A model generated the notes under the pieces. That model was not told where the DNA came from and searched no databases. It saw only the letters and a program-made list of their open reading frames with translations. The position numbers and the translations under genes were made by a program. Source: Candidatus Poseidonia sp. (lineage in GTDB: Archaea; Thermoplasmatota; Poseidoniia; Poseidoniales; Poseidoniaceae). From it: DNA of 39,113 nt. The stretch is taken from positions 1 to 39,113 of the forward strand of contig JAUREJ010000016.1 of assembly GCA_030827475.1 (NCBI GenBank). The letters are read 5' to 3'. Of the stretch, positions 1 through 39,113 are shown piece by piece (the first letter of the stretch is position 1; every line of letters begins with the position of its first letter).

Positions 1-527
1 GCACAATGAGGATCGACGATGCGAAAGCAGGGCCTAACGAACCTACCAGCCTTATTTCTGAGGGCGGTAGATAACAGAAAAGTTACCTTGGGGATAATTG
101 AGTTGTCACCAGCAAGAGCTCACATCGACCTGGTGGCTTGCTACTTCGATGTCGTCTCTTCCTATCCTGGGTCTGCAGCAGGACCCAAGGGTGGGGTTGT
201 TCGCCCATTAAAAGGGATCGTGAGATGGGTTTAGACCGTCGTGAGACAGGTTTGTTGCTTGGTGGTAGAATCGCGTAAGGTGTCTGATGGAAGGGGTCCT
301 TTAGTACGAGAGGAACGAGGGCTCGGGGCCACTAGTTTACCAGTTGTCTGGCAAGGCAATGCTGGGTAGCCACGCCCTGAAGGATAAGAGCTGAAAGCAT
401 CTAAGCTCGAAGCCACCCCAAAGACGAGACACCTCAGAACGCTCGTAAAAGACGAGATGATAGACTGCGGATGTAAGCACGAAGCTTCGGCGACGTGTTC
501 AGTCCAGCAGCACTAATGTTCGAGCAT
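1..527 (+). rRNA. rrl: 23S ribosomal RNA, 3' part (5' end outside window)
   Basis: The segment carries highly conserved domain V and VI sequence, including the peptidyl-transferase region near 60-135, a stretch around 225-250 that matches the universally conserved helix 90-92 area, and the sarcin-ricin loop AGTACGAGAGGAAC at 303-316. The spelling of the domain V region is archaeal rather than bacterial. The 3' boundary is approximate; I place it just before the T-run at 529-534. Several open frames cross the segment and are not genes. No 16S gene is visible because the window begins inside 23S. Confidence 0.96.
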
Positions 528-593
528 CTTTTTTCGTGTTGTATGTATCCGCACCATGAGTGCCCTTCGTCTAAAAGATCATGCCAATTCATT

Positions 594-610
594 TGCGACG
601 CTACGTCGCA
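594..610 (+). other. Perfect hairpin in the 23S-5S spacer
   Basis: TGCGACG (594-600) and CGTCGCA (604-610) form a perfect 7-bp stem with a three-base loop, in the roughly 100-nt spacer between 23S and 5S. A T-run at 529-534 lies just after the 23S end. The hairpin may guide rRNA processing or just be spacer structure. No TATA-like box lies at the right distance upstream of 5S, so 23S and 5S are probably one transcript. Confidence 0.5.
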
Positions 611-632
611 TCCTATCCGATTCGAAAAGAGA

Positions 633-755
633 TGGGTGCACGGTCACAGCGTAGGTGTTTACCTGGTCCCATTCCGAACCCAGAAGTCAAGCCCTACTGC
701 GTCTCTCCCATTACTGTGGTACGAGAGTCCACGGGAAAGGAAGTCACTGTGCCCC
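633..755 (+). rRNA. rrf: 5S ribosomal RNA
   Basis: The segment of about 122 nt lies directly downstream of 23S. Its loop A-B region contains the conserved 5S signature CCATTCCGAACCC followed by AGAAGTCAAG. The two ends can pair (GGGTGCA-like 5' end with TGTGCCC-like 3' end) to close the terminal helix. The boundaries are accurate to a few bases. A 3' flank of about 40 nt separates it from the terminator hairpin. Confidence 0.92.
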
Positions 756-794
756 TCTCTTTTCACTTCGGATCCTCGACCCGAAAGGGCGCTT

Positions 795-828
795 AAGGCC
801 GGTCCTCACCAAGAGGCCGGCCTTTTTT
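795..828 (+). terminator. rRNA operon terminator: GC-rich hairpin plus T-run
   Basis: AAGGCCGG (795-802) pairs perfectly with CCGGCCTT (817-824), and the stem runs into a T-run at 823-828. This is an intrinsic-style terminator closing the 23S-5S transcript, 46 nt before the aIF6 start codon. Archaeal termination depends mainly on the T-rich tract; the hairpin is an addition seen here. Confidence 0.75.
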
Positions 829-874
829 GCGTTTTCAAAAATCCTCCACAAAACGAACATACAGGAGCGAACAC

Positions 875-1537
875 ATGCCAATTGACACCGTAGACATCTT
901 TGGCAGCGATCAGGTCGGGATTCATCTCGCTTCTGTTGGCGGTGTCCTTTTCCACCCGCCTGAACTACCTCAATTGGTCGTTGAGATGCTCGAAACGAAC
1001 CTCGAACTTGAACTTCAACCCATCACGGTTGGAGGCTCGAACCTTGTCGGTGCCCTTGTTTGCGGTAATTCCCGAGGCATTGCTGTCGCCGATATTGCCA
1101 CCGAAGGGGACATCGATGTCCTCACTGCATTCGGTGATGTGGTGGTGATGGAAGGGGGCGTGAACACGGCTGGAAACCTCTTGGTCGTGAACGAACAAGG
1201 CGCTGTGGCTTCTCCGAGCATCCCCCACGAAGGGCTTGAAATTCTTGCAGAGGTTCTCGGTGTCGACGTCACTTCAACAACCGTCGCTGGACAAGACGTT
1301 GTTGGTAGTCTTGCCGTCGCCAACGATCAAGGTGTTTTACTCCACCCCGACGTCACGCCCGATGAAGCCATGCTCATCGAGGATGTTCTCGGCGTGAAAC
1401 CCATGGTTGGAACCGTTTCGTTTGGTTCTCCTTACGTTGGAGCGGGGGTCTGCGCATCGAACACCGGCGCTATCAGCGGTTCCCAAACCACGGGTCCTGA
1501 ACTCAACAGAATCGAGGATGCACTTGGCTTCCTTTAA
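875..1537 (+). CDS. eif6: Translation initiation factor aIF6 (ribosome anti-association factor)
   Basis: The 220-residue product matches the usual length of archaeal IF6, which binds the large ribosomal subunit and blocks premature joining of 30S and 50S. The protein shows the family's internal repeats: hydrophobic strand units such as NLVGALVCGNSRGIAV, DVVGSLAVANDQGVLLHP and YVGAGVCASNTGAISG recur at intervals of about 45 residues, as expected for the five-fold pentein propeller. The ATG at 875 is chosen because AGGAG lies 8 nt upstream (863-867). An in-frame TTG further upstream falls inside the terminator. In many archaea this gene sits in a ribosomal-protein cluster; here it follows the rRNA genes directly and is followed after 56 nt by purC on the same strand. 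Confidence 0.95.
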   Translation: MPIDTVDIFGSDQVGIHLASVGGVLFHPPELPQLVVEMLETNLELELQPITVGGSNLVGALVCGNSRGIAVADIATEGDIDVLTAFGDVVVMEGGVNTAGNLLVVNEQGAVASPSIPHEGLEILAEVLGVDVTSTTVAGQDVVGSLAVANDQGVLLHPDVTPDEAMLIEDVLGVKPMVGTVSFGSPYVGAGVCASNTGAISGSQTTGPELNRIEDALGFL

Positions 1538-1593
1538 TTCAGCCATCATGGACCGATGAAAGGTTCAAAGGCTGATTTTTTGAATTGCAATGC

Positions 1594-2499
1594 ATGGGAG
1601 AAATGCTCTACGAAGGCAAAGTCAAGCAAGTTTGGTCGACCGACGACCCCGATATCCTCGAATTCCGATTTACGAATCAAATTTCTGTTTTTGACCAGAT
1701 CATTCCTTCCCTCATCCCTCGTAAGGGTGAATCGCTCAACCGAACCACTGCTCACTGGTTTAAACTCGTTGAGGAGGCTGGGATTTGCAAAACCCACCTC
1801 ATTGAAGTCAACGGTGCCGACCGGTGTCTCGTTCGCAAAGTCACCATCATCAAAGAACCTGGAGCCATTCCACGAGATATGGAATGGGTGTTTGTTCCGC
1901 TCGAAGTTATCGTCCGTCACTACCTTTCGGGGTCGGCATGGCGACGTTTCCAACGTGGAGAACTCTCAGCCGAAGCCTTAGGGGTTTCACCTGACTGCGA
2001 ATACGGTGTCAAACTCCAGAAACCATTTGTTGAAGTGACAACAAAGTTTGAGCAGTTCGACCGGAACATTGACCGCGCTGAAGGGCTTGCAATCTCAAAC
2101 ATTACGGATGAGGAGTACGACGCCATTGTTGCTGCTGCGCTCGCCGTTGACGAAATCATTGAGAAAGAAGCTGGGAAAAACGGTCTCATCCATGTGGATG
2201 GGAAGAAAGAGTTCGCCCTTGGAAGTAACCGTGAAATCGTTCTTGTTGACACGTTTGGTACACTTGACGAAGACCGTTGGTGGGATGCTGAAGCCTACGC
2301 CAACGGCGAGTGCATTGAACTCTCCAAAGAATTCGTTCGCTCACACTACATCGACATCGGCCATCAAACCGCCCTGCAAGCAGCGCGCGATGCCGGTGCG
2401 GATGAACCACCCATCCCAGCGCTCCCCCAATCGGTCATTGACGACACCGCAGCACTCTACGCATCGATGTACGAGCGTCTCACCTCGCAATCGTTCTGA
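1594..2499 (+). CDS. purC: Phosphoribosylaminoimidazole-succinocarboxamide synthase (SAICAR synthetase)
   Basis: The enzyme joins CAIR and aspartate using ATP, a step of de novo purine synthesis in the cytosol. The protein begins with LYEGKVKQVW, the family's N-terminal nucleotide-binding strand. It then has RKVTIIKEPGAIPRDMEW, VIVRHYLSGSAWRRF (the VxR..xGS substrate region), GLIHVDGKKEFAL and LVDTFGTLDEDRWW, which corresponds to the conserved D-x-x-T/G-D-x-R-W end of the active site. Length is 301 residues, slightly longer than minimal PurC of about 240. The start could be ATG 1594 or ATG 1603; neither has an ideal Shine-Dalgarno, and GGGAG at 1596-1600 is too close to 1603. The stop codon abuts the convergent gene at 2500 in a TGATCA palindrome. 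Confidence 0.93.
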   Translation: MGEMLYEGKVKQVWSTDDPDILEFRFTNQISVFDQIIPSLIPRKGESLNRTTAHWFKLVEEAGICKTHLIEVNGADRCLVRKVTIIKEPGAIPRDMEWVFVPLEVIVRHYLSGSAWRRFQRGELSAEALGVSPDCEYGVKLQKPFVEVTTKFEQFDRNIDRAEGLAISNITDEEYDAIVAAALAVDEIIEKEAGKNGLIHVDGKKEFALGSNREIVLVDTFGTLDEDRWWDAEAYANGECIELSKEFVRSHYIDIGHQTALQAARDAGADEPPIPALPQSVIDDTAALYASMYERLTSQSF

Positions 2500-3186
2500 T
2501 CAGCGGTGAGATCGCAGAGCAAGCCCGACACGGCGACGCTCTGCGGCTTTGAGCAGAGCAGAGAGGTGCTTGGCAACATCGGCTACGCCGCCGTCCAACG
2601 GTTCATCGTAGGATGCCGTCCATGCGCGACTGGCGAAGTCTTTTCGCAACTGTTGGACTTCGTCTGTTGAAAGATATCCATGAATCCGCATGCCACCGGA
2701 TCCGTTTTCGAACCGGTCATGGCCTCTGTGAGCGTCTTGACATCCATGGGAGAGCTGTTCCAATCCGTTGATCATCCGGTCATAGAGCGCTTGTCCGTCG
2801 TTATCGGTGATGCTTCGGTTTGGACGGATGTGCTCGAGCAGGTAAGCCAACGCTGAACCTTCTCCGTGTGGGAACCTCCCAAAGCGTTCCCGAGTGAGGG
2901 TCTCTCCGAGGTGCAATGGGCGACCGTCATTGGTAAGCTCAACACAAGAGGTAAAGAGAAGCATGGCGTTATCCCACTTTATGCTTTGAAAGGCCTCGGG
3001 CGTCTGAACACCTTGTTGTTTCAGCCGGTTTTCCAAGGCCTCATCGTTTTGAATAAGCATTTGCCAGAGGTGTTCATCAGCTTGCATGGCGGCCTCAATC
3101 GCCTGCATGACCGCTGGTGCTCGGTCACCGTTGAACGCGTCAAGCGTGTAAAACGGTGAGGTTGTGGAGAGGGCCTTCTCGTCCAT
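2500..3186 (-). CDS. Hypothetical protein, 228 aa, downstream of giant surface protein
   Basis: I do not recognise this protein. It has no signal peptide, no membrane segment and no cysteine cluster. The middle part reads HLGETLTRERFGRFPHGEGSA, and the C-terminal third is charged and helical with many Arg and Lys residues (AAERRRVGLALRSHR at the end). An Asp/His/Gly-rich patch (CQDAHRGHDRFENGSGG) lies near residue 155. The gene starts 47 nt after the stop of the 1927-residue surface protein on the same strand, so the two may be co-transcribed. Its stop codon is immediately adjacent to that of purC. Confidence 0.7.
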   Translation of the reverse strand: MDEKALSTTSPFYTLDAFNGDRAPAVMQAIEAAMQADEHLWQMLIQNDEALENRLKQQGVQTPEAFQSIKWDNAMLLFTSCVELTNDGRPLHLGETLTRERFGRFPHGEGSALAYLLEHIRPNRSITDNDGQALYDRMINGLEQLSHGCQDAHRGHDRFENGSGGMRIHGYLSTDEVQQLRKDFASRAWTASYDEPLDGGVADVAKHLSALLKAAERRRVGLALRSHR

Positions 3187-3233
3187 GGTTTGGGGTCGGT
3201 TGCCACTCGGTTAAGACCTTGCTTTCCACTCCT

Positions 3234-6200
3234 TCAACGGTCACCAAAGAAATCTTTCATTCGGTCTTCAATCGAGCCTTTCAGTTGTGCATCACCTGGC
3301 CCCCCCAACTCCTCTCGAAGTGAAGCAAGTCGTCCACTTGCTGTTGCAGGTACTTCGGGTTGAGTTTTTTCAATCACCTCGATCACAGGAACGGAGTCGT
3401 GTTCGCCCTCTTCGGTTTCAGGAGGTGTTTCTTCTTTGGATGCATCCGGGACATGGACTTGAATGTCGTCGCTCTCTGGCTCCACATTTCCGGTCGTTGT
3501 CTCTGCGTTTTTCTCTGCCTTTTCTACGGCCGAGGCGCTCTCTTTTCGAGCGTCTTTGGGCAGACTGTCCGGGGTCTTGGTGACCTGGTTCCTCGTTGAC
3601 GGTGGTCGAATGAGGCCTCCAAACCAAGCGAGTGATACCAAGACCGCAGCAACGCCGAGAATCCATCCCACGTCGTTGCTCGATACACTCAACAACCCCT
3701 CCGGCTTGTAGAATGCACTCTTCTCGTCGTCGTCCAAGTTGTCGTCAATGTCAAAGGGAACGCTGCATGATACGGTTGCGGTGATTTTCTCATCTTTCTC
3801 GATGGAGTTCGGGTTTTCTATCGAAACGACCGGCGCAAACTCAGCATATGCAATGTCCACCACATACGTCGTGCTCCACCCGCCTGATGCTTCAACAAAG
3901 AGTTCGCAAACGGCTTGTTCCAAGATGCTGTATCCTGTTCGCTGGATGCCGACGGTGATGTCACCGTCCGCTGTTAAGGAGTTGATACCGATGTTCCAAT
4001 TTGCAGCCCGGGAGATGACTTCACGGTCAAGATTTACCAATTCTCGTCCGTACTGATCATGCCCTGTCAAGACGACGGCAAACATACCCGGCTTGGGCGT
4101 CCAATCAAGCACGGTGAGGTTGACCGTTTCACGAGCATCGGTGCCCACCGTCCAAAACTCGGCTTGGAGGGGAACCCGCTCTCCTCTTGAGGTGATCATC
4201 GTGAGGGCTGCCCGAAGGGGTTCTGCATCATCGGCCATAAGGTCGCATTGTGCAACGGTTCCGCTGATTGGAATTCGTCCAAGATTGTCAAAGACACCTG
4301 GAAGAAAAGTGCATGTGATGCTTGACTCGGGATAGGTGCGTGCAAGCACATAGAGCGAGAGGTTGGTCGAGTTTGAACCGCTCAAAAAGACGACTTCGTG
4401 TTCGCCGGTGGTTGAAGGTTGATTGAAGTTGACCGCATTTCCTTTCACCTGCAACGTCAAACCGGAACTCACCGTTGGAGTCTCTCCGCCAGCGAAGTGA
4501 TACTCGATGGACTGGTGGGCGCCGACGTAGGCGTCCCGAACCGGAGTTTGAGCCCAGGAAATTGAACCATAGGCGACTTCCATGTTGTGGGCAACGGTTC
4601 CTAAAATGGGGTGGTGCACATTCAAGGTGATCAAAAACCGTTGACCGTTCCATCCTGTGGCGGGTGTTAACTGGAGCGGGAGCCCGCTGATGTCGCCGGG
4701 AGCAAGAATCATTTGCGTACCTTGCTGCGTCGACCAACCCTCAGGGAGTCCATCAACGTCAACGCTGACCATGGCAATATCGTTGCCGAGGTTGTGAATC
4801 CACGCCGTTGGGTATCCACCTTGCTCGTTGACGGTCCAGGCACTCCGATGGTCCACGATGATGTTGGGTTGAGCACCAACACGGACAGGGACCTCTTCCT
4901 CAATCGAGCCGGAGGTGTCGTTTCCGGTGACCCGAATGCGTAGAACACCGATTTCGCCCGCTACGGCGTTCATGGGAGGTTCGACAAAGACGGTGAACGT
5001 GACCGTGGAGAACGGCGCAATGCCCTCGATCGCATCGGGCAATGTAATGTTCCATCCAGCCCCCGCCTTTGCAAAGTAAGCTGTTTCGTAGGCATTCCCA
5101 GTGTGGACGAGTTGAATCGTGAGGTTTTCACCTGTAGGTTCAATTTCGAGGTCCGCTCCAGTAAGGTTCAATCGCCAACTTGAGACGGGGAGGACGTCGA
5201 TGATGAGCGTGGTTTCACCCACGACATAACCGCTGGTCATGTGAAGCAAAGTCACCTCTGCTTGCGACCCAGCCCAAGCATTGGGGGGGACATCAAGGAG
5301 GAACCAAATCACCTGTGATGCGTTGACGGCTAGGGAGGTTGAAGCGACGGAAGCAGACTCCCATTGAGCGATATCATTTCCGACCGCTTGGACCTCGATA
5401 TGAGGAACGAGCGTGATGCCGTCCACCGCATTTCCGAGGTTCGTGACTTCCAATGAAAGGTTGAGCACCTCACCGGGTATCGTTTGATGGTTTGTTCCGT
5501 TGAGGGAGGTGACGCCCCATTCGTGACTGGGTGCGGCTTGCACATTGACGGTCACGGCATCAAAGACCTCCCCGTTCCCTCCTTCAGAGGTCCACGAAAA
5601 CGTGATTTCGAAAGGAACCTGAGCGGGCACGTCCTCCGACAAAACAATGTCAACGGTTCCGATACCGGTAGAAAGCGGCCCGAGTGTTTTAATCGGGTCG
5701 TAAAACGTGAATTCAACCTCGCTCTCAAATTCGGAATCTGTAGCACTTACCGTCGCATCCAATTCAAACACATCTTGTCCGTTGCCGGGGTTGCTCAAAA
5801 ACAACAAGAACCGGTGCGATTCCGTAACGTTGAGCGATACAATATCATCCGAGTTTGCAAGTGTCGGTTCGATCAAAGAGAGGCCGGCACGGTAGATTTG
5901 GAGCACATGCAATGAGCCGTTAAAGACGGCGTCGGCGTCGTTCGCATCAACCGCTTCAAACGCATGCCGCTTTGGTACGGCGTTCACAGGGAGCACAAGT
6001 TCGAGTTCTCCAGTGACCAATTCCCCGGGTGTCCCTTGAGCTTCGAGATAGGTGCCGTTCGTCGACCAGTCGCCGCTGGTTGACCACGTCCATCCGGTCT
6101 CTAAGAGTCCCATTTCCGCCATGTTCCATTGCACCATGCCGTTTGTTGGTAGGGTTCCAGTCAAGTCCCAATTTAACGTTGCATCAGGAAGTGAGCGTTG

Positions 6201-9017
6201 ATGGTTAGGGTCAAGTACGAATTTTTGAGAGGTGAAGGTGAAGGGCATGGATTCGCACAAAGCGTTCTCTCCGCTCCCCATGCACATGGTCAGCGTGGAT
6301 TCGGTTGACGTCCCGTACGTTGCCGATGAGGGTGTGGGGAGGTGTGCAACGAGTTCTTTGGATTCACCTGGTGCCATGGTGATGCTGTAGAGTTGGGTCC
6401 CTTCCAGTGTGTGGATGGAGGGCGAGCCGCCCCATGAAGGGGCAGACCACGTGATCGTGGTGGTGGTTTCTTCGGCGTTTCCGAGGTTTTCGACCATGAA
6501 CCAAGCCTTTGCTGTGAAACCTGGACGGCCGACCCCGTTCGATTCGTTGAGCCCTTGAGGGCCGGTCAAATCCAATCCCCGAGTTCGCAAAACTTCGATC
6601 GGTAATTCTAGACTTACGTTGATGCTCGGGTCGGAATCTAAACTCAAGAGAAGTGAGACCGCACCCGAAGCATCACCAAGCGCACTTGCTGGGACGTTGG
6701 CTTCGAAAGATATGGTCTGCGGAGTCTGTGGGACGAGTTCTATTGTTGCGAGCGATTGGCCCACTACGGGGGCAAAATTCCAGTCTTCGGGCAGGTCTTG
6801 CGTATCGTAAGTGAGGGTCCAATCTGCTGTTCTCGAACCTGTTGAGGTGAGGGCGATGTCAATGATTTCTTGATTCCCGGGTAGAATCCGCGGGGGATCT
6901 AGCGGTCCTGAAAGTTCCGCAACGTAGGGTTCGACCACCAAATATTCGGCAATAGCTCTGTTGTTGTCCTCACGTTGTTCCGTGATGTTTTGGTTCACGT
7001 CTAGAACCAACTCAAAGGTGTGAAGTCCAAGTTGGGCTGTAAAATCAGCGGTGAAGGTCATGGGTCCACCCTCTCCGCTTGGTGCGACCGGTTGGCTGGA
7101 GGTGAAACGCTCTCTGCGAAGTTCAACTCCGTTCATTAAAATGGCTGCATCCACGTCGTCATCTGCTTCGGCTGTGCCCATGTTTGAGAATTGCGCAGTC
7201 ACCGTAACGGTCTGACCGGGGTCGGCCTGAGCTGGGTTGAAGGAAAGGCCTCGGTTGTCAAGCGTCGGTACGAGATCAACGCCTCTGTCAGACACGAGGG
7301 TGTCGCCAAACAGAACATCGAGGTGGCCGTCGCCGTCAACGTCAGCAAGTGCCGGTGCCGTCCAAACGCGATGGGGCATGGTCAACGGGGTCGACCATTC
7401 GTTGTTGATGTCGGCCGATGCGCCCGTGTCTCCGTCAAATGCCCAAAACCTGCGGCCAAAACCGATCAGGATTTCCGGTGTCCCTTCACCGTCGATGTCA
7501 AGCCAGAAAGGGGGGGAGGCAGCAATTTCGTCGTTGTCCGTTCCGCTCCCGCGTTCAAGGTCACGAACCCATTCGTTGACGGCATTTTCGTCGCTGATGT
7601 CGGTACAGCCGAGCATGCCCTTTCGGCTGGTGGTTACGCTCGAGTCAGAGTACCAGGTGGCCCAACACAAACGGTCTGAAATGCCATCATCGTCCGTGTC
7701 CATGGGCGTGGGTTGGGTGTCAGCATATCCATTCGGTGCTCGAAAATTGAAAACCTCCGTTGCTGAAGCAATGTCCATACCGATGAAGCGGGCACCTGTG
7801 CCCGATGTTCGTCCATTGGCGTCCGTAGGGACTGTCAGCACCATTTCGGGGGCTGCATCACCGTCCAATTGGGTGATGACGGGTCCGGGGAGCCTGAGCC
7901 GGGGCGCATCCGAATCCGAGTCTGTTCCTGGTACGGCAACCCGCTCCCAGTCAAGAGAGCCAGAGGCTCCGTCAATTTTCCAAATCCACATGTTCCCTGA
8001 ATTGGAATCGATGGTGGTCAGCAAGACCGATGTTGTCGTGCTGTCGAGTTTTGCCCAGACCGGGTCCGAAGGATGCGTGCCTCGGTCAAGGTTGACACTC
8101 CAGTCCGAGGAACTGGGTTGCGTTGTCGTTAAGGTGTAGGACTGGACATAGACCGAGGGATTGTTTTCGGGATCATCGACCACGGCGAGCACCAATTCCG
8201 GCGTGCCGTCCAATTCAAGGTCGGCCAACAGCGGTTGAGTCACCGCATCGTGGTCTGAATTTGCCGTCCAGATATGAGGCGATGGCGAGCCAATCCTTAC
8301 ATCAGCATCGCTGTATGACCACATCAATTCGTTGCTGTGTCCAGAAACCTGCCAGTTGGATTCAGTACAGGTTAGACGCGGCGACCAAACATCGATGTTC
8401 AGGGCACTGGCCGTGTCGTAAACGACGATGATCTCGGGATGACCGTCAGCGTCAATATCGTGAACCATGGGTGTAGAGCGAATCGCTTCGGTGTTTCCGA
8501 GCGATGTTCGCCAAGCAATTTTGGCGTCATTGCCTGATATAATGTTCAGGTAACTTTCCCGGTTTCCATCGCTGATTTCGCTCGAGATCATCACCGGAAA
8601 CAACATGCCCTCTCCACAGCGTTCACGTGCGGCCTCTGGAGCGGAAACACTCGCAGAGAAGTCGCCGATGATCGACCCGTAGGCGTCGCTTCCTTCGCCG
8701 GTTTCAAAGACCTGCCAGTTCACCACAGGATGTTCCAATGTCATGAGTTCAAGAACATCGCTCACGTTTCCGAGGCCTGGGCCGCCGTCCGGTCCGTGGG
8801 ATGGAGGGGTTTGGTTGTGTGTGGGTGTCTTCCCGTATTGCCCCCAAGGTTGGTCTTCTCCACGCCAATCACTCCCTCCCGAAACCGGGAGGTTACTCGT
8901 GGCTGAAATCAACTCATCTCCTCCATTGAGCGGAAAGAAAAGAACCGTCAACAGCAAGAACACAGCAACCCCGGAAAAGTACCGTTGTCCCTTTGTGGCG
9001 CCGGAACTCGCTGACAT
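3234..9017 (-). CDS. Giant membrane-anchored surface protein with FG-GAP/VCBS-like and CARDB-like repeats
   Basis: The 1927-residue protein starts with a hydrophobic export segment at residues 13-31 (YFSGVAVFLLLTVLFFPLNG). It then has a beta-propeller-like region with six Asp-rich calcium-loop motifs of the FG-GAP/VCBS type near residues 187, 265, 384, 439, 506 and 558, for example HDIDADGHPEII and ADVDGDGHLDVL. A CARDB-like domain follows (about 585-690), then a long run of beta-sandwich repeats with phrases such as NLGNAEETTTT and NLGNAVDG. One membrane helix lies at about 1782-1801 (WILGVAAVLVSLAWFGG), ahead of a cytoplasmic acidic tail of about 125 residues. The architecture indicates an outward-facing stalk anchored at the C terminus, for adhesion or polymer binding; the function is inferred. 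It is one intact frame with no sign of breakage. Confidence 0.85.
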   Translation of the reverse strand: MSASSGATKGQRYFSGVAVFLLLTVLFFPLNGGDELISATSNLPVSGGSDWRGEDQPWGQYGKTPTHNQTPPSHGPDGGPGLGNVSDVLELMTLEHPVVNWQVFETGEGSDAYGSIIGDFSASVSAPEAARERCGEGMLFPVMISSEISDGNRESYLNIISGNDAKIAWRTSLGNTEAIRSTPMVHDIDADGHPEIIVVYDTASALNIDVWSPRLTCTESNWQVSGHSNELMWSYSDADVRIGSPSPHIWTANSDHDAVTQPLLADLELDGTPELVLAVVDDPENNPSVYVQSYTLTTTQPSSSDWSVNLDRGTHPSDPVWAKLDSTTTSVLLTTIDSNSGNMWIWKIDGASGSLDWERVAVPGTDSDSDAPRLRLPGPVITQLDGDAAPEMVLTVPTDANGRTSGTGARFIGMDIASATEVFNFRAPNGYADTQPTPMDTDDDGISDRLCWATWYSDSSVTTSRKGMLGCTDISDENAVNEWVRDLERGSGTDNDEIAASPPFWLDIDGEGTPEILIGFGRRFWAFDGDTGASADINNEWSTPLTMPHRVWTAPALADVDGDGHLDVLFGDTLVSDRGVDLVPTLDNRGLSFNPAQADPGQTVTVTAQFSNMGTAEADDDVDAAILMNGVELRRERFTSSQPVAPSGEGGPMTFTADFTAQLGLHTFELVLDVNQNITEQREDNNRAIAEYLVVEPYVAELSGPLDPPRILPGNQEIIDIALTSTGSRTADWTLTYDTQDLPEDWNFAPVVGQSLATIELVPQTPQTISFEANVPASALGDASGAVSLLLSLDSDPSINVSLELPIEVLRTRGLDLTGPQGLNESNGVGRPGFTAKAWFMVENLGNAEETTTTITWSAPSWGGSPSIHTLEGTQLYSITMAPGESKELVAHLPTPSSATYGTSTESTLTMCMGSGENALCESMPFTFTSQKFVLDPNHQRSLPDATLNWDLTGTLPTNGMVQWNMAEMGLLETGWTWSTSGDWSTNGTYLEAQGTPGELVTGELELVLPVNAVPKRHAFEAVDANDADAVFNGSLHVLQIYRAGLSLIEPTLANSDDIVSLNVTESHRFLLFLSNPGNGQDVFELDATVSATDSEFESEVEFTFYDPIKTLGPLSTGIGTVDIVLSEDVPAQVPFEITFSWTSEGGNGEVFDAVTVNVQAAPSHEWGVTSLNGTNHQTIPGEVLNLSLEVTNLGNAVDGITLVPHIEVQAVGNDIAQWESASVASTSLAVNASQVIWFLLDVPPNAWAGSQAEVTLLHMTSGYVVGETTLIIDVLPVSSWRLNLTGADLEIEPTGENLTIQLVHTGNAYETAYFAKAGAGWNITLPDAIEGIAPFSTVTFTVFVEPPMNAVAGEIGVLRIRVTGNDTSGSIEEEVPVRVGAQPNIIVDHRSAWTVNEQGGYPTAWIHNLGNDIAMVSVDVDGLPEGWSTQQGTQMILAPGDISGLPLQLTPATGWNGQRFLITLNVHHPILGTVAHNMEVAYGSISWAQTPVRDAYVGAHQSIEYHFAGGETPTVSSGLTLQVKGNAVNFNQPSTTGEHEVVFLSGSNSTNLSLYVLARTYPESSITCTFLPGVFDNLGRIPISGTVAQCDLMADDAEPLRAALTMITSRGERVPLQAEFWTVGTDARETVNLTVLDWTPKPGMFAVVLTGHDQYGRELVNLDREVISRAANWNIGINSLTADGDITVGIQRTGYSILEQAVCELFVEASGGWSTTYVVDIAYAEFAPVVSIENPNSIEKDEKITATVSCSVPFDIDDNLDDDEKSAFYKPEGLLSVSSNDVGWILGVAAVLVSLAWFGGLIRPPSTRNQVTKTPDSLPKDARKESASAVEKAEKNAETTTGNVEPESDDIQVHVPDASKEETPPETEEGEHDSVPVIEVIEKTQPEVPATASGRLASLREELGGPGDAQLKGSIEDRMKDFFGDR

Positions 9018-9152
9018 TGTGGATGACCGCCTTCGGGGGGTTGTTATGGATTATGGCTATGCCGTGGTCTTAAACCCCTTTTGTTGGTTGCATCAACGGT
9101 CGCCAACCGTTGGCCATTCTGCGATTTGGGAGGGTGCCCCAATCCGTTTCAA

Positions 9153-9159
9153 TTAAATA
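9153..9159 (+). promoter_or_regulatory. Candidate box A (TATA) for the rpo7 operon
   Basis: TTAAATA, preceded by a purine/T-mixed BRE-like stretch, lies in the 266-nt gap between the divergent surface-protein gene and rpo7. It is about 130 nt upstream of the rpo7 start, so a transcript starting some 25 nt downstream would have a leader of about 100 nt. The rest of the gap (9018-9283) shows no RNA gene that I can recognise. Confidence 0.4.
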
Positions 9160-9283
9160 GGGGTCGTCGGTGGAAGGAATGACTTCGGTCGTTTTCTCTC
9201 CTGAGGTAACCCGGTGAAGGACGGAACCGCTTCAAAGCATCCGTGTTTCACCTTACCCTTGAGAGGATGAAGAGGTGAAAAGA

Positions 9284-9844
9284 ATGTACAAGGTCGTAAC
9301 GAAGGAAGACACCATCCGAATTCCTGCAGAATACATGCGGAAAGGACAATCGCTCGACCAACACATCGATCGCCTTTCAATGGATGCTTTTGAGGGTAAG
9401 TTTGACTCCGAAAACCGCTTTGTTTTGGTGACGAACAATCACAAAACCATCGGTCGCGGACGCATCATTCACGGCGACGGAGCCATCTACCAAAAGGTTC
9501 AATTTGACGCAGTTTTGTTTTGCATGGACGACCAAGAAGTTGTCGAAGGTGCTGTCTCAGAAGTGAACGAATTCGGCGCTTTTGTTCGAATTGGGCCCAT
9601 GGAAGCCCTGCTGCATAAATCCCAAATCATGGACGAGCCCGTTGACATCAACATCGGCGCAAACAAGATCACCGGCCGCCAAACTGGCCGAGAACTGGCC
9701 ATCGGGTCCTTTGTTCGAGCCCGTATCGTCTCGCTCTCACCCGACACTTCCGACCCTCGCCGCTCGAAAATCGGTCTGACCAGCAAGCAGGAAGGACTAG
9801 GTTCACCTTCGTGGACCGGTGCGAAACAAGACGGAGGCGAGTGA
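9284..9844 (+). CDS. rpo7: DNA-directed RNA polymerase subunit Rpo7 (RpoE')
   Basis: The 186-residue product matches Rpo7, the archaeal counterpart of eukaryotic Rpb7. With Rpo4 it forms the stalk of RNA polymerase that binds emerging RNA. The N-terminal half starts MYKVVTKEDTIRIP, the standard beginning of the Rpb7 tip domain. The second half is an S1/OB RNA-binding domain (EGAVSEVNEFGAFVRIGPMEALLHKSQI) at about residues 83-160. The ATG at 9284 is preferred over an in-frame GTG nine bases upstream, because GAGGTG at 9272-9277 gives a good ribosome-binding site for it. It is the first gene of a four-gene operon. Its stop codon is one base before the spt4 start. Confidence 0.95.
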   Translation: MYKVVTKEDTIRIPAEYMRKGQSLDQHIDRLSMDAFEGKFDSENRFVLVTNNHKTIGRGRIIHGDGAIYQKVQFDAVLFCMDDQEVVEGAVSEVNEFGAFVRIGPMEALLHKSQIMDEPVDINIGANKITGRQTGRELAIGSFVRARIVSLSPDTSDPRRSKIGLTSKQEGLGSPSWTGAKQDGGE

Positions 9845-9845
9845 A

Positions 9846-10049
9846 ATGGTCAAGATTCCGTTCGCTTGCGGCGAATGCCACCTCGTCCTGGGAGATGATG
9901 TTGACCAGTGCCCACGTCACCCCTCCGCCCAGGTCTCCTCTGATTGGACCGGTTACGTCATTATCATGCAACCTGAACGCTCTGAAATCGCAAAGCGTCT
10001 TCAGGTTGAACAACCCGGCCGTTACGCCTTGAAAGTCAACATCCGATGA
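9846..10049 (+). CDS. spt4: Transcription elongation factor Spt4 (RpoE'')
   Basis: The 67-residue zinc protein pairs with Spt5 to make a processivity clamp factor on RNA polymerase. It has CGECHLVL near the N terminus and CPRH about 15 residues later, so the expected four-ligand zinc site is present with His replacing the last Cys. The region SDWTGYVIIMQPERSEIAK is typical of the family. The start ATG at 9846 is placed by the one-base gap after rpo7; a longer reading frame upstream overlaps rpo7 and is ignored. Its stop is followed 10 nt later by rps24e. Confidence 0.92.
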   Translation: MVKIPFACGECHLVLGDDVDQCPRHPSAQVSSDWTGYVIIMQPERSEIAKRLQVEQPGRYALKVNIR

Positions 10050-10059
10050 GGTGAGTCAA

Positions 10060-10398
10060 ATGGAAATCAAAGACCGAAAAGAAAACAAAGTGCTGAACAG
10101 AGTAGAAATCTCCTTCAGTTGGAAGCACGACGGGAAAGCCACCCCCTCTCGCAAGGAAGTCATGGACTTGGTCCGAACACTTGAACCCGGTTCCAACCCT
10201 GATCTCATCGTTGTCAAAGACTGCGTGACACGGTTCGGCCAGCCCTTGACGACCGGGTTGGCGTACATCTACGGATCGGCTGACGCCATGTCGGTTGAGC
10301 CCGGATACATCTACAAGCGCCACGAACCCTTCCGCAGTGCCACCGCTGCAGATGAGGCCGACAGCGACGATGGTGCAACTCAAGGAGGCGATGAATGA
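10060..10398 (+). CDS. rps24e: Small ribosomal subunit protein eS24
   Basis: The 112-residue product begins [17 protein letters not shown], and contains [12 protein letters not shown] and [22 protein letters not shown], the diagnostic eS24 core. The C-terminal 20 residues are acidic ([15 protein letters not shown]). ATG 10060 is chosen over GTG 10051 because GAGGTGA at 10049-10054 lies at the right distance for the ATG. The stop TGA overlaps the rps27ae start region (ATGATG at 10395-10400), indicating translational coupling. Confidence 0.95.
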
Positions 10399-10565
10399 TG
10401 GGAGACGGTCCAAACGCCAAGGCCAAGTGGTCGAAGTACAAAGTGGAAGACGGCAAACTCATTCGCGCTGAAAACTGCCCGAACTGCGGCCCAGGCGTGT
10501 TCCTTGCACATCACAACAACCGCAAGTCGTGCGGTCGTTGCGGTTACACCTCGATGAACGAGTGA
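10395..10565 (+). CDS. rps27ae: Small ribosomal subunit protein eS31 (S27ae), 55-56 aa
   Basis: This is a very short gene. The product reads [18 protein letters not shown], then has a CPNC...CGRC zinc ribbon around the conserved GPGVFLAHH segment and ends GYTSMNE. This is the archaeal S27ae lacking the ubiquitin fusion of eukaryotes. Two tandem ATG codons at 10395 and 10398 overlap the rps24e stop; either could be used (56 or 55 residues). GGAGG at 10384-10388 is the ribosome-binding site. The stop shares the TGATCA palindrome with the convergent gene at 10566. It is the last gene of the rpo7-spt4-S24e-S27ae operon. Confidence 0.95.
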
Positions 10566-11576
10566 TCACGTTTCGTCTGCGGGCGAACCCTGCAACGCCT
10601 CAAAGGAACTGTTCGCCCATGTCCCATCGTTGAACATCAGGAGGACTCGCTCTCCGTCCGCATGGATATGGATGGGAATTTCACGCGTCGGTTTTCGGTC
10701 GCAGATGTTTGTCCCCAAAACCACTTCTTCTCGCCATCCGGCAATTCTCCATCCTGGAAGTTGGTCGTCCCAAGTTGCGTGTTGGATTGGCCCGCTCAGG
10801 AGAACGCGTTGGTATACGCTTCCCCCTTGCATCCAATACACCTCGCCGGAAGCGGTTGCAACAAGTTCGTGCCGTTCGTGACGGTAATGGTGCTCAACGG
10901 GGCCTTCAACACCTTCAAGGACGTACTCTTCCTTGAGTTGGCCTGAATCTGTCGACCGTCGCTGGACATGACCTCCTTTTGAGACGATGATGAAGTCCTT
11001 TTCCAGGAGATGCAGAGCGACGGTTTCTTCGTTCCGTGGTCGCCGTGACGAATACTGCCAAGTCGGACTCGCCATTCGCCATCGCTCTTCGGCGTTGGTG
11101 GAAATGCAGTAGAGCCCCCTTCTGTAGAGTTCAAAGACCAGCACGTCACCGTTTCCCGCCAGTGCCATGGGCTCTGCATCAAGCGAATGCGACCAGAGAT
11201 TTCCCGCTGGATGATGGCTTATCGGCGTGTTGATTGCAGTCCGTAAATTTGCTCGACTGGCCCCGTTCTCTTGTGAACCCACGGGAAGTGAACCCATGAA
11301 AGCGAGGAGCAACTCCCTGTCCAACCACATCGCATGGAGGGCATTCTTCGTGACCGTTGCATGGTGAATCCGCATCGGATGTGGAATCGTGACCTCGCCA
11401 ATGGGGTTGAGTCTTCGGTCGAGCCAGAGGAGTTCACCCTCCATGCCGGTCACGACACATCCGGTCTCGTGGTGGAGGATCTTGTCGGGAAGAAACGGGA
11501 TGCGAGGAGGCAACCCTTCGTCCATGATGCTCGCTGGAAATGCAAGTATGTCAAGCCTCGTCTTCGTCAAAACCAT
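10566..11576 (-). CDS. Unknown protein, beta-propeller-like (PQQ/WD-like blades), 336 aa
   Basis: There is no signal peptide or membrane segment, so it is probably cytosolic. The sequence is made of repeated short strand units with GDVLVFELYRRGLYCIS, DFIIVSKGGHVQRRS, HELVATASGEVYWMQGGSVYQ and GERVLLMFNDGTWANSS. This spacing of roughly 40-45 residues with Gly-Asp turns suggests a beta-propeller. I cannot assign a function. It is divergent from dtdA with only 24 nt between the start codons, so the two promoters overlap. It is convergent with rps27ae with zero spacing. Confidence 0.65.
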   Translation of the reverse strand: MVLTKTRLDILAFPASIMDEGLPPRIPFLPDKILHHETGCVVTGMEGELLWLDRRLNPIGEVTIPHPMRIHHATVTKNALHAMWLDRELLLAFMGSLPVGSQENGASRANLRTAINTPISHHPAGNLWSHSLDAEPMALAGNGDVLVFELYRRGLYCISTNAEERWRMASPTWQYSSRRPRNEETVALHLLEKDFIIVSKGGHVQRRSTDSGQLKEEYVLEGVEGPVEHHYRHERHELVATASGEVYWMQGGSVYQRVLLSGPIQHATWDDQLPGWRIAGWREEVVLGTNICDRKPTREIPIHIHADGERVLLMFNDGTWANSSFEALQGSPADET

Positions 11577-11600
11577 GAACCCTGTGACCGTAGAACACCC

Positions 11601-12554
11601 ATGAGCGGAGTCGGTGTCGTTCTCATTGCGGTCAATCGAAAGGATATCGCCAGCACCAATCAGGCGGATGTGTTGTTACGCCTTGACCCTTGGACAGTCT
11701 CCGCACCTTTTGAAGGACACCCGACCCATTCCCTCCATCACCTGAGGATGGTGCATCTGCCCAACGGATTGTTGTTTGAGGATGGATTGGACCGCCGTTG
11801 GTTCGAACATTTTGGTGAGGTTGTGGAAGAGGTGATCTTCCCCTCTCGCCATGTTGCAGCAAGCGGCAAAGCCTCGCTCACCCTTCACCCCATCGGCACC
11901 CCACATCTTGACGTCGGCCAGATTGGTTCCTACGGAGGCCACGGTGGTCGGGCTCCGCCCCCTTCATCTCGATTGGCAGGTTGGTGGAAGTTGTTGCTTG
12001 AGCGTGCTCGAAACGAACCCGAGGTTGAAGCGTTTGACCTCTCTCTCGAAGTAACGCATCACGGGCCTGACCTCGATGTTCCTTGCTTGTTCATTGAGGT
12101 GGGTTCGACCGAGGCCACATGGGGGCACACCGGTGCGGCCGATGTTTTGGCCCAGATTATTCGCGATACCTTGTTGTCCGAGGACGACACTACAAGATGG
12201 TCCCCTACACGTAACGCCGGTGAAACGGTGGTGGTCACGTTGGGAGGCGGGCATTATGCTCCCCGCGCGAACCTTCTCGCAGCTGAAGAAGGGATTTGGT
12301 TGGGCCACATGTTGGCGACTTATGCCTTGCCTTTTGAGCAAATTGAGGGCGAGGTGGGGGGCAATTGGAAACAAGCGATTGATGCAGCCTTGGAGGCCAC
12401 AAAGAAGAGTTTTCCACTGGGCGATTTGGTGTGCACCATGGACAAAAAGGCCTTCAAAGGCTGGCAGCGACAGGCCGTTCGGGAACATCTCAATTCGTTG
12501 AGTATCCCCTTGTTGACGAGCAAAGGTGTTCTCGAACGAGCACACGGCCAATGA
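11601..12554 (+). CDS. dtdA: D-aminoacyl-tRNA deacylase, archaeal type (DtdA)
   Basis: DtdA is a zinc-dependent hydrolase that removes D-amino acids mischarged on tRNA. The 317-residue protein carries the family signatures: SLEVTHHGP at about 148-156, FIEVGSTEATW at 164-174, and GGGHYAPR at 215-222, where the His residues are expected metal ligands. The C-terminal part ends with a lysine-rich helix region (TMDKKAFKGWQRQA). ATG 11601 is chosen because it starts just upstream of the conserved core and 24 nt from the divergent neighbour. A longer in-frame extension to 11334 runs through that neighbour's coding region. Proline dehydrogenase follows 45 nt later on the same strand. Confidence 0.92.
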   Translation: MSGVGVVLIAVNRKDIASTNQADVLLRLDPWTVSAPFEGHPTHSLHHLRMVHLPNGLLFEDGLDRRWFEHFGEVVEEVIFPSRHVAASGKASLTLHPIGTPHLDVGQIGSYGGHGGRAPPPSSRLAGWWKLLLERARNEPEVEAFDLSLEVTHHGPDLDVPCLFIEVGSTEATWGHTGAADVLAQIIRDTLLSEDDTTRWSPTRNAGETVVVTLGGGHYAPRANLLAAEEGIWLGHMLATYALPFEQIEGEVGGNWKQAIDAALEATKKSFPLGDLVCTMDKKAFKGWQRQAVREHLNSLSIPLLTSKGVLERAHGQ

Positions 12555-12599
12555 TGTTTCACACAAAGGGTCAAAGAGCGGCTTGATGGAGTCTTGGGC

Positions 12600-13577
12600 A
12601 TGGTGGGCTGGTTCTCTCGGCTTGTTGTGGCCACCACCGTCCGCATGCCAAAGTGGTTTGTTCGCTGGGTCAGCCGACGCTATGTTGCTGGCCCTACACT
12701 GGATGATGCGGTCCGGGTCATGAAGCGGCTCTCCGCGGAAGGTGCGTGCTTTACCGTAGATGTTCTCGGAGAAGAGATATCAAGCCTTGATGAAGCAACG
12801 TTCTTTCTTGAAGAATACATTCGCTTGATGGATGCGATTCACGAACACGGATTGGATGCGAACCTGAGCATCAAACCAACTGCGTTTGGTTTACTCATCG
12901 ATGCCGAAGCAGGGATGGCGAACATTCGAACACTCGTTGAACGCGCAGCAAAGCACGAGATGTTCGTTCGGTTGGACATGGAAGACCATAGGGTCACAAC
13001 CGATACCATTGATGTCGTGATAAAATTGCACGATGAGGGCCTTACGAACGTGGGGACCGTCCTCCAGGGCCGCCTCCATCGAACCTTGAACGATATTGAG
13101 AATTTAGAAAAAAGGCTTGGAGGTTTGGCGGATTATCGAATTTGCAAAGGGATTTACCTCGAGCCAGAATCCATCGCCCACAGCCAATACCACGACATCG
13201 TTGTCGCAACGAATGAAGCCATCACCTCCATGTTGAAGGCGGGTGCTTATGTTGGCATTGCGACCCACGACCTCCCCGTCATCAATCATACGCTTGCATC
13301 GCTAAAAGACTTCGGTATGGGTCCGGGAATCCCCGACCCAAGGCCCACCGCGGGTCCACCTCGGCCGAACAAAGGCCCCGGGTACGAATTTCAGATGCTG
13401 CTTGGTGTCCGAGGCCCGTTGAGGCGGAAATTGCTGAACGAGGGACATCGTACACGCGTCTACATTCCTTACGGTGAAAAATGGTACGAATACAGCATCC
13501 GCCGCCTCAAAGAAAACCCGACAATCGGTGTTCAAGTAGCCAAGGCATTTTTGCTGCCTTGGACCAACAGGCCATGA
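12600..13577 (+). CDS. Proline dehydrogenase (FAD-dependent, monofunctional)
   Basis: It oxidises proline to pyrroline-5-carboxylate, passing electrons to FAD and then quinones. The 325-residue protein has the proline dehydrogenase barrel motifs in order: SIKPTAFGL (90-98), RLDMED (124-129), YRICKGIY (about 179-186), ATHD (221-224), YEFQMLLG (262-269), YIPYGEKWYEY (288-298) and RRLKENP (301-307), the last two lining the substrate carboxylate site. A Gly/Pro-rich insert of about 22 residues lies between ATHD and YEFQMLLG. The N-terminal 30 residues are hydrophobic and basic, consistent with peripheral membrane contact. An upstream TTG at 12594 is possible. The P5C dehydrogenase partner is not in the window. 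Confidence 0.9.
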   Translation: MVGWFSRLVVATTVRMPKWFVRWVSRRYVAGPTLDDAVRVMKRLSAEGACFTVDVLGEEISSLDEATFFLEEYIRLMDAIHEHGLDANLSIKPTAFGLLIDAEAGMANIRTLVERAAKHEMFVRLDMEDHRVTTDTIDVVIKLHDEGLTNVGTVLQGRLHRTLNDIENLEKRLGGLADYRICKGIYLEPESIAHSQYHDIVVATNEAITSMLKAGAYVGIATHDLPVINHTLASLKDFGMGPGIPDPRPTAGPPRPNKGPGYEFQMLLGVRGPLRRKLLNEGHRTRVYIPYGEKWYEYSIRRLKENPTIGVQVAKAFLLPWTNRP

Positions 13578-13578
13578 T

Positions 13579-14436
13579 TCATTTTCGCTTTTTCTTGCTT
13601 CGGTTCGGTTTGTTGTTTGGCTTGACGCCTTTCTTGATGAGCTCTTTGGGACGTTCAGGATTGGGATTGTGGCCTAATTTTCCCTCCTTCCACGCTTGAC
13701 GCCGTTCTCTTGGAGTCCTGGGAACAAAATGTTCACCCTTCGGAGGTTCGTGAAGGTACATGCGTTTGATGTCGGGTGCTTTGACGGTTCCTCGCAAGGT
13801 CCGGCCAGAACCGGTGTGAATTGCGCGGATGCGCCAAGTCTCCCCTTCAAAGTCCATCAAGTGAGATGCGGTAAAGGTCGTCTCCTGGGGAACAACCGTC
13901 ACGGTTGATTTCGACTCTTCGCCTCGGGTGAGCGTCATTTTCACACGGACCATGTCGGTTCGAAGGGCGGTTATTCTGGCGATGTCGGTGGCGATGGCGG
14001 AGGTGCCGTGTTGTCCATTGGTCAATTCAATCTGATGGACTCCCCACAATTTTTCGGCTTCTTCAAACACATCGCCAACCACGAATTCTTCGTCGGCATC
14101 GATCACCAAGACCACCCGCTCTGAACTCGGGCCCTCTGTGAGAATAAATGGCAAGTGGACCGCCGGGGGCGGTCGAAATTGCACCGTATGGACGTGCTGG
14201 CAGTTTTCGCAACGGACCATGAAATCGGCGCCGTCTCCGATTTTTTTTTCCTTGAGAATTTCGTGGGCGGTCATGTCGTCGCAGGCAGGACATTGTGTAG
14301 CGTTGTCCATCACCTCCTCGTCATCTTCCCATTCGTCTTCCCCATCCACGGTGGCTCCCTCATCGTCAACCCACAGACGATTTGGTTTCAAACCTCCGAT
14401 GAGGATTCTGTGCAAGGCTTCTTGTTTGACCTTCAC
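13579..14436 (-). CDS. HVO_0476-family archaeal zinc-finger protein
   Basis: The core has QCPACDDMTAHEILKEKKIG followed by RCENCQHVHTVQ, a four-cysteine zinc finger of the uncharacterised archaeal family typified by HVO_0476 (COG1326). The beta-rich middle domain and a strongly basic tail (RSKKKRK) suggest nucleic-acid or ribosome contact; that part is inference. The start is uncertain. A GTG at 14436 includes an acidic segment (DEWEDDEE) with natural codon use; ATG 14310 sits directly before the zinc finger and would give 243 residues. The frame stays open to 14505, but that would overlap the divergent methyltransferase. A run of nine T at 14241-14249 (A9 in the coding strand) lies inside the gene. 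Confidence 0.65.
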   Translation of the reverse strand: MKVKQEALHRILIGGLKPNRLWVDDEGATVDGEDEWEDDEEVMDNATQCPACDDMTAHEILKEKKIGDGADFMVRCENCQHVHTVQFRPPPAVHLPFILTEGPSSERVVLVIDADEEFVVGDVFEEAEKLWGVHQIELTNGQHGTSAIATDIARITALRTDMVRVKMTLTRGEESKSTVTVVPQETTFTASHLMDFEGETWRIRAIHTGSGRTLRGTVKAPDIKRMYLHEPPKGEHFVPRTPRERRQAWKEGKLGHNPNPERPKELIKKGVKPNNKPNRSKKKRK

Positions 14437-14447
14437 GGGGGAGGGGT

Positions 14448-15182
14448 ATGGGCAGGGAAGAGGAGCAACCTGAGCGAGCAGAAATTCTCGCTCAATTGCT
14501 CTCAAAAGATGCAGACCAACCTCGTCAAGAACCGAAAATTGCAGCCAACATCAACGAACAACTTCAGCACATGGGCCTCTCAACATGGTCCATTTCCGTC
14601 CTTCGACGGCTTCGGGATGCCCTCGCCCGGCAACAACCAAAGCGTCTTCTGGAGATCGGCTCGGGCATTGGCCACCGTTCAGCGTGGCTCCTTGACCTCG
14701 TTGAGCGGAACGTCAACACCTTCGAGACCTACACCCTCGTTGAACAAGGTGGAAAATTTGGGGTGATTCTGCACCGTTTATTGACCCGGTACGATGCCTT
14801 GAATTGGGCATCTGTTGTGATTGGTGAACCCGGCCAATTAGCGGCTGAACACCAAGCATGGTCGCTTGCATCTGCGACAGCATCCGAACTTTCCGGAACG
14901 CGTTTTGCTCCTCAGTACGATGCGATTGTGGTGGACGGGCCGTCAAATCAGCGGGCTGTGTTGGTGAAAACCTACCTTTCATTGCTTCACAAAAACGGCG
15001 TGCTCTACACGGTTGAACCCGATATGCCTACCGGCGATGTCGATGAAGGGGATGCAGAGGGCATGGCGATGGTCGACGGCTTTAATTCGTGGATCGAGTT
15101 GATTTCCACAACCCAAGATTCCCACCATGTGGCCTTTATGCCGTTGTTCGGTGGTACCCTGGTCGCTTGGCTTCCACGTTAG
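14448..15182 (+). CDS. Class I SAM-dependent methyltransferase, O-methyltransferase-like
   Basis: The 244-residue protein has SAM-binding motif I as LLEIGSGIG at 67-75, an acidic end of strand 2 (TLVEQGG) and YDAIVVDGPSNQRA at about 157-170, the DxxFxD-like post-motif of O-methyltransferases of the catechol/caffeoyl-CoA group. This is followed by LLHKNGVLYTVEP. An N-terminal helical region of about 50 residues carries no recognisable domain. The substrate is unknown. The gene is divergent from the zinc-finger gene and convergent with the subtilisin; the two stop codons overlap at 15179-15182. Confidence 0.75.
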   Translation: MGREEEQPERAEILAQLLSKDADQPRQEPKIAANINEQLQHMGLSTWSISVLRRLRDALARQQPKRLLEIGSGIGHRSAWLLDLVERNVNTFETYTLVEQGGKFGVILHRLLTRYDALNWASVVIGEPGQLAAEHQAWSLASATASELSGTRFAPQYDAIVVDGPSNQRAVLVKTYLSLLHKNGVLYTVEPDMPTGDVDEGDAEGMAMVDGFNSWIELISTTQDSHHVAFMPLFGGTLVAWLPR

Positions 15183-16390
15183 CCTTGTGAGGCATCAAGC
15201 AAAGCTTGGATGTTGAGCAAACCGTAACCGTACTGGTCGTCATGTCCTGTTTGCCCCTCTTCGGGAGTAACGCTCTCCATCAGCCACTGCTTGACGGTTT
15301 CAACGTTGTCAGCACCCCCTCCGTTCCCGTTTGGAATCAATTCGGGCTTGCTTTCCAACAGAAGAGCTATTGCTCCGGTGACGTAAACCGTTGCGGCACT
15401 CGTCCCGTCTGCCAGCCCCCATGAGCCATCGTTAAGCAGGACAGGAACGGCTTCCGCCGGTGCAACAACTTCGGGTTTCCTGTCGGGGTCGTTGCGAGGA
15501 AGAAGCACCGGAAGTGGCAGGATCCGTCCGTTGTTGTCCCCCTCCGAAGAGCCGGACCAATGGGTTCCCTGCAAGGTAACGCCTCCAACAGCGATCACAC
15601 CCGCTTCGCTTGCAGGGTGCGCAACATCACCGTCATCGTTTTCCCCACCATCATTCCCTGCTGCAGCGACCACATAGATGCCTGCATCAACGGCGTCGTT
15701 TGCGGCATCTCCTGAACTCCGGTCACCCCCTCCCAAGGAGAAGGGGAGAATTCCCGGAGCACCACCAAGCGAGAGGGATACAACGTGAGCGCCGGAAGCG
15801 ACGCACCAATCGATGGCTTCGGCAACAACCCCGTCGTCGCCGCTTCCGTCAGCGCCCAAGGCTTTCGCAACGAGAAGTTCAACATCGCTTGCAATGCCTT
15901 TGAGCCAACCGTTTGCGACCAAAATTCCCGCCATGGAGGTGCCGTGGCCGTGATCGTCGTAGGGTGTTGTTCTCCCTTGGACGAAGTCCTTCCATCCACT
16001 CAGGCGTGTTTCGGCAAGGTCACTGTGGGTCGTGTCAATGCCCGAATCAACAATGCAAACAACCACGCCGCTGCCACGGTTCTCGTCTCGGGGGTGATTG
16101 ACCAAGATCTCGTAGGCTTCGTGTCGTTCGAGAGCTAATTCGCTGGGTCGAAGCAAGATCGCCCCGTCGCTGATCACCACCGCAGCAAGATAGCCGGCAG
16201 CGAGAAGAAGCGTGAGGCCAAGAGTAACCGAAACGATGATTTTGATGGCCCGAATGTCCGAAGCTTCCTCAGGTGACGAGTTTATTGGGGGCTTCAGGTC
16301 GTTCCAGGGTGGAATCTCGAGGTGGGACGGTTCGTCGCCGTGTGGAGGAATTCCTTCCAAGACCTCACCCCAACGTTTGTGCGATTTCAC
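15179..16390 (-). CDS. Membrane-anchored subtilisin-like serine protease (S8)
   Basis: The 403-residue protein has a cytoplasmic N-terminal part, one membrane helix at about 50-73 (IIVSVTLGLTLLLAAGYLAA), and then a subtilisin domain facing outward. The catalytic residues are present: Asp115 in CIVDSGID, His147 in DDHGHGTSMAG, oxyanion Asn246 in AAAGNDGG, and Ser331 in DGTSAAT. There is no clear propeptide domain; only about 35 residues lie between helix and Asp motif. The GTG start overlaps the SufS-like gene by 26 nt. A start slightly downstream is possible, since a GGTGAGG ribosome-site-like stretch lies inside. It is the last gene of a three-gene operon. Confidence 0.88.
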   Translation of the reverse strand: MKSHKRWGEVLEGIPPHGDEPSHLEIPPWNDLKPPINSSPEEASDIRAIKIIVSVTLGLTLLLAAGYLAAVVISDGAILLRPSELALERHEAYEILVNHPRDENRGSGVVVCIVDSGIDTTHSDLAETRLSGWKDFVQGRTTPYDDHGHGTSMAGILVANGWLKGIASDVELLVAKALGADGSGDDGVVAEAIDWCVASGAHVVSLSLGGAPGILPFSLGGGDRSSGDAANDAVDAGIYVVAAAGNDGGENDDGDVAHPASEAGVIAVGGVTLQGTHWSGSSEGDNNGRILPLPVLLPRNDPDRKPEVVAPAEAVPVLLNDGSWGLADGTSAATVYVTGAIALLLESKPELIPNGNGGGADNVETVKQWLMESVTPEEGQTGHDDQYGYGLLNIQALLDASQG

Positions 16391-17579
16391 TCAATGTGTC
16401 AACGAAGCAACGCACATCTTCTTCGGTATTGTACAAATACGCAGATGCTCTCAAGGACCCTTCCGGCTTGTTTCGATCTGCAAACCAAGAATGGACACAA
16501 TGTTGCCCGCTGCGGACCATGACCCCAGCGACTTCATCAAGCAAGAGCGCAACCTCATGAGCGGGAAGGTGCTCAAGGAGAATGGAGCAAATCCCACCTC
16601 GTTTCGAAGGATCCTCTGGACCGATAATTTCCATTCCTGGCAAATCCTTCACGCCGTTTGTCATGATTCGATTGAGTCGGATTTCATGCTCATGCACCTC
16701 GTTCATGTCCAAGGCAGAAAGATACTCAACGGCTGCACCTGTCGCCATCATTCCTGAAAAGTTGCCAAGTCCTCCTTCAAACTTAGAAGGAGGTGGAGCC
16801 CACGTTGCTCCGGTATAGGTCGATTGCGTGACGGTTTGGCCGCCTGATTGAATGGTTCGCAAACCATCGAGGAGTTCGTACCTCCCCCAAAGGGCCCCCA
16901 TGCCGGAAGGTCCGCACATTTTGTGAATTGAAAACGACATGAAATCGATGTCAAGCGCATGAACATCCACGTTCATGTGGGGCGTTGATTGTGCACCATC
17001 GACGGCAACGAGTGCACCGTAATCATGAGCGATTTTTGCGACTTCAGCGATAGGGATCTCGACACCGTCAAGGTTGCCAACGTGGCTCATCGCCACCATC
17101 TTCAGCCGAGTTCCTGCATCTTCGCAAGCTCTCTCAAATGCCTCGAGGTCAAACGAATTGTCGTCGTGACTCCTCACCACACGGTGGTCAACGCCTTGTT
17201 CCTGTTCAAGTTGCAACCAAGGGACGAGGTTTGAATTGTGCTCTCGGTCGGAAGTGAGGATGACATCCCCTCGTTCCCAAGCAAGGCCATGAGCGACTTG
17301 GTTGATGGAGTGGGTGGCATTTCGCGTGAACACGACCTCCTCGGTTCGTCCTGCGTTAATGAAAGCCCCTAACTTGACCCGTGCGTCGTTGACAGCTTTT
17401 GAAACGGCGGTTCCGTATCGGTGGACGGACCGACCACCACACCCCGGCGTTGTTGTGTAATAGCCGGTGATGACATCGATGACGGATTGTGGTTTTAGGG
17501 TGACACATGCGTTGTCCAGATATGCGGGTGCCGCATCATTTTGCAAGGTAGGGAAATCTTCTCGGCACCTGTTCAACAT
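16365..17579 (-). CDS. SufS-like cysteine desulfurase / class V aminotransferase
   Basis: This PLP enzyme is predicted to take sulfur from cysteine for Fe-S cluster or other sulfur transfer. The 404-residue product shows ATHSINQVA, the DREHNSNLVPW histidine segment, AVDGAQSTPHM, FSIHKMCGPSGMGALWG with the PLP lysine in HKM, and a candidate sulfur-accepting cysteine in RSGQHCVHSWF. One departure is FEGGLGNFSG, where SufS usually has FEAGTPN, so substrate preference could differ. No SufB, SufC or SufD gene is in the window. Its start ATG directly follows the stop TGA of the upstream membrane protein (17580-17582), and its end overlaps the protease gene, so the three are clearly co-transcribed. 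Confidence 0.82.
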   Translation of the reverse strand: MLNRCREDFPTLQNDAAPAYLDNACVTLKPQSVIDVITGYYTTTPGCGGRSVHRYGTAVSKAVNDARVKLGAFINAGRTEEVVFTRNATHSINQVAHGLAWERGDVILTSDREHNSNLVPWLQLEQEQGVDHRVVRSHDDNSFDLEAFERACEDAGTRLKMVAMSHVGNLDGVEIPIAEVAKIAHDYGALVAVDGAQSTPHMNVDVHALDIDFMSFSIHKMCGPSGMGALWGRYELLDGLRTIQSGGQTVTQSTYTGATWAPPPSKFEGGLGNFSGMMATGAAVEYLSALDMNEVHEHEIRLNRIMTNGVKDLPGMEIIGPEDPSKRGGICSILLEHLPAHEVALLLDEVAGVMVRSGQHCVHSWFADRNKPEGSLRASAYLYNTEEDVRCFVDTLSEIAQTLG

Positions 17580-18710
17580 TCACCACGCCTCCTGGTCGGG
17601 TAGGAACTCAATGGCCGGTGCGTTGACCCCGCATGATGTGCAGGTTAATCGACTTGGCATGTTCGTTTTGCACGTTGGGCAATCGGTTCCAACGGCGACT
17701 TTTCCAGCACAACCAGCACCCAAACAAGGATGGGTCAAGGCGCCCGTAACATCCCGGGTCAATGTGGATTTTTCACCGCAATCCGGACATGCAGCGGTTG
17801 CGTTTGCCGGAATGGGTTCTCCCTCCATTTCCACAGCGGCGTCAACGGCCGCACGCGTTCGTACCCGAGCTTGGTCGCCGAGCATCCGTTGAGGGTACCA
17901 CAACACGACAAAGAGAGCCGGTACTGCTGGGATGCCGGTTAAAAGGTGCAAGAGAAGGAAGCCGTAATTCGGTTCACCGTACTCAGCGATGTGGTGCACT
18001 CCTGCCCAAGCGGAAATGGAAATCAACCCCGCCCACGTTCCGAACAATGCCGTCCATCCCTTGAGCGAGTGCTCAGCCAATTCTGCCTCCATGACTCGCA
18101 CGTCCTCGTGGAGGTGATGCACCTCAACGTGGAGGTCACGTGTCTCCACGACCGCTTTCCAGAAAAAGAAGAGGAAAAAGAACACGATGAGGACGATTAG
18201 AGTCCCCTCCATCATGTTGGAGAGATTGAATGCCATTGGGAAATTCGGATTGTTTCGATGGTAGAAAATTTGAGCGCCCAACATGGCGTTCCACATCACC
18301 AGGAGCGACAAGGCGTGAACCCTCATGACAGGGAACAATCTCCACGCTTGGTAGGTAAACCAAGCCCAGCACAAAACCGAAACAAGAACTTGGAAGAACT
18401 GGAAACCGTTGATCGCCAAAACACCGTTTATGCCGCTCACGGTTGCGTCGCCACCGCTCCACAACTCTGTTGAAACCGAACCCAAGCAAAAAGCGAGAAT
18501 CCCAAAGGCGAGCGTGGTGTAGTGGTCTCTGCTCCATTCCGCCCTTAAGAGCCGGTATTGGAACGACCATTCCCGGCGCAGTTTGTTGATGGGTTCGGCC
18601 AACGGGATGTTCGAAGGTAACGGCTTGTTGAGCTTCATGTCAGCCAGCCGGAAGGGGAGGTCTTTGTGAGAGGCGAGGGTGTCCAGAGGGGCGCCCTCCT
18701 CTTCGCTCAT
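17580..18710 (-). CDS. Six-helix membrane protein with C-terminal double zinc ribbon
   Basis: I do not recognise the family. Predicted membrane segments lie at about residues 64-82, 103-121, 131-150, 167-187 (a run of I, V and F), 217-237 and 249-272, with a His/Glu-rich helical connector around 190-212. The cytoplasmic tail has cysteine pairs CPDC (308-311), C329/C334, CPTC (344-347) and CTSC (357-360), which look like two zinc ribbons. It is the first gene of the operon with the SufS-like enzyme and the subtilisin. A role as membrane sensor or scaffold is only a guess. It starts about 100 nt from the divergent tRNA-Ser gene. Confidence 0.75.
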   Translation of the reverse strand: MSEEEGAPLDTLASHKDLPFRLADMKLNKPLPSNIPLAEPINKLRREWSFQYRLLRAEWSRDHYTTLAFGILAFCLGSVSTELWSGGDATVSGINGVLAINGFQFFQVLVSVLCWAWFTYQAWRLFPVMRVHALSLLVMWNAMLGAQIFYHRNNPNFPMAFNLSNMMEGTLIVLIVFFFLFFFWKAVVETRDLHVEVHHLHEDVRVMEAELAEHSLKGWTALFGTWAGLISISAWAGVHHIAEYGEPNYGFLLLHLLTGIPAVPALFVVLWYPQRMLGDQARVRTRAAVDAAVEMEGEPIPANATAACPDCGEKSTLTRDVTGALTHPCLGAGCAGKVAVGTDCPTCKTNMPSRLTCTSCGVNAPAIEFLPDQEAW

Positions 18711-18783
18711 GTACTCCCCTCGCGGTGGTCCCTTTGAGTCCTTTCGCTTCGTCGCTTTGGTTCTTCATGCGGAAGCGAGATGG

Positions 18784-18788
18784 TTAAA
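18784..18788 (+). promoter_or_regulatory. Candidate box A for tRNA-Ser
   Basis: TTAAA lies 27-31 nt upstream of the first base of tRNA-Ser, the distance expected for an archaeal TBP site relative to the start of a tRNA transcript. Confidence 0.5.
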
Positions 18789-18814
18789 CGAGGAATGGGG
18801 CTCGCCGGGTTTGA

Positions 18815-18901
18815 GCCGAGATCGCATAGCCTGGTAGTGCGCGCGACTGGAAATCGCGTGGGCCCGTTCCCTCGGGAGTTCAAATCTCTCTCTCGGCGCC
18901 A
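18815..18901 (+). tRNA. tRNA-Ser (anticodon GGA)
   Basis: Acceptor GCCGAGA (18815-18821) pairs with TCTCGGC (18891-18897), followed by discriminator G and an encoded CCA. The D arm is GCAT...GTGC. The anticodon stem CGCGA/TCGCG encloses loop CTGGAAA with anticodon GGA. A long variable arm with a GGG/CCC stem marks a serine-type class II tRNA. The T arm is GGGAG-TTCAAAT-CTCTC. No intron is seen. Confidence 0.95.
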
Positions 18902-18941
18902 ACACCACAACCTCCATGACGCCTTGCCACGAGGAGTGTTT

Positions 18942-20465
18942 GTGGACGAAACACCTCTGGTACGCCGCCGATGGTGGGTGCTGTTTCTCCTTGGCGTCCT
19001 CCTGCACGGGATTGCAGCGGTGAACAGCGACCTCGGCCTCGACACGCATGTTCGCCTCAATGCCTTGGCTGACCAGCAACGTGAAGTCCATGATTTGACT
19101 TGGGGTGCGCCCCGGATTTCAGGGAATGTGAGCGGGGGTACGCCTGCGGAATACAGCGGTTACATCATCCCGTGGAACGCCTCTGAATTCAACGCAGTCT
19201 TGACATCGGTGGTGGCTGTTTCGTTGCTGGCGTTTTTGGTTTGCCTCAACCCTCGTTGGTCCACATCGAGGTACCGATTCGACCCGATTTGGGGGGCATT
19301 GTTACTCTTGAGTCCGGTGCTCGTGTTCTCCTCGAGTAGGGGTTACGACGAGGGTTCATTGGCGGTGCTGATGGGGGTCGGAGTCTCAGGTTTTTGGTTT
19401 AACCAAGGCACGAGCGTCGGTGAAAACAGAATAAATGGACTTTTGATGGCCACTTCACTCGTTTTGGTGGCAGCGTGGAAGGGCTTTTCCCCATTCACCT
19501 TGTTGCTTCTCTGGCTCGGTGCTGCAGCGGGACTGGAGGCTTGGCTACGATTCGCTGCGCATCAAAAGAACTCCCGAATAGCAGACCGCTTGACGAACCC
19601 TCGTTTCATGGGTTCACTCGCCTTTGCGCTGGTTTCGATGGTGGCCTTACTTAGCGGGTTCGTCACCAATTCTGGCACGTTTTCAACGGTTGGTGAACAC
19701 CCGGGAACCTATCTCCTCGCATTTTTCTTCGCTTTTTTGAACGGGTCCCTTCTGTTTCTGATGGTTGGATGTTTGTTGTGGCCACATTTCGTGTCTCGGG
19801 TCCGACCGTTGATGTCGGTAAGTGGCCATGGCGTCACATTGCTCAGTATGTTCATTTGCGGGGCCTTCGCCGGAGTGACCGCATATACCGCTGCTTTGTG
19901 GACGTTGGAATCCCAACTTTGGGACCTCTCGCTGTTCAAAGTCATGCTCATTCTCGGTAACAACGGCCGTTATGCAACGGTGTTGATTCTGCCTCTGGTC
20001 CTCCTTCTCAGATGGGTGGAGCCCGTTGCGCCATCACCTTCTGCAAAGCAGTGTGTGTTGGCGGTCGTTGTTGTTGCACCGTTTTTGTTGTTTACTGTGT
20101 TGATTGGACATCAAATTTGGTCGGAGGACGTCGGCGAGACCTTGGCCTCGAATTGGTCGTCGGGCGATGACCACGTGCATTTGATCGCTTCAGAGGCCAT
20201 GGCGATGCACCACCTCTATGTTCTGAAAACCAACATTGACCTTGATGGGTCGCTTGGGGTAAAGGGGACATGGTCAACCGCTGATGCTGGGCCTTCGTTT
20301 CTCGAAACACAATTGGGTTCCGTTGATTTTGTCGTGGTTGGACCGGGTATTGAAACGGCCATGGACGAGAACATGTGGGTTTTGGTGGCCGAGGACGATG
20401 TCCCCGTGACCGTTCCGGGGGGCATCCAAAGCGGTCATTGGACGCTGTATCGGTACATCGGATAA
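18942..20465 (+). CDS. Polytopic membrane protein, GT-C-like (possible lipid-linked sugar transferase)
   Basis: The 507-residue protein has about ten to twelve hydrophobic segments, starting with WWVLFLLGVLLHGIAAV at 11-27, and a C-terminal outward domain of about 110 residues after the last helix (near 375-392). The first loop after helix 1 reads NSDLGLDTHVRLN, and SSRGYDEGS (131-139) is a further acidic loop. Acidic residues after helix 1 and in early loops are typical of GT-C glycosyltransferases, which act on dolichol-linked sugars, but I cannot place the family. The GTG at 18942 is chosen because GAGGAG lies at 18931-18936. The frame stays open upstream through tRNA-Ser, which must be ignored. 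tRNA-Thr follows 51 nt downstream. Confidence 0.72.
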   Translation: MDETPLVRRRWWVLFLLGVLLHGIAAVNSDLGLDTHVRLNALADQQREVHDLTWGAPRISGNVSGGTPAEYSGYIIPWNASEFNAVLTSVVAVSLLAFLVCLNPRWSTSRYRFDPIWGALLLLSPVLVFSSSRGYDEGSLAVLMGVGVSGFWFNQGTSVGENRINGLLMATSLVLVAAWKGFSPFTLLLLWLGAAAGLEAWLRFAAHQKNSRIADRLTNPRFMGSLAFALVSMVALLSGFVTNSGTFSTVGEHPGTYLLAFFFAFLNGSLLFLMVGCLLWPHFVSRVRPLMSVSGHGVTLLSMFICGAFAGVTAYTAALWTLESQLWDLSLFKVMLILGNNGRYATVLILPLVLLLRWVEPVAPSPSAKQCVLAVVVVAPFLLFTVLIGHQIWSEDVGETLASNWSSGDDHVHLIASEAMAMHHLYVLKTNIDLDGSLGVKGTWSTADAGPSFLETQLGSVDFVVVGPGIETAMDENMWVLVAEDDVPVTVPGGIQSGHWTLYRYIG

Positions 20466-20485
20466 GGACGCCCATCACGAAGCGA

Positions 20486-20491
20486 TTATAT
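20486..20491 (+). promoter_or_regulatory. Box A (TATA) for tRNA-Thr
   Basis: TTATAT is positioned 26-31 nt upstream of the tRNA-Thr 5' end, in the short gap after the membrane-protein stop. This is good spacing for an archaeal tRNA promoter. Confidence 0.6.
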
Positions 20492-20516
20492 CCATTTGGC
20501 AAGTCGCCGAACCACT

Positions 20517-20591
20517 GCCACCGTGGCTTAGGGGTATAGCACCTCATTGGTAATGAGGAGGTCGCGAGTTCAAATCTCGCCGGTGGCTCCA
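20517..20591 (+). tRNA. tRNA-Thr (anticodon GGT)
   Basis: Acceptor GCCACCG (20517-20523) pairs with CGGTGGC (20581-20587), followed by discriminator T and encoded CCA. The D arm is GCTT...TAGC-like. The anticodon stem CCTCA/TGAGG carries loop TTGGTAA with anticodon GGT. The variable loop is AGGTC and the T arm is GCGAG-TTCAAAT-CTCGC. No intron is seen. Confidence 0.96.
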
Positions 20592-20651
20592 TCTTTGAAG
20601 CGTTCATTCCGCGTCGTAAAACTGAACATGGTACCTGTTTCAACCTCAATG

Positions 20652-20657
20652 TATAAG
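20652..20657 (+). promoter_or_regulatory. Candidate box A for the small coiled-coil gene
   Basis: TATAAG lies 48-53 nt upstream of the ATG at 20705, predicting a transcript start near 20680 and a leader of about 25 nt. It is the only TATA-like sequence in the 113-nt gap between tRNA-Thr and the small gene. Confidence 0.4.
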
Positions 20658-20704
20658 AAGCGACTTGAGGGATTTTACCATGAGAAGGCAACTTCTCAGA
20701 TGGG

Positions 20705-20890
20705 ATGCACATGGAGCGCAAGCAAGAACAAGAGATGCAAGACCGGGTGAAGGAACTCCAACATCAGGTTGATGAATTGAAAGAATTGGTGAATACACTC
20801 CTCAGTGTCATCGTTGAGGAACCGGATGGTGTTCACACGGGCGATGCACCAACCTTTCCCGGTCAAAGTTTGATGCAAGTCTGCATGTGA
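20705..20890 (+). CDS. Small coiled-coil protein, 61 aa
   Basis: The product has a heptad-rich, charged helix (EMQDRVKELQHQVDELKELV, about residues 10-29) continuing with NTLLSVIVEE, then a short Gly/Pro tail. It probably forms a homo-oligomeric or partner-binding coiled coil. I see no family. The case for its being real is the regular heptads, a TATA-like box upstream, and a stop codon that exactly abuts the rtcB stop in a TGATCA palindrome, the same arrangement as three other convergent pairs here. ATG 20711 (residue 3) is an alternative start. Confidence 0.6.
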   Translation: MHMERKQEQEMQDRVKELQHQVDELKELVNTLLSVIVEEPDGVHTGDAPTFPGQSLMQVCM

Positions 20891-22366
20891 TCATCCCTTG
20901 ATGACGGCCACAGGATTGATTCTGGCCACCGGGCGGGCAAGTCCTGCTTGATGCGTGAGCCGAATAACATCGTCCACATTCTTGTAGGCCGCCGGTGCTT
21001 CCTCTGAGAGGACGTTCGGTGTTGATGCATGAATGCGAATCCCTTGTGCTTCCAAATCTCGCTTTAATTGCCTCCCATCGAGGATTTTCTTCGCTTGTGC
21101 CCTGGAGAGCGCCCTACCGGCTCCGTGACATGACGAGCCAAAGGCTTGGTTCATTCCTTGAAGTGGACCAGCCATGACCCAGGAGCCAGTTCCCATGTCT
21201 CCGGGAACGATGACGGGTTGCCCTGTGGACTCGAACGCTTTTGCGACCTCACCATGGTCGCCCGAAAATGCACGTGTGGCACCTTTTCGATGTACGCAAC
21301 ATGTGCAGCCTTTTCCGTTCACGTTGTGACGTTCTATTTTTGCGATGTTGTGCGCCACGTCATAGAGCGTTCGTGCTTCACCATCCACGCCCAATTCCAA
21401 TCGCAGAACGGTACGCAGTCGTTCGGCGAGGACCGCTCTGTTTGCAAAGGCAAAATTTGCAGCGGCATTCATTGCATCCAGGTAAGCCTCACCTTCTCGT
21501 GAATGAACGGGTGCGGAAGCGAGTTGTCGGTCGGGCAATGCATACCCCCACGTGTCGTTGACCCATGCACCGTTGCGTTGGCGATAAGTGCTCTCGATAC
21601 GCCGAACATGGTCCGTACAGACTTGATGCCCAAGCCCTCGGCTCCCGGAGTGAATCATCGCCACCAATTGATCTTCGTACAACCCCCATGCTTTGGCCGT
21701 TGTTTCGTCGACCACTTCGCCAACGGATTGCAGTTCCAAAAAGTGGTTGCCACTGCCCAAGGTTCCCAATGCGTTGAGGCCTCGTTCCCGCGCCCGTTGA
21801 GAAACCTCAGCATCGGTGGTTTCCAAGCAACCTTTGGATTCGAGCACCGCCAAATCGTCGGCTTGACCGTACCCCAATTCCAAGGCAGCCCCAGCGCCGC
21901 CTTGGAGCAATTCGCTGAGCCCCTGAGTGCTGATGTCAACGCCTCCTTTGCCGGAACCTCCTGCTGGAATGCGGCCCGCTAAGCGACCTGCGAGTTTTTT
22001 GAGGTTGGGTACATCAGCAAGCGTTGCGTCCAGCGCCAACATCCGAACGCCACAATTGATGTCAAAACCGACACCGCCCGGGGAGATGGCTCCACCGAGT
22101 TCACCGTGGTCAATGTCCGTGGCTACGACGCCGCCGATTGGAAAACCGTAGCCATAATGCCAGTCGGCCATTGCCCAAGCTTCGCCGACGATGCCTGGAA
22201 GGCTGGCGGTGTTGACCAATTGTTCCGGTCCTCGGTCATCGGCGTGCATTTTCATGTGAGCTTCATCGGTCACGAGACGAGCATCCACCTTCATTGACCC
22301 GTGCGCTTTGATGCGAATGGTGCCGTCGCCATCGTCGACGAGGTGCTCGCGCCAAGACGGTTCCAT
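20891..22366 (-). CDS. rtcB: RNA-splicing ligase RtcB
   Basis: RtcB joins 2',3'-cyclic phosphate or 3'-phosphate RNA ends to 5'-OH ends using GTP and Mn2+. In archaea it ligates tRNA exons after intron removal. The 491-residue protein has metal ligands in GVGFDINCGVR (Cys105), GSGNHFLE (His208), HSGSRGLGH (His239) and YDVAHNIAK (His339), plus SSCHGAGR, whose His414 is the expected guanylylated nucleophile. HRKGATRAF (359-367) is also intact. ATG 22366 gives the usual family length; the frame stays open to 22471 but would enter the divergent promoter region. The two tRNA genes in this window have no visible introns. Confidence 0.95.
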   Translation of the reverse strand: MEPSWREHLVDDGDGTIRIKAHGSMKVDARLVTDEAHMKMHADDRGPEQLVNTASLPGIVGEAWAMADWHYGYGFPIGGVVATDIDHGELGGAISPGGVGFDINCGVRMLALDATLADVPNLKKLAGRLAGRIPAGGSGKGGVDISTQGLSELLQGGAGAALELGYGQADDLAVLESKGCLETTDAEVSQRARERGLNALGTLGSGNHFLELQSVGEVVDETTAKAWGLYEDQLVAMIHSGSRGLGHQVCTDHVRRIESTYRQRNGAWVNDTWGYALPDRQLASAPVHSREGEAYLDAMNAAANFAFANRAVLAERLRTVLRLELGVDGEARTLYDVAHNIAKIERHNVNGKGCTCCVHRKGATRAFSGDHGEVAKAFESTGQPVIVPGDMGTGSWVMAGPLQGMNQAFGSSCHGAGRALSRAQAKKILDGRQLKRDLEAQGIRIHASTPNVLSEEAPAAYKNVDDVIRLTHQAGLARPVARINPVAVIKG

Positions 22367-22491
22367 GTCTGTGGCTTCATGTGCATGCCTTTGAGGCTTT
22401 TTACATCGGTCAAAGATGAGTTTCCGCATCATAGGCTTGAAAGGGTGATTCGGTTTGGAAAGAACAACCACCTCGGACGGATGTTTTGCTC

Positions 22492-25338
22492 ATGTCACTA
22501 CCACCCATTGATTTGGCTGTTTTCCACACCAACGGGTTTGTTCGGAAGCAGTGCCGTGTCACCGACTTGTGGTTCTGGACAACCGACGCTGAACGGACCA
22601 CATGCGGCGATACTTCGGAAGATGAATACACCTTTATCGGGAAACCTCTCATCGATGGATTCAACCAACGGGGGAAGGCCCTGAAAGACGCCATGCGGGC
22701 CTCTTTCTTGGGTTTCTTTGAAGCGCGCGGGCACACGATCATCGAGCCTTACCCTGTCCTTGCACGATGGCGAGATGACATTCATCTTACCATCGCTTCC
22801 ATCGCAGATTTCCAACCGCACGTCACCTCCGGGGAAGTTGAACCTCCGGCAAACCCGCTTGCCGTTTCCCAACCGTGCATTCGTTTGACCGATGTCGACG
22901 CCGTTGGTCGTTCGGGTCGCCACCTCACCACCTTTGAGATGATGGCGCATCATGTCTTCAACCGTCCAGATGAGGGGCTTGAAATCTATTGGATGGAGAC
23001 CTGCGTTGAACACTGCCACCGTATGCTGACCGAGACATTCGGAATCCCTTCCTCTGAAATCACGTATGTTGAAAATCCATGGTGTGGGGGAGGGAATGCA
23101 GGTGCAGCGGTTGAGGTCATCGTTGGAGGGCTTGAACTTGCAACCTTGGTTTTCATGGACATGGAAGAGCACCCTGATGGGGACGTTGAATTGAAAGGCG
23201 ATCGTTATCGGACCATGCCCTTGCAAATCATCGACACCGGTTATGGTTTGGAACGGTTTTGTTGGGCTGCGGCCGGCACGCCAACCATCTATGAAGCCAT
23301 TTATCCAGAAACCGTAGCCTGGCTGAAAGATCTTTCCGGCTTCCAGGAGGTCGCCACCAAATGGCCCGATTTGGACCTTGACCTGTTGTTGGGTGAGATG
23401 AGCCGCCTTAACGGGATCATGAACATCGAAGCCGGCGTTGATGGGGAGAAATTGGTATCGTTGTTCCTTCAGCGCCTTGAAGACCGTGGTGTGAAGGTCT
23501 CCTCAGAACAATTCACCGCCATCACCGAGCCTTTGGCCAACATCTACGCCATCCCCGACCATATGCACGCCCTTTGCAACATGCTCGGAGACGGATTGGT
23601 CCCTTCAAACGCCAAAGCGGGTTATCTTGCGCGCATGCTTGCACGACGTGTTTTGCGAATGCGAGATGACCTTTCGCTCTCGGTTTCCATCAGCGAACTT
23701 GCCGAACACCATCTCGATGTCAACCTTGGTGGGCATCTCAACAAACAGCACCGGAAAGGTTTGCTTGAAATCCTCAATCTTGAAGAAGAGCGCTATGCCG
23801 AGATGCTCCGAAAAGGCGTTCAAGTTATTCAAACACAGCTCAAAGGGTTGTCGTCAGAGGTGGAGACCATACCGGACGAGGATTTGTTCACGCTCAACGA
23901 CTCTCATGGCCTTGCTCCTGACATGGTTATCGCTCTTGCGAGGAAAGCCGGGTGGTCCAGCGTTGCCCTCCGAACAGGTTTTTCAGCCGAAATGGCCGAA
24001 CGGCACGCTCGAATGGCAAAGGCTGCAGCCAAGGATTCTGTTGTCGGATCACCGAAATTCCAACTCGGTGAAGTCGGCTCAACCAAACTTGCGTATTATG
24101 AAAACGTCTATGCCCGGGAATTGGAGGCCAACGTCGTCGCATGCCGTGAAGCCGGAGACGAAGGGCCAAGCGAGGCTTCGTGGGTTGTTGTCCTGGACCA
24201 AACGCTGTTTTACCCTGAGGGAGGCGGACAAGAAGGTGACCGAGGGCATCTCGTTTCGGGAGAGGCCACGATTACTGTGCTCGATACGCAAAAACAAGGC
24301 CCCTTTGTTCTGCACTTTACCAACGCTCCTGTCGAAGCAGGGAGCAGCGTGACATGCGTCCTTGATTGGCATCGCAGAAAGCAACTGATGGACCACCACA
24401 CAGCTGTCCATATTGTCGGAGGAGCGGCACGCAGACTGCTGGGTCCGCACATCTTCCAAGCAGGTTCGCATCTTTCTGAGGAAAGCGGACGTTTGGACAT
24501 CACCCATTTCCATCGGCTCACGCGAGAAGATTTGGACGCTCTGGAGGACATGGCGAACGAGGTTCTCTCCACCGTTTCCAACACGGAAAAATCCGAGCTG
24601 AACCGAAAGGATGCCGACTTGATTCACGGCTTTGACCTCTATCAGGGCGGTGCGCCAAAAGGGGATACGATTCGGATCCTGAAAATCGCCGAACACGATA
24701 CTCAGGCATGCGGAGGGACGCACCACGACGAACCCGGTCAAATTGGTTCCATCCGCGTCGTGCGCTCAACCGCTGTTCAGGACGGTGTTGAACGGCTCCA
24801 CATCGTCGCAGGCGACGCTGCTATGGCGTATGCTCGTTCCCAAGATGAATTGATTCGGGCATCGGCAGAAGTTTTTGGCGTTCACCAAGACGACCTTCCA
24901 AAAGCTGCAAGCCGATTTTTCAAGGAGTGGAAGGAGCAAAGAAAAACGATCGAACATCTCGAATCGGAAATTGTCCGTCTACGCACAACCGGTGGGAGCG
25001 ACGCGAGCACAACGGTTGACGGTGTCCGAATGGTTGTCATGGCCATTGACGGGGACCTCAAATCCATGACCACGATGCTCAAAGAACTCACCTTGGATGT
25101 CAACCAACCAACCGTTGCAGTTTTGGGTTCACCTGACGGTGGAGGGAAATTGATGATCGGAATCACCGAAGCCACGGTTGCAGCAGAACGATACAACGCA
25201 GTGGACCTGCTCCGTAGCATCGCACATCACATCAAAGGTGGCGGAGGAGGACGATCCACATTTGCCCAAGGTGGCGGTTCGGAACCGGAAGGGTTGGGTG
25301 CGGCTTTGGACGCCGCCCGGTCCATCCTGGGTGGATGA
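22492..25338 (+). CDS. alaS: Alanyl-tRNA synthetase, archaeal type
   Basis: The 948-residue protein has the archaeal N-terminal extension ending in EYTFIGKPL, then the class II core (RASFLGFFEARGHTIIEPYPVLARWRDDI split across motif 1) with VGRSGRHLTTFEM and DTGYGLERFCW (motif 3). The editing/zinc region is intact: HHTAVHI (His636, His640) and ACGGTHHDE (Cys740, His744). The C-terminal part has a short coiled coil and the glycine-rich GGGGGRSTFAQGGG of the C-Ala domain. The N-terminal extension of many archaeal AlaRS has a CxxC pair; here only single cysteines at 21 and 38 remain. ATG 22492 is chosen over TTG 22486. It is divergent from rtcB. Confidence 0.96.
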   Translation: MSLPPIDLAVFHTNGFVRKQCRVTDLWFWTTDAERTTCGDTSEDEYTFIGKPLIDGFNQRGKALKDAMRASFLGFFEARGHTIIEPYPVLARWRDDIHLTIASIADFQPHVTSGEVEPPANPLAVSQPCIRLTDVDAVGRSGRHLTTFEMMAHHVFNRPDEGLEIYWMETCVEHCHRMLTETFGIPSSEITYVENPWCGGGNAGAAVEVIVGGLELATLVFMDMEEHPDGDVELKGDRYRTMPLQIIDTGYGLERFCWAAAGTPTIYEAIYPETVAWLKDLSGFQEVATKWPDLDLDLLLGEMSRLNGIMNIEAGVDGEKLVSLFLQRLEDRGVKVSSEQFTAITEPLANIYAIPDHMHALCNMLGDGLVPSNAKAGYLARMLARRVLRMRDDLSLSVSISELAEHHLDVNLGGHLNKQHRKGLLEILNLEEERYAEMLRKGVQVIQTQLKGLSSEVETIPDEDLFTLNDSHGLAPDMVIALARKAGWSSVALRTGFSAEMAERHARMAKAAAKDSVVGSPKFQLGEVGSTKLAYYENVYARELEANVVACREAGDEGPSEASWVVVLDQTLFYPEGGGQEGDRGHLVSGEATITVLDTQKQGPFVLHFTNAPVEAGSSVTCVLDWHRRKQLMDHHTAVHIVGGAARRLLGPHIFQAGSHLSEESGRLDITHFHRLTREDLDALEDMANEVLSTVSNTEKSELNRKDADLIHGFDLYQGGAPKGDTIRILKIAEHDTQACGGTHHDEPGQIGSIRVVRSTAVQDGVERLHIVAGDAAMAYARSQDELIRASAEVFGVHQDDLPKAASRFFKEWKEQRKTIEHLESEIVRLRTTGGSDASTTVDGVRMVVMAIDGDLKSMTTMLKELTLDVNQPTVAVLGSPDGGGKLMIGITEATVAAERYNAVDLLRSIAHHIKGGGGGRSTFAQGGGSEPEGLGAALDAARSILGG

Positions 25339-25340
25339 TT

Positions 25341-26060
25341 TCACAGCAAAGTCCGAAGGGCTTCCCTGTCAAATTCAGAGACGGCACAAGCATAGGCTTC
25401 GTTGACCGGGAACCATTTGGCCTCTGAAATTTCTTCGGTTTGAAGGGTTAACTCATCCACGGTTCCATCCCATGTCGCTCTGTAGGTGAGGGAAACAAAC
25501 GAAACCCCCTCTTCATTGAAGACACGTTGGGTGATCACCGGCTCTGCATCGTCCAATTCTATGCTGAGCCCGAGTTCCTCTTGAGTTTCTCGAATGCATC
25601 CAGATGCAGGGTGCTCGTTGTGGTCCATGTACCCGCCAGGAAGCGTCCAAAATCCTCGAAAGTGCCCTCGCTCCACCCTAGCCATCAGCACCTTACCGCT
25701 TCTGTTTTGGATCATGACCTTGGACACCAATCGATGGAGTGAACGGTAAATGGCTTCTCTGGCAACAGGATGGACCGCATTATCGGCAATACAGGCATCT
25801 TTCCAAGCCCAATTCTTTGGCCAGTCCAGGTCAGGATACGCCTTGACGACTTCCACTTCGGTGTTTCCGAACATCAGCCGAATCCGCCCTTTTTCGGTGT
25901 AGACGATGCCCATTGTTTGGGTTTCATCGTGGGTGGGGAAGCGCAACAATCGATCGCTCTCAAGTCGCCCGGGTTCGGGTTTGAGGGGTCCATCTCCAGC
26001 TCCGTCAACGAGCAGCACTTTCCCATCATGCTCAAGGTAAACCACGGTGAGAGGATGCAT
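25341..26060 (-). CDS. Nudix hydrolase with N-terminal extension
   Basis: The protein has a full Nudix box, GYMDHNEHPASGCIRETQEELGL, at about residues 152-174 of the 239-residue product (G-x5-E-x7-R-E-x-x-E-E-x-G); it is quoted here as its key pattern because the loop binds divalent metal and the diphosphate substrate. The N-terminal 100 residues form an unassigned domain (VVYLEHDGKVLLVDG...). The HPASG spacing and the tryptophans suggest an ADP-ribose/NADH or sugar-nucleotide hydrolase, but the substrate is open. ATG 26060 has GAGGT about 10 nt upstream; GTG 26102 is an alternative. The gene is directly downstream of rmuC with a gap of 44 nt, or 2 nt from the GTG. Confidence 0.85.
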   Translation of the reverse strand: MHPLTVVYLEHDGKVLLVDGAGDGPLKPEPGRLESDRLLRFPTHDETQTMGIVYTEKGRIRLMFGNTEVEVVKAYPDLDWPKNWAWKDACIADNAVHPVAREAIYRSLHRLVSKVMIQNRSGKVLMARVERGHFRGFWTLPGGYMDHNEHPASGCIRETQEELGLSIELDDAEPVITQRVFNEEGVSFVSLTYRATWDGTVDELTLQTEEISEAKWFPVNEAYACAVSEFDREALRTLL

Positions 26061-26104
26061 GGTCTGGCCAACCTCACTGAGAACAAGAAACCTCGTACGC
26101 ACGC

Positions 26105-27313
26105 TTACTCAGTGGGCGATTGATGGATTTCGCTTGGCTCCGGCAGCGCCTGCTGCAAAGTGTCTGAAACCTTCAAATCATCAAGTCTGCGACCTTGCGG
26201 GAGAACACGAGATCGATAGGAACTGAGGGTCTCGTTGTAGGCCATCGTCGCCTTTTCCAAATGTCCACCGACCTTGCTGAAGTGCTCAACCATGGTCGTG
26301 ACCCGTTTATAGAATTCTCGAGAAACATCGTAAATCTCCCGGGCCCCTTCAGCCAGAGCATGTTGTTGCCAGTACAGCGCTACGGTTCTCAACAAGCCGA
26401 GCATGGTGACGGGTGTCGTGACCAAGACGGCTTTGCTCATGGCATATTCCATCAATTCGGGGTCCACATTGAACGCCGCCGCCGCCATGGCTTCACTTGG
26501 CACGAACATCACCACATGGTCAAATTGACCCTCAATGGATTCTTGATAGGCTTTTGAACTGAGTTCAGTGATTCGAGTACGCATGCTTTTTGCATGCTTG
26601 AGCAGCAACTCATCTTGAACGGGTCCGGCATCGGTTTCAACCGCTTGAAGATACTTTTCTCCAACGGCTTTCGAGTCAATAGGAATCACGCCTTCTTCAG
26701 GAAGAACCACGACGAAGTCAGGGCGCAATCCGTTTTCGAGCGTCACTTGTTCCTTGAAATTCACATGCTCAGTTAAGCCCGCCATCTCGAACAAGCGACG
26801 TAATTTGACTTCACCCCAATTTCCTCGGGCTTGTCCCGATGTGGTCAGGGCAGTGGAGAGGGCGGTGGTTCTGCTTGAGAGGGATTCGGTCTTTTCACCC
26901 AAATCTTTGATGTGTCGGCGCAATCCTTCGTATGCACCGATGCGTTCTTTCTCCATCTCGGTGTTTTGAGTTTGGAGGCGCACGAGTTCCTCTTGAAGGG
27001 GTTTGAGCAGATGCTCAACTGCAAGTTTTCGTGTTTCAAGTTCATGATTTGCCTGTTCTTGATTTCGAATCCACCGTTCCTCCGCCATTTTGAAAAAATG
27101 TTCTGTGTTTTCAGCGCTCAATCGTTTTGAGAGGGCTTCAACCTCGGCCCGAAGCCGTTGCTCGTTGACTTCAGAGGTGGTCTCAGATGCTCGGATGCGC
27201 TCTTCTGCCCGAATCAGGGCAGCGCTGTTGGCCTGACGGCCAAGCACCCACCCGAGCGCACAACCCAGTGTCAACCCAGCTAGCAACAATCCGTAGTCTG
27301 CCAGAACCGTCAT
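26105..27313 (-). CDS. rmuC: RmuC-family DNA recombination/nuclease-like protein
   Basis: RmuC proteins have a PD-(D/E)xK-like nuclease fold and are linked to limiting inversions at short inverted repeats. The 402-residue protein has an N-terminal membrane helix (LLLAGLTLGCALGWVLG, about 8-24) and a long coiled coil with repeated Glu, Arg and Lys (25-160). The RmuC core follows: RGNWGEVKLRRLFEMAGL, RPDFVVVLP, VIPIDSKAV and FVPSEAM. ATG 27313 is chosen because it starts just before the membrane helix. The family is common in bacteria and less so in archaea. It is divergent from the metallo-hydrolase at 27393 and upstream of the Nudix gene on the same strand. Confidence 0.88.
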   Translation of the reverse strand: MTVLADYGLLLAGLTLGCALGWVLGRQANSAALIRAEERIRASETTSEVNEQRLRAEVEALSKRLSAENTEHFFKMAEERWIRNQEQANHELETRKLAVEHLLKPLQEELVRLQTQNTEMEKERIGAYEGLRRHIKDLGEKTESLSSRTTALSTALTTSGQARGNWGEVKLRRLFEMAGLTEHVNFKEQVTLENGLRPDFVVVLPEEGVIPIDSKAVGEKYLQAVETDAGPVQDELLLKHAKSMRTRITELSSKAYQESIEGQFDHVVMFVPSEAMAAAAFNVDPELMEYAMSKAVLVTTPVTMLGLLRTVALYWQQHALAEGAREIYDVSREFYKRVTTMVEHFSKVGGHLEKATMAYNETLSSYRSRVLPQGRRLDDLKVSDTLQQALPEPSEIHQSPTE

Positions 27314-27392
27314 GCAGGGAGAGTGGTGGCGACAGTATTTGATGAAATCGGGAACCGTCAAAGTTCAAAGCATCGCTTCATTTGGCCAAACC

Positions 27393-28103
27393 ATGCGCTT
27401 CGAGCAATTGAACGAGGACGTTTGGGCCATGACCTACCTCATCGTTGATGAATCCACGAACGAAGCAGCCTTGGTTGACCCTGTTTACGACTTCATGGAT
27501 GCATATCTGAACCGCCTTGACACTGAAGGACTGCATCTTCGTTATGCCATTGCCACCCATACACACGCCGACCACATCACGGCCTGCTTTTCTTTGCGGG
27601 AGCAAACCGGATGTGAGTACGTCATGTTCCACAACACCGCAAGCCTCGGAGTTTCCATCCACGTGAGTGATGGGGAAAGTTTCAGCATGGGTTCGGTTCC
27701 GTTCAGTTTTCATGCGGCACCGGGCCACACGAACGATTCAATGATCGTTCATGTCCCAGGATATATCATGACCGGGGATTTTTTGTTTACTGGAGCAGGC
27801 GGTGTGGGACGAGACGATTTGCCGAGCGGTCGGCCTCGGGAACATTGGGATGCACTTCGCGTCTTGGAGCGTTTTGAGGGCCACACCATCGTCTGTTCAG
27901 GTCATGACCCACCCGGTACCGAGATGATGTCGTTGGATTGGAACCGTGAAAACAATCCGGTGTTGTCCATGTCGAACTTTGATGAATTCGACGCATGGCA
28001 GCGAGCGACCTCGGAGAAACTCGGCAGCGTTTCCAAAATCAAGACGGCGATTCCAGCCAACTTGTTTGGCGAACTTCCCGAACACATTCCGTGGCTTGAC
28101 TAG
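27393..28103 (+). CDS. ETHE1-like metallo-beta-lactamase-fold hydrolase (possible persulfide dioxygenase)
   Basis: The 236-residue protein has THTHADHITA (His56, His58, Asp60, His61), APGHTNDSM (His112), MTGDFLF (Asp129) and SGHDPPG (His171), the metal-binding set of the metallo-beta-lactamase fold. The stretch TGAGGVGRDDLPSGRP resembles the ETHE1/persulfide dioxygenase group more than glyoxalase II. ETHE1 enzymes use one iron to oxidise glutathione persulfide to sulfite; I cannot tell the thiol used here. Start ATG 27393 matches the usual family N terminus (MRFEQL); ATG 27342 is possible. The stop TAG overlaps the convergent stop at 28100 in the palindrome CTAG. Confidence 0.82.
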   Translation: MRFEQLNEDVWAMTYLIVDESTNEAALVDPVYDFMDAYLNRLDTEGLHLRYAIATHTHADHITACFSLREQTGCEYVMFHNTASLGVSIHVSDGESFSMGSVPFSFHAAPGHTNDSMIVHVPGYIMTGDFLFTGAGGVGRDDLPSGRPREHWDALRVLERFEGHTIVCSGHDPPGTEMMSLDWNRENNPVLSMSNFDEFDAWQRATSEKLGSVSKIKTAIPANLFGELPEHIPWLD

Positions 28104-29257
28104 TCCTTTCGCAGGGGATTGCTTGGTGCCGAGGTGCCGCTGGGTACTGTCGGAAGCTTTTGCAGGTCCTCAAACGACAATTGGTGGGTCCGGTCGGCTT
28201 CGAATGCTGTTAGGCGCTCGTCCATGCCCATTCGGACATTGAAATCAATTCGGCCTTTGGTGCGTGTGAGGTCGTACGAGAGCGGGCTGAGGTGTTCGAT
28301 CACTTGGCTCTCGAAGTCTTGGCGGACTCGCGCCCCGCGCCAGGATGCGTAACCCCACCGGTAGGAAATGCCCACCACGGCCGCTCCGTACAGGAGGGTC
28401 AGCACGACCGTCGAGAACAACACTGGGTTTCCGGCGACATCTCGTGCTTCCTCGAGCAGGTTTCGACCGAGGAGGAACAACAAACCCAAGCCGACAATCG
28501 GGTTGAGCACACCTTCAAGCCACTGATTCACGGGGACGAGACGCCCTTTTGCAGGGTCCACGAAGACCAGGTCGGCTTCAAAAGCCGTGTTCAAAACGGA
28601 GAGAATGGACAAGAGGACCATGTAGAGCACGGCTGAAACGACCAATTCTACCGCCCAGGAGTCGAGGTTCAAGACCCAGTGAACGATCAACCAGGCGAAT
28701 AAACCGAGAAAGGCTGCCTGGGGGACGTAGTTGAAGTGCTCAATGTGCTGTGAAAATTCTGTCAAGGACCGTTTGCTCTCACGCACTCCTCGATGTGGTT
28801 TTGGAATGTGGATGACCTGCCAGTGCATCACACGCTCCGTGGCTTTGAGGATTCGAATGAGCAGGTTTTGGCGAATCAACACAAACTCCATGAGCAACAT
28901 GAACGGAAAGCCGATGAGAATCAACGGGAGGGCCATGATGGCAGAAAGCGGGAGAATCAGTAACGCCGGGAGCAGCAAGAAGTGCGACAAGGTGAGGGGA
29001 TGGAGCAACTCTGCTTCGATGAGACGTTGCTTCGCGGGTGGTATCCGAAGATTCCGGGCAATGTCGTCCAAGTTTTGAGAAAACGCCGTGACCTGATGGC
29101 CCGAATCTACGATTTGGCGGACGATGGTACGGTATTCGGAAACTTCGTGTCCAATGCCAACCCAAAACTGCCACGCCAAACGCATTGGCAGCGCTAAAAG
29201 AAGGGGCAAGGCGAGAATCCCCGCTCCCCAGAGAAGACCTTGAACATCGGTGGCCAT
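28100..29257 (-). CDS. Polytopic membrane protein, unknown
   Basis: I do not recognise this 385-residue protein. It has hydrophobic segments at about 8-27, 90-110, 112-130, 181-198, 201-223, 249-265 and 279-299. A basic, helical cytoplasmic stretch (132-178, with several His and Lys residues) lies between. The C-terminal 85 residues are soluble (WGYASWRGARV...). No transport or enzymatic motif stands out. ATG 29257 is preferred; ATG 29278 is seven codons earlier. The frame continues further upstream but would overlap the divergent serA gene. Confidence 0.7.
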   Translation of the reverse strand: MATDVQGLLWGAGILALPLLLALPMRLAWQFWVGIGHEVSEYRTIVRQIVDSGHQVTAFSQNLDDIARNLRIPPAKQRLIEAELLHPLTLSHFLLLPALLILPLSAIMALPLILIGFPFMLLMEFVLIRQNLLIRILKATERVMHWQVIHIPKPHRGVRESKRSLTEFSQHIEHFNYVPQAAFLGLFAWLIVHWVLNLDSWAVELVVSAVLYMVLLSILSVLNTAFEADLVFVDPAKGRLVPVNQWLEGVLNPIVGLGLLFLLGRNLLEEARDVAGNPVLFSTVVLTLLYGAAVVGISYRWGYASWRGARVRQDFESQVIEHLSPLSYDLTRTKGRIDFNVRMGMDERLTAFEADRTHQLSFEDLQKLPTVPSGTSAPSNPLRKD

Positions 29258-29357
29258 GTTGCTTCCCGCTCTTCGCATTCGGTGGGGGTTGTTCAAGACA
29301 ACGGTGATTAACGAGGTCCAACCCAAGGTTCTAACACCCCCGATTGAACCCGCCGCC

Positions 29358-30341
29358 ATGGCCCGTATCGCTGTGACCGATGGGATGGAAAAAAAGGCTG
29401 TAGAACTCTTGGAAAAGGAGGGGCACGAGGTTGTCCTCAACCATTACTCGGTAGAGGAATTGCTGTCTGGTGTTTTGAATGCCTTTGATGCGATCATCGT
29501 TCGAAGTGCCACCAAACTAACCGGCGAAGTTCTTCGGGCATCCGAAGGAGGTCTGAAGGTGATCGGTCGCGCAGGTGTCGGCGTTGACAACATCGACCTC
29601 CAGACTGCGGGGCAACTGGGCATGGCGGTGGTGAATGCACCTCGTGCCAGCACGCAATCGGTGGTTGAACTGACGCTTGCTCACCTTTTGGCTTGCATCC
29701 GGCATCTTCCTCGCGCTGACCGTTCCATTCGTGCTGGGAAATGGGAAAAATCCGCCATGAAAGGCTCAGAACTCTCCGGAAAAGCACTCGGTCTCATCGG
29801 GTTTGGAAGAATTGCGCAATCGGTCGGCCAAGTCGCCCAAGCCTTTGGCATGGTCGTCCACGCCTACGACCCGTACCTCCCGCCCAAAATCGCCAAAGCC
29901 CAGAACACGCGTCTTCACAAAACGGTTGACGCCCTCTTCGCTCATTGCACCCACGTGTCCGTTCATTGCAACCTCACGGACGAAACCTTCCATCTCGTGA
30001 ACGCTGCCCGTCTCGCCTCCATGCCGCAAACCGGCTTGGACGGGACCCCGTGTGGAAACCACATCATCAACTGCGCTCGGGGAGGTATTGTGGATGAAGA
30101 TGCCGTAGTTGAGGCACTGGCTTCCGGGACGCTCACCTCTGCCGCACTCGACGTGTTTGAAGTTGAACCCGTGAACCCCAATCACCCGCTTCTTCAACAC
30201 GAACACTTCCACGGCACCCCTCACATTGGGGCATCCACACTTGAGGCCCAAGCTCGCGTCGGTGCGGACATCGCCGTGAATGTCATGGCGGTCCTCGCAG
30301 GTGAACCTTGTGACTTTGTTGTGAACCAAGAGCACCTCTAG
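29358..30341 (+). CDS. serA: D-3-phosphoglycerate dehydrogenase-like 2-hydroxyacid dehydrogenase
   Basis: It probably catalyses NAD-dependent oxidation of 3-phosphoglycerate, the first step of serine synthesis. The 327-residue protein shows VIGRAGVGVDNID (about 75-87), the Rossmann motif LGLIGFGRIAQSVG, the catalytic NCARGGIVDEDAV arginine segment, DVFEVEP (Glu) and the TPHIGASTLEAQ histidine segment. Lengths over 500 are usual for SerA with the intervening and ACT domains; this is the short form without an ACT domain, so serine feedback by that route is not expected. The start ATG 29358 opens the MARIAVTDGM segment typical of the family. Confidence 0.88.
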   Translation: MARIAVTDGMEKKAVELLEKEGHEVVLNHYSVEELLSGVLNAFDAIIVRSATKLTGEVLRASEGGLKVIGRAGVGVDNIDLQTAGQLGMAVVNAPRASTQSVVELTLAHLLACIRHLPRADRSIRAGKWEKSAMKGSELSGKALGLIGFGRIAQSVGQVAQAFGMVVHAYDPYLPPKIAKAQNTRLHKTVDALFAHCTHVSVHCNLTDETFHLVNAARLASMPQTGLDGTPCGNHIINCARGGIVDEDAVVEALASGTLTSAALDVFEVEPVNPNHPLLQHEHFHGTPHIGASTLEAQARVGADIAVNVMAVLAGEPCDFVVNQEHL

Positions 30342-30405
30342 CACTTTCACTTTCAAATTCAGGGTCTGAAAAAACCAACTGGGCTACCCTGTTGCTTTTC
30401 GAGCC

Positions 30406-30675
30406 ATGGGACGAAGTGTACCGCCATGGCGAACCCGGGTTGAAGTTGAATTGGAACGATGGCATGGCTATCGGCGAGCGCTCCCAGCGGCGGAGCAAGC
30501 CGCATTGGATGCCTTGTTTGACGAGGTGCGCCAACGGCGCGCCGCCGGAGGAATGCTCCCCTCGCTTGAGACATGGCATCCGATGGTGCTGAGCATGGCC
30601 GTGGGCTTGATGGTTCGAATCGGCCAACTGGACCGACGCCTCTCTGCGCTTGAAGAGAGGCGAGTGGATGATTGA
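30406..30675 (+). CDS. Small helical protein, 89 aa, overlapping the PolB2 gene
   Basis: The product is Arg- and Leu-rich and mainly helical: VEVELERWHGYRRALP, AAEQAALDALFDEVRQRR and IGQLDRRLSALEERRV. The last helix could be a coiled coil. I do not recognise the family. The gene's stop (30673-30675) lies 8 nt inside the polB2 start (ATG 30668), so the two are translationally coupled, and its job is likely tied to the polymerase. A role as a small partner or subunit is inferred from position only. There is no clear ribosome-binding site, so it may be leaderless. Confidence 0.65.
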   Translation: MGRSVPPWRTRVEVELERWHGYRRALPAAEQAALDALFDEVRQRRAAGGMLPSLETWHPMVLSMAVGLMVRIGQLDRRLSALEERRVDD

Positions 30676-33124
30676 GGGGTGGTTGCTTGACGTTCATGAG
30701 AACGCCCTCAACACCGGCATGATGGTTTGGATCAGCGATGAAGCCGGGACGGCTCATGCGTGCGAAGTACCGTGGACAGCAGCTCTGCATGTTCATGCCT
30801 CGTCCATCGAACTGCAGCGCCTTGAACACTGGCTGATGCTGCCGGAAATTTCGGCACGGTTTGGTGTGCTCGGTGTGGAGCGAAGAGCCATGCATCTCGA
30901 TTTGGAGGGCGAGGGCCGAACAACGGTTTTGGAGGTGCGAATTGGACCGTTTCATCACCTCAAGGCGATTGCAGAGCACATCGAAGCGCGCGGGGACTTC
31001 CATCGCTACACCCTGTATTCGGTGGATGCGCATTTAGTGCAGCGTTTTCTGAGTGAACATGGCTGCAAGCCGTTCACAAAAGTGCGCTGGGACCCTGACG
31101 AACCGATTGCCCTTCAGCCGGTTCCAACGGGGGGCTCGGACGACAGCCCACCTCTTTGTGTTCTCCAATTTGGTTTGACTTTCGATTCCACATCGCTTCC
31201 ATCAGTTCATGATACGGTCAAGAGCATTCAGCTGCAAGTCAAGAACGAACCGGGCCTTCGTTCGTCACCGCGTGCCGTAACGGAGGTGACGCTTGAAAGA
31301 ACGCAGTATTCTTCCCTCGGTGATTTCCTCGGAGCCTTTGAGAAAGCGTTTCAAGCGATTGACCCGGACGTTGTTTTAACCTACGGTGGCGACCAACGTT
31401 TGTTTCCATGGTTCGCCCATCAAAGCGAAACATCGGGACGCCAACTTCGGTTGGGTCGCTCAACAGCTCTTCTCCGCCAATCCACAAAGGCCCGAACCGT
31501 GCGCTCTTACGGACATACTCGTCACCGTCACGGTGCATTCTTTTTGGAAGGTCGTTTGCATTTGGATCTTCGCAACAGTTTCATCGTCAAGGAAGGGGGT
31601 GTTGCGGGGTTGTTCGAATTGGCGCAACACTCCTGCCAATCGGCCCAAGTGATTTCTCGGCTCTCACCGGGTTCGGTCATCAGTGCCATCCAGATGCGTG
31701 TCGCCATGGACGACGGCGTTTTGGTACCATGGAAAAAAAACCGACCGGAGGACACAAAATCCGCCCTCGAACTTCTTCACGCCGACCGAGGGGGGTTGTA
31801 TCTTGACAGTCGCCCAGGAGTCCATTCTTCCGTGATCGAACTTGATTTCGCCAGCCTTTTTCCGAGCATCATCGCCACCCGCAACATCTCTCCCGAGACC
31901 CTCAATTGCACCTGCTGCCAGCCGCCGGAAAACACTTCTCGCGATGCCTTGGTCCCCCTCGACCCCGATGCGGCGATTTCAGAATTTCAGCGGAGGTATC
32001 GCCGTTCGGCGTTTGGTCATGGTTTGTTCCCGTTGGCCCACGAACATGCGATGCGAGTCCCGGGGTTGTCCAGCCACACCTGCGGTCGACGTCACGGGTT
32101 TCTTGGTCGTGTTGTTGCTCCCATTATCGAGCGTCGGCGACAACTGAAGCGCCAGCGGAAGGCCAAAGGCGACGCCTTTGACCTCCGGCAAAATGCTCTG
32201 AAGTGGTTGTTGGTCACCTGCTTTGGGTACACCGGCTACCGCAACGCTCGTTTCGGACGTATTGAAGCGCACGAGGCGATTTGCGCTTGGTCGCGTGAAA
32301 TTTTGCTAGCGACCATCGAGGAGGCTCAACGGGACGGTTGGGACGTTCTGCACGCCATCGTCGATTGCGTCTGGCTCTCCGACCGCCGCCAACGAAACAA
32401 ACGAGAGCAGCGCCTTGATGCGGAGGCCTTCGCAGCGCGCGTGACCAAACAGGTGGGCATCCCTCTTGAATTTGAGCAGCACTACGATTTCATCGCTTTC
32501 CTCCCCAGTCGTGTTCACGGTTCAGGTTCCCTCACGAAATATTGGGCCTATGGAGGTGGGGAGTACAAGGTTCGAGGCATTGAGTTGCGTCAGCATTCCA
32601 CTCCACTTTGGGTGCAGGAACTTCAGGAAAACGGGTTGGCCTTGTTGGCTTCTGGACCCATGGCGGCGGGGATTCCCGGCCCGGAATCGCAGAAACGTGT
32701 GTTCCAACTTTATCGCGCAGAACTTCAGCGTCTCCAGGCCGGTCAAGTCACGCCCCAATCGTTGGTCATCGCTCGACGGGTGACGACGGCATTGAATGAT
32801 TATCGCGTGAAAAACCTCACCTATGCGGCGCTTGTTCGTGCACATCAACAAGGACTTCAGATCCCTCCTGGGGGGAAGATTCGGTACACCGTTGTGAACT
32901 CAAGCGCCCGTGACCCGCTCGACCGGGTACTCCTTGCCGAAGAACTTCATGACACGAGCGAAGTCTTGGGGTGCTACCAGCACTATCAGCAACTTGCCGA
33001 ACGGGCCATCTGGGCGCTTCTTGCCCCGTTTGGTTGGACCAATGAGCGCATCAACATGGAGGGTCAACAAGCGACGCTTCTCGATTTTAACGTTCACCAT
33101 GACGGAGCCCCAATGCGCCCGTAG
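30668..33124 (+). CDS. polB2: B-family DNA polymerase, PolB2/Dpo2-like with degenerate catalytic motifs
   Basis: The 818-residue protein has motif A ELDFASLFPSII (391-402, with catalytic-type Asp393) and NISPETL. The motif B region is RQNALKWLLVTCFGYTG, followed by NARFGRIEAHEA, the signature of PolB2. Motif C reads HAIVDCVWLSD (562-572): Asp566 is kept but the canonical YGDTDS second Asp is replaced by Val568. The exonuclease is also degraded: Exo I reads LQFGLTF instead of FDIE, though a YGGD remnant of Exo II is present (239-242). The C terminus has QATLLDFN (801-808), like a PCNA-interacting peptide. ATG 30668 has GAGAGG upstream. Family members were called inactivated polymerases, but archaeal Dpo2 has been reported to have some activity. 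It is probably an accessory or translesion polymerase. Confidence 0.88.
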   Translation: MIEGWLLDVHENALNTGMMVWISDEAGTAHACEVPWTAALHVHASSIELQRLEHWLMLPEISARFGVLGVERRAMHLDLEGEGRTTVLEVRIGPFHHLKAIAEHIEARGDFHRYTLYSVDAHLVQRFLSEHGCKPFTKVRWDPDEPIALQPVPTGGSDDSPPLCVLQFGLTFDSTSLPSVHDTVKSIQLQVKNEPGLRSSPRAVTEVTLERTQYSSLGDFLGAFEKAFQAIDPDVVLTYGGDQRLFPWFAHQSETSGRQLRLGRSTALLRQSTKARTVRSYGHTRHRHGAFFLEGRLHLDLRNSFIVKEGGVAGLFELAQHSCQSAQVISRLSPGSVISAIQMRVAMDDGVLVPWKKNRPEDTKSALELLHADRGGLYLDSRPGVHSSVIELDFASLFPSIIATRNISPETLNCTCCQPPENTSRDALVPLDPDAAISEFQRRYRRSAFGHGLFPLAHEHAMRVPGLSSHTCGRRHGFLGRVVAPIIERRRQLKRQRKAKGDAFDLRQNALKWLLVTCFGYTGYRNARFGRIEAHEAICAWSREILLATIEEAQRDGWDVLHAIVDCVWLSDRRQRNKREQRLDAEAFAARVTKQVGIPLEFEQHYDFIAFLPSRVHGSGSLTKYWAYGGGEYKVRGIELRQHSTPLWVQELQENGLALLASGPMAAGIPGPESQKRVFQLYRAELQRLQAGQVTPQSLVIARRVTTALNDYRVKNLTYAALVRAHQQGLQIPPGGKIRYTVVNSSARDPLDRVLLAEELHDTSEVLGCYQHYQQLAERAIWALLAPFGWTNERINMEGQQATLLDFNVHHDGAPMRP

Positions 33125-33872
33125 AAGGGGGCATCGTTCGTTGAACAAATTCGCGGGGCTGGAGTGTAAATCGCGTCTGTGTGCGGTCAAGGTCCGGTTC
33201 CCATCGTCCCTGAAGTCCGGTTCGTGGATGGCGTAAAAAGAGACATCGTTGGCGTCGTGACCCCTGCCATTCACCGAGCAAATGGTGGTCAAAGTGGCGG
33301 TGCAGGTGCCGGAGGAGTTGAGCGAGATGCGGTGACCGTGCGCGTTGTTCCGTGATGACCACCACCGCTACGTGGTGATGTTGTGCGAGCCGCTGAAGTA
33401 CGCGAGCGTGACGCCTGAGCAAGGTTCGTGACTCCAGTTGTTTAACAGCGTCGTCCTCGTGCATGGCTAACAATCCGTCAACAACGACCAAAGGTGAGCG
33501 CGTTAACTGAACTTCATGTGACAGGCGCTCAATTTGTCGATCGAGTTGGTGAAGTGTAAACCCCCGACTCAGGTAAAGCCGAGCGAGACACGCTTCCGTG
33601 TCGGCATGTAAGCGAGCAATTGGGGCAAGAAGTCGGGAGGGGTCAATGCGGCACGCACCGTCCACCCAATGGACCATGTGACCTGCAGAAAGGGCCTGTG
33701 CGACCCAATGCTCGGCGACGGGGCGCATACCTCGACCGGCATGGCCCGGGCCGGCCAAGTGATACACCAAACCTGGCTGCGGACAAACATCGGCCAAGTT
33801 GAGTTCAGGGGCAGGCCGTCGCAGCAACGGGTGCGATGGTTCTCGGGTTTTGCTGGTCTTCATGTCGATCAT
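33087..33872 (-). CDS. RecA/RadA-fold protein with broken Walker A (pseudo-ATPase), ImuA-like in context
   Basis: The 261-residue protein has the layout of a RecA-fold core. A Walker A-like loop is at 41-48, GPGHAGRG, where the required GxxxxGK(S/T) has Lys replaced by Arg and Ser/Thr by Gly. A Walker B-like strand is at 126-136, SPLVVVDGLLA with Asp132. HHVAVVVITEQRARS (166-180) resembles the sensor strand of RecA/RadA. ATP binding is doubtful. The C terminus is His- and Arg-rich (RHLHRHFDHH). It is convergent with polB2, with a 38-nt overlap at their 3' ends, and divergent from dinB. The fold assignment is by pattern only; a structure prediction would test it. Confidence 0.65.
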   Translation of the reverse strand: MIDMKTSKTREPSHPLLRRPAPELNLADVCPQPGLVYHLAGPGHAGRGMRPVAEHWVAQALSAGHMVHWVDGACRIDPSRLLAPIARLHADTEACLARLYLSRGFTLHQLDRQIERLSHEVQLTRSPLVVVDGLLAMHEDDAVKQLESRTLLRRHARVLQRLAQHHHVAVVVITEQRARSPHLAQLLRHLHRHFDHHLLGEWQGSRRQRCLFLRHPRTGLQGRWEPDLDRTQTRFTLQPREFVQRTMPPSTGALGLRHGER

Positions 33873-33972
33873 TGACGGTTTTCAAACGAGGTCATCGTTC
33901 TTTTTGCAGACCCCTTTCTTGAACTGATTCCCCATCAAGTTGAAGCACCGCGGCCACCGTGAAACCGGTGGA

Positions 33973-35097
33973 GTGAGAGGGAAATTGAGCGGAAAAAGCG
34001 AGGAGCGAATCATCGTTCATTGTGATTTGGACGCCTTTTTTGCAGCCGTTGAAACCCTTCACCACGGCTTTGATGAAAGCATCCCGCTCATCATCGGTTC
34101 GGACCCAAAGCAAGGCCGTGGCCGTGGAATTGTTTCAACATGCAACTACGAAGCAAGAGCATACGGGATTCGTTCGGCGATGCCGATTTCTGAAGCGTGG
34201 AGACGATGCCCTGCTGCCCCGTTTGGGCCGGCCCGTTACATCCGAGGGACTCGAGGCTTGTACAGCCGTGCAAGCCGGAGGGTGATGGAGATCCTCCGGG
34301 CACCAGCTGGCACCTTTGAGAAGGCCAGCATCGACGAGGCGTACATGGACGTTACCGAAGCGGTTGAGGGGGACTGGGACGCAGCTTTGGCGTTAGCGAA
34401 ATCGTTGCAATCCGCTATTTTTGAGGCCCTTGGGTTAACCGCCTCGTTTGGAATTGGTCCAACGAGGGTCCTTGCGAAAATGTCGAGCGAAGTCAACAAA
34501 CCCAACGGCATCCATCGTGTTCTGCCAGACGAAATTGAGGCGTTCTTCTCCGGGAGGTCGGTTCGGGAAATTCCTGGAATTGGGCCGAAACGGGCGACAC
34601 AACTGGCAGAATGGGGATACACAACGGCCGATGAGTTGCATGCACTGGGCGAGCTTTCCCTGACGCGATTGGCAGGTGAACGTTTTGCAAACTGGTTCAT
34701 GCAGGTCGTGGAAGGCGAAAGCAGCAATATCGTGAGCCCGGTCCAGAGCCGAAAGTCCATCGGAAAAGAGCACACGTTTGAACACGACCAGTACGACCAC
34801 GAAACGGTGCTTCAACGCTTGGAAGAACTGGTGGAGGTCGTCATGGAGCGAACCAATGCTTTGGGAGTGTCCGGTCGCCTTGCGGAAGTGAAAATTCGCT
34901 ACACGGGATTCGAGACCCATGCATCCAGTCGAAGCATTCCCGTAGCTATGGACGATGCGGCGGTGTTCAAGCGCCTCGCAACCCGACTCTTTGCCAACAC
35001 CGTCGAAGCAGAGAAAGGTATTCGCCTTGTTGGATTTCGCCTCGGGAACCTGGAAGCTCCCCCGTCCCGCCAGACCACGCTCTTTGAGGAAGAATGA
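33973..35097 (+). CDS. dinB: Y-family DNA polymerase IV (DinB/Dpo4)
   Basis: It is a low-fidelity polymerase that copies past damaged bases. The 374-residue protein has the palm motifs: IVHCDLDAFFAAVE (Asp18) and ASIDEAYMDVT (Asp121, Glu122). It also has STCNYEARAYGIRSAMP of the fingers, LTASFGIGPTRVLAKMSSEVNKP, the helix-hairpin-helix IPGIGPKRATQLAEWG, and a little-finger domain (SIGKEHTFEHD onward). The end is RQTTLFEEE, whose QTTLF resembles a sliding-clamp-binding peptide. All catalytic carboxylates are present, unlike the neighbouring PolB2. GTG 33973 is the preferred start; TTG 33985, with GAGAGGG just upstream, is an alternative. The stop shares TGATCA with valS. Confidence 0.95.
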   Translation: MRGKLSGKSEERIIVHCDLDAFFAAVETLHHGFDESIPLIIGSDPKQGRGRGIVSTCNYEARAYGIRSAMPISEAWRRCPAAPFGPARYIRGTRGLYSRASRRVMEILRAPAGTFEKASIDEAYMDVTEAVEGDWDAALALAKSLQSAIFEALGLTASFGIGPTRVLAKMSSEVNKPNGIHRVLPDEIEAFFSGRSVREIPGIGPKRATQLAEWGYTTADELHALGELSLTRLAGERFANWFMQVVEGESSNIVSPVQSRKSIGKEHTFEHDQYDHETVLQRLEELVEVVMERTNALGVSGRLAEVKIRYTGFETHASSRSIPVAMDDAAVFKRLATRLFANTVEAEKGIRLVGFRLGNLEAPPSRQTTLFEEE

Positions 35098-37590
35098 TCA
35101 GACGAGGTGATGCATCCGGGTGAGGGTTGCGGAAAACTCTCCCAATTCATCGGGAATCGGCATGTTTTCGATGGGTTGGTTCAGGGAAATGCCCGCTTCT
35201 TTCTTCGCAGCCCATGTTCGTCCGTTGAAGTCCTGAAGGGTGGTTGAGAGGCTGCAAAGTCGCCTCCCCTCGTCCGTTCCGGGGTTAAGTTCGGGAAGAG
35301 GTGGTGACGGAAAAGCATCCACTTCAACCGCCGATGCGCCGTACACGGTGGCTGAAACGTGGTGAGTGAAGAAGGGGCAGACGGGGCTGAACGCCGACAT
35401 GAAATCCCTTACAATCCGGTGCAAGGTCCATGCTGCGGCTTTATCGTCGTCGTACAAACGGGATTTCACCATCTCGAGGTAATGGCTCGGGAGCAAACCG
35501 GTACCAAATGTTTTGAGCGCTTGTGTTGCGGTGTAGATGTCAAGATTCTCCCAGGCCATGCGAACGTGGTCCATGGTGGATTGGAATTCAGCGAGGATCC
35601 ACATGTCCTCGGGTGCAAGTTCAGCAGGAACAACTTCGAGGTTCTCTGGGACTTCGAATTGAGATGCAAAACGAGCCACGTTGAAGAGTTTGGTGAGAAC
35701 ACCAAAATATTTCTTCTCAATTTCTTCGGGGTTGATTTGAAAATCGTCCCCAACCTGAGCATCGCATGCTTTCCAAAGGCGGAAGCATTCACTTCCGATT
35801 TTGTTGGCTTGTAGGCTCACCGAGCCGTCGGGCCCCTTGACCTTCCACGAGCCGGTCCGCCCGCCTGCTCCGCATTCCAAGACGGAATCTGCATCGATGC
35901 CGTTGCCGAGCGATTTGCTCATTTTTCGTCCCCAAGGGTCCATGCCAAGTCCGTCGATCCAAACATGCTGGAATCCGGGTTGGTCGAGAACGAGGGTTGA
36001 CTTCAGCAGGGTGTAATACAACCACGTTCGAACGATCTCTTTCCCTTGGGGCCGCAAAGCGGTCGGGAAGGCTCGCTCAAAGACGTCGGGGTGGTTGAGG
36101 TAGCCGCTGACAAACAAGTTGGAGTTTGACGAGTCCATCCACGTATCGAAGACCTTTTCTTCGCCAGTGATGGTTCCCAGTGAAGATTTCAATTCCTCAA
36201 AACTCCCGAGGTCTTCCCTTGTGATTCGGTCCAGCACCCGACTTCCATCGGGTGGGGAGTCTCGCCATGGTTGGACGTAACTCCCCGCTGGTGGGACCAC
36301 CACCCGACGTTCATCCTCGCTGTACCAAATCGGGATCTCGGTATGGTACCATCGGCGACGGCTGATCGGCCAATCGATGCTGATGTTGTCCATCCAATCG
36401 ATGAGGAACTGACGGTTACGAGGCGGGTGGAAGGTGATGTCCTCGATGAGTTCTCGCATCCGGTCCTGAATGTGCGTCTGGCGGACGTACCACTCCTTGA
36501 GCAGGATAATTTCAACGGGATTTTTGCCTCTCTCCGAAACGGGGATTTCCTGTTCCCGTTCAACGACTTGAACCAAAGCGCCTTGTTGCTCGAGCATCAA
36601 GGTGGCTTGTTTCCTGGCTTCAAGCACGCTGAGTCCCTGCAACGGTCCAGCGACTTCGGTCATGTTTCCGTCAAGGTCAATGGCTTGAAAGGGGGTGAGT
36701 CCAAGTTCCCGGAAAACCGCAACGTCGTTCTGGTCACCGAACGAACAAACCATCAAAATTCCTGAACCAAACTCGGATTTCACCGAAGGGTGCTGCATGA
36801 CGGGGACGGTGGTCGACCTGCCGGCGGTTTCAAGGGGGAGGTGAACGGATTTACCCACCAAGTGCCGGTAGCGTTCATCATCTGGATGCACAACGACGAC
36901 ACCGCATGCACAGATCATCTCTGGACGAGTGGTTGAGATCACGAGTTCCTCCCCGTCTTCGCACACCCAACGTACATCAACGAGTTTGGTTTTCCGAGGC
37001 AGGCGCTCGACTTCGGCATCGGCGATGGTCGTCCCTTCAACCGGGTCGTAGATGTTGGGCCTCAAATCTTCAACGATGTCGCCTTTCTTGAACAGTTCAA
37101 CAAAGATGGATTGTGTGACGCTGCGGTAGTCGGGGGCGTCGGTGAGGTATTCTCTGTCGAAATCGCAGGACAAACCCACCCTTCTTGCGGTGTCCCTCAT
37201 GGCTTGCGTGAACGTTTCAATGGTGCTCTCGCAAAGTTTCAAAAATTCGGCGCGTTCGTAGGTCTTCATCTTCCGTTTGGTATTTTTCTCCACGGTAAAC
37301 TCAATGTTGATACCGTTTCGGTCAACACCCCAGGGGAAAAACACCTCTTTGCCCAGCAACCGCTGGCTTCGGGCGATGACATCGATCATCGAGTATTGGG
37401 CAACGGCTCCAATATGCCAGGTTCCGGATGGGTATGGAGGGGGCGTGTCAACGACAAAGAGTTCTTTTCCGCTTTCTGGATTGAACGCATAGCGCCGATT
37501 GTAGAGGTTCTTGTCAGCGTAGTGTTCTTCTTGGATACTTTTCTCCAAATCAATGGACCAACGTTTTTCGGGTAGTTTTGGGTCGGGCAT
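35098..37590 (-). CDS. valS: Valyl-tRNA synthetase, archaeal type
   Basis: The 830-residue class I synthetase begins near FVVDTPPPYPSGTWHIGA (about 45-62), where the HIGH signature reads HIGA, and has the KMSKS loop as GRKMSKSLGNG. The editing domain carries ISTTRPEMI. IDWPISRRRWYHTEIPIWY and FDTWMDSSNSN are typical of archaeal ValRS. The anticodon-binding region follows (KYFGVLTKLFNVARF), with a short C terminus lacking the bacterial coiled coil. ATG 37590 is preferred over GTG 37599 because a GGTGAGG-like site lies just upstream. The stop abuts dinB. Confidence 0.93.
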   Translation of the reverse strand: MPDPKLPEKRWSIDLEKSIQEEHYADKNLYNRRYAFNPESGKELFVVDTPPPYPSGTWHIGAVAQYSMIDVIARSQRLLGKEVFFPWGVDRNGINIEFTVEKNTKRKMKTYERAEFLKLCESTIETFTQAMRDTARRVGLSCDFDREYLTDAPDYRSVTQSIFVELFKKGDIVEDLRPNIYDPVEGTTIADAEVERLPRKTKLVDVRWVCEDGEELVISTTRPEMICACGVVVVHPDDERYRHLVGKSVHLPLETAGRSTTVPVMQHPSVKSEFGSGILMVCSFGDQNDVAVFRELGLTPFQAIDLDGNMTEVAGPLQGLSVLEARKQATLMLEQQGALVQVVEREQEIPVSERGKNPVEIILLKEWYVRQTHIQDRMRELIEDITFHPPRNRQFLIDWMDNISIDWPISRRRWYHTEIPIWYSEDERRVVVPPAGSYVQPWRDSPPDGSRVLDRITREDLGSFEELKSSLGTITGEEKVFDTWMDSSNSNLFVSGYLNHPDVFERAFPTALRPQGKEIVRTWLYYTLLKSTLVLDQPGFQHVWIDGLGMDPWGRKMSKSLGNGIDADSVLECGAGGRTGSWKVKGPDGSVSLQANKIGSECFRLWKACDAQVGDDFQINPEEIEKKYFGVLTKLFNVARFASQFEVPENLEVVPAELAPEDMWILAEFQSTMDHVRMAWENLDIYTATQALKTFGTGLLPSHYLEMVKSRLYDDDKAAAWTLHRIVRDFMSAFSPVCPFFTHHVSATVYGASAVEVDAFPSPPLPELNPGTDEGRRLCSLSTTLQDFNGRTWAAKKEAGISLNQPIENMPIPDELGEFSATLTRMHHLV

Positions 37591-37679
37591 GTGCCTCACC
37601 TGGCCCCGTCTCGGTCAATGAGGTGGGTCCAATCCGTCGGTATCGGGTCGGCATTTCAACCCGTCGCCAATGGCTGTCC

Positions 37680-37687
37680 AAAATAAA
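37680..37687 (+). promoter_or_regulatory. Candidate box A for the RND transporter gene
   Basis: AAAATAAA lies 70-77 nt upstream of the GTG at 37757, in the 166-nt gap after the divergent valS. It would give a leader of about 45 nt. Confidence 0.35.
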
Positions 37688-37756
37688 CCGTCTCAGCCGT
37701 CAATCAAAAGGTAAGGCTTTGAAGGTGCCCTCCTTCGCAACGCTGTAGGTGGGTTT

Positions 37757-39113
37757 GTGGCGAAAGGAGACGGGCCGGAAAAAGCCGTTGATGACGGTGG
37801 AACCGGTGCAGGCAATCGTCGCCTCAACGCCCTTGGAAGCAAATCCAAGGCCGTACGGGACCAACTCTCAGGTCAACTCCAGACCATGGATTCCAAAAAA
37901 GCACTTGATGCCGTCCTCGATGCTCCCAAACGATTCAAGCGTGAGTGGCAAAAATCAGGCGCAACAGGAGCCATCACGAGATTTCCGATTCCAACCGTGA
38001 TGGTCTTTCTTTTGCTTACGGTTTACTTTGTTACGCAATCCGGTTTTCTTGATGATACCCGTTTTGACGACGACCCCAACAACCCGGCATTGAACGTGAA
38101 CGGTGATTTGGAAGTTTATCTCCCCGAAGGGAGTCGGGTCGCTGAACTCATTGGGAAAGTGGAGGAAGATTGGTCAACGAACGTGATGGTCGTCTACATC
38201 GAATCGGACAAGTACAACATCACCGATCAAAGGATTTTACAAGAGATCAGCTACGTTGAGAACGTGCTCAATCCCTATCTCTCTGACGATTCCGATGACG
38301 TGATTTACATTCTTTCCCTCTCAACGGTTCTCAAAGAAGTCAATTCAAGTGCTCCTCGAATTCGCGAAGCGATCATCACAGAGGTGGGCGAACTCGGTTG
38401 CTCAAACAACCCCGAAGACGATTGTCTCTCAAGGGATTTTGCTGAAAATTTGAATGCAGCAGCAGCTTCCACCGACGCGAGGTTCGGCGGCGCATACGAA
38501 ATACCCAGTCAAACCACCATCAATTTGGTTATTGGAGAAATGTACGAGGAAGACGGAACTCCGACCGCCGGTTTGAACAAATTGGCGCGTGACATCGGAG
38601 GCAGTGAAGATGACGGCCCAGATGGTTTGCTTGATCGGGCGATCATGGCGGTTGCCGTGACCGAAAACAGGCCCGCCAAAGACATCATATCGGACACGCA
38701 GGAGATACTGGACGCCATCGCCACGCTCGAGCGTGCTTGTCGCTACGACCAAAACGGCGACCCCATCGAATCAGAAGGCCTTTGCGACTGGGAAGATTTG
38801 GGTTTGAGCATGGTTCTCACCGGTCCCGTGCCCATCACGAACGCCGTTACGGAATTCTCGTTCCGTTTGTTTTGGGAGATCTTTCCGATGGCCGTGGTTC
38901 TGGTTGCGATGGGCCTGTTTGTGTTTCACTCCGATTTGCTTCAAACCGGATTGACAGGCATGAGACCGCTTCAGGGATTCAAAGTCGTTGTCATTGCTGG
39001 CCTGCCGACGTTATGTGCGGTGTTTTGGACGTTGGGGCTCATCGGCGCCACCAATTATGAGGTGACGATGACGGTCATCATTGTTGGTCCGATTTTACTT
39101 GCGTTGGGGGTCT
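37757..39113 (+). CDS. RND/MMPL-superfamily membrane transporter, N-terminal part (runs off window)
   Basis: The frame is open from GTG 37757 to the window end (452 codons, no stop). A cytoplasmic N-terminal stretch of about 75 residues is followed by helix 1 (IPTVMVFLLLTVYFV, about 78-92), then a large outward domain of about 250 residues with NGDLEVYLPEGSRVAELIGKV, the usual beginning of an RND porter domain. A cluster of hydrophobic segments then starts at LTGPVPITNAVTEFSFRLFW and LVAMGLFVF. Cysteine pairs in the outer domain (LGCSNNPEDDC; RACRYDQ...GLCDW) could form disulfides. AGGTGGG ends 3 nt before the GTG start. Archaeal members of this group export lipids, or act on membranes by unknown routes; the substrate is open. 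Confidence 0.85.
   Translation, partial: MAKGDGPEKAVDDGGTGAGNRRLNALGSKSKAVRDQLSGQLQTMDSKKALDAVLDAPKRFKREWQKSGATGAITRFPIPTVMVFLLLTVYFVTQSGFLDDTRFDDDPNNPALNVNGDLEVYLPEGSRVAELIGKVEEDWSTNVMVVYIESDKYNITDQRILQEISYVENVLNPYLSDDSDDVIYILSLSTVLKEVNSSAPRIREAIITEVGELGCSNNPEDDCLSRDFAENLNAAAASTDARFGGAYEIPSQTTINLVIGEMYEEDGTPTAGLNKLARDIGGSEDDGPDGLLDRAIMAVAVTENRPAKDIISDTQEILDAIATLERACRYDQNGDPIESEGLCDWEDLGLSMVLTGPVPITNAVTEFSFRLFWEIFPMAVVLVAMGLFVFHSDLLQTGLTGMRPLQGFKVVVIAGLPTLCAVFWTLGLIGATNYEVTMTVIIVGPILLALGV

Follow-up and report, generated by a model that had tools for sequence, protein, structure and literature searches.

The locus studied here raises the question of whether four neighbouring genes of a Poseidoniales archaeon encode a single error-prone polymerase complex and what might control their expression. 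Poseidoniales are a marine, mostly uncultured group. Among bacteria, the ImuABC system brings together a polymerase, a partner of the RecA family and a further small protein with an accessory role. The window, by which we mean the whole analysed stretch of 39,113 nucleotides, comes from a Candidatus Poseidoniales archaeon whose assembly spans 1.82 Mb and is 87% complete. The four adjacent genes described by an earlier sequence-only reading are real, and their positions are given in Table 1.

Table 1. Features of the locus (positions in the window).
Feature	Position	Strand	Remark
Tandem ANTTTC element CACTTTCACTTTC	30342..30354	+	starts 64 nt 5' of the PPB2 start
PPB2 (arCOG07300-like), 89 aa, N-terminal arm MGRSVPPWR	30406..30675	+	
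PolB2, 818 aa; IVD in place of DTD (HAIVDCVW); Asp of DFASLFPSI retained; exonuclease DIE gone	30668..33124	+	
PCNA-box-like QATLLDF, close to the PolB2 C-terminus	33068..33088	+	pattern match only
Overlapping 3' ends of the convergent polB2 and iRadA genes	33087..33124	.	
iRadA, 261 aa, Rad51/RadA family, without working Walker A	33087..33872	-	
Degenerate Walker A of iRadA, GPGHAGRGM	33726..33752	-	direct reading
DinB-type Y-family polymerase	33940..35097	+	neighbour, outside the module count
Valine--tRNA ligase-like gene	35098-37599		family search 699 bits, cut-off 738

A known mutasome

PPB2, PolB2 and iRadA constitute the known archaeal PolB2 mutasome. The locus shares with the system described in PMC11791011 and PMC4104785 the same three components, the MGR[ST] arm, the IVD-type site, a dead Walker A and clamp-motif-like tails. 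PPB2 was identified from its arm motif and gene context, as family models gave no match. Its arm residues M1, G2, R3, V5, W8, R9 and R11 are invariant in 29 alignment rows, and the Poseidoniales MGRS agrees with the published MGRT arm. The third protein, iRadA, has an inactivated ATPase site and, according to a profile search and a predicted structure of the monomer, modelled as a single chain, a Rad51 fold. The expectation that the 261-aa protein is RecA-fold was thus borne out, with RadA/Rad51 as the fold match. Kinship with ImuA was considered and set aside, the best profile and fold matches being RadA/Rad51 in a comparison set without ImuA. The published mutasome is a PolB2-iRadA-PPB2 heteropentamer, of which the window proteins may form a counterpart.

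The polymerase is a PolB2-type B-family enzyme in which the first Asp of the DxD motif is replaced and the acidic residues of the exonuclease site are missing. Such losses (PMC4104785) would suit a protein that no longer polymerises and serves in structure or regulation instead, the role first proposed for the PolB2 family. Against this, Dpo2 of Sulfolobus, in which that Asp is also absent (IID), is reported to be active and to be needed for targeted mutagenesis (PMC11791011; PMC7390963). Moreover, both IVD and the DRGG stretch are invariant in all 14 PolB2 rows of our alignment, and so are the other motif residues. We therefore regard a dead PolB2 as unlikely. The label "degenerate" attached to this protein earlier is misleading, because the loss of the first Asp is the rule in the family and is reported to leave Dpo2 of Sulfolobus active (PMC11791011).

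The description of the locus as a translesion module was right as to the small protein, PolB2 and the pseudo-RecA, although these make up a system already described in PMC4104785 and PMC11791011. The small gene, which had seemed less described, is PPB2 and is not new. The arrangement resembles ImuA-ImuB-DnaE2 and Pol V in pairing a polymerase with a RecA-family protein and a small accessory one (for Pol V, PMC11791011), but the bacterial systems use different polymerase families. A Y-family protein as a conserved member of the unit, a trait of ImuA-ImuB-DnaE2, was not found at this locus, where the Y-family gene is a neighbour only. The parallel drawn earlier with ImuA, ImuB and DnaE2 is looser than the comparison with Pol V printed in PMC11791011.

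Gene order in relatives

All 74 loci compared have the arrangement PPB2>PolB2><iRadA, with iRadA convergent with polB2 and the 3' tails overlapping in 66. The published PolB2 mutasome, in contrast, is mostly encoded in a same-strand operon, and among 20 loci from other Thermoplasmatota families iRadA was detected in 15, each time on the strand of the other genes. In two loci (L067 and L089) polB2 and iRadA stand about 2.2 kb apart, with two other genes between them in L067. Scattering of the genes among genomes, named beforehand as an outcome that would speak against a module, was thus absent for the triad and does occur for DinB.

DinB as a neighbour

The sequence-only reading took all four genes, DinB included, for one error-prone complex or regulated module. 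Of the 70 loci that extend 900 nt or more past iRadA or contain a DinB match, 38 have DinB next to iRadA, and the two stay paired in L067 and L089 despite the gap before iRadA. However, every one of these 38 loci also carries serA (36 loci), a ValRS-type gene (36 loci) or both, while the 32 loci lacking DinB show neither; of the latter, 26 reach 1500 nt or more before polB2 and 30 reach 2500 nt or more beyond iRadA. In four genomes of the same genus (G001, G018, G023, G028) serA lies beside dinB and the triad is on another contig. In three further genomes (G030, G034, G042) serA and dinB are followed directly by the ValRS-type gene, apart from one extra gene-sized stretch lying between in G034, and PolB2 is absent beyond weak B-family matches. 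Location mapped on the PolB2 tree requires three changes by parsimony, two of them forced by well-supported branches; the tree was built by a quick method, has several long branches and omits L128, which is too short. Because location changed so few times, adjacency lends little independent support to a functional link.

Six triad-bearing genomes of family f2 (85-94% complete) gave no DinB or IMS match and so none to the Y family, and no DinB match better than E 0.3 was found in the 20 loci of other Thermoplasmatota families (4.9-17 kb fetched). The upstream element described below was absent from all 35 DinB upstream regions on the sense strand, the strand scanned; the iRadA-dinB intergenic region could still hold a two-way promoter. 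The data thus do not support DinB as a member; where it adjoins the triad, this reflects chromosomal synteny, and we consider a four-gene complex or module very unlikely. Dpo4 and Dpo2 are reported to act in sequence in vitro (PMC8721586), which fits the four-gene reading too and, by analogy with this Sulfolobus biochemistry, makes it plausible that PolB2 and PolY work together on a lesion.

A tandem element upstream of PPB2 and iRadA

About 66 nt before PPB2 we identified a tandem hexamer element, TTCANTTTCANTT, which starts approximately 60-79 nt 5' of the PPB2 start codon across Poseidoniales. It was present in 19, 47 and 66 of 75 PPB2 upstream regions at up to one, two and three mismatches, respectively (shuffled sequences 0, 0.8 and 4.3%), and in 12, 21 and 46 of 69 iRadA upstream regions (shuffles 0, 0.7 and 5.1%), where it was placed from an anchor in the protein instead of the start codon. 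Among 403 further long ORFs from these loci, none had it at two mismatches and 2 had it at three. At three mismatches the element was missing from nine PPB2 and 23 iRadA upstream regions; iRadA of the window has no recognisable copy (best, six mismatches). In the 66 PPB2 elements, selected at up to three mismatches, the first hexamer reads A(N)TTTC: A in 66, a free position (C 42, T 17, G 5, A 2), T in 64, 66 and 66, and C in 58. The iRadA elements are looser, with this C in 29 of 46.

The host assembly yielded a single exact copy of the element, the one 5' of PPB2, and 28 of 39 genomes had any, at 0-4 per genome. In a closed MG-II chromosome (G073) the element preceded 0, 1 and 45 of the 1699 ORFs that are 150 aa or longer, at one, two and three mismatches. 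Both the low copy numbers and its rarity before these ORFs speak against a generic promoter. A TATA-like box was seen in 12 of 75 PPB2 upstream regions with a loose pattern. Six of 30 exact-pattern loci (L199, L208, L219, L220, L223, L225) had no clear downstream gene.

A position weight matrix scan of 1.6 Mb of G073 placed a 58-aa gene, PPB2 and a gene for a propeller-like protein of 187 aa at its top three sites; training excluded the G073 locus (L084) and L103 and kept the near relative L128, which favours PPB2 and not the other two genes. No gene was found at a 20.3-bit site at 367157. Homologues fetched by protein similarity carried the element at the same spacing with up to two mismatches in 28 of 28 cases for the propeller-like protein (best 30 of 35 matches, L331 and L333 dropped) and in 27 of 30 for the 58-aa protein (best 30 of 33 matches, all kept). 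Other element-linked genes had no Pfam match, or weak beta-propeller and other sub-threshold ones only. Furthermore, eight f2 genomes without PolB2 matches beyond weak B-family ones have the element before a gene for a 91-aa protein, and hence it is not specific to translesion synthesis.

Resemblance to the Sulfolobales damage response

The unit of the element matches the ANTTTC hexamer of the Sulfolobales damage response, which likewise stands upstream of a PolB2 unit. In S. islandicus the ANTTTC hexamer is bound by Orc1-2, which is reported to activate the expression of Dpo2 (PMC9738581). Three genes of this species, SiRe_0614-0616, are reported to be up 21- to 26-fold after NQO; two of the three carry the label Dpo2 (PMC10470591). 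In the literature searched, ANTTTC appeared in Sulfolobales papers only. The Sulfolobus hexamer is single and lies just upstream of BRE/TATA, at -44 to -39 from the transcription start site (PMC5817253), whereas the Poseidoniales element is tandem, probably further upstream and attached to a different set of member genes; the letters agree better than the position. A six-base motif with one free position is a weak pointer to a shared regulator. Orc1/Cdc6 proteins are a possible source of one, as C-terminal matches numbered two in 34 of 39 genomes and one in the other 5. No Cdc6 gene was found when 1.6 Mb of G073 were searched with a regular expression, and eleven further window proteins given to family searches, a subset of its ORFs, had no orc1/cdc6, SRAP or DUF72 match.

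The element could instead serve a regulon unrelated to DNA damage, responding for example to growth phase or light, with the likeness to ANTTTC a coincidence. The uncharacterised nature of the other linked genes, the differing position and the occurrence in genomes without clear PolB2 all fit this reading, but the linked units include two with translesion genes, the hexamer has its free position where ANTTTC has it, and Orc1/Cdc6 candidates are at hand in the genomes. We give it an appreciable, though lesser, chance.

Proposed model and implications

Our favoured reading, which we consider likely, is a known translesion mutasome placed in a small, probably damage-induced regulon. PPB2-polB2 and iRadA on the opposite strand would form two transcription units. 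Going by the published activity and architecture, PPB2 (a trimer in published models) and iRadA would keep PolB2 on a primer end distorted by a lesion, and PolB2 would extend that end with errors; DinB may serve as a separate inserter not built into the PolB2 unit. The tandem ANTTTC element 5' of PPB2 is probably the site bound by a damage-response regulator, and the regulon may comprise the PolB2 unit, iRadA in many relatives, the 58-aa and the 187-aa propeller-like proteins and other small proteins in f2.

The four-gene module is not the news, because the complex was already known. New here is the tandem element before PPB2, many iRadA genes and other families at equal spacing. The split strands and the repeated control-like sequence hint at an unstudied DNA-damage response. 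More tentatively, tandem ANTTTC, the hexamer of the Sulfolobales Orc1-2 response, may control a compact damage-response regulon in Poseidoniales. If so, an archaeal counterpart of SOS controlling PolB2 would be ancient and common to distant archaeal phyla, with the 58-aa, 91-aa and propeller-like proteins as new effectors of the damage response. A mutagenic polymerase appears to be placed behind a conserved element common to a handful of uncharacterised small proteins, and the DNA-damage response of Poseidoniales becomes testable, with a candidate link to the ANTTTC element.

Results and discussion

The four open reading frames that the sequence-only reading had described in the window are real genes: in family searches the three larger proteins match DNA_pol_B, Rad51 and Pol IV/IMS, and the small protein PPB2 had no match above the cut-off. 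Four to five genes ahead of PPB2 (window 25341-27361) lie genes for an RmuC-family protein (Pfam 1.5e-81) and a Nudix protein, both families previously tied to DNA upkeep. Among the best 80 of 555 confirmed loci, which were fetched, all three triad genes (PPB2, polB2, iRadA) were present in 74, and all 74 show the order PPB2, polB2 and then iRadA on the opposite strand, a conserved arrangement and not a scattered one; the polB2 and iRadA tails overlap by 4-214 nt in 66 of these 74 (ORF ends set mechanically). In 20 hand-picked loci from other Thermoplasmatota families, with orders counted by eye, iRadA was detected in 15, and the order iRadA-PPB2-polB2 was clear in 12 of the 15; locus L181 reads PPB2-polB2-iRadA, no PPB2 match was found in the iRadA-bearing L178, and in L190 the matches overlap and the order is not clear-cut. 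Because iRadA lies on the polB2 strand in all 15, the convergent form looks derived in Poseidoniales. The PolB2 mutasome is a known complex, of which this is a possibly new variant in arrangement and control. In one locus two genes are inserted between polB2 and iRadA (L067:8498-10443), with the iRadA-DinB pair intact, and an equally large gap is seen in L089. In a same-genus subgroup (L024-L028, L068) PolB2 shares only about 51% identity with that of the window and lies at a different site, while DinB reaches about 70%; the triad may have been replaced through transfer.

The sequence-only reading had counted DinB as a fourth member of the unit, and iRadA does stay with DinB in L067 and L089 although polB2 is separated. 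DinB adjoins iRadA in 38 of the 70 loci that either reach at least 900 nt past iRadA or show a DinB match. However, this linkage tracks the flanking genes: serA and the ValRS-type gene each occur in 36 of the 38 linked loci, at least one of them in all 38, missing only at contig ends, and neither was seen in the 32 loci lacking DinB, of which 26 extend at least 1500 nt before polB2. Moreover, serA adjoins dinB in four genomes (G001, G018, G023, G028) with the triad on a separate contig, and three genomes without PolB2 (G030, G034, G042) carry serA, dinB and the ValRS-type gene consecutively, serA and dinB being about 850 nt apart in G034. Triad location on the PolB2 tree requires three changes, two forced by starred branches. 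Furthermore, no DinB or IMS match was found in six triad-bearing genomes of family f2 (G035, G037, G044, G049, G052, G057), and DinB was found in 1 of 24 f2 genomes. The same search covered eight further genomes, four of them f1 genomes whose lack of DinB means less because they are only 73-85% complete. Fourth membership is thus not supported, and on balance these syntenies point to DinB as a neighbour. The window DinB ends in QTTLFEEE (34990-35097), which resembles a bacterial clamp motif more than a PCNA box.

A tandem ACTTTC lies upstream of PPB2 in most relatives. Counted as TTCACTTTCACTT with at most 3 mismatches, it occurs in 66 of 75 PPB2 and 46 of 69 iRadA upstream regions, in none of 35 before DinB (sense strand only) and in 2 of 403 before other ORFs, with dinucleotide shuffles of three sets giving 4.3, 5.1 and 1.9%. 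The element is found at either kind of site that the triad occupies on the chromosome, and therefore travels with it. The window PPB2 copy is exactly CACTTTCACTTTC, 2 mismatches from TTCACTTTCACTT and the sole exact copy of this sequence in the 1.82-Mb assembly; no element was found upstream of the window iRadA. Excerpts of PMC5817253 describe A(N)TTTC as the hexamer of UV promoters in Sulfolobus acidocaldarius, and excerpts of PMC9738581 give it as the Orc1-2 site of S. islandicus, whose Dpo2 (its PolB2) is described as activated through Orc1-2. The Poseidoniales PPB2 element shares these letters and the variable second position (the most variable of the first hexamer in 66 PPB2 elements), but differs in position. 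Orc1/Cdc6 C-terminal matches occur in 39 of 39 genomes (two in 34, one in 5). Among the 20 loci of other Thermoplasmatota, a single ACTTTC upstream of iRadA in five and ATTTTC in one, seen by eye, are only suggestive.

Each of 39 genomes has between 0 and 4 exact copies of TTCACTTTCACTT; reversed TTCACTTTCACTT reads identically and hence is no control for these counts. Of 30 exact loci, 24 have a clear gene at near-constant distance: it encodes PPB2 in 2, a propeller-like protein of 187-190 aa in 6, a small protein of 58 aa in 6, a member of a 91-aa family in 8 and of an 81-aa family in 2. The other six lack such a clear gene; in L199, L208 and L225 the copies lie within or beside a reading frame. 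A PWM trained without L103 and the locus of G073, a closed MG-II chromosome, with the near relative L128 kept in training, ranked the 58-aa gene first, PPB2 second and the propeller gene third over 1.6 Mb of this chromosome; iRadA appeared in row nine. The propeller-like and 58-aa families were discovered via the element and their homologues afterwards chosen by protein similarity: the element (at most 2 mismatches) precedes 28 of 28 propeller genes at 64-69 nt and 27 of 30 58-aa genes at 64-67 nt, a further 58-aa gene carrying a copy with 3 mismatches at 51 nt and the last two lacking it, in related genomes whose counts are non-independent events. Both genes are present in the window's own genome (table). 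Two or three hexamers also precede the 91-aa gene in eight f2 genomes without clear PolB2 (L214-L218, L221, L222, L224); its product has a YRK/RR-rich N-terminal part and, in most, a conserved SPSSW motif (VSPSSW or similar).

Triad region and element-bearing genes in the genome of the window (G000)
Feature	Position	Strand	Remark
Four ORFs	30406-35097		window
58-aa protein	G000:C25:9775-9945	(-)	outside window; exact tandem element 66 nt upstream
Propeller-like protein	G000:C25:53576-54136	(-)	outside window; tandem element 66 nt upstream, 2 mismatches

Judged from sequence, the element-bearing genes may form a damage-type regulon, the step to damage being one that we infer, and a reading tempered by the difference in position and the shortness of the hexamer. 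It is this putative regulon, rather than the four-protein idea, that is the part worth testing.
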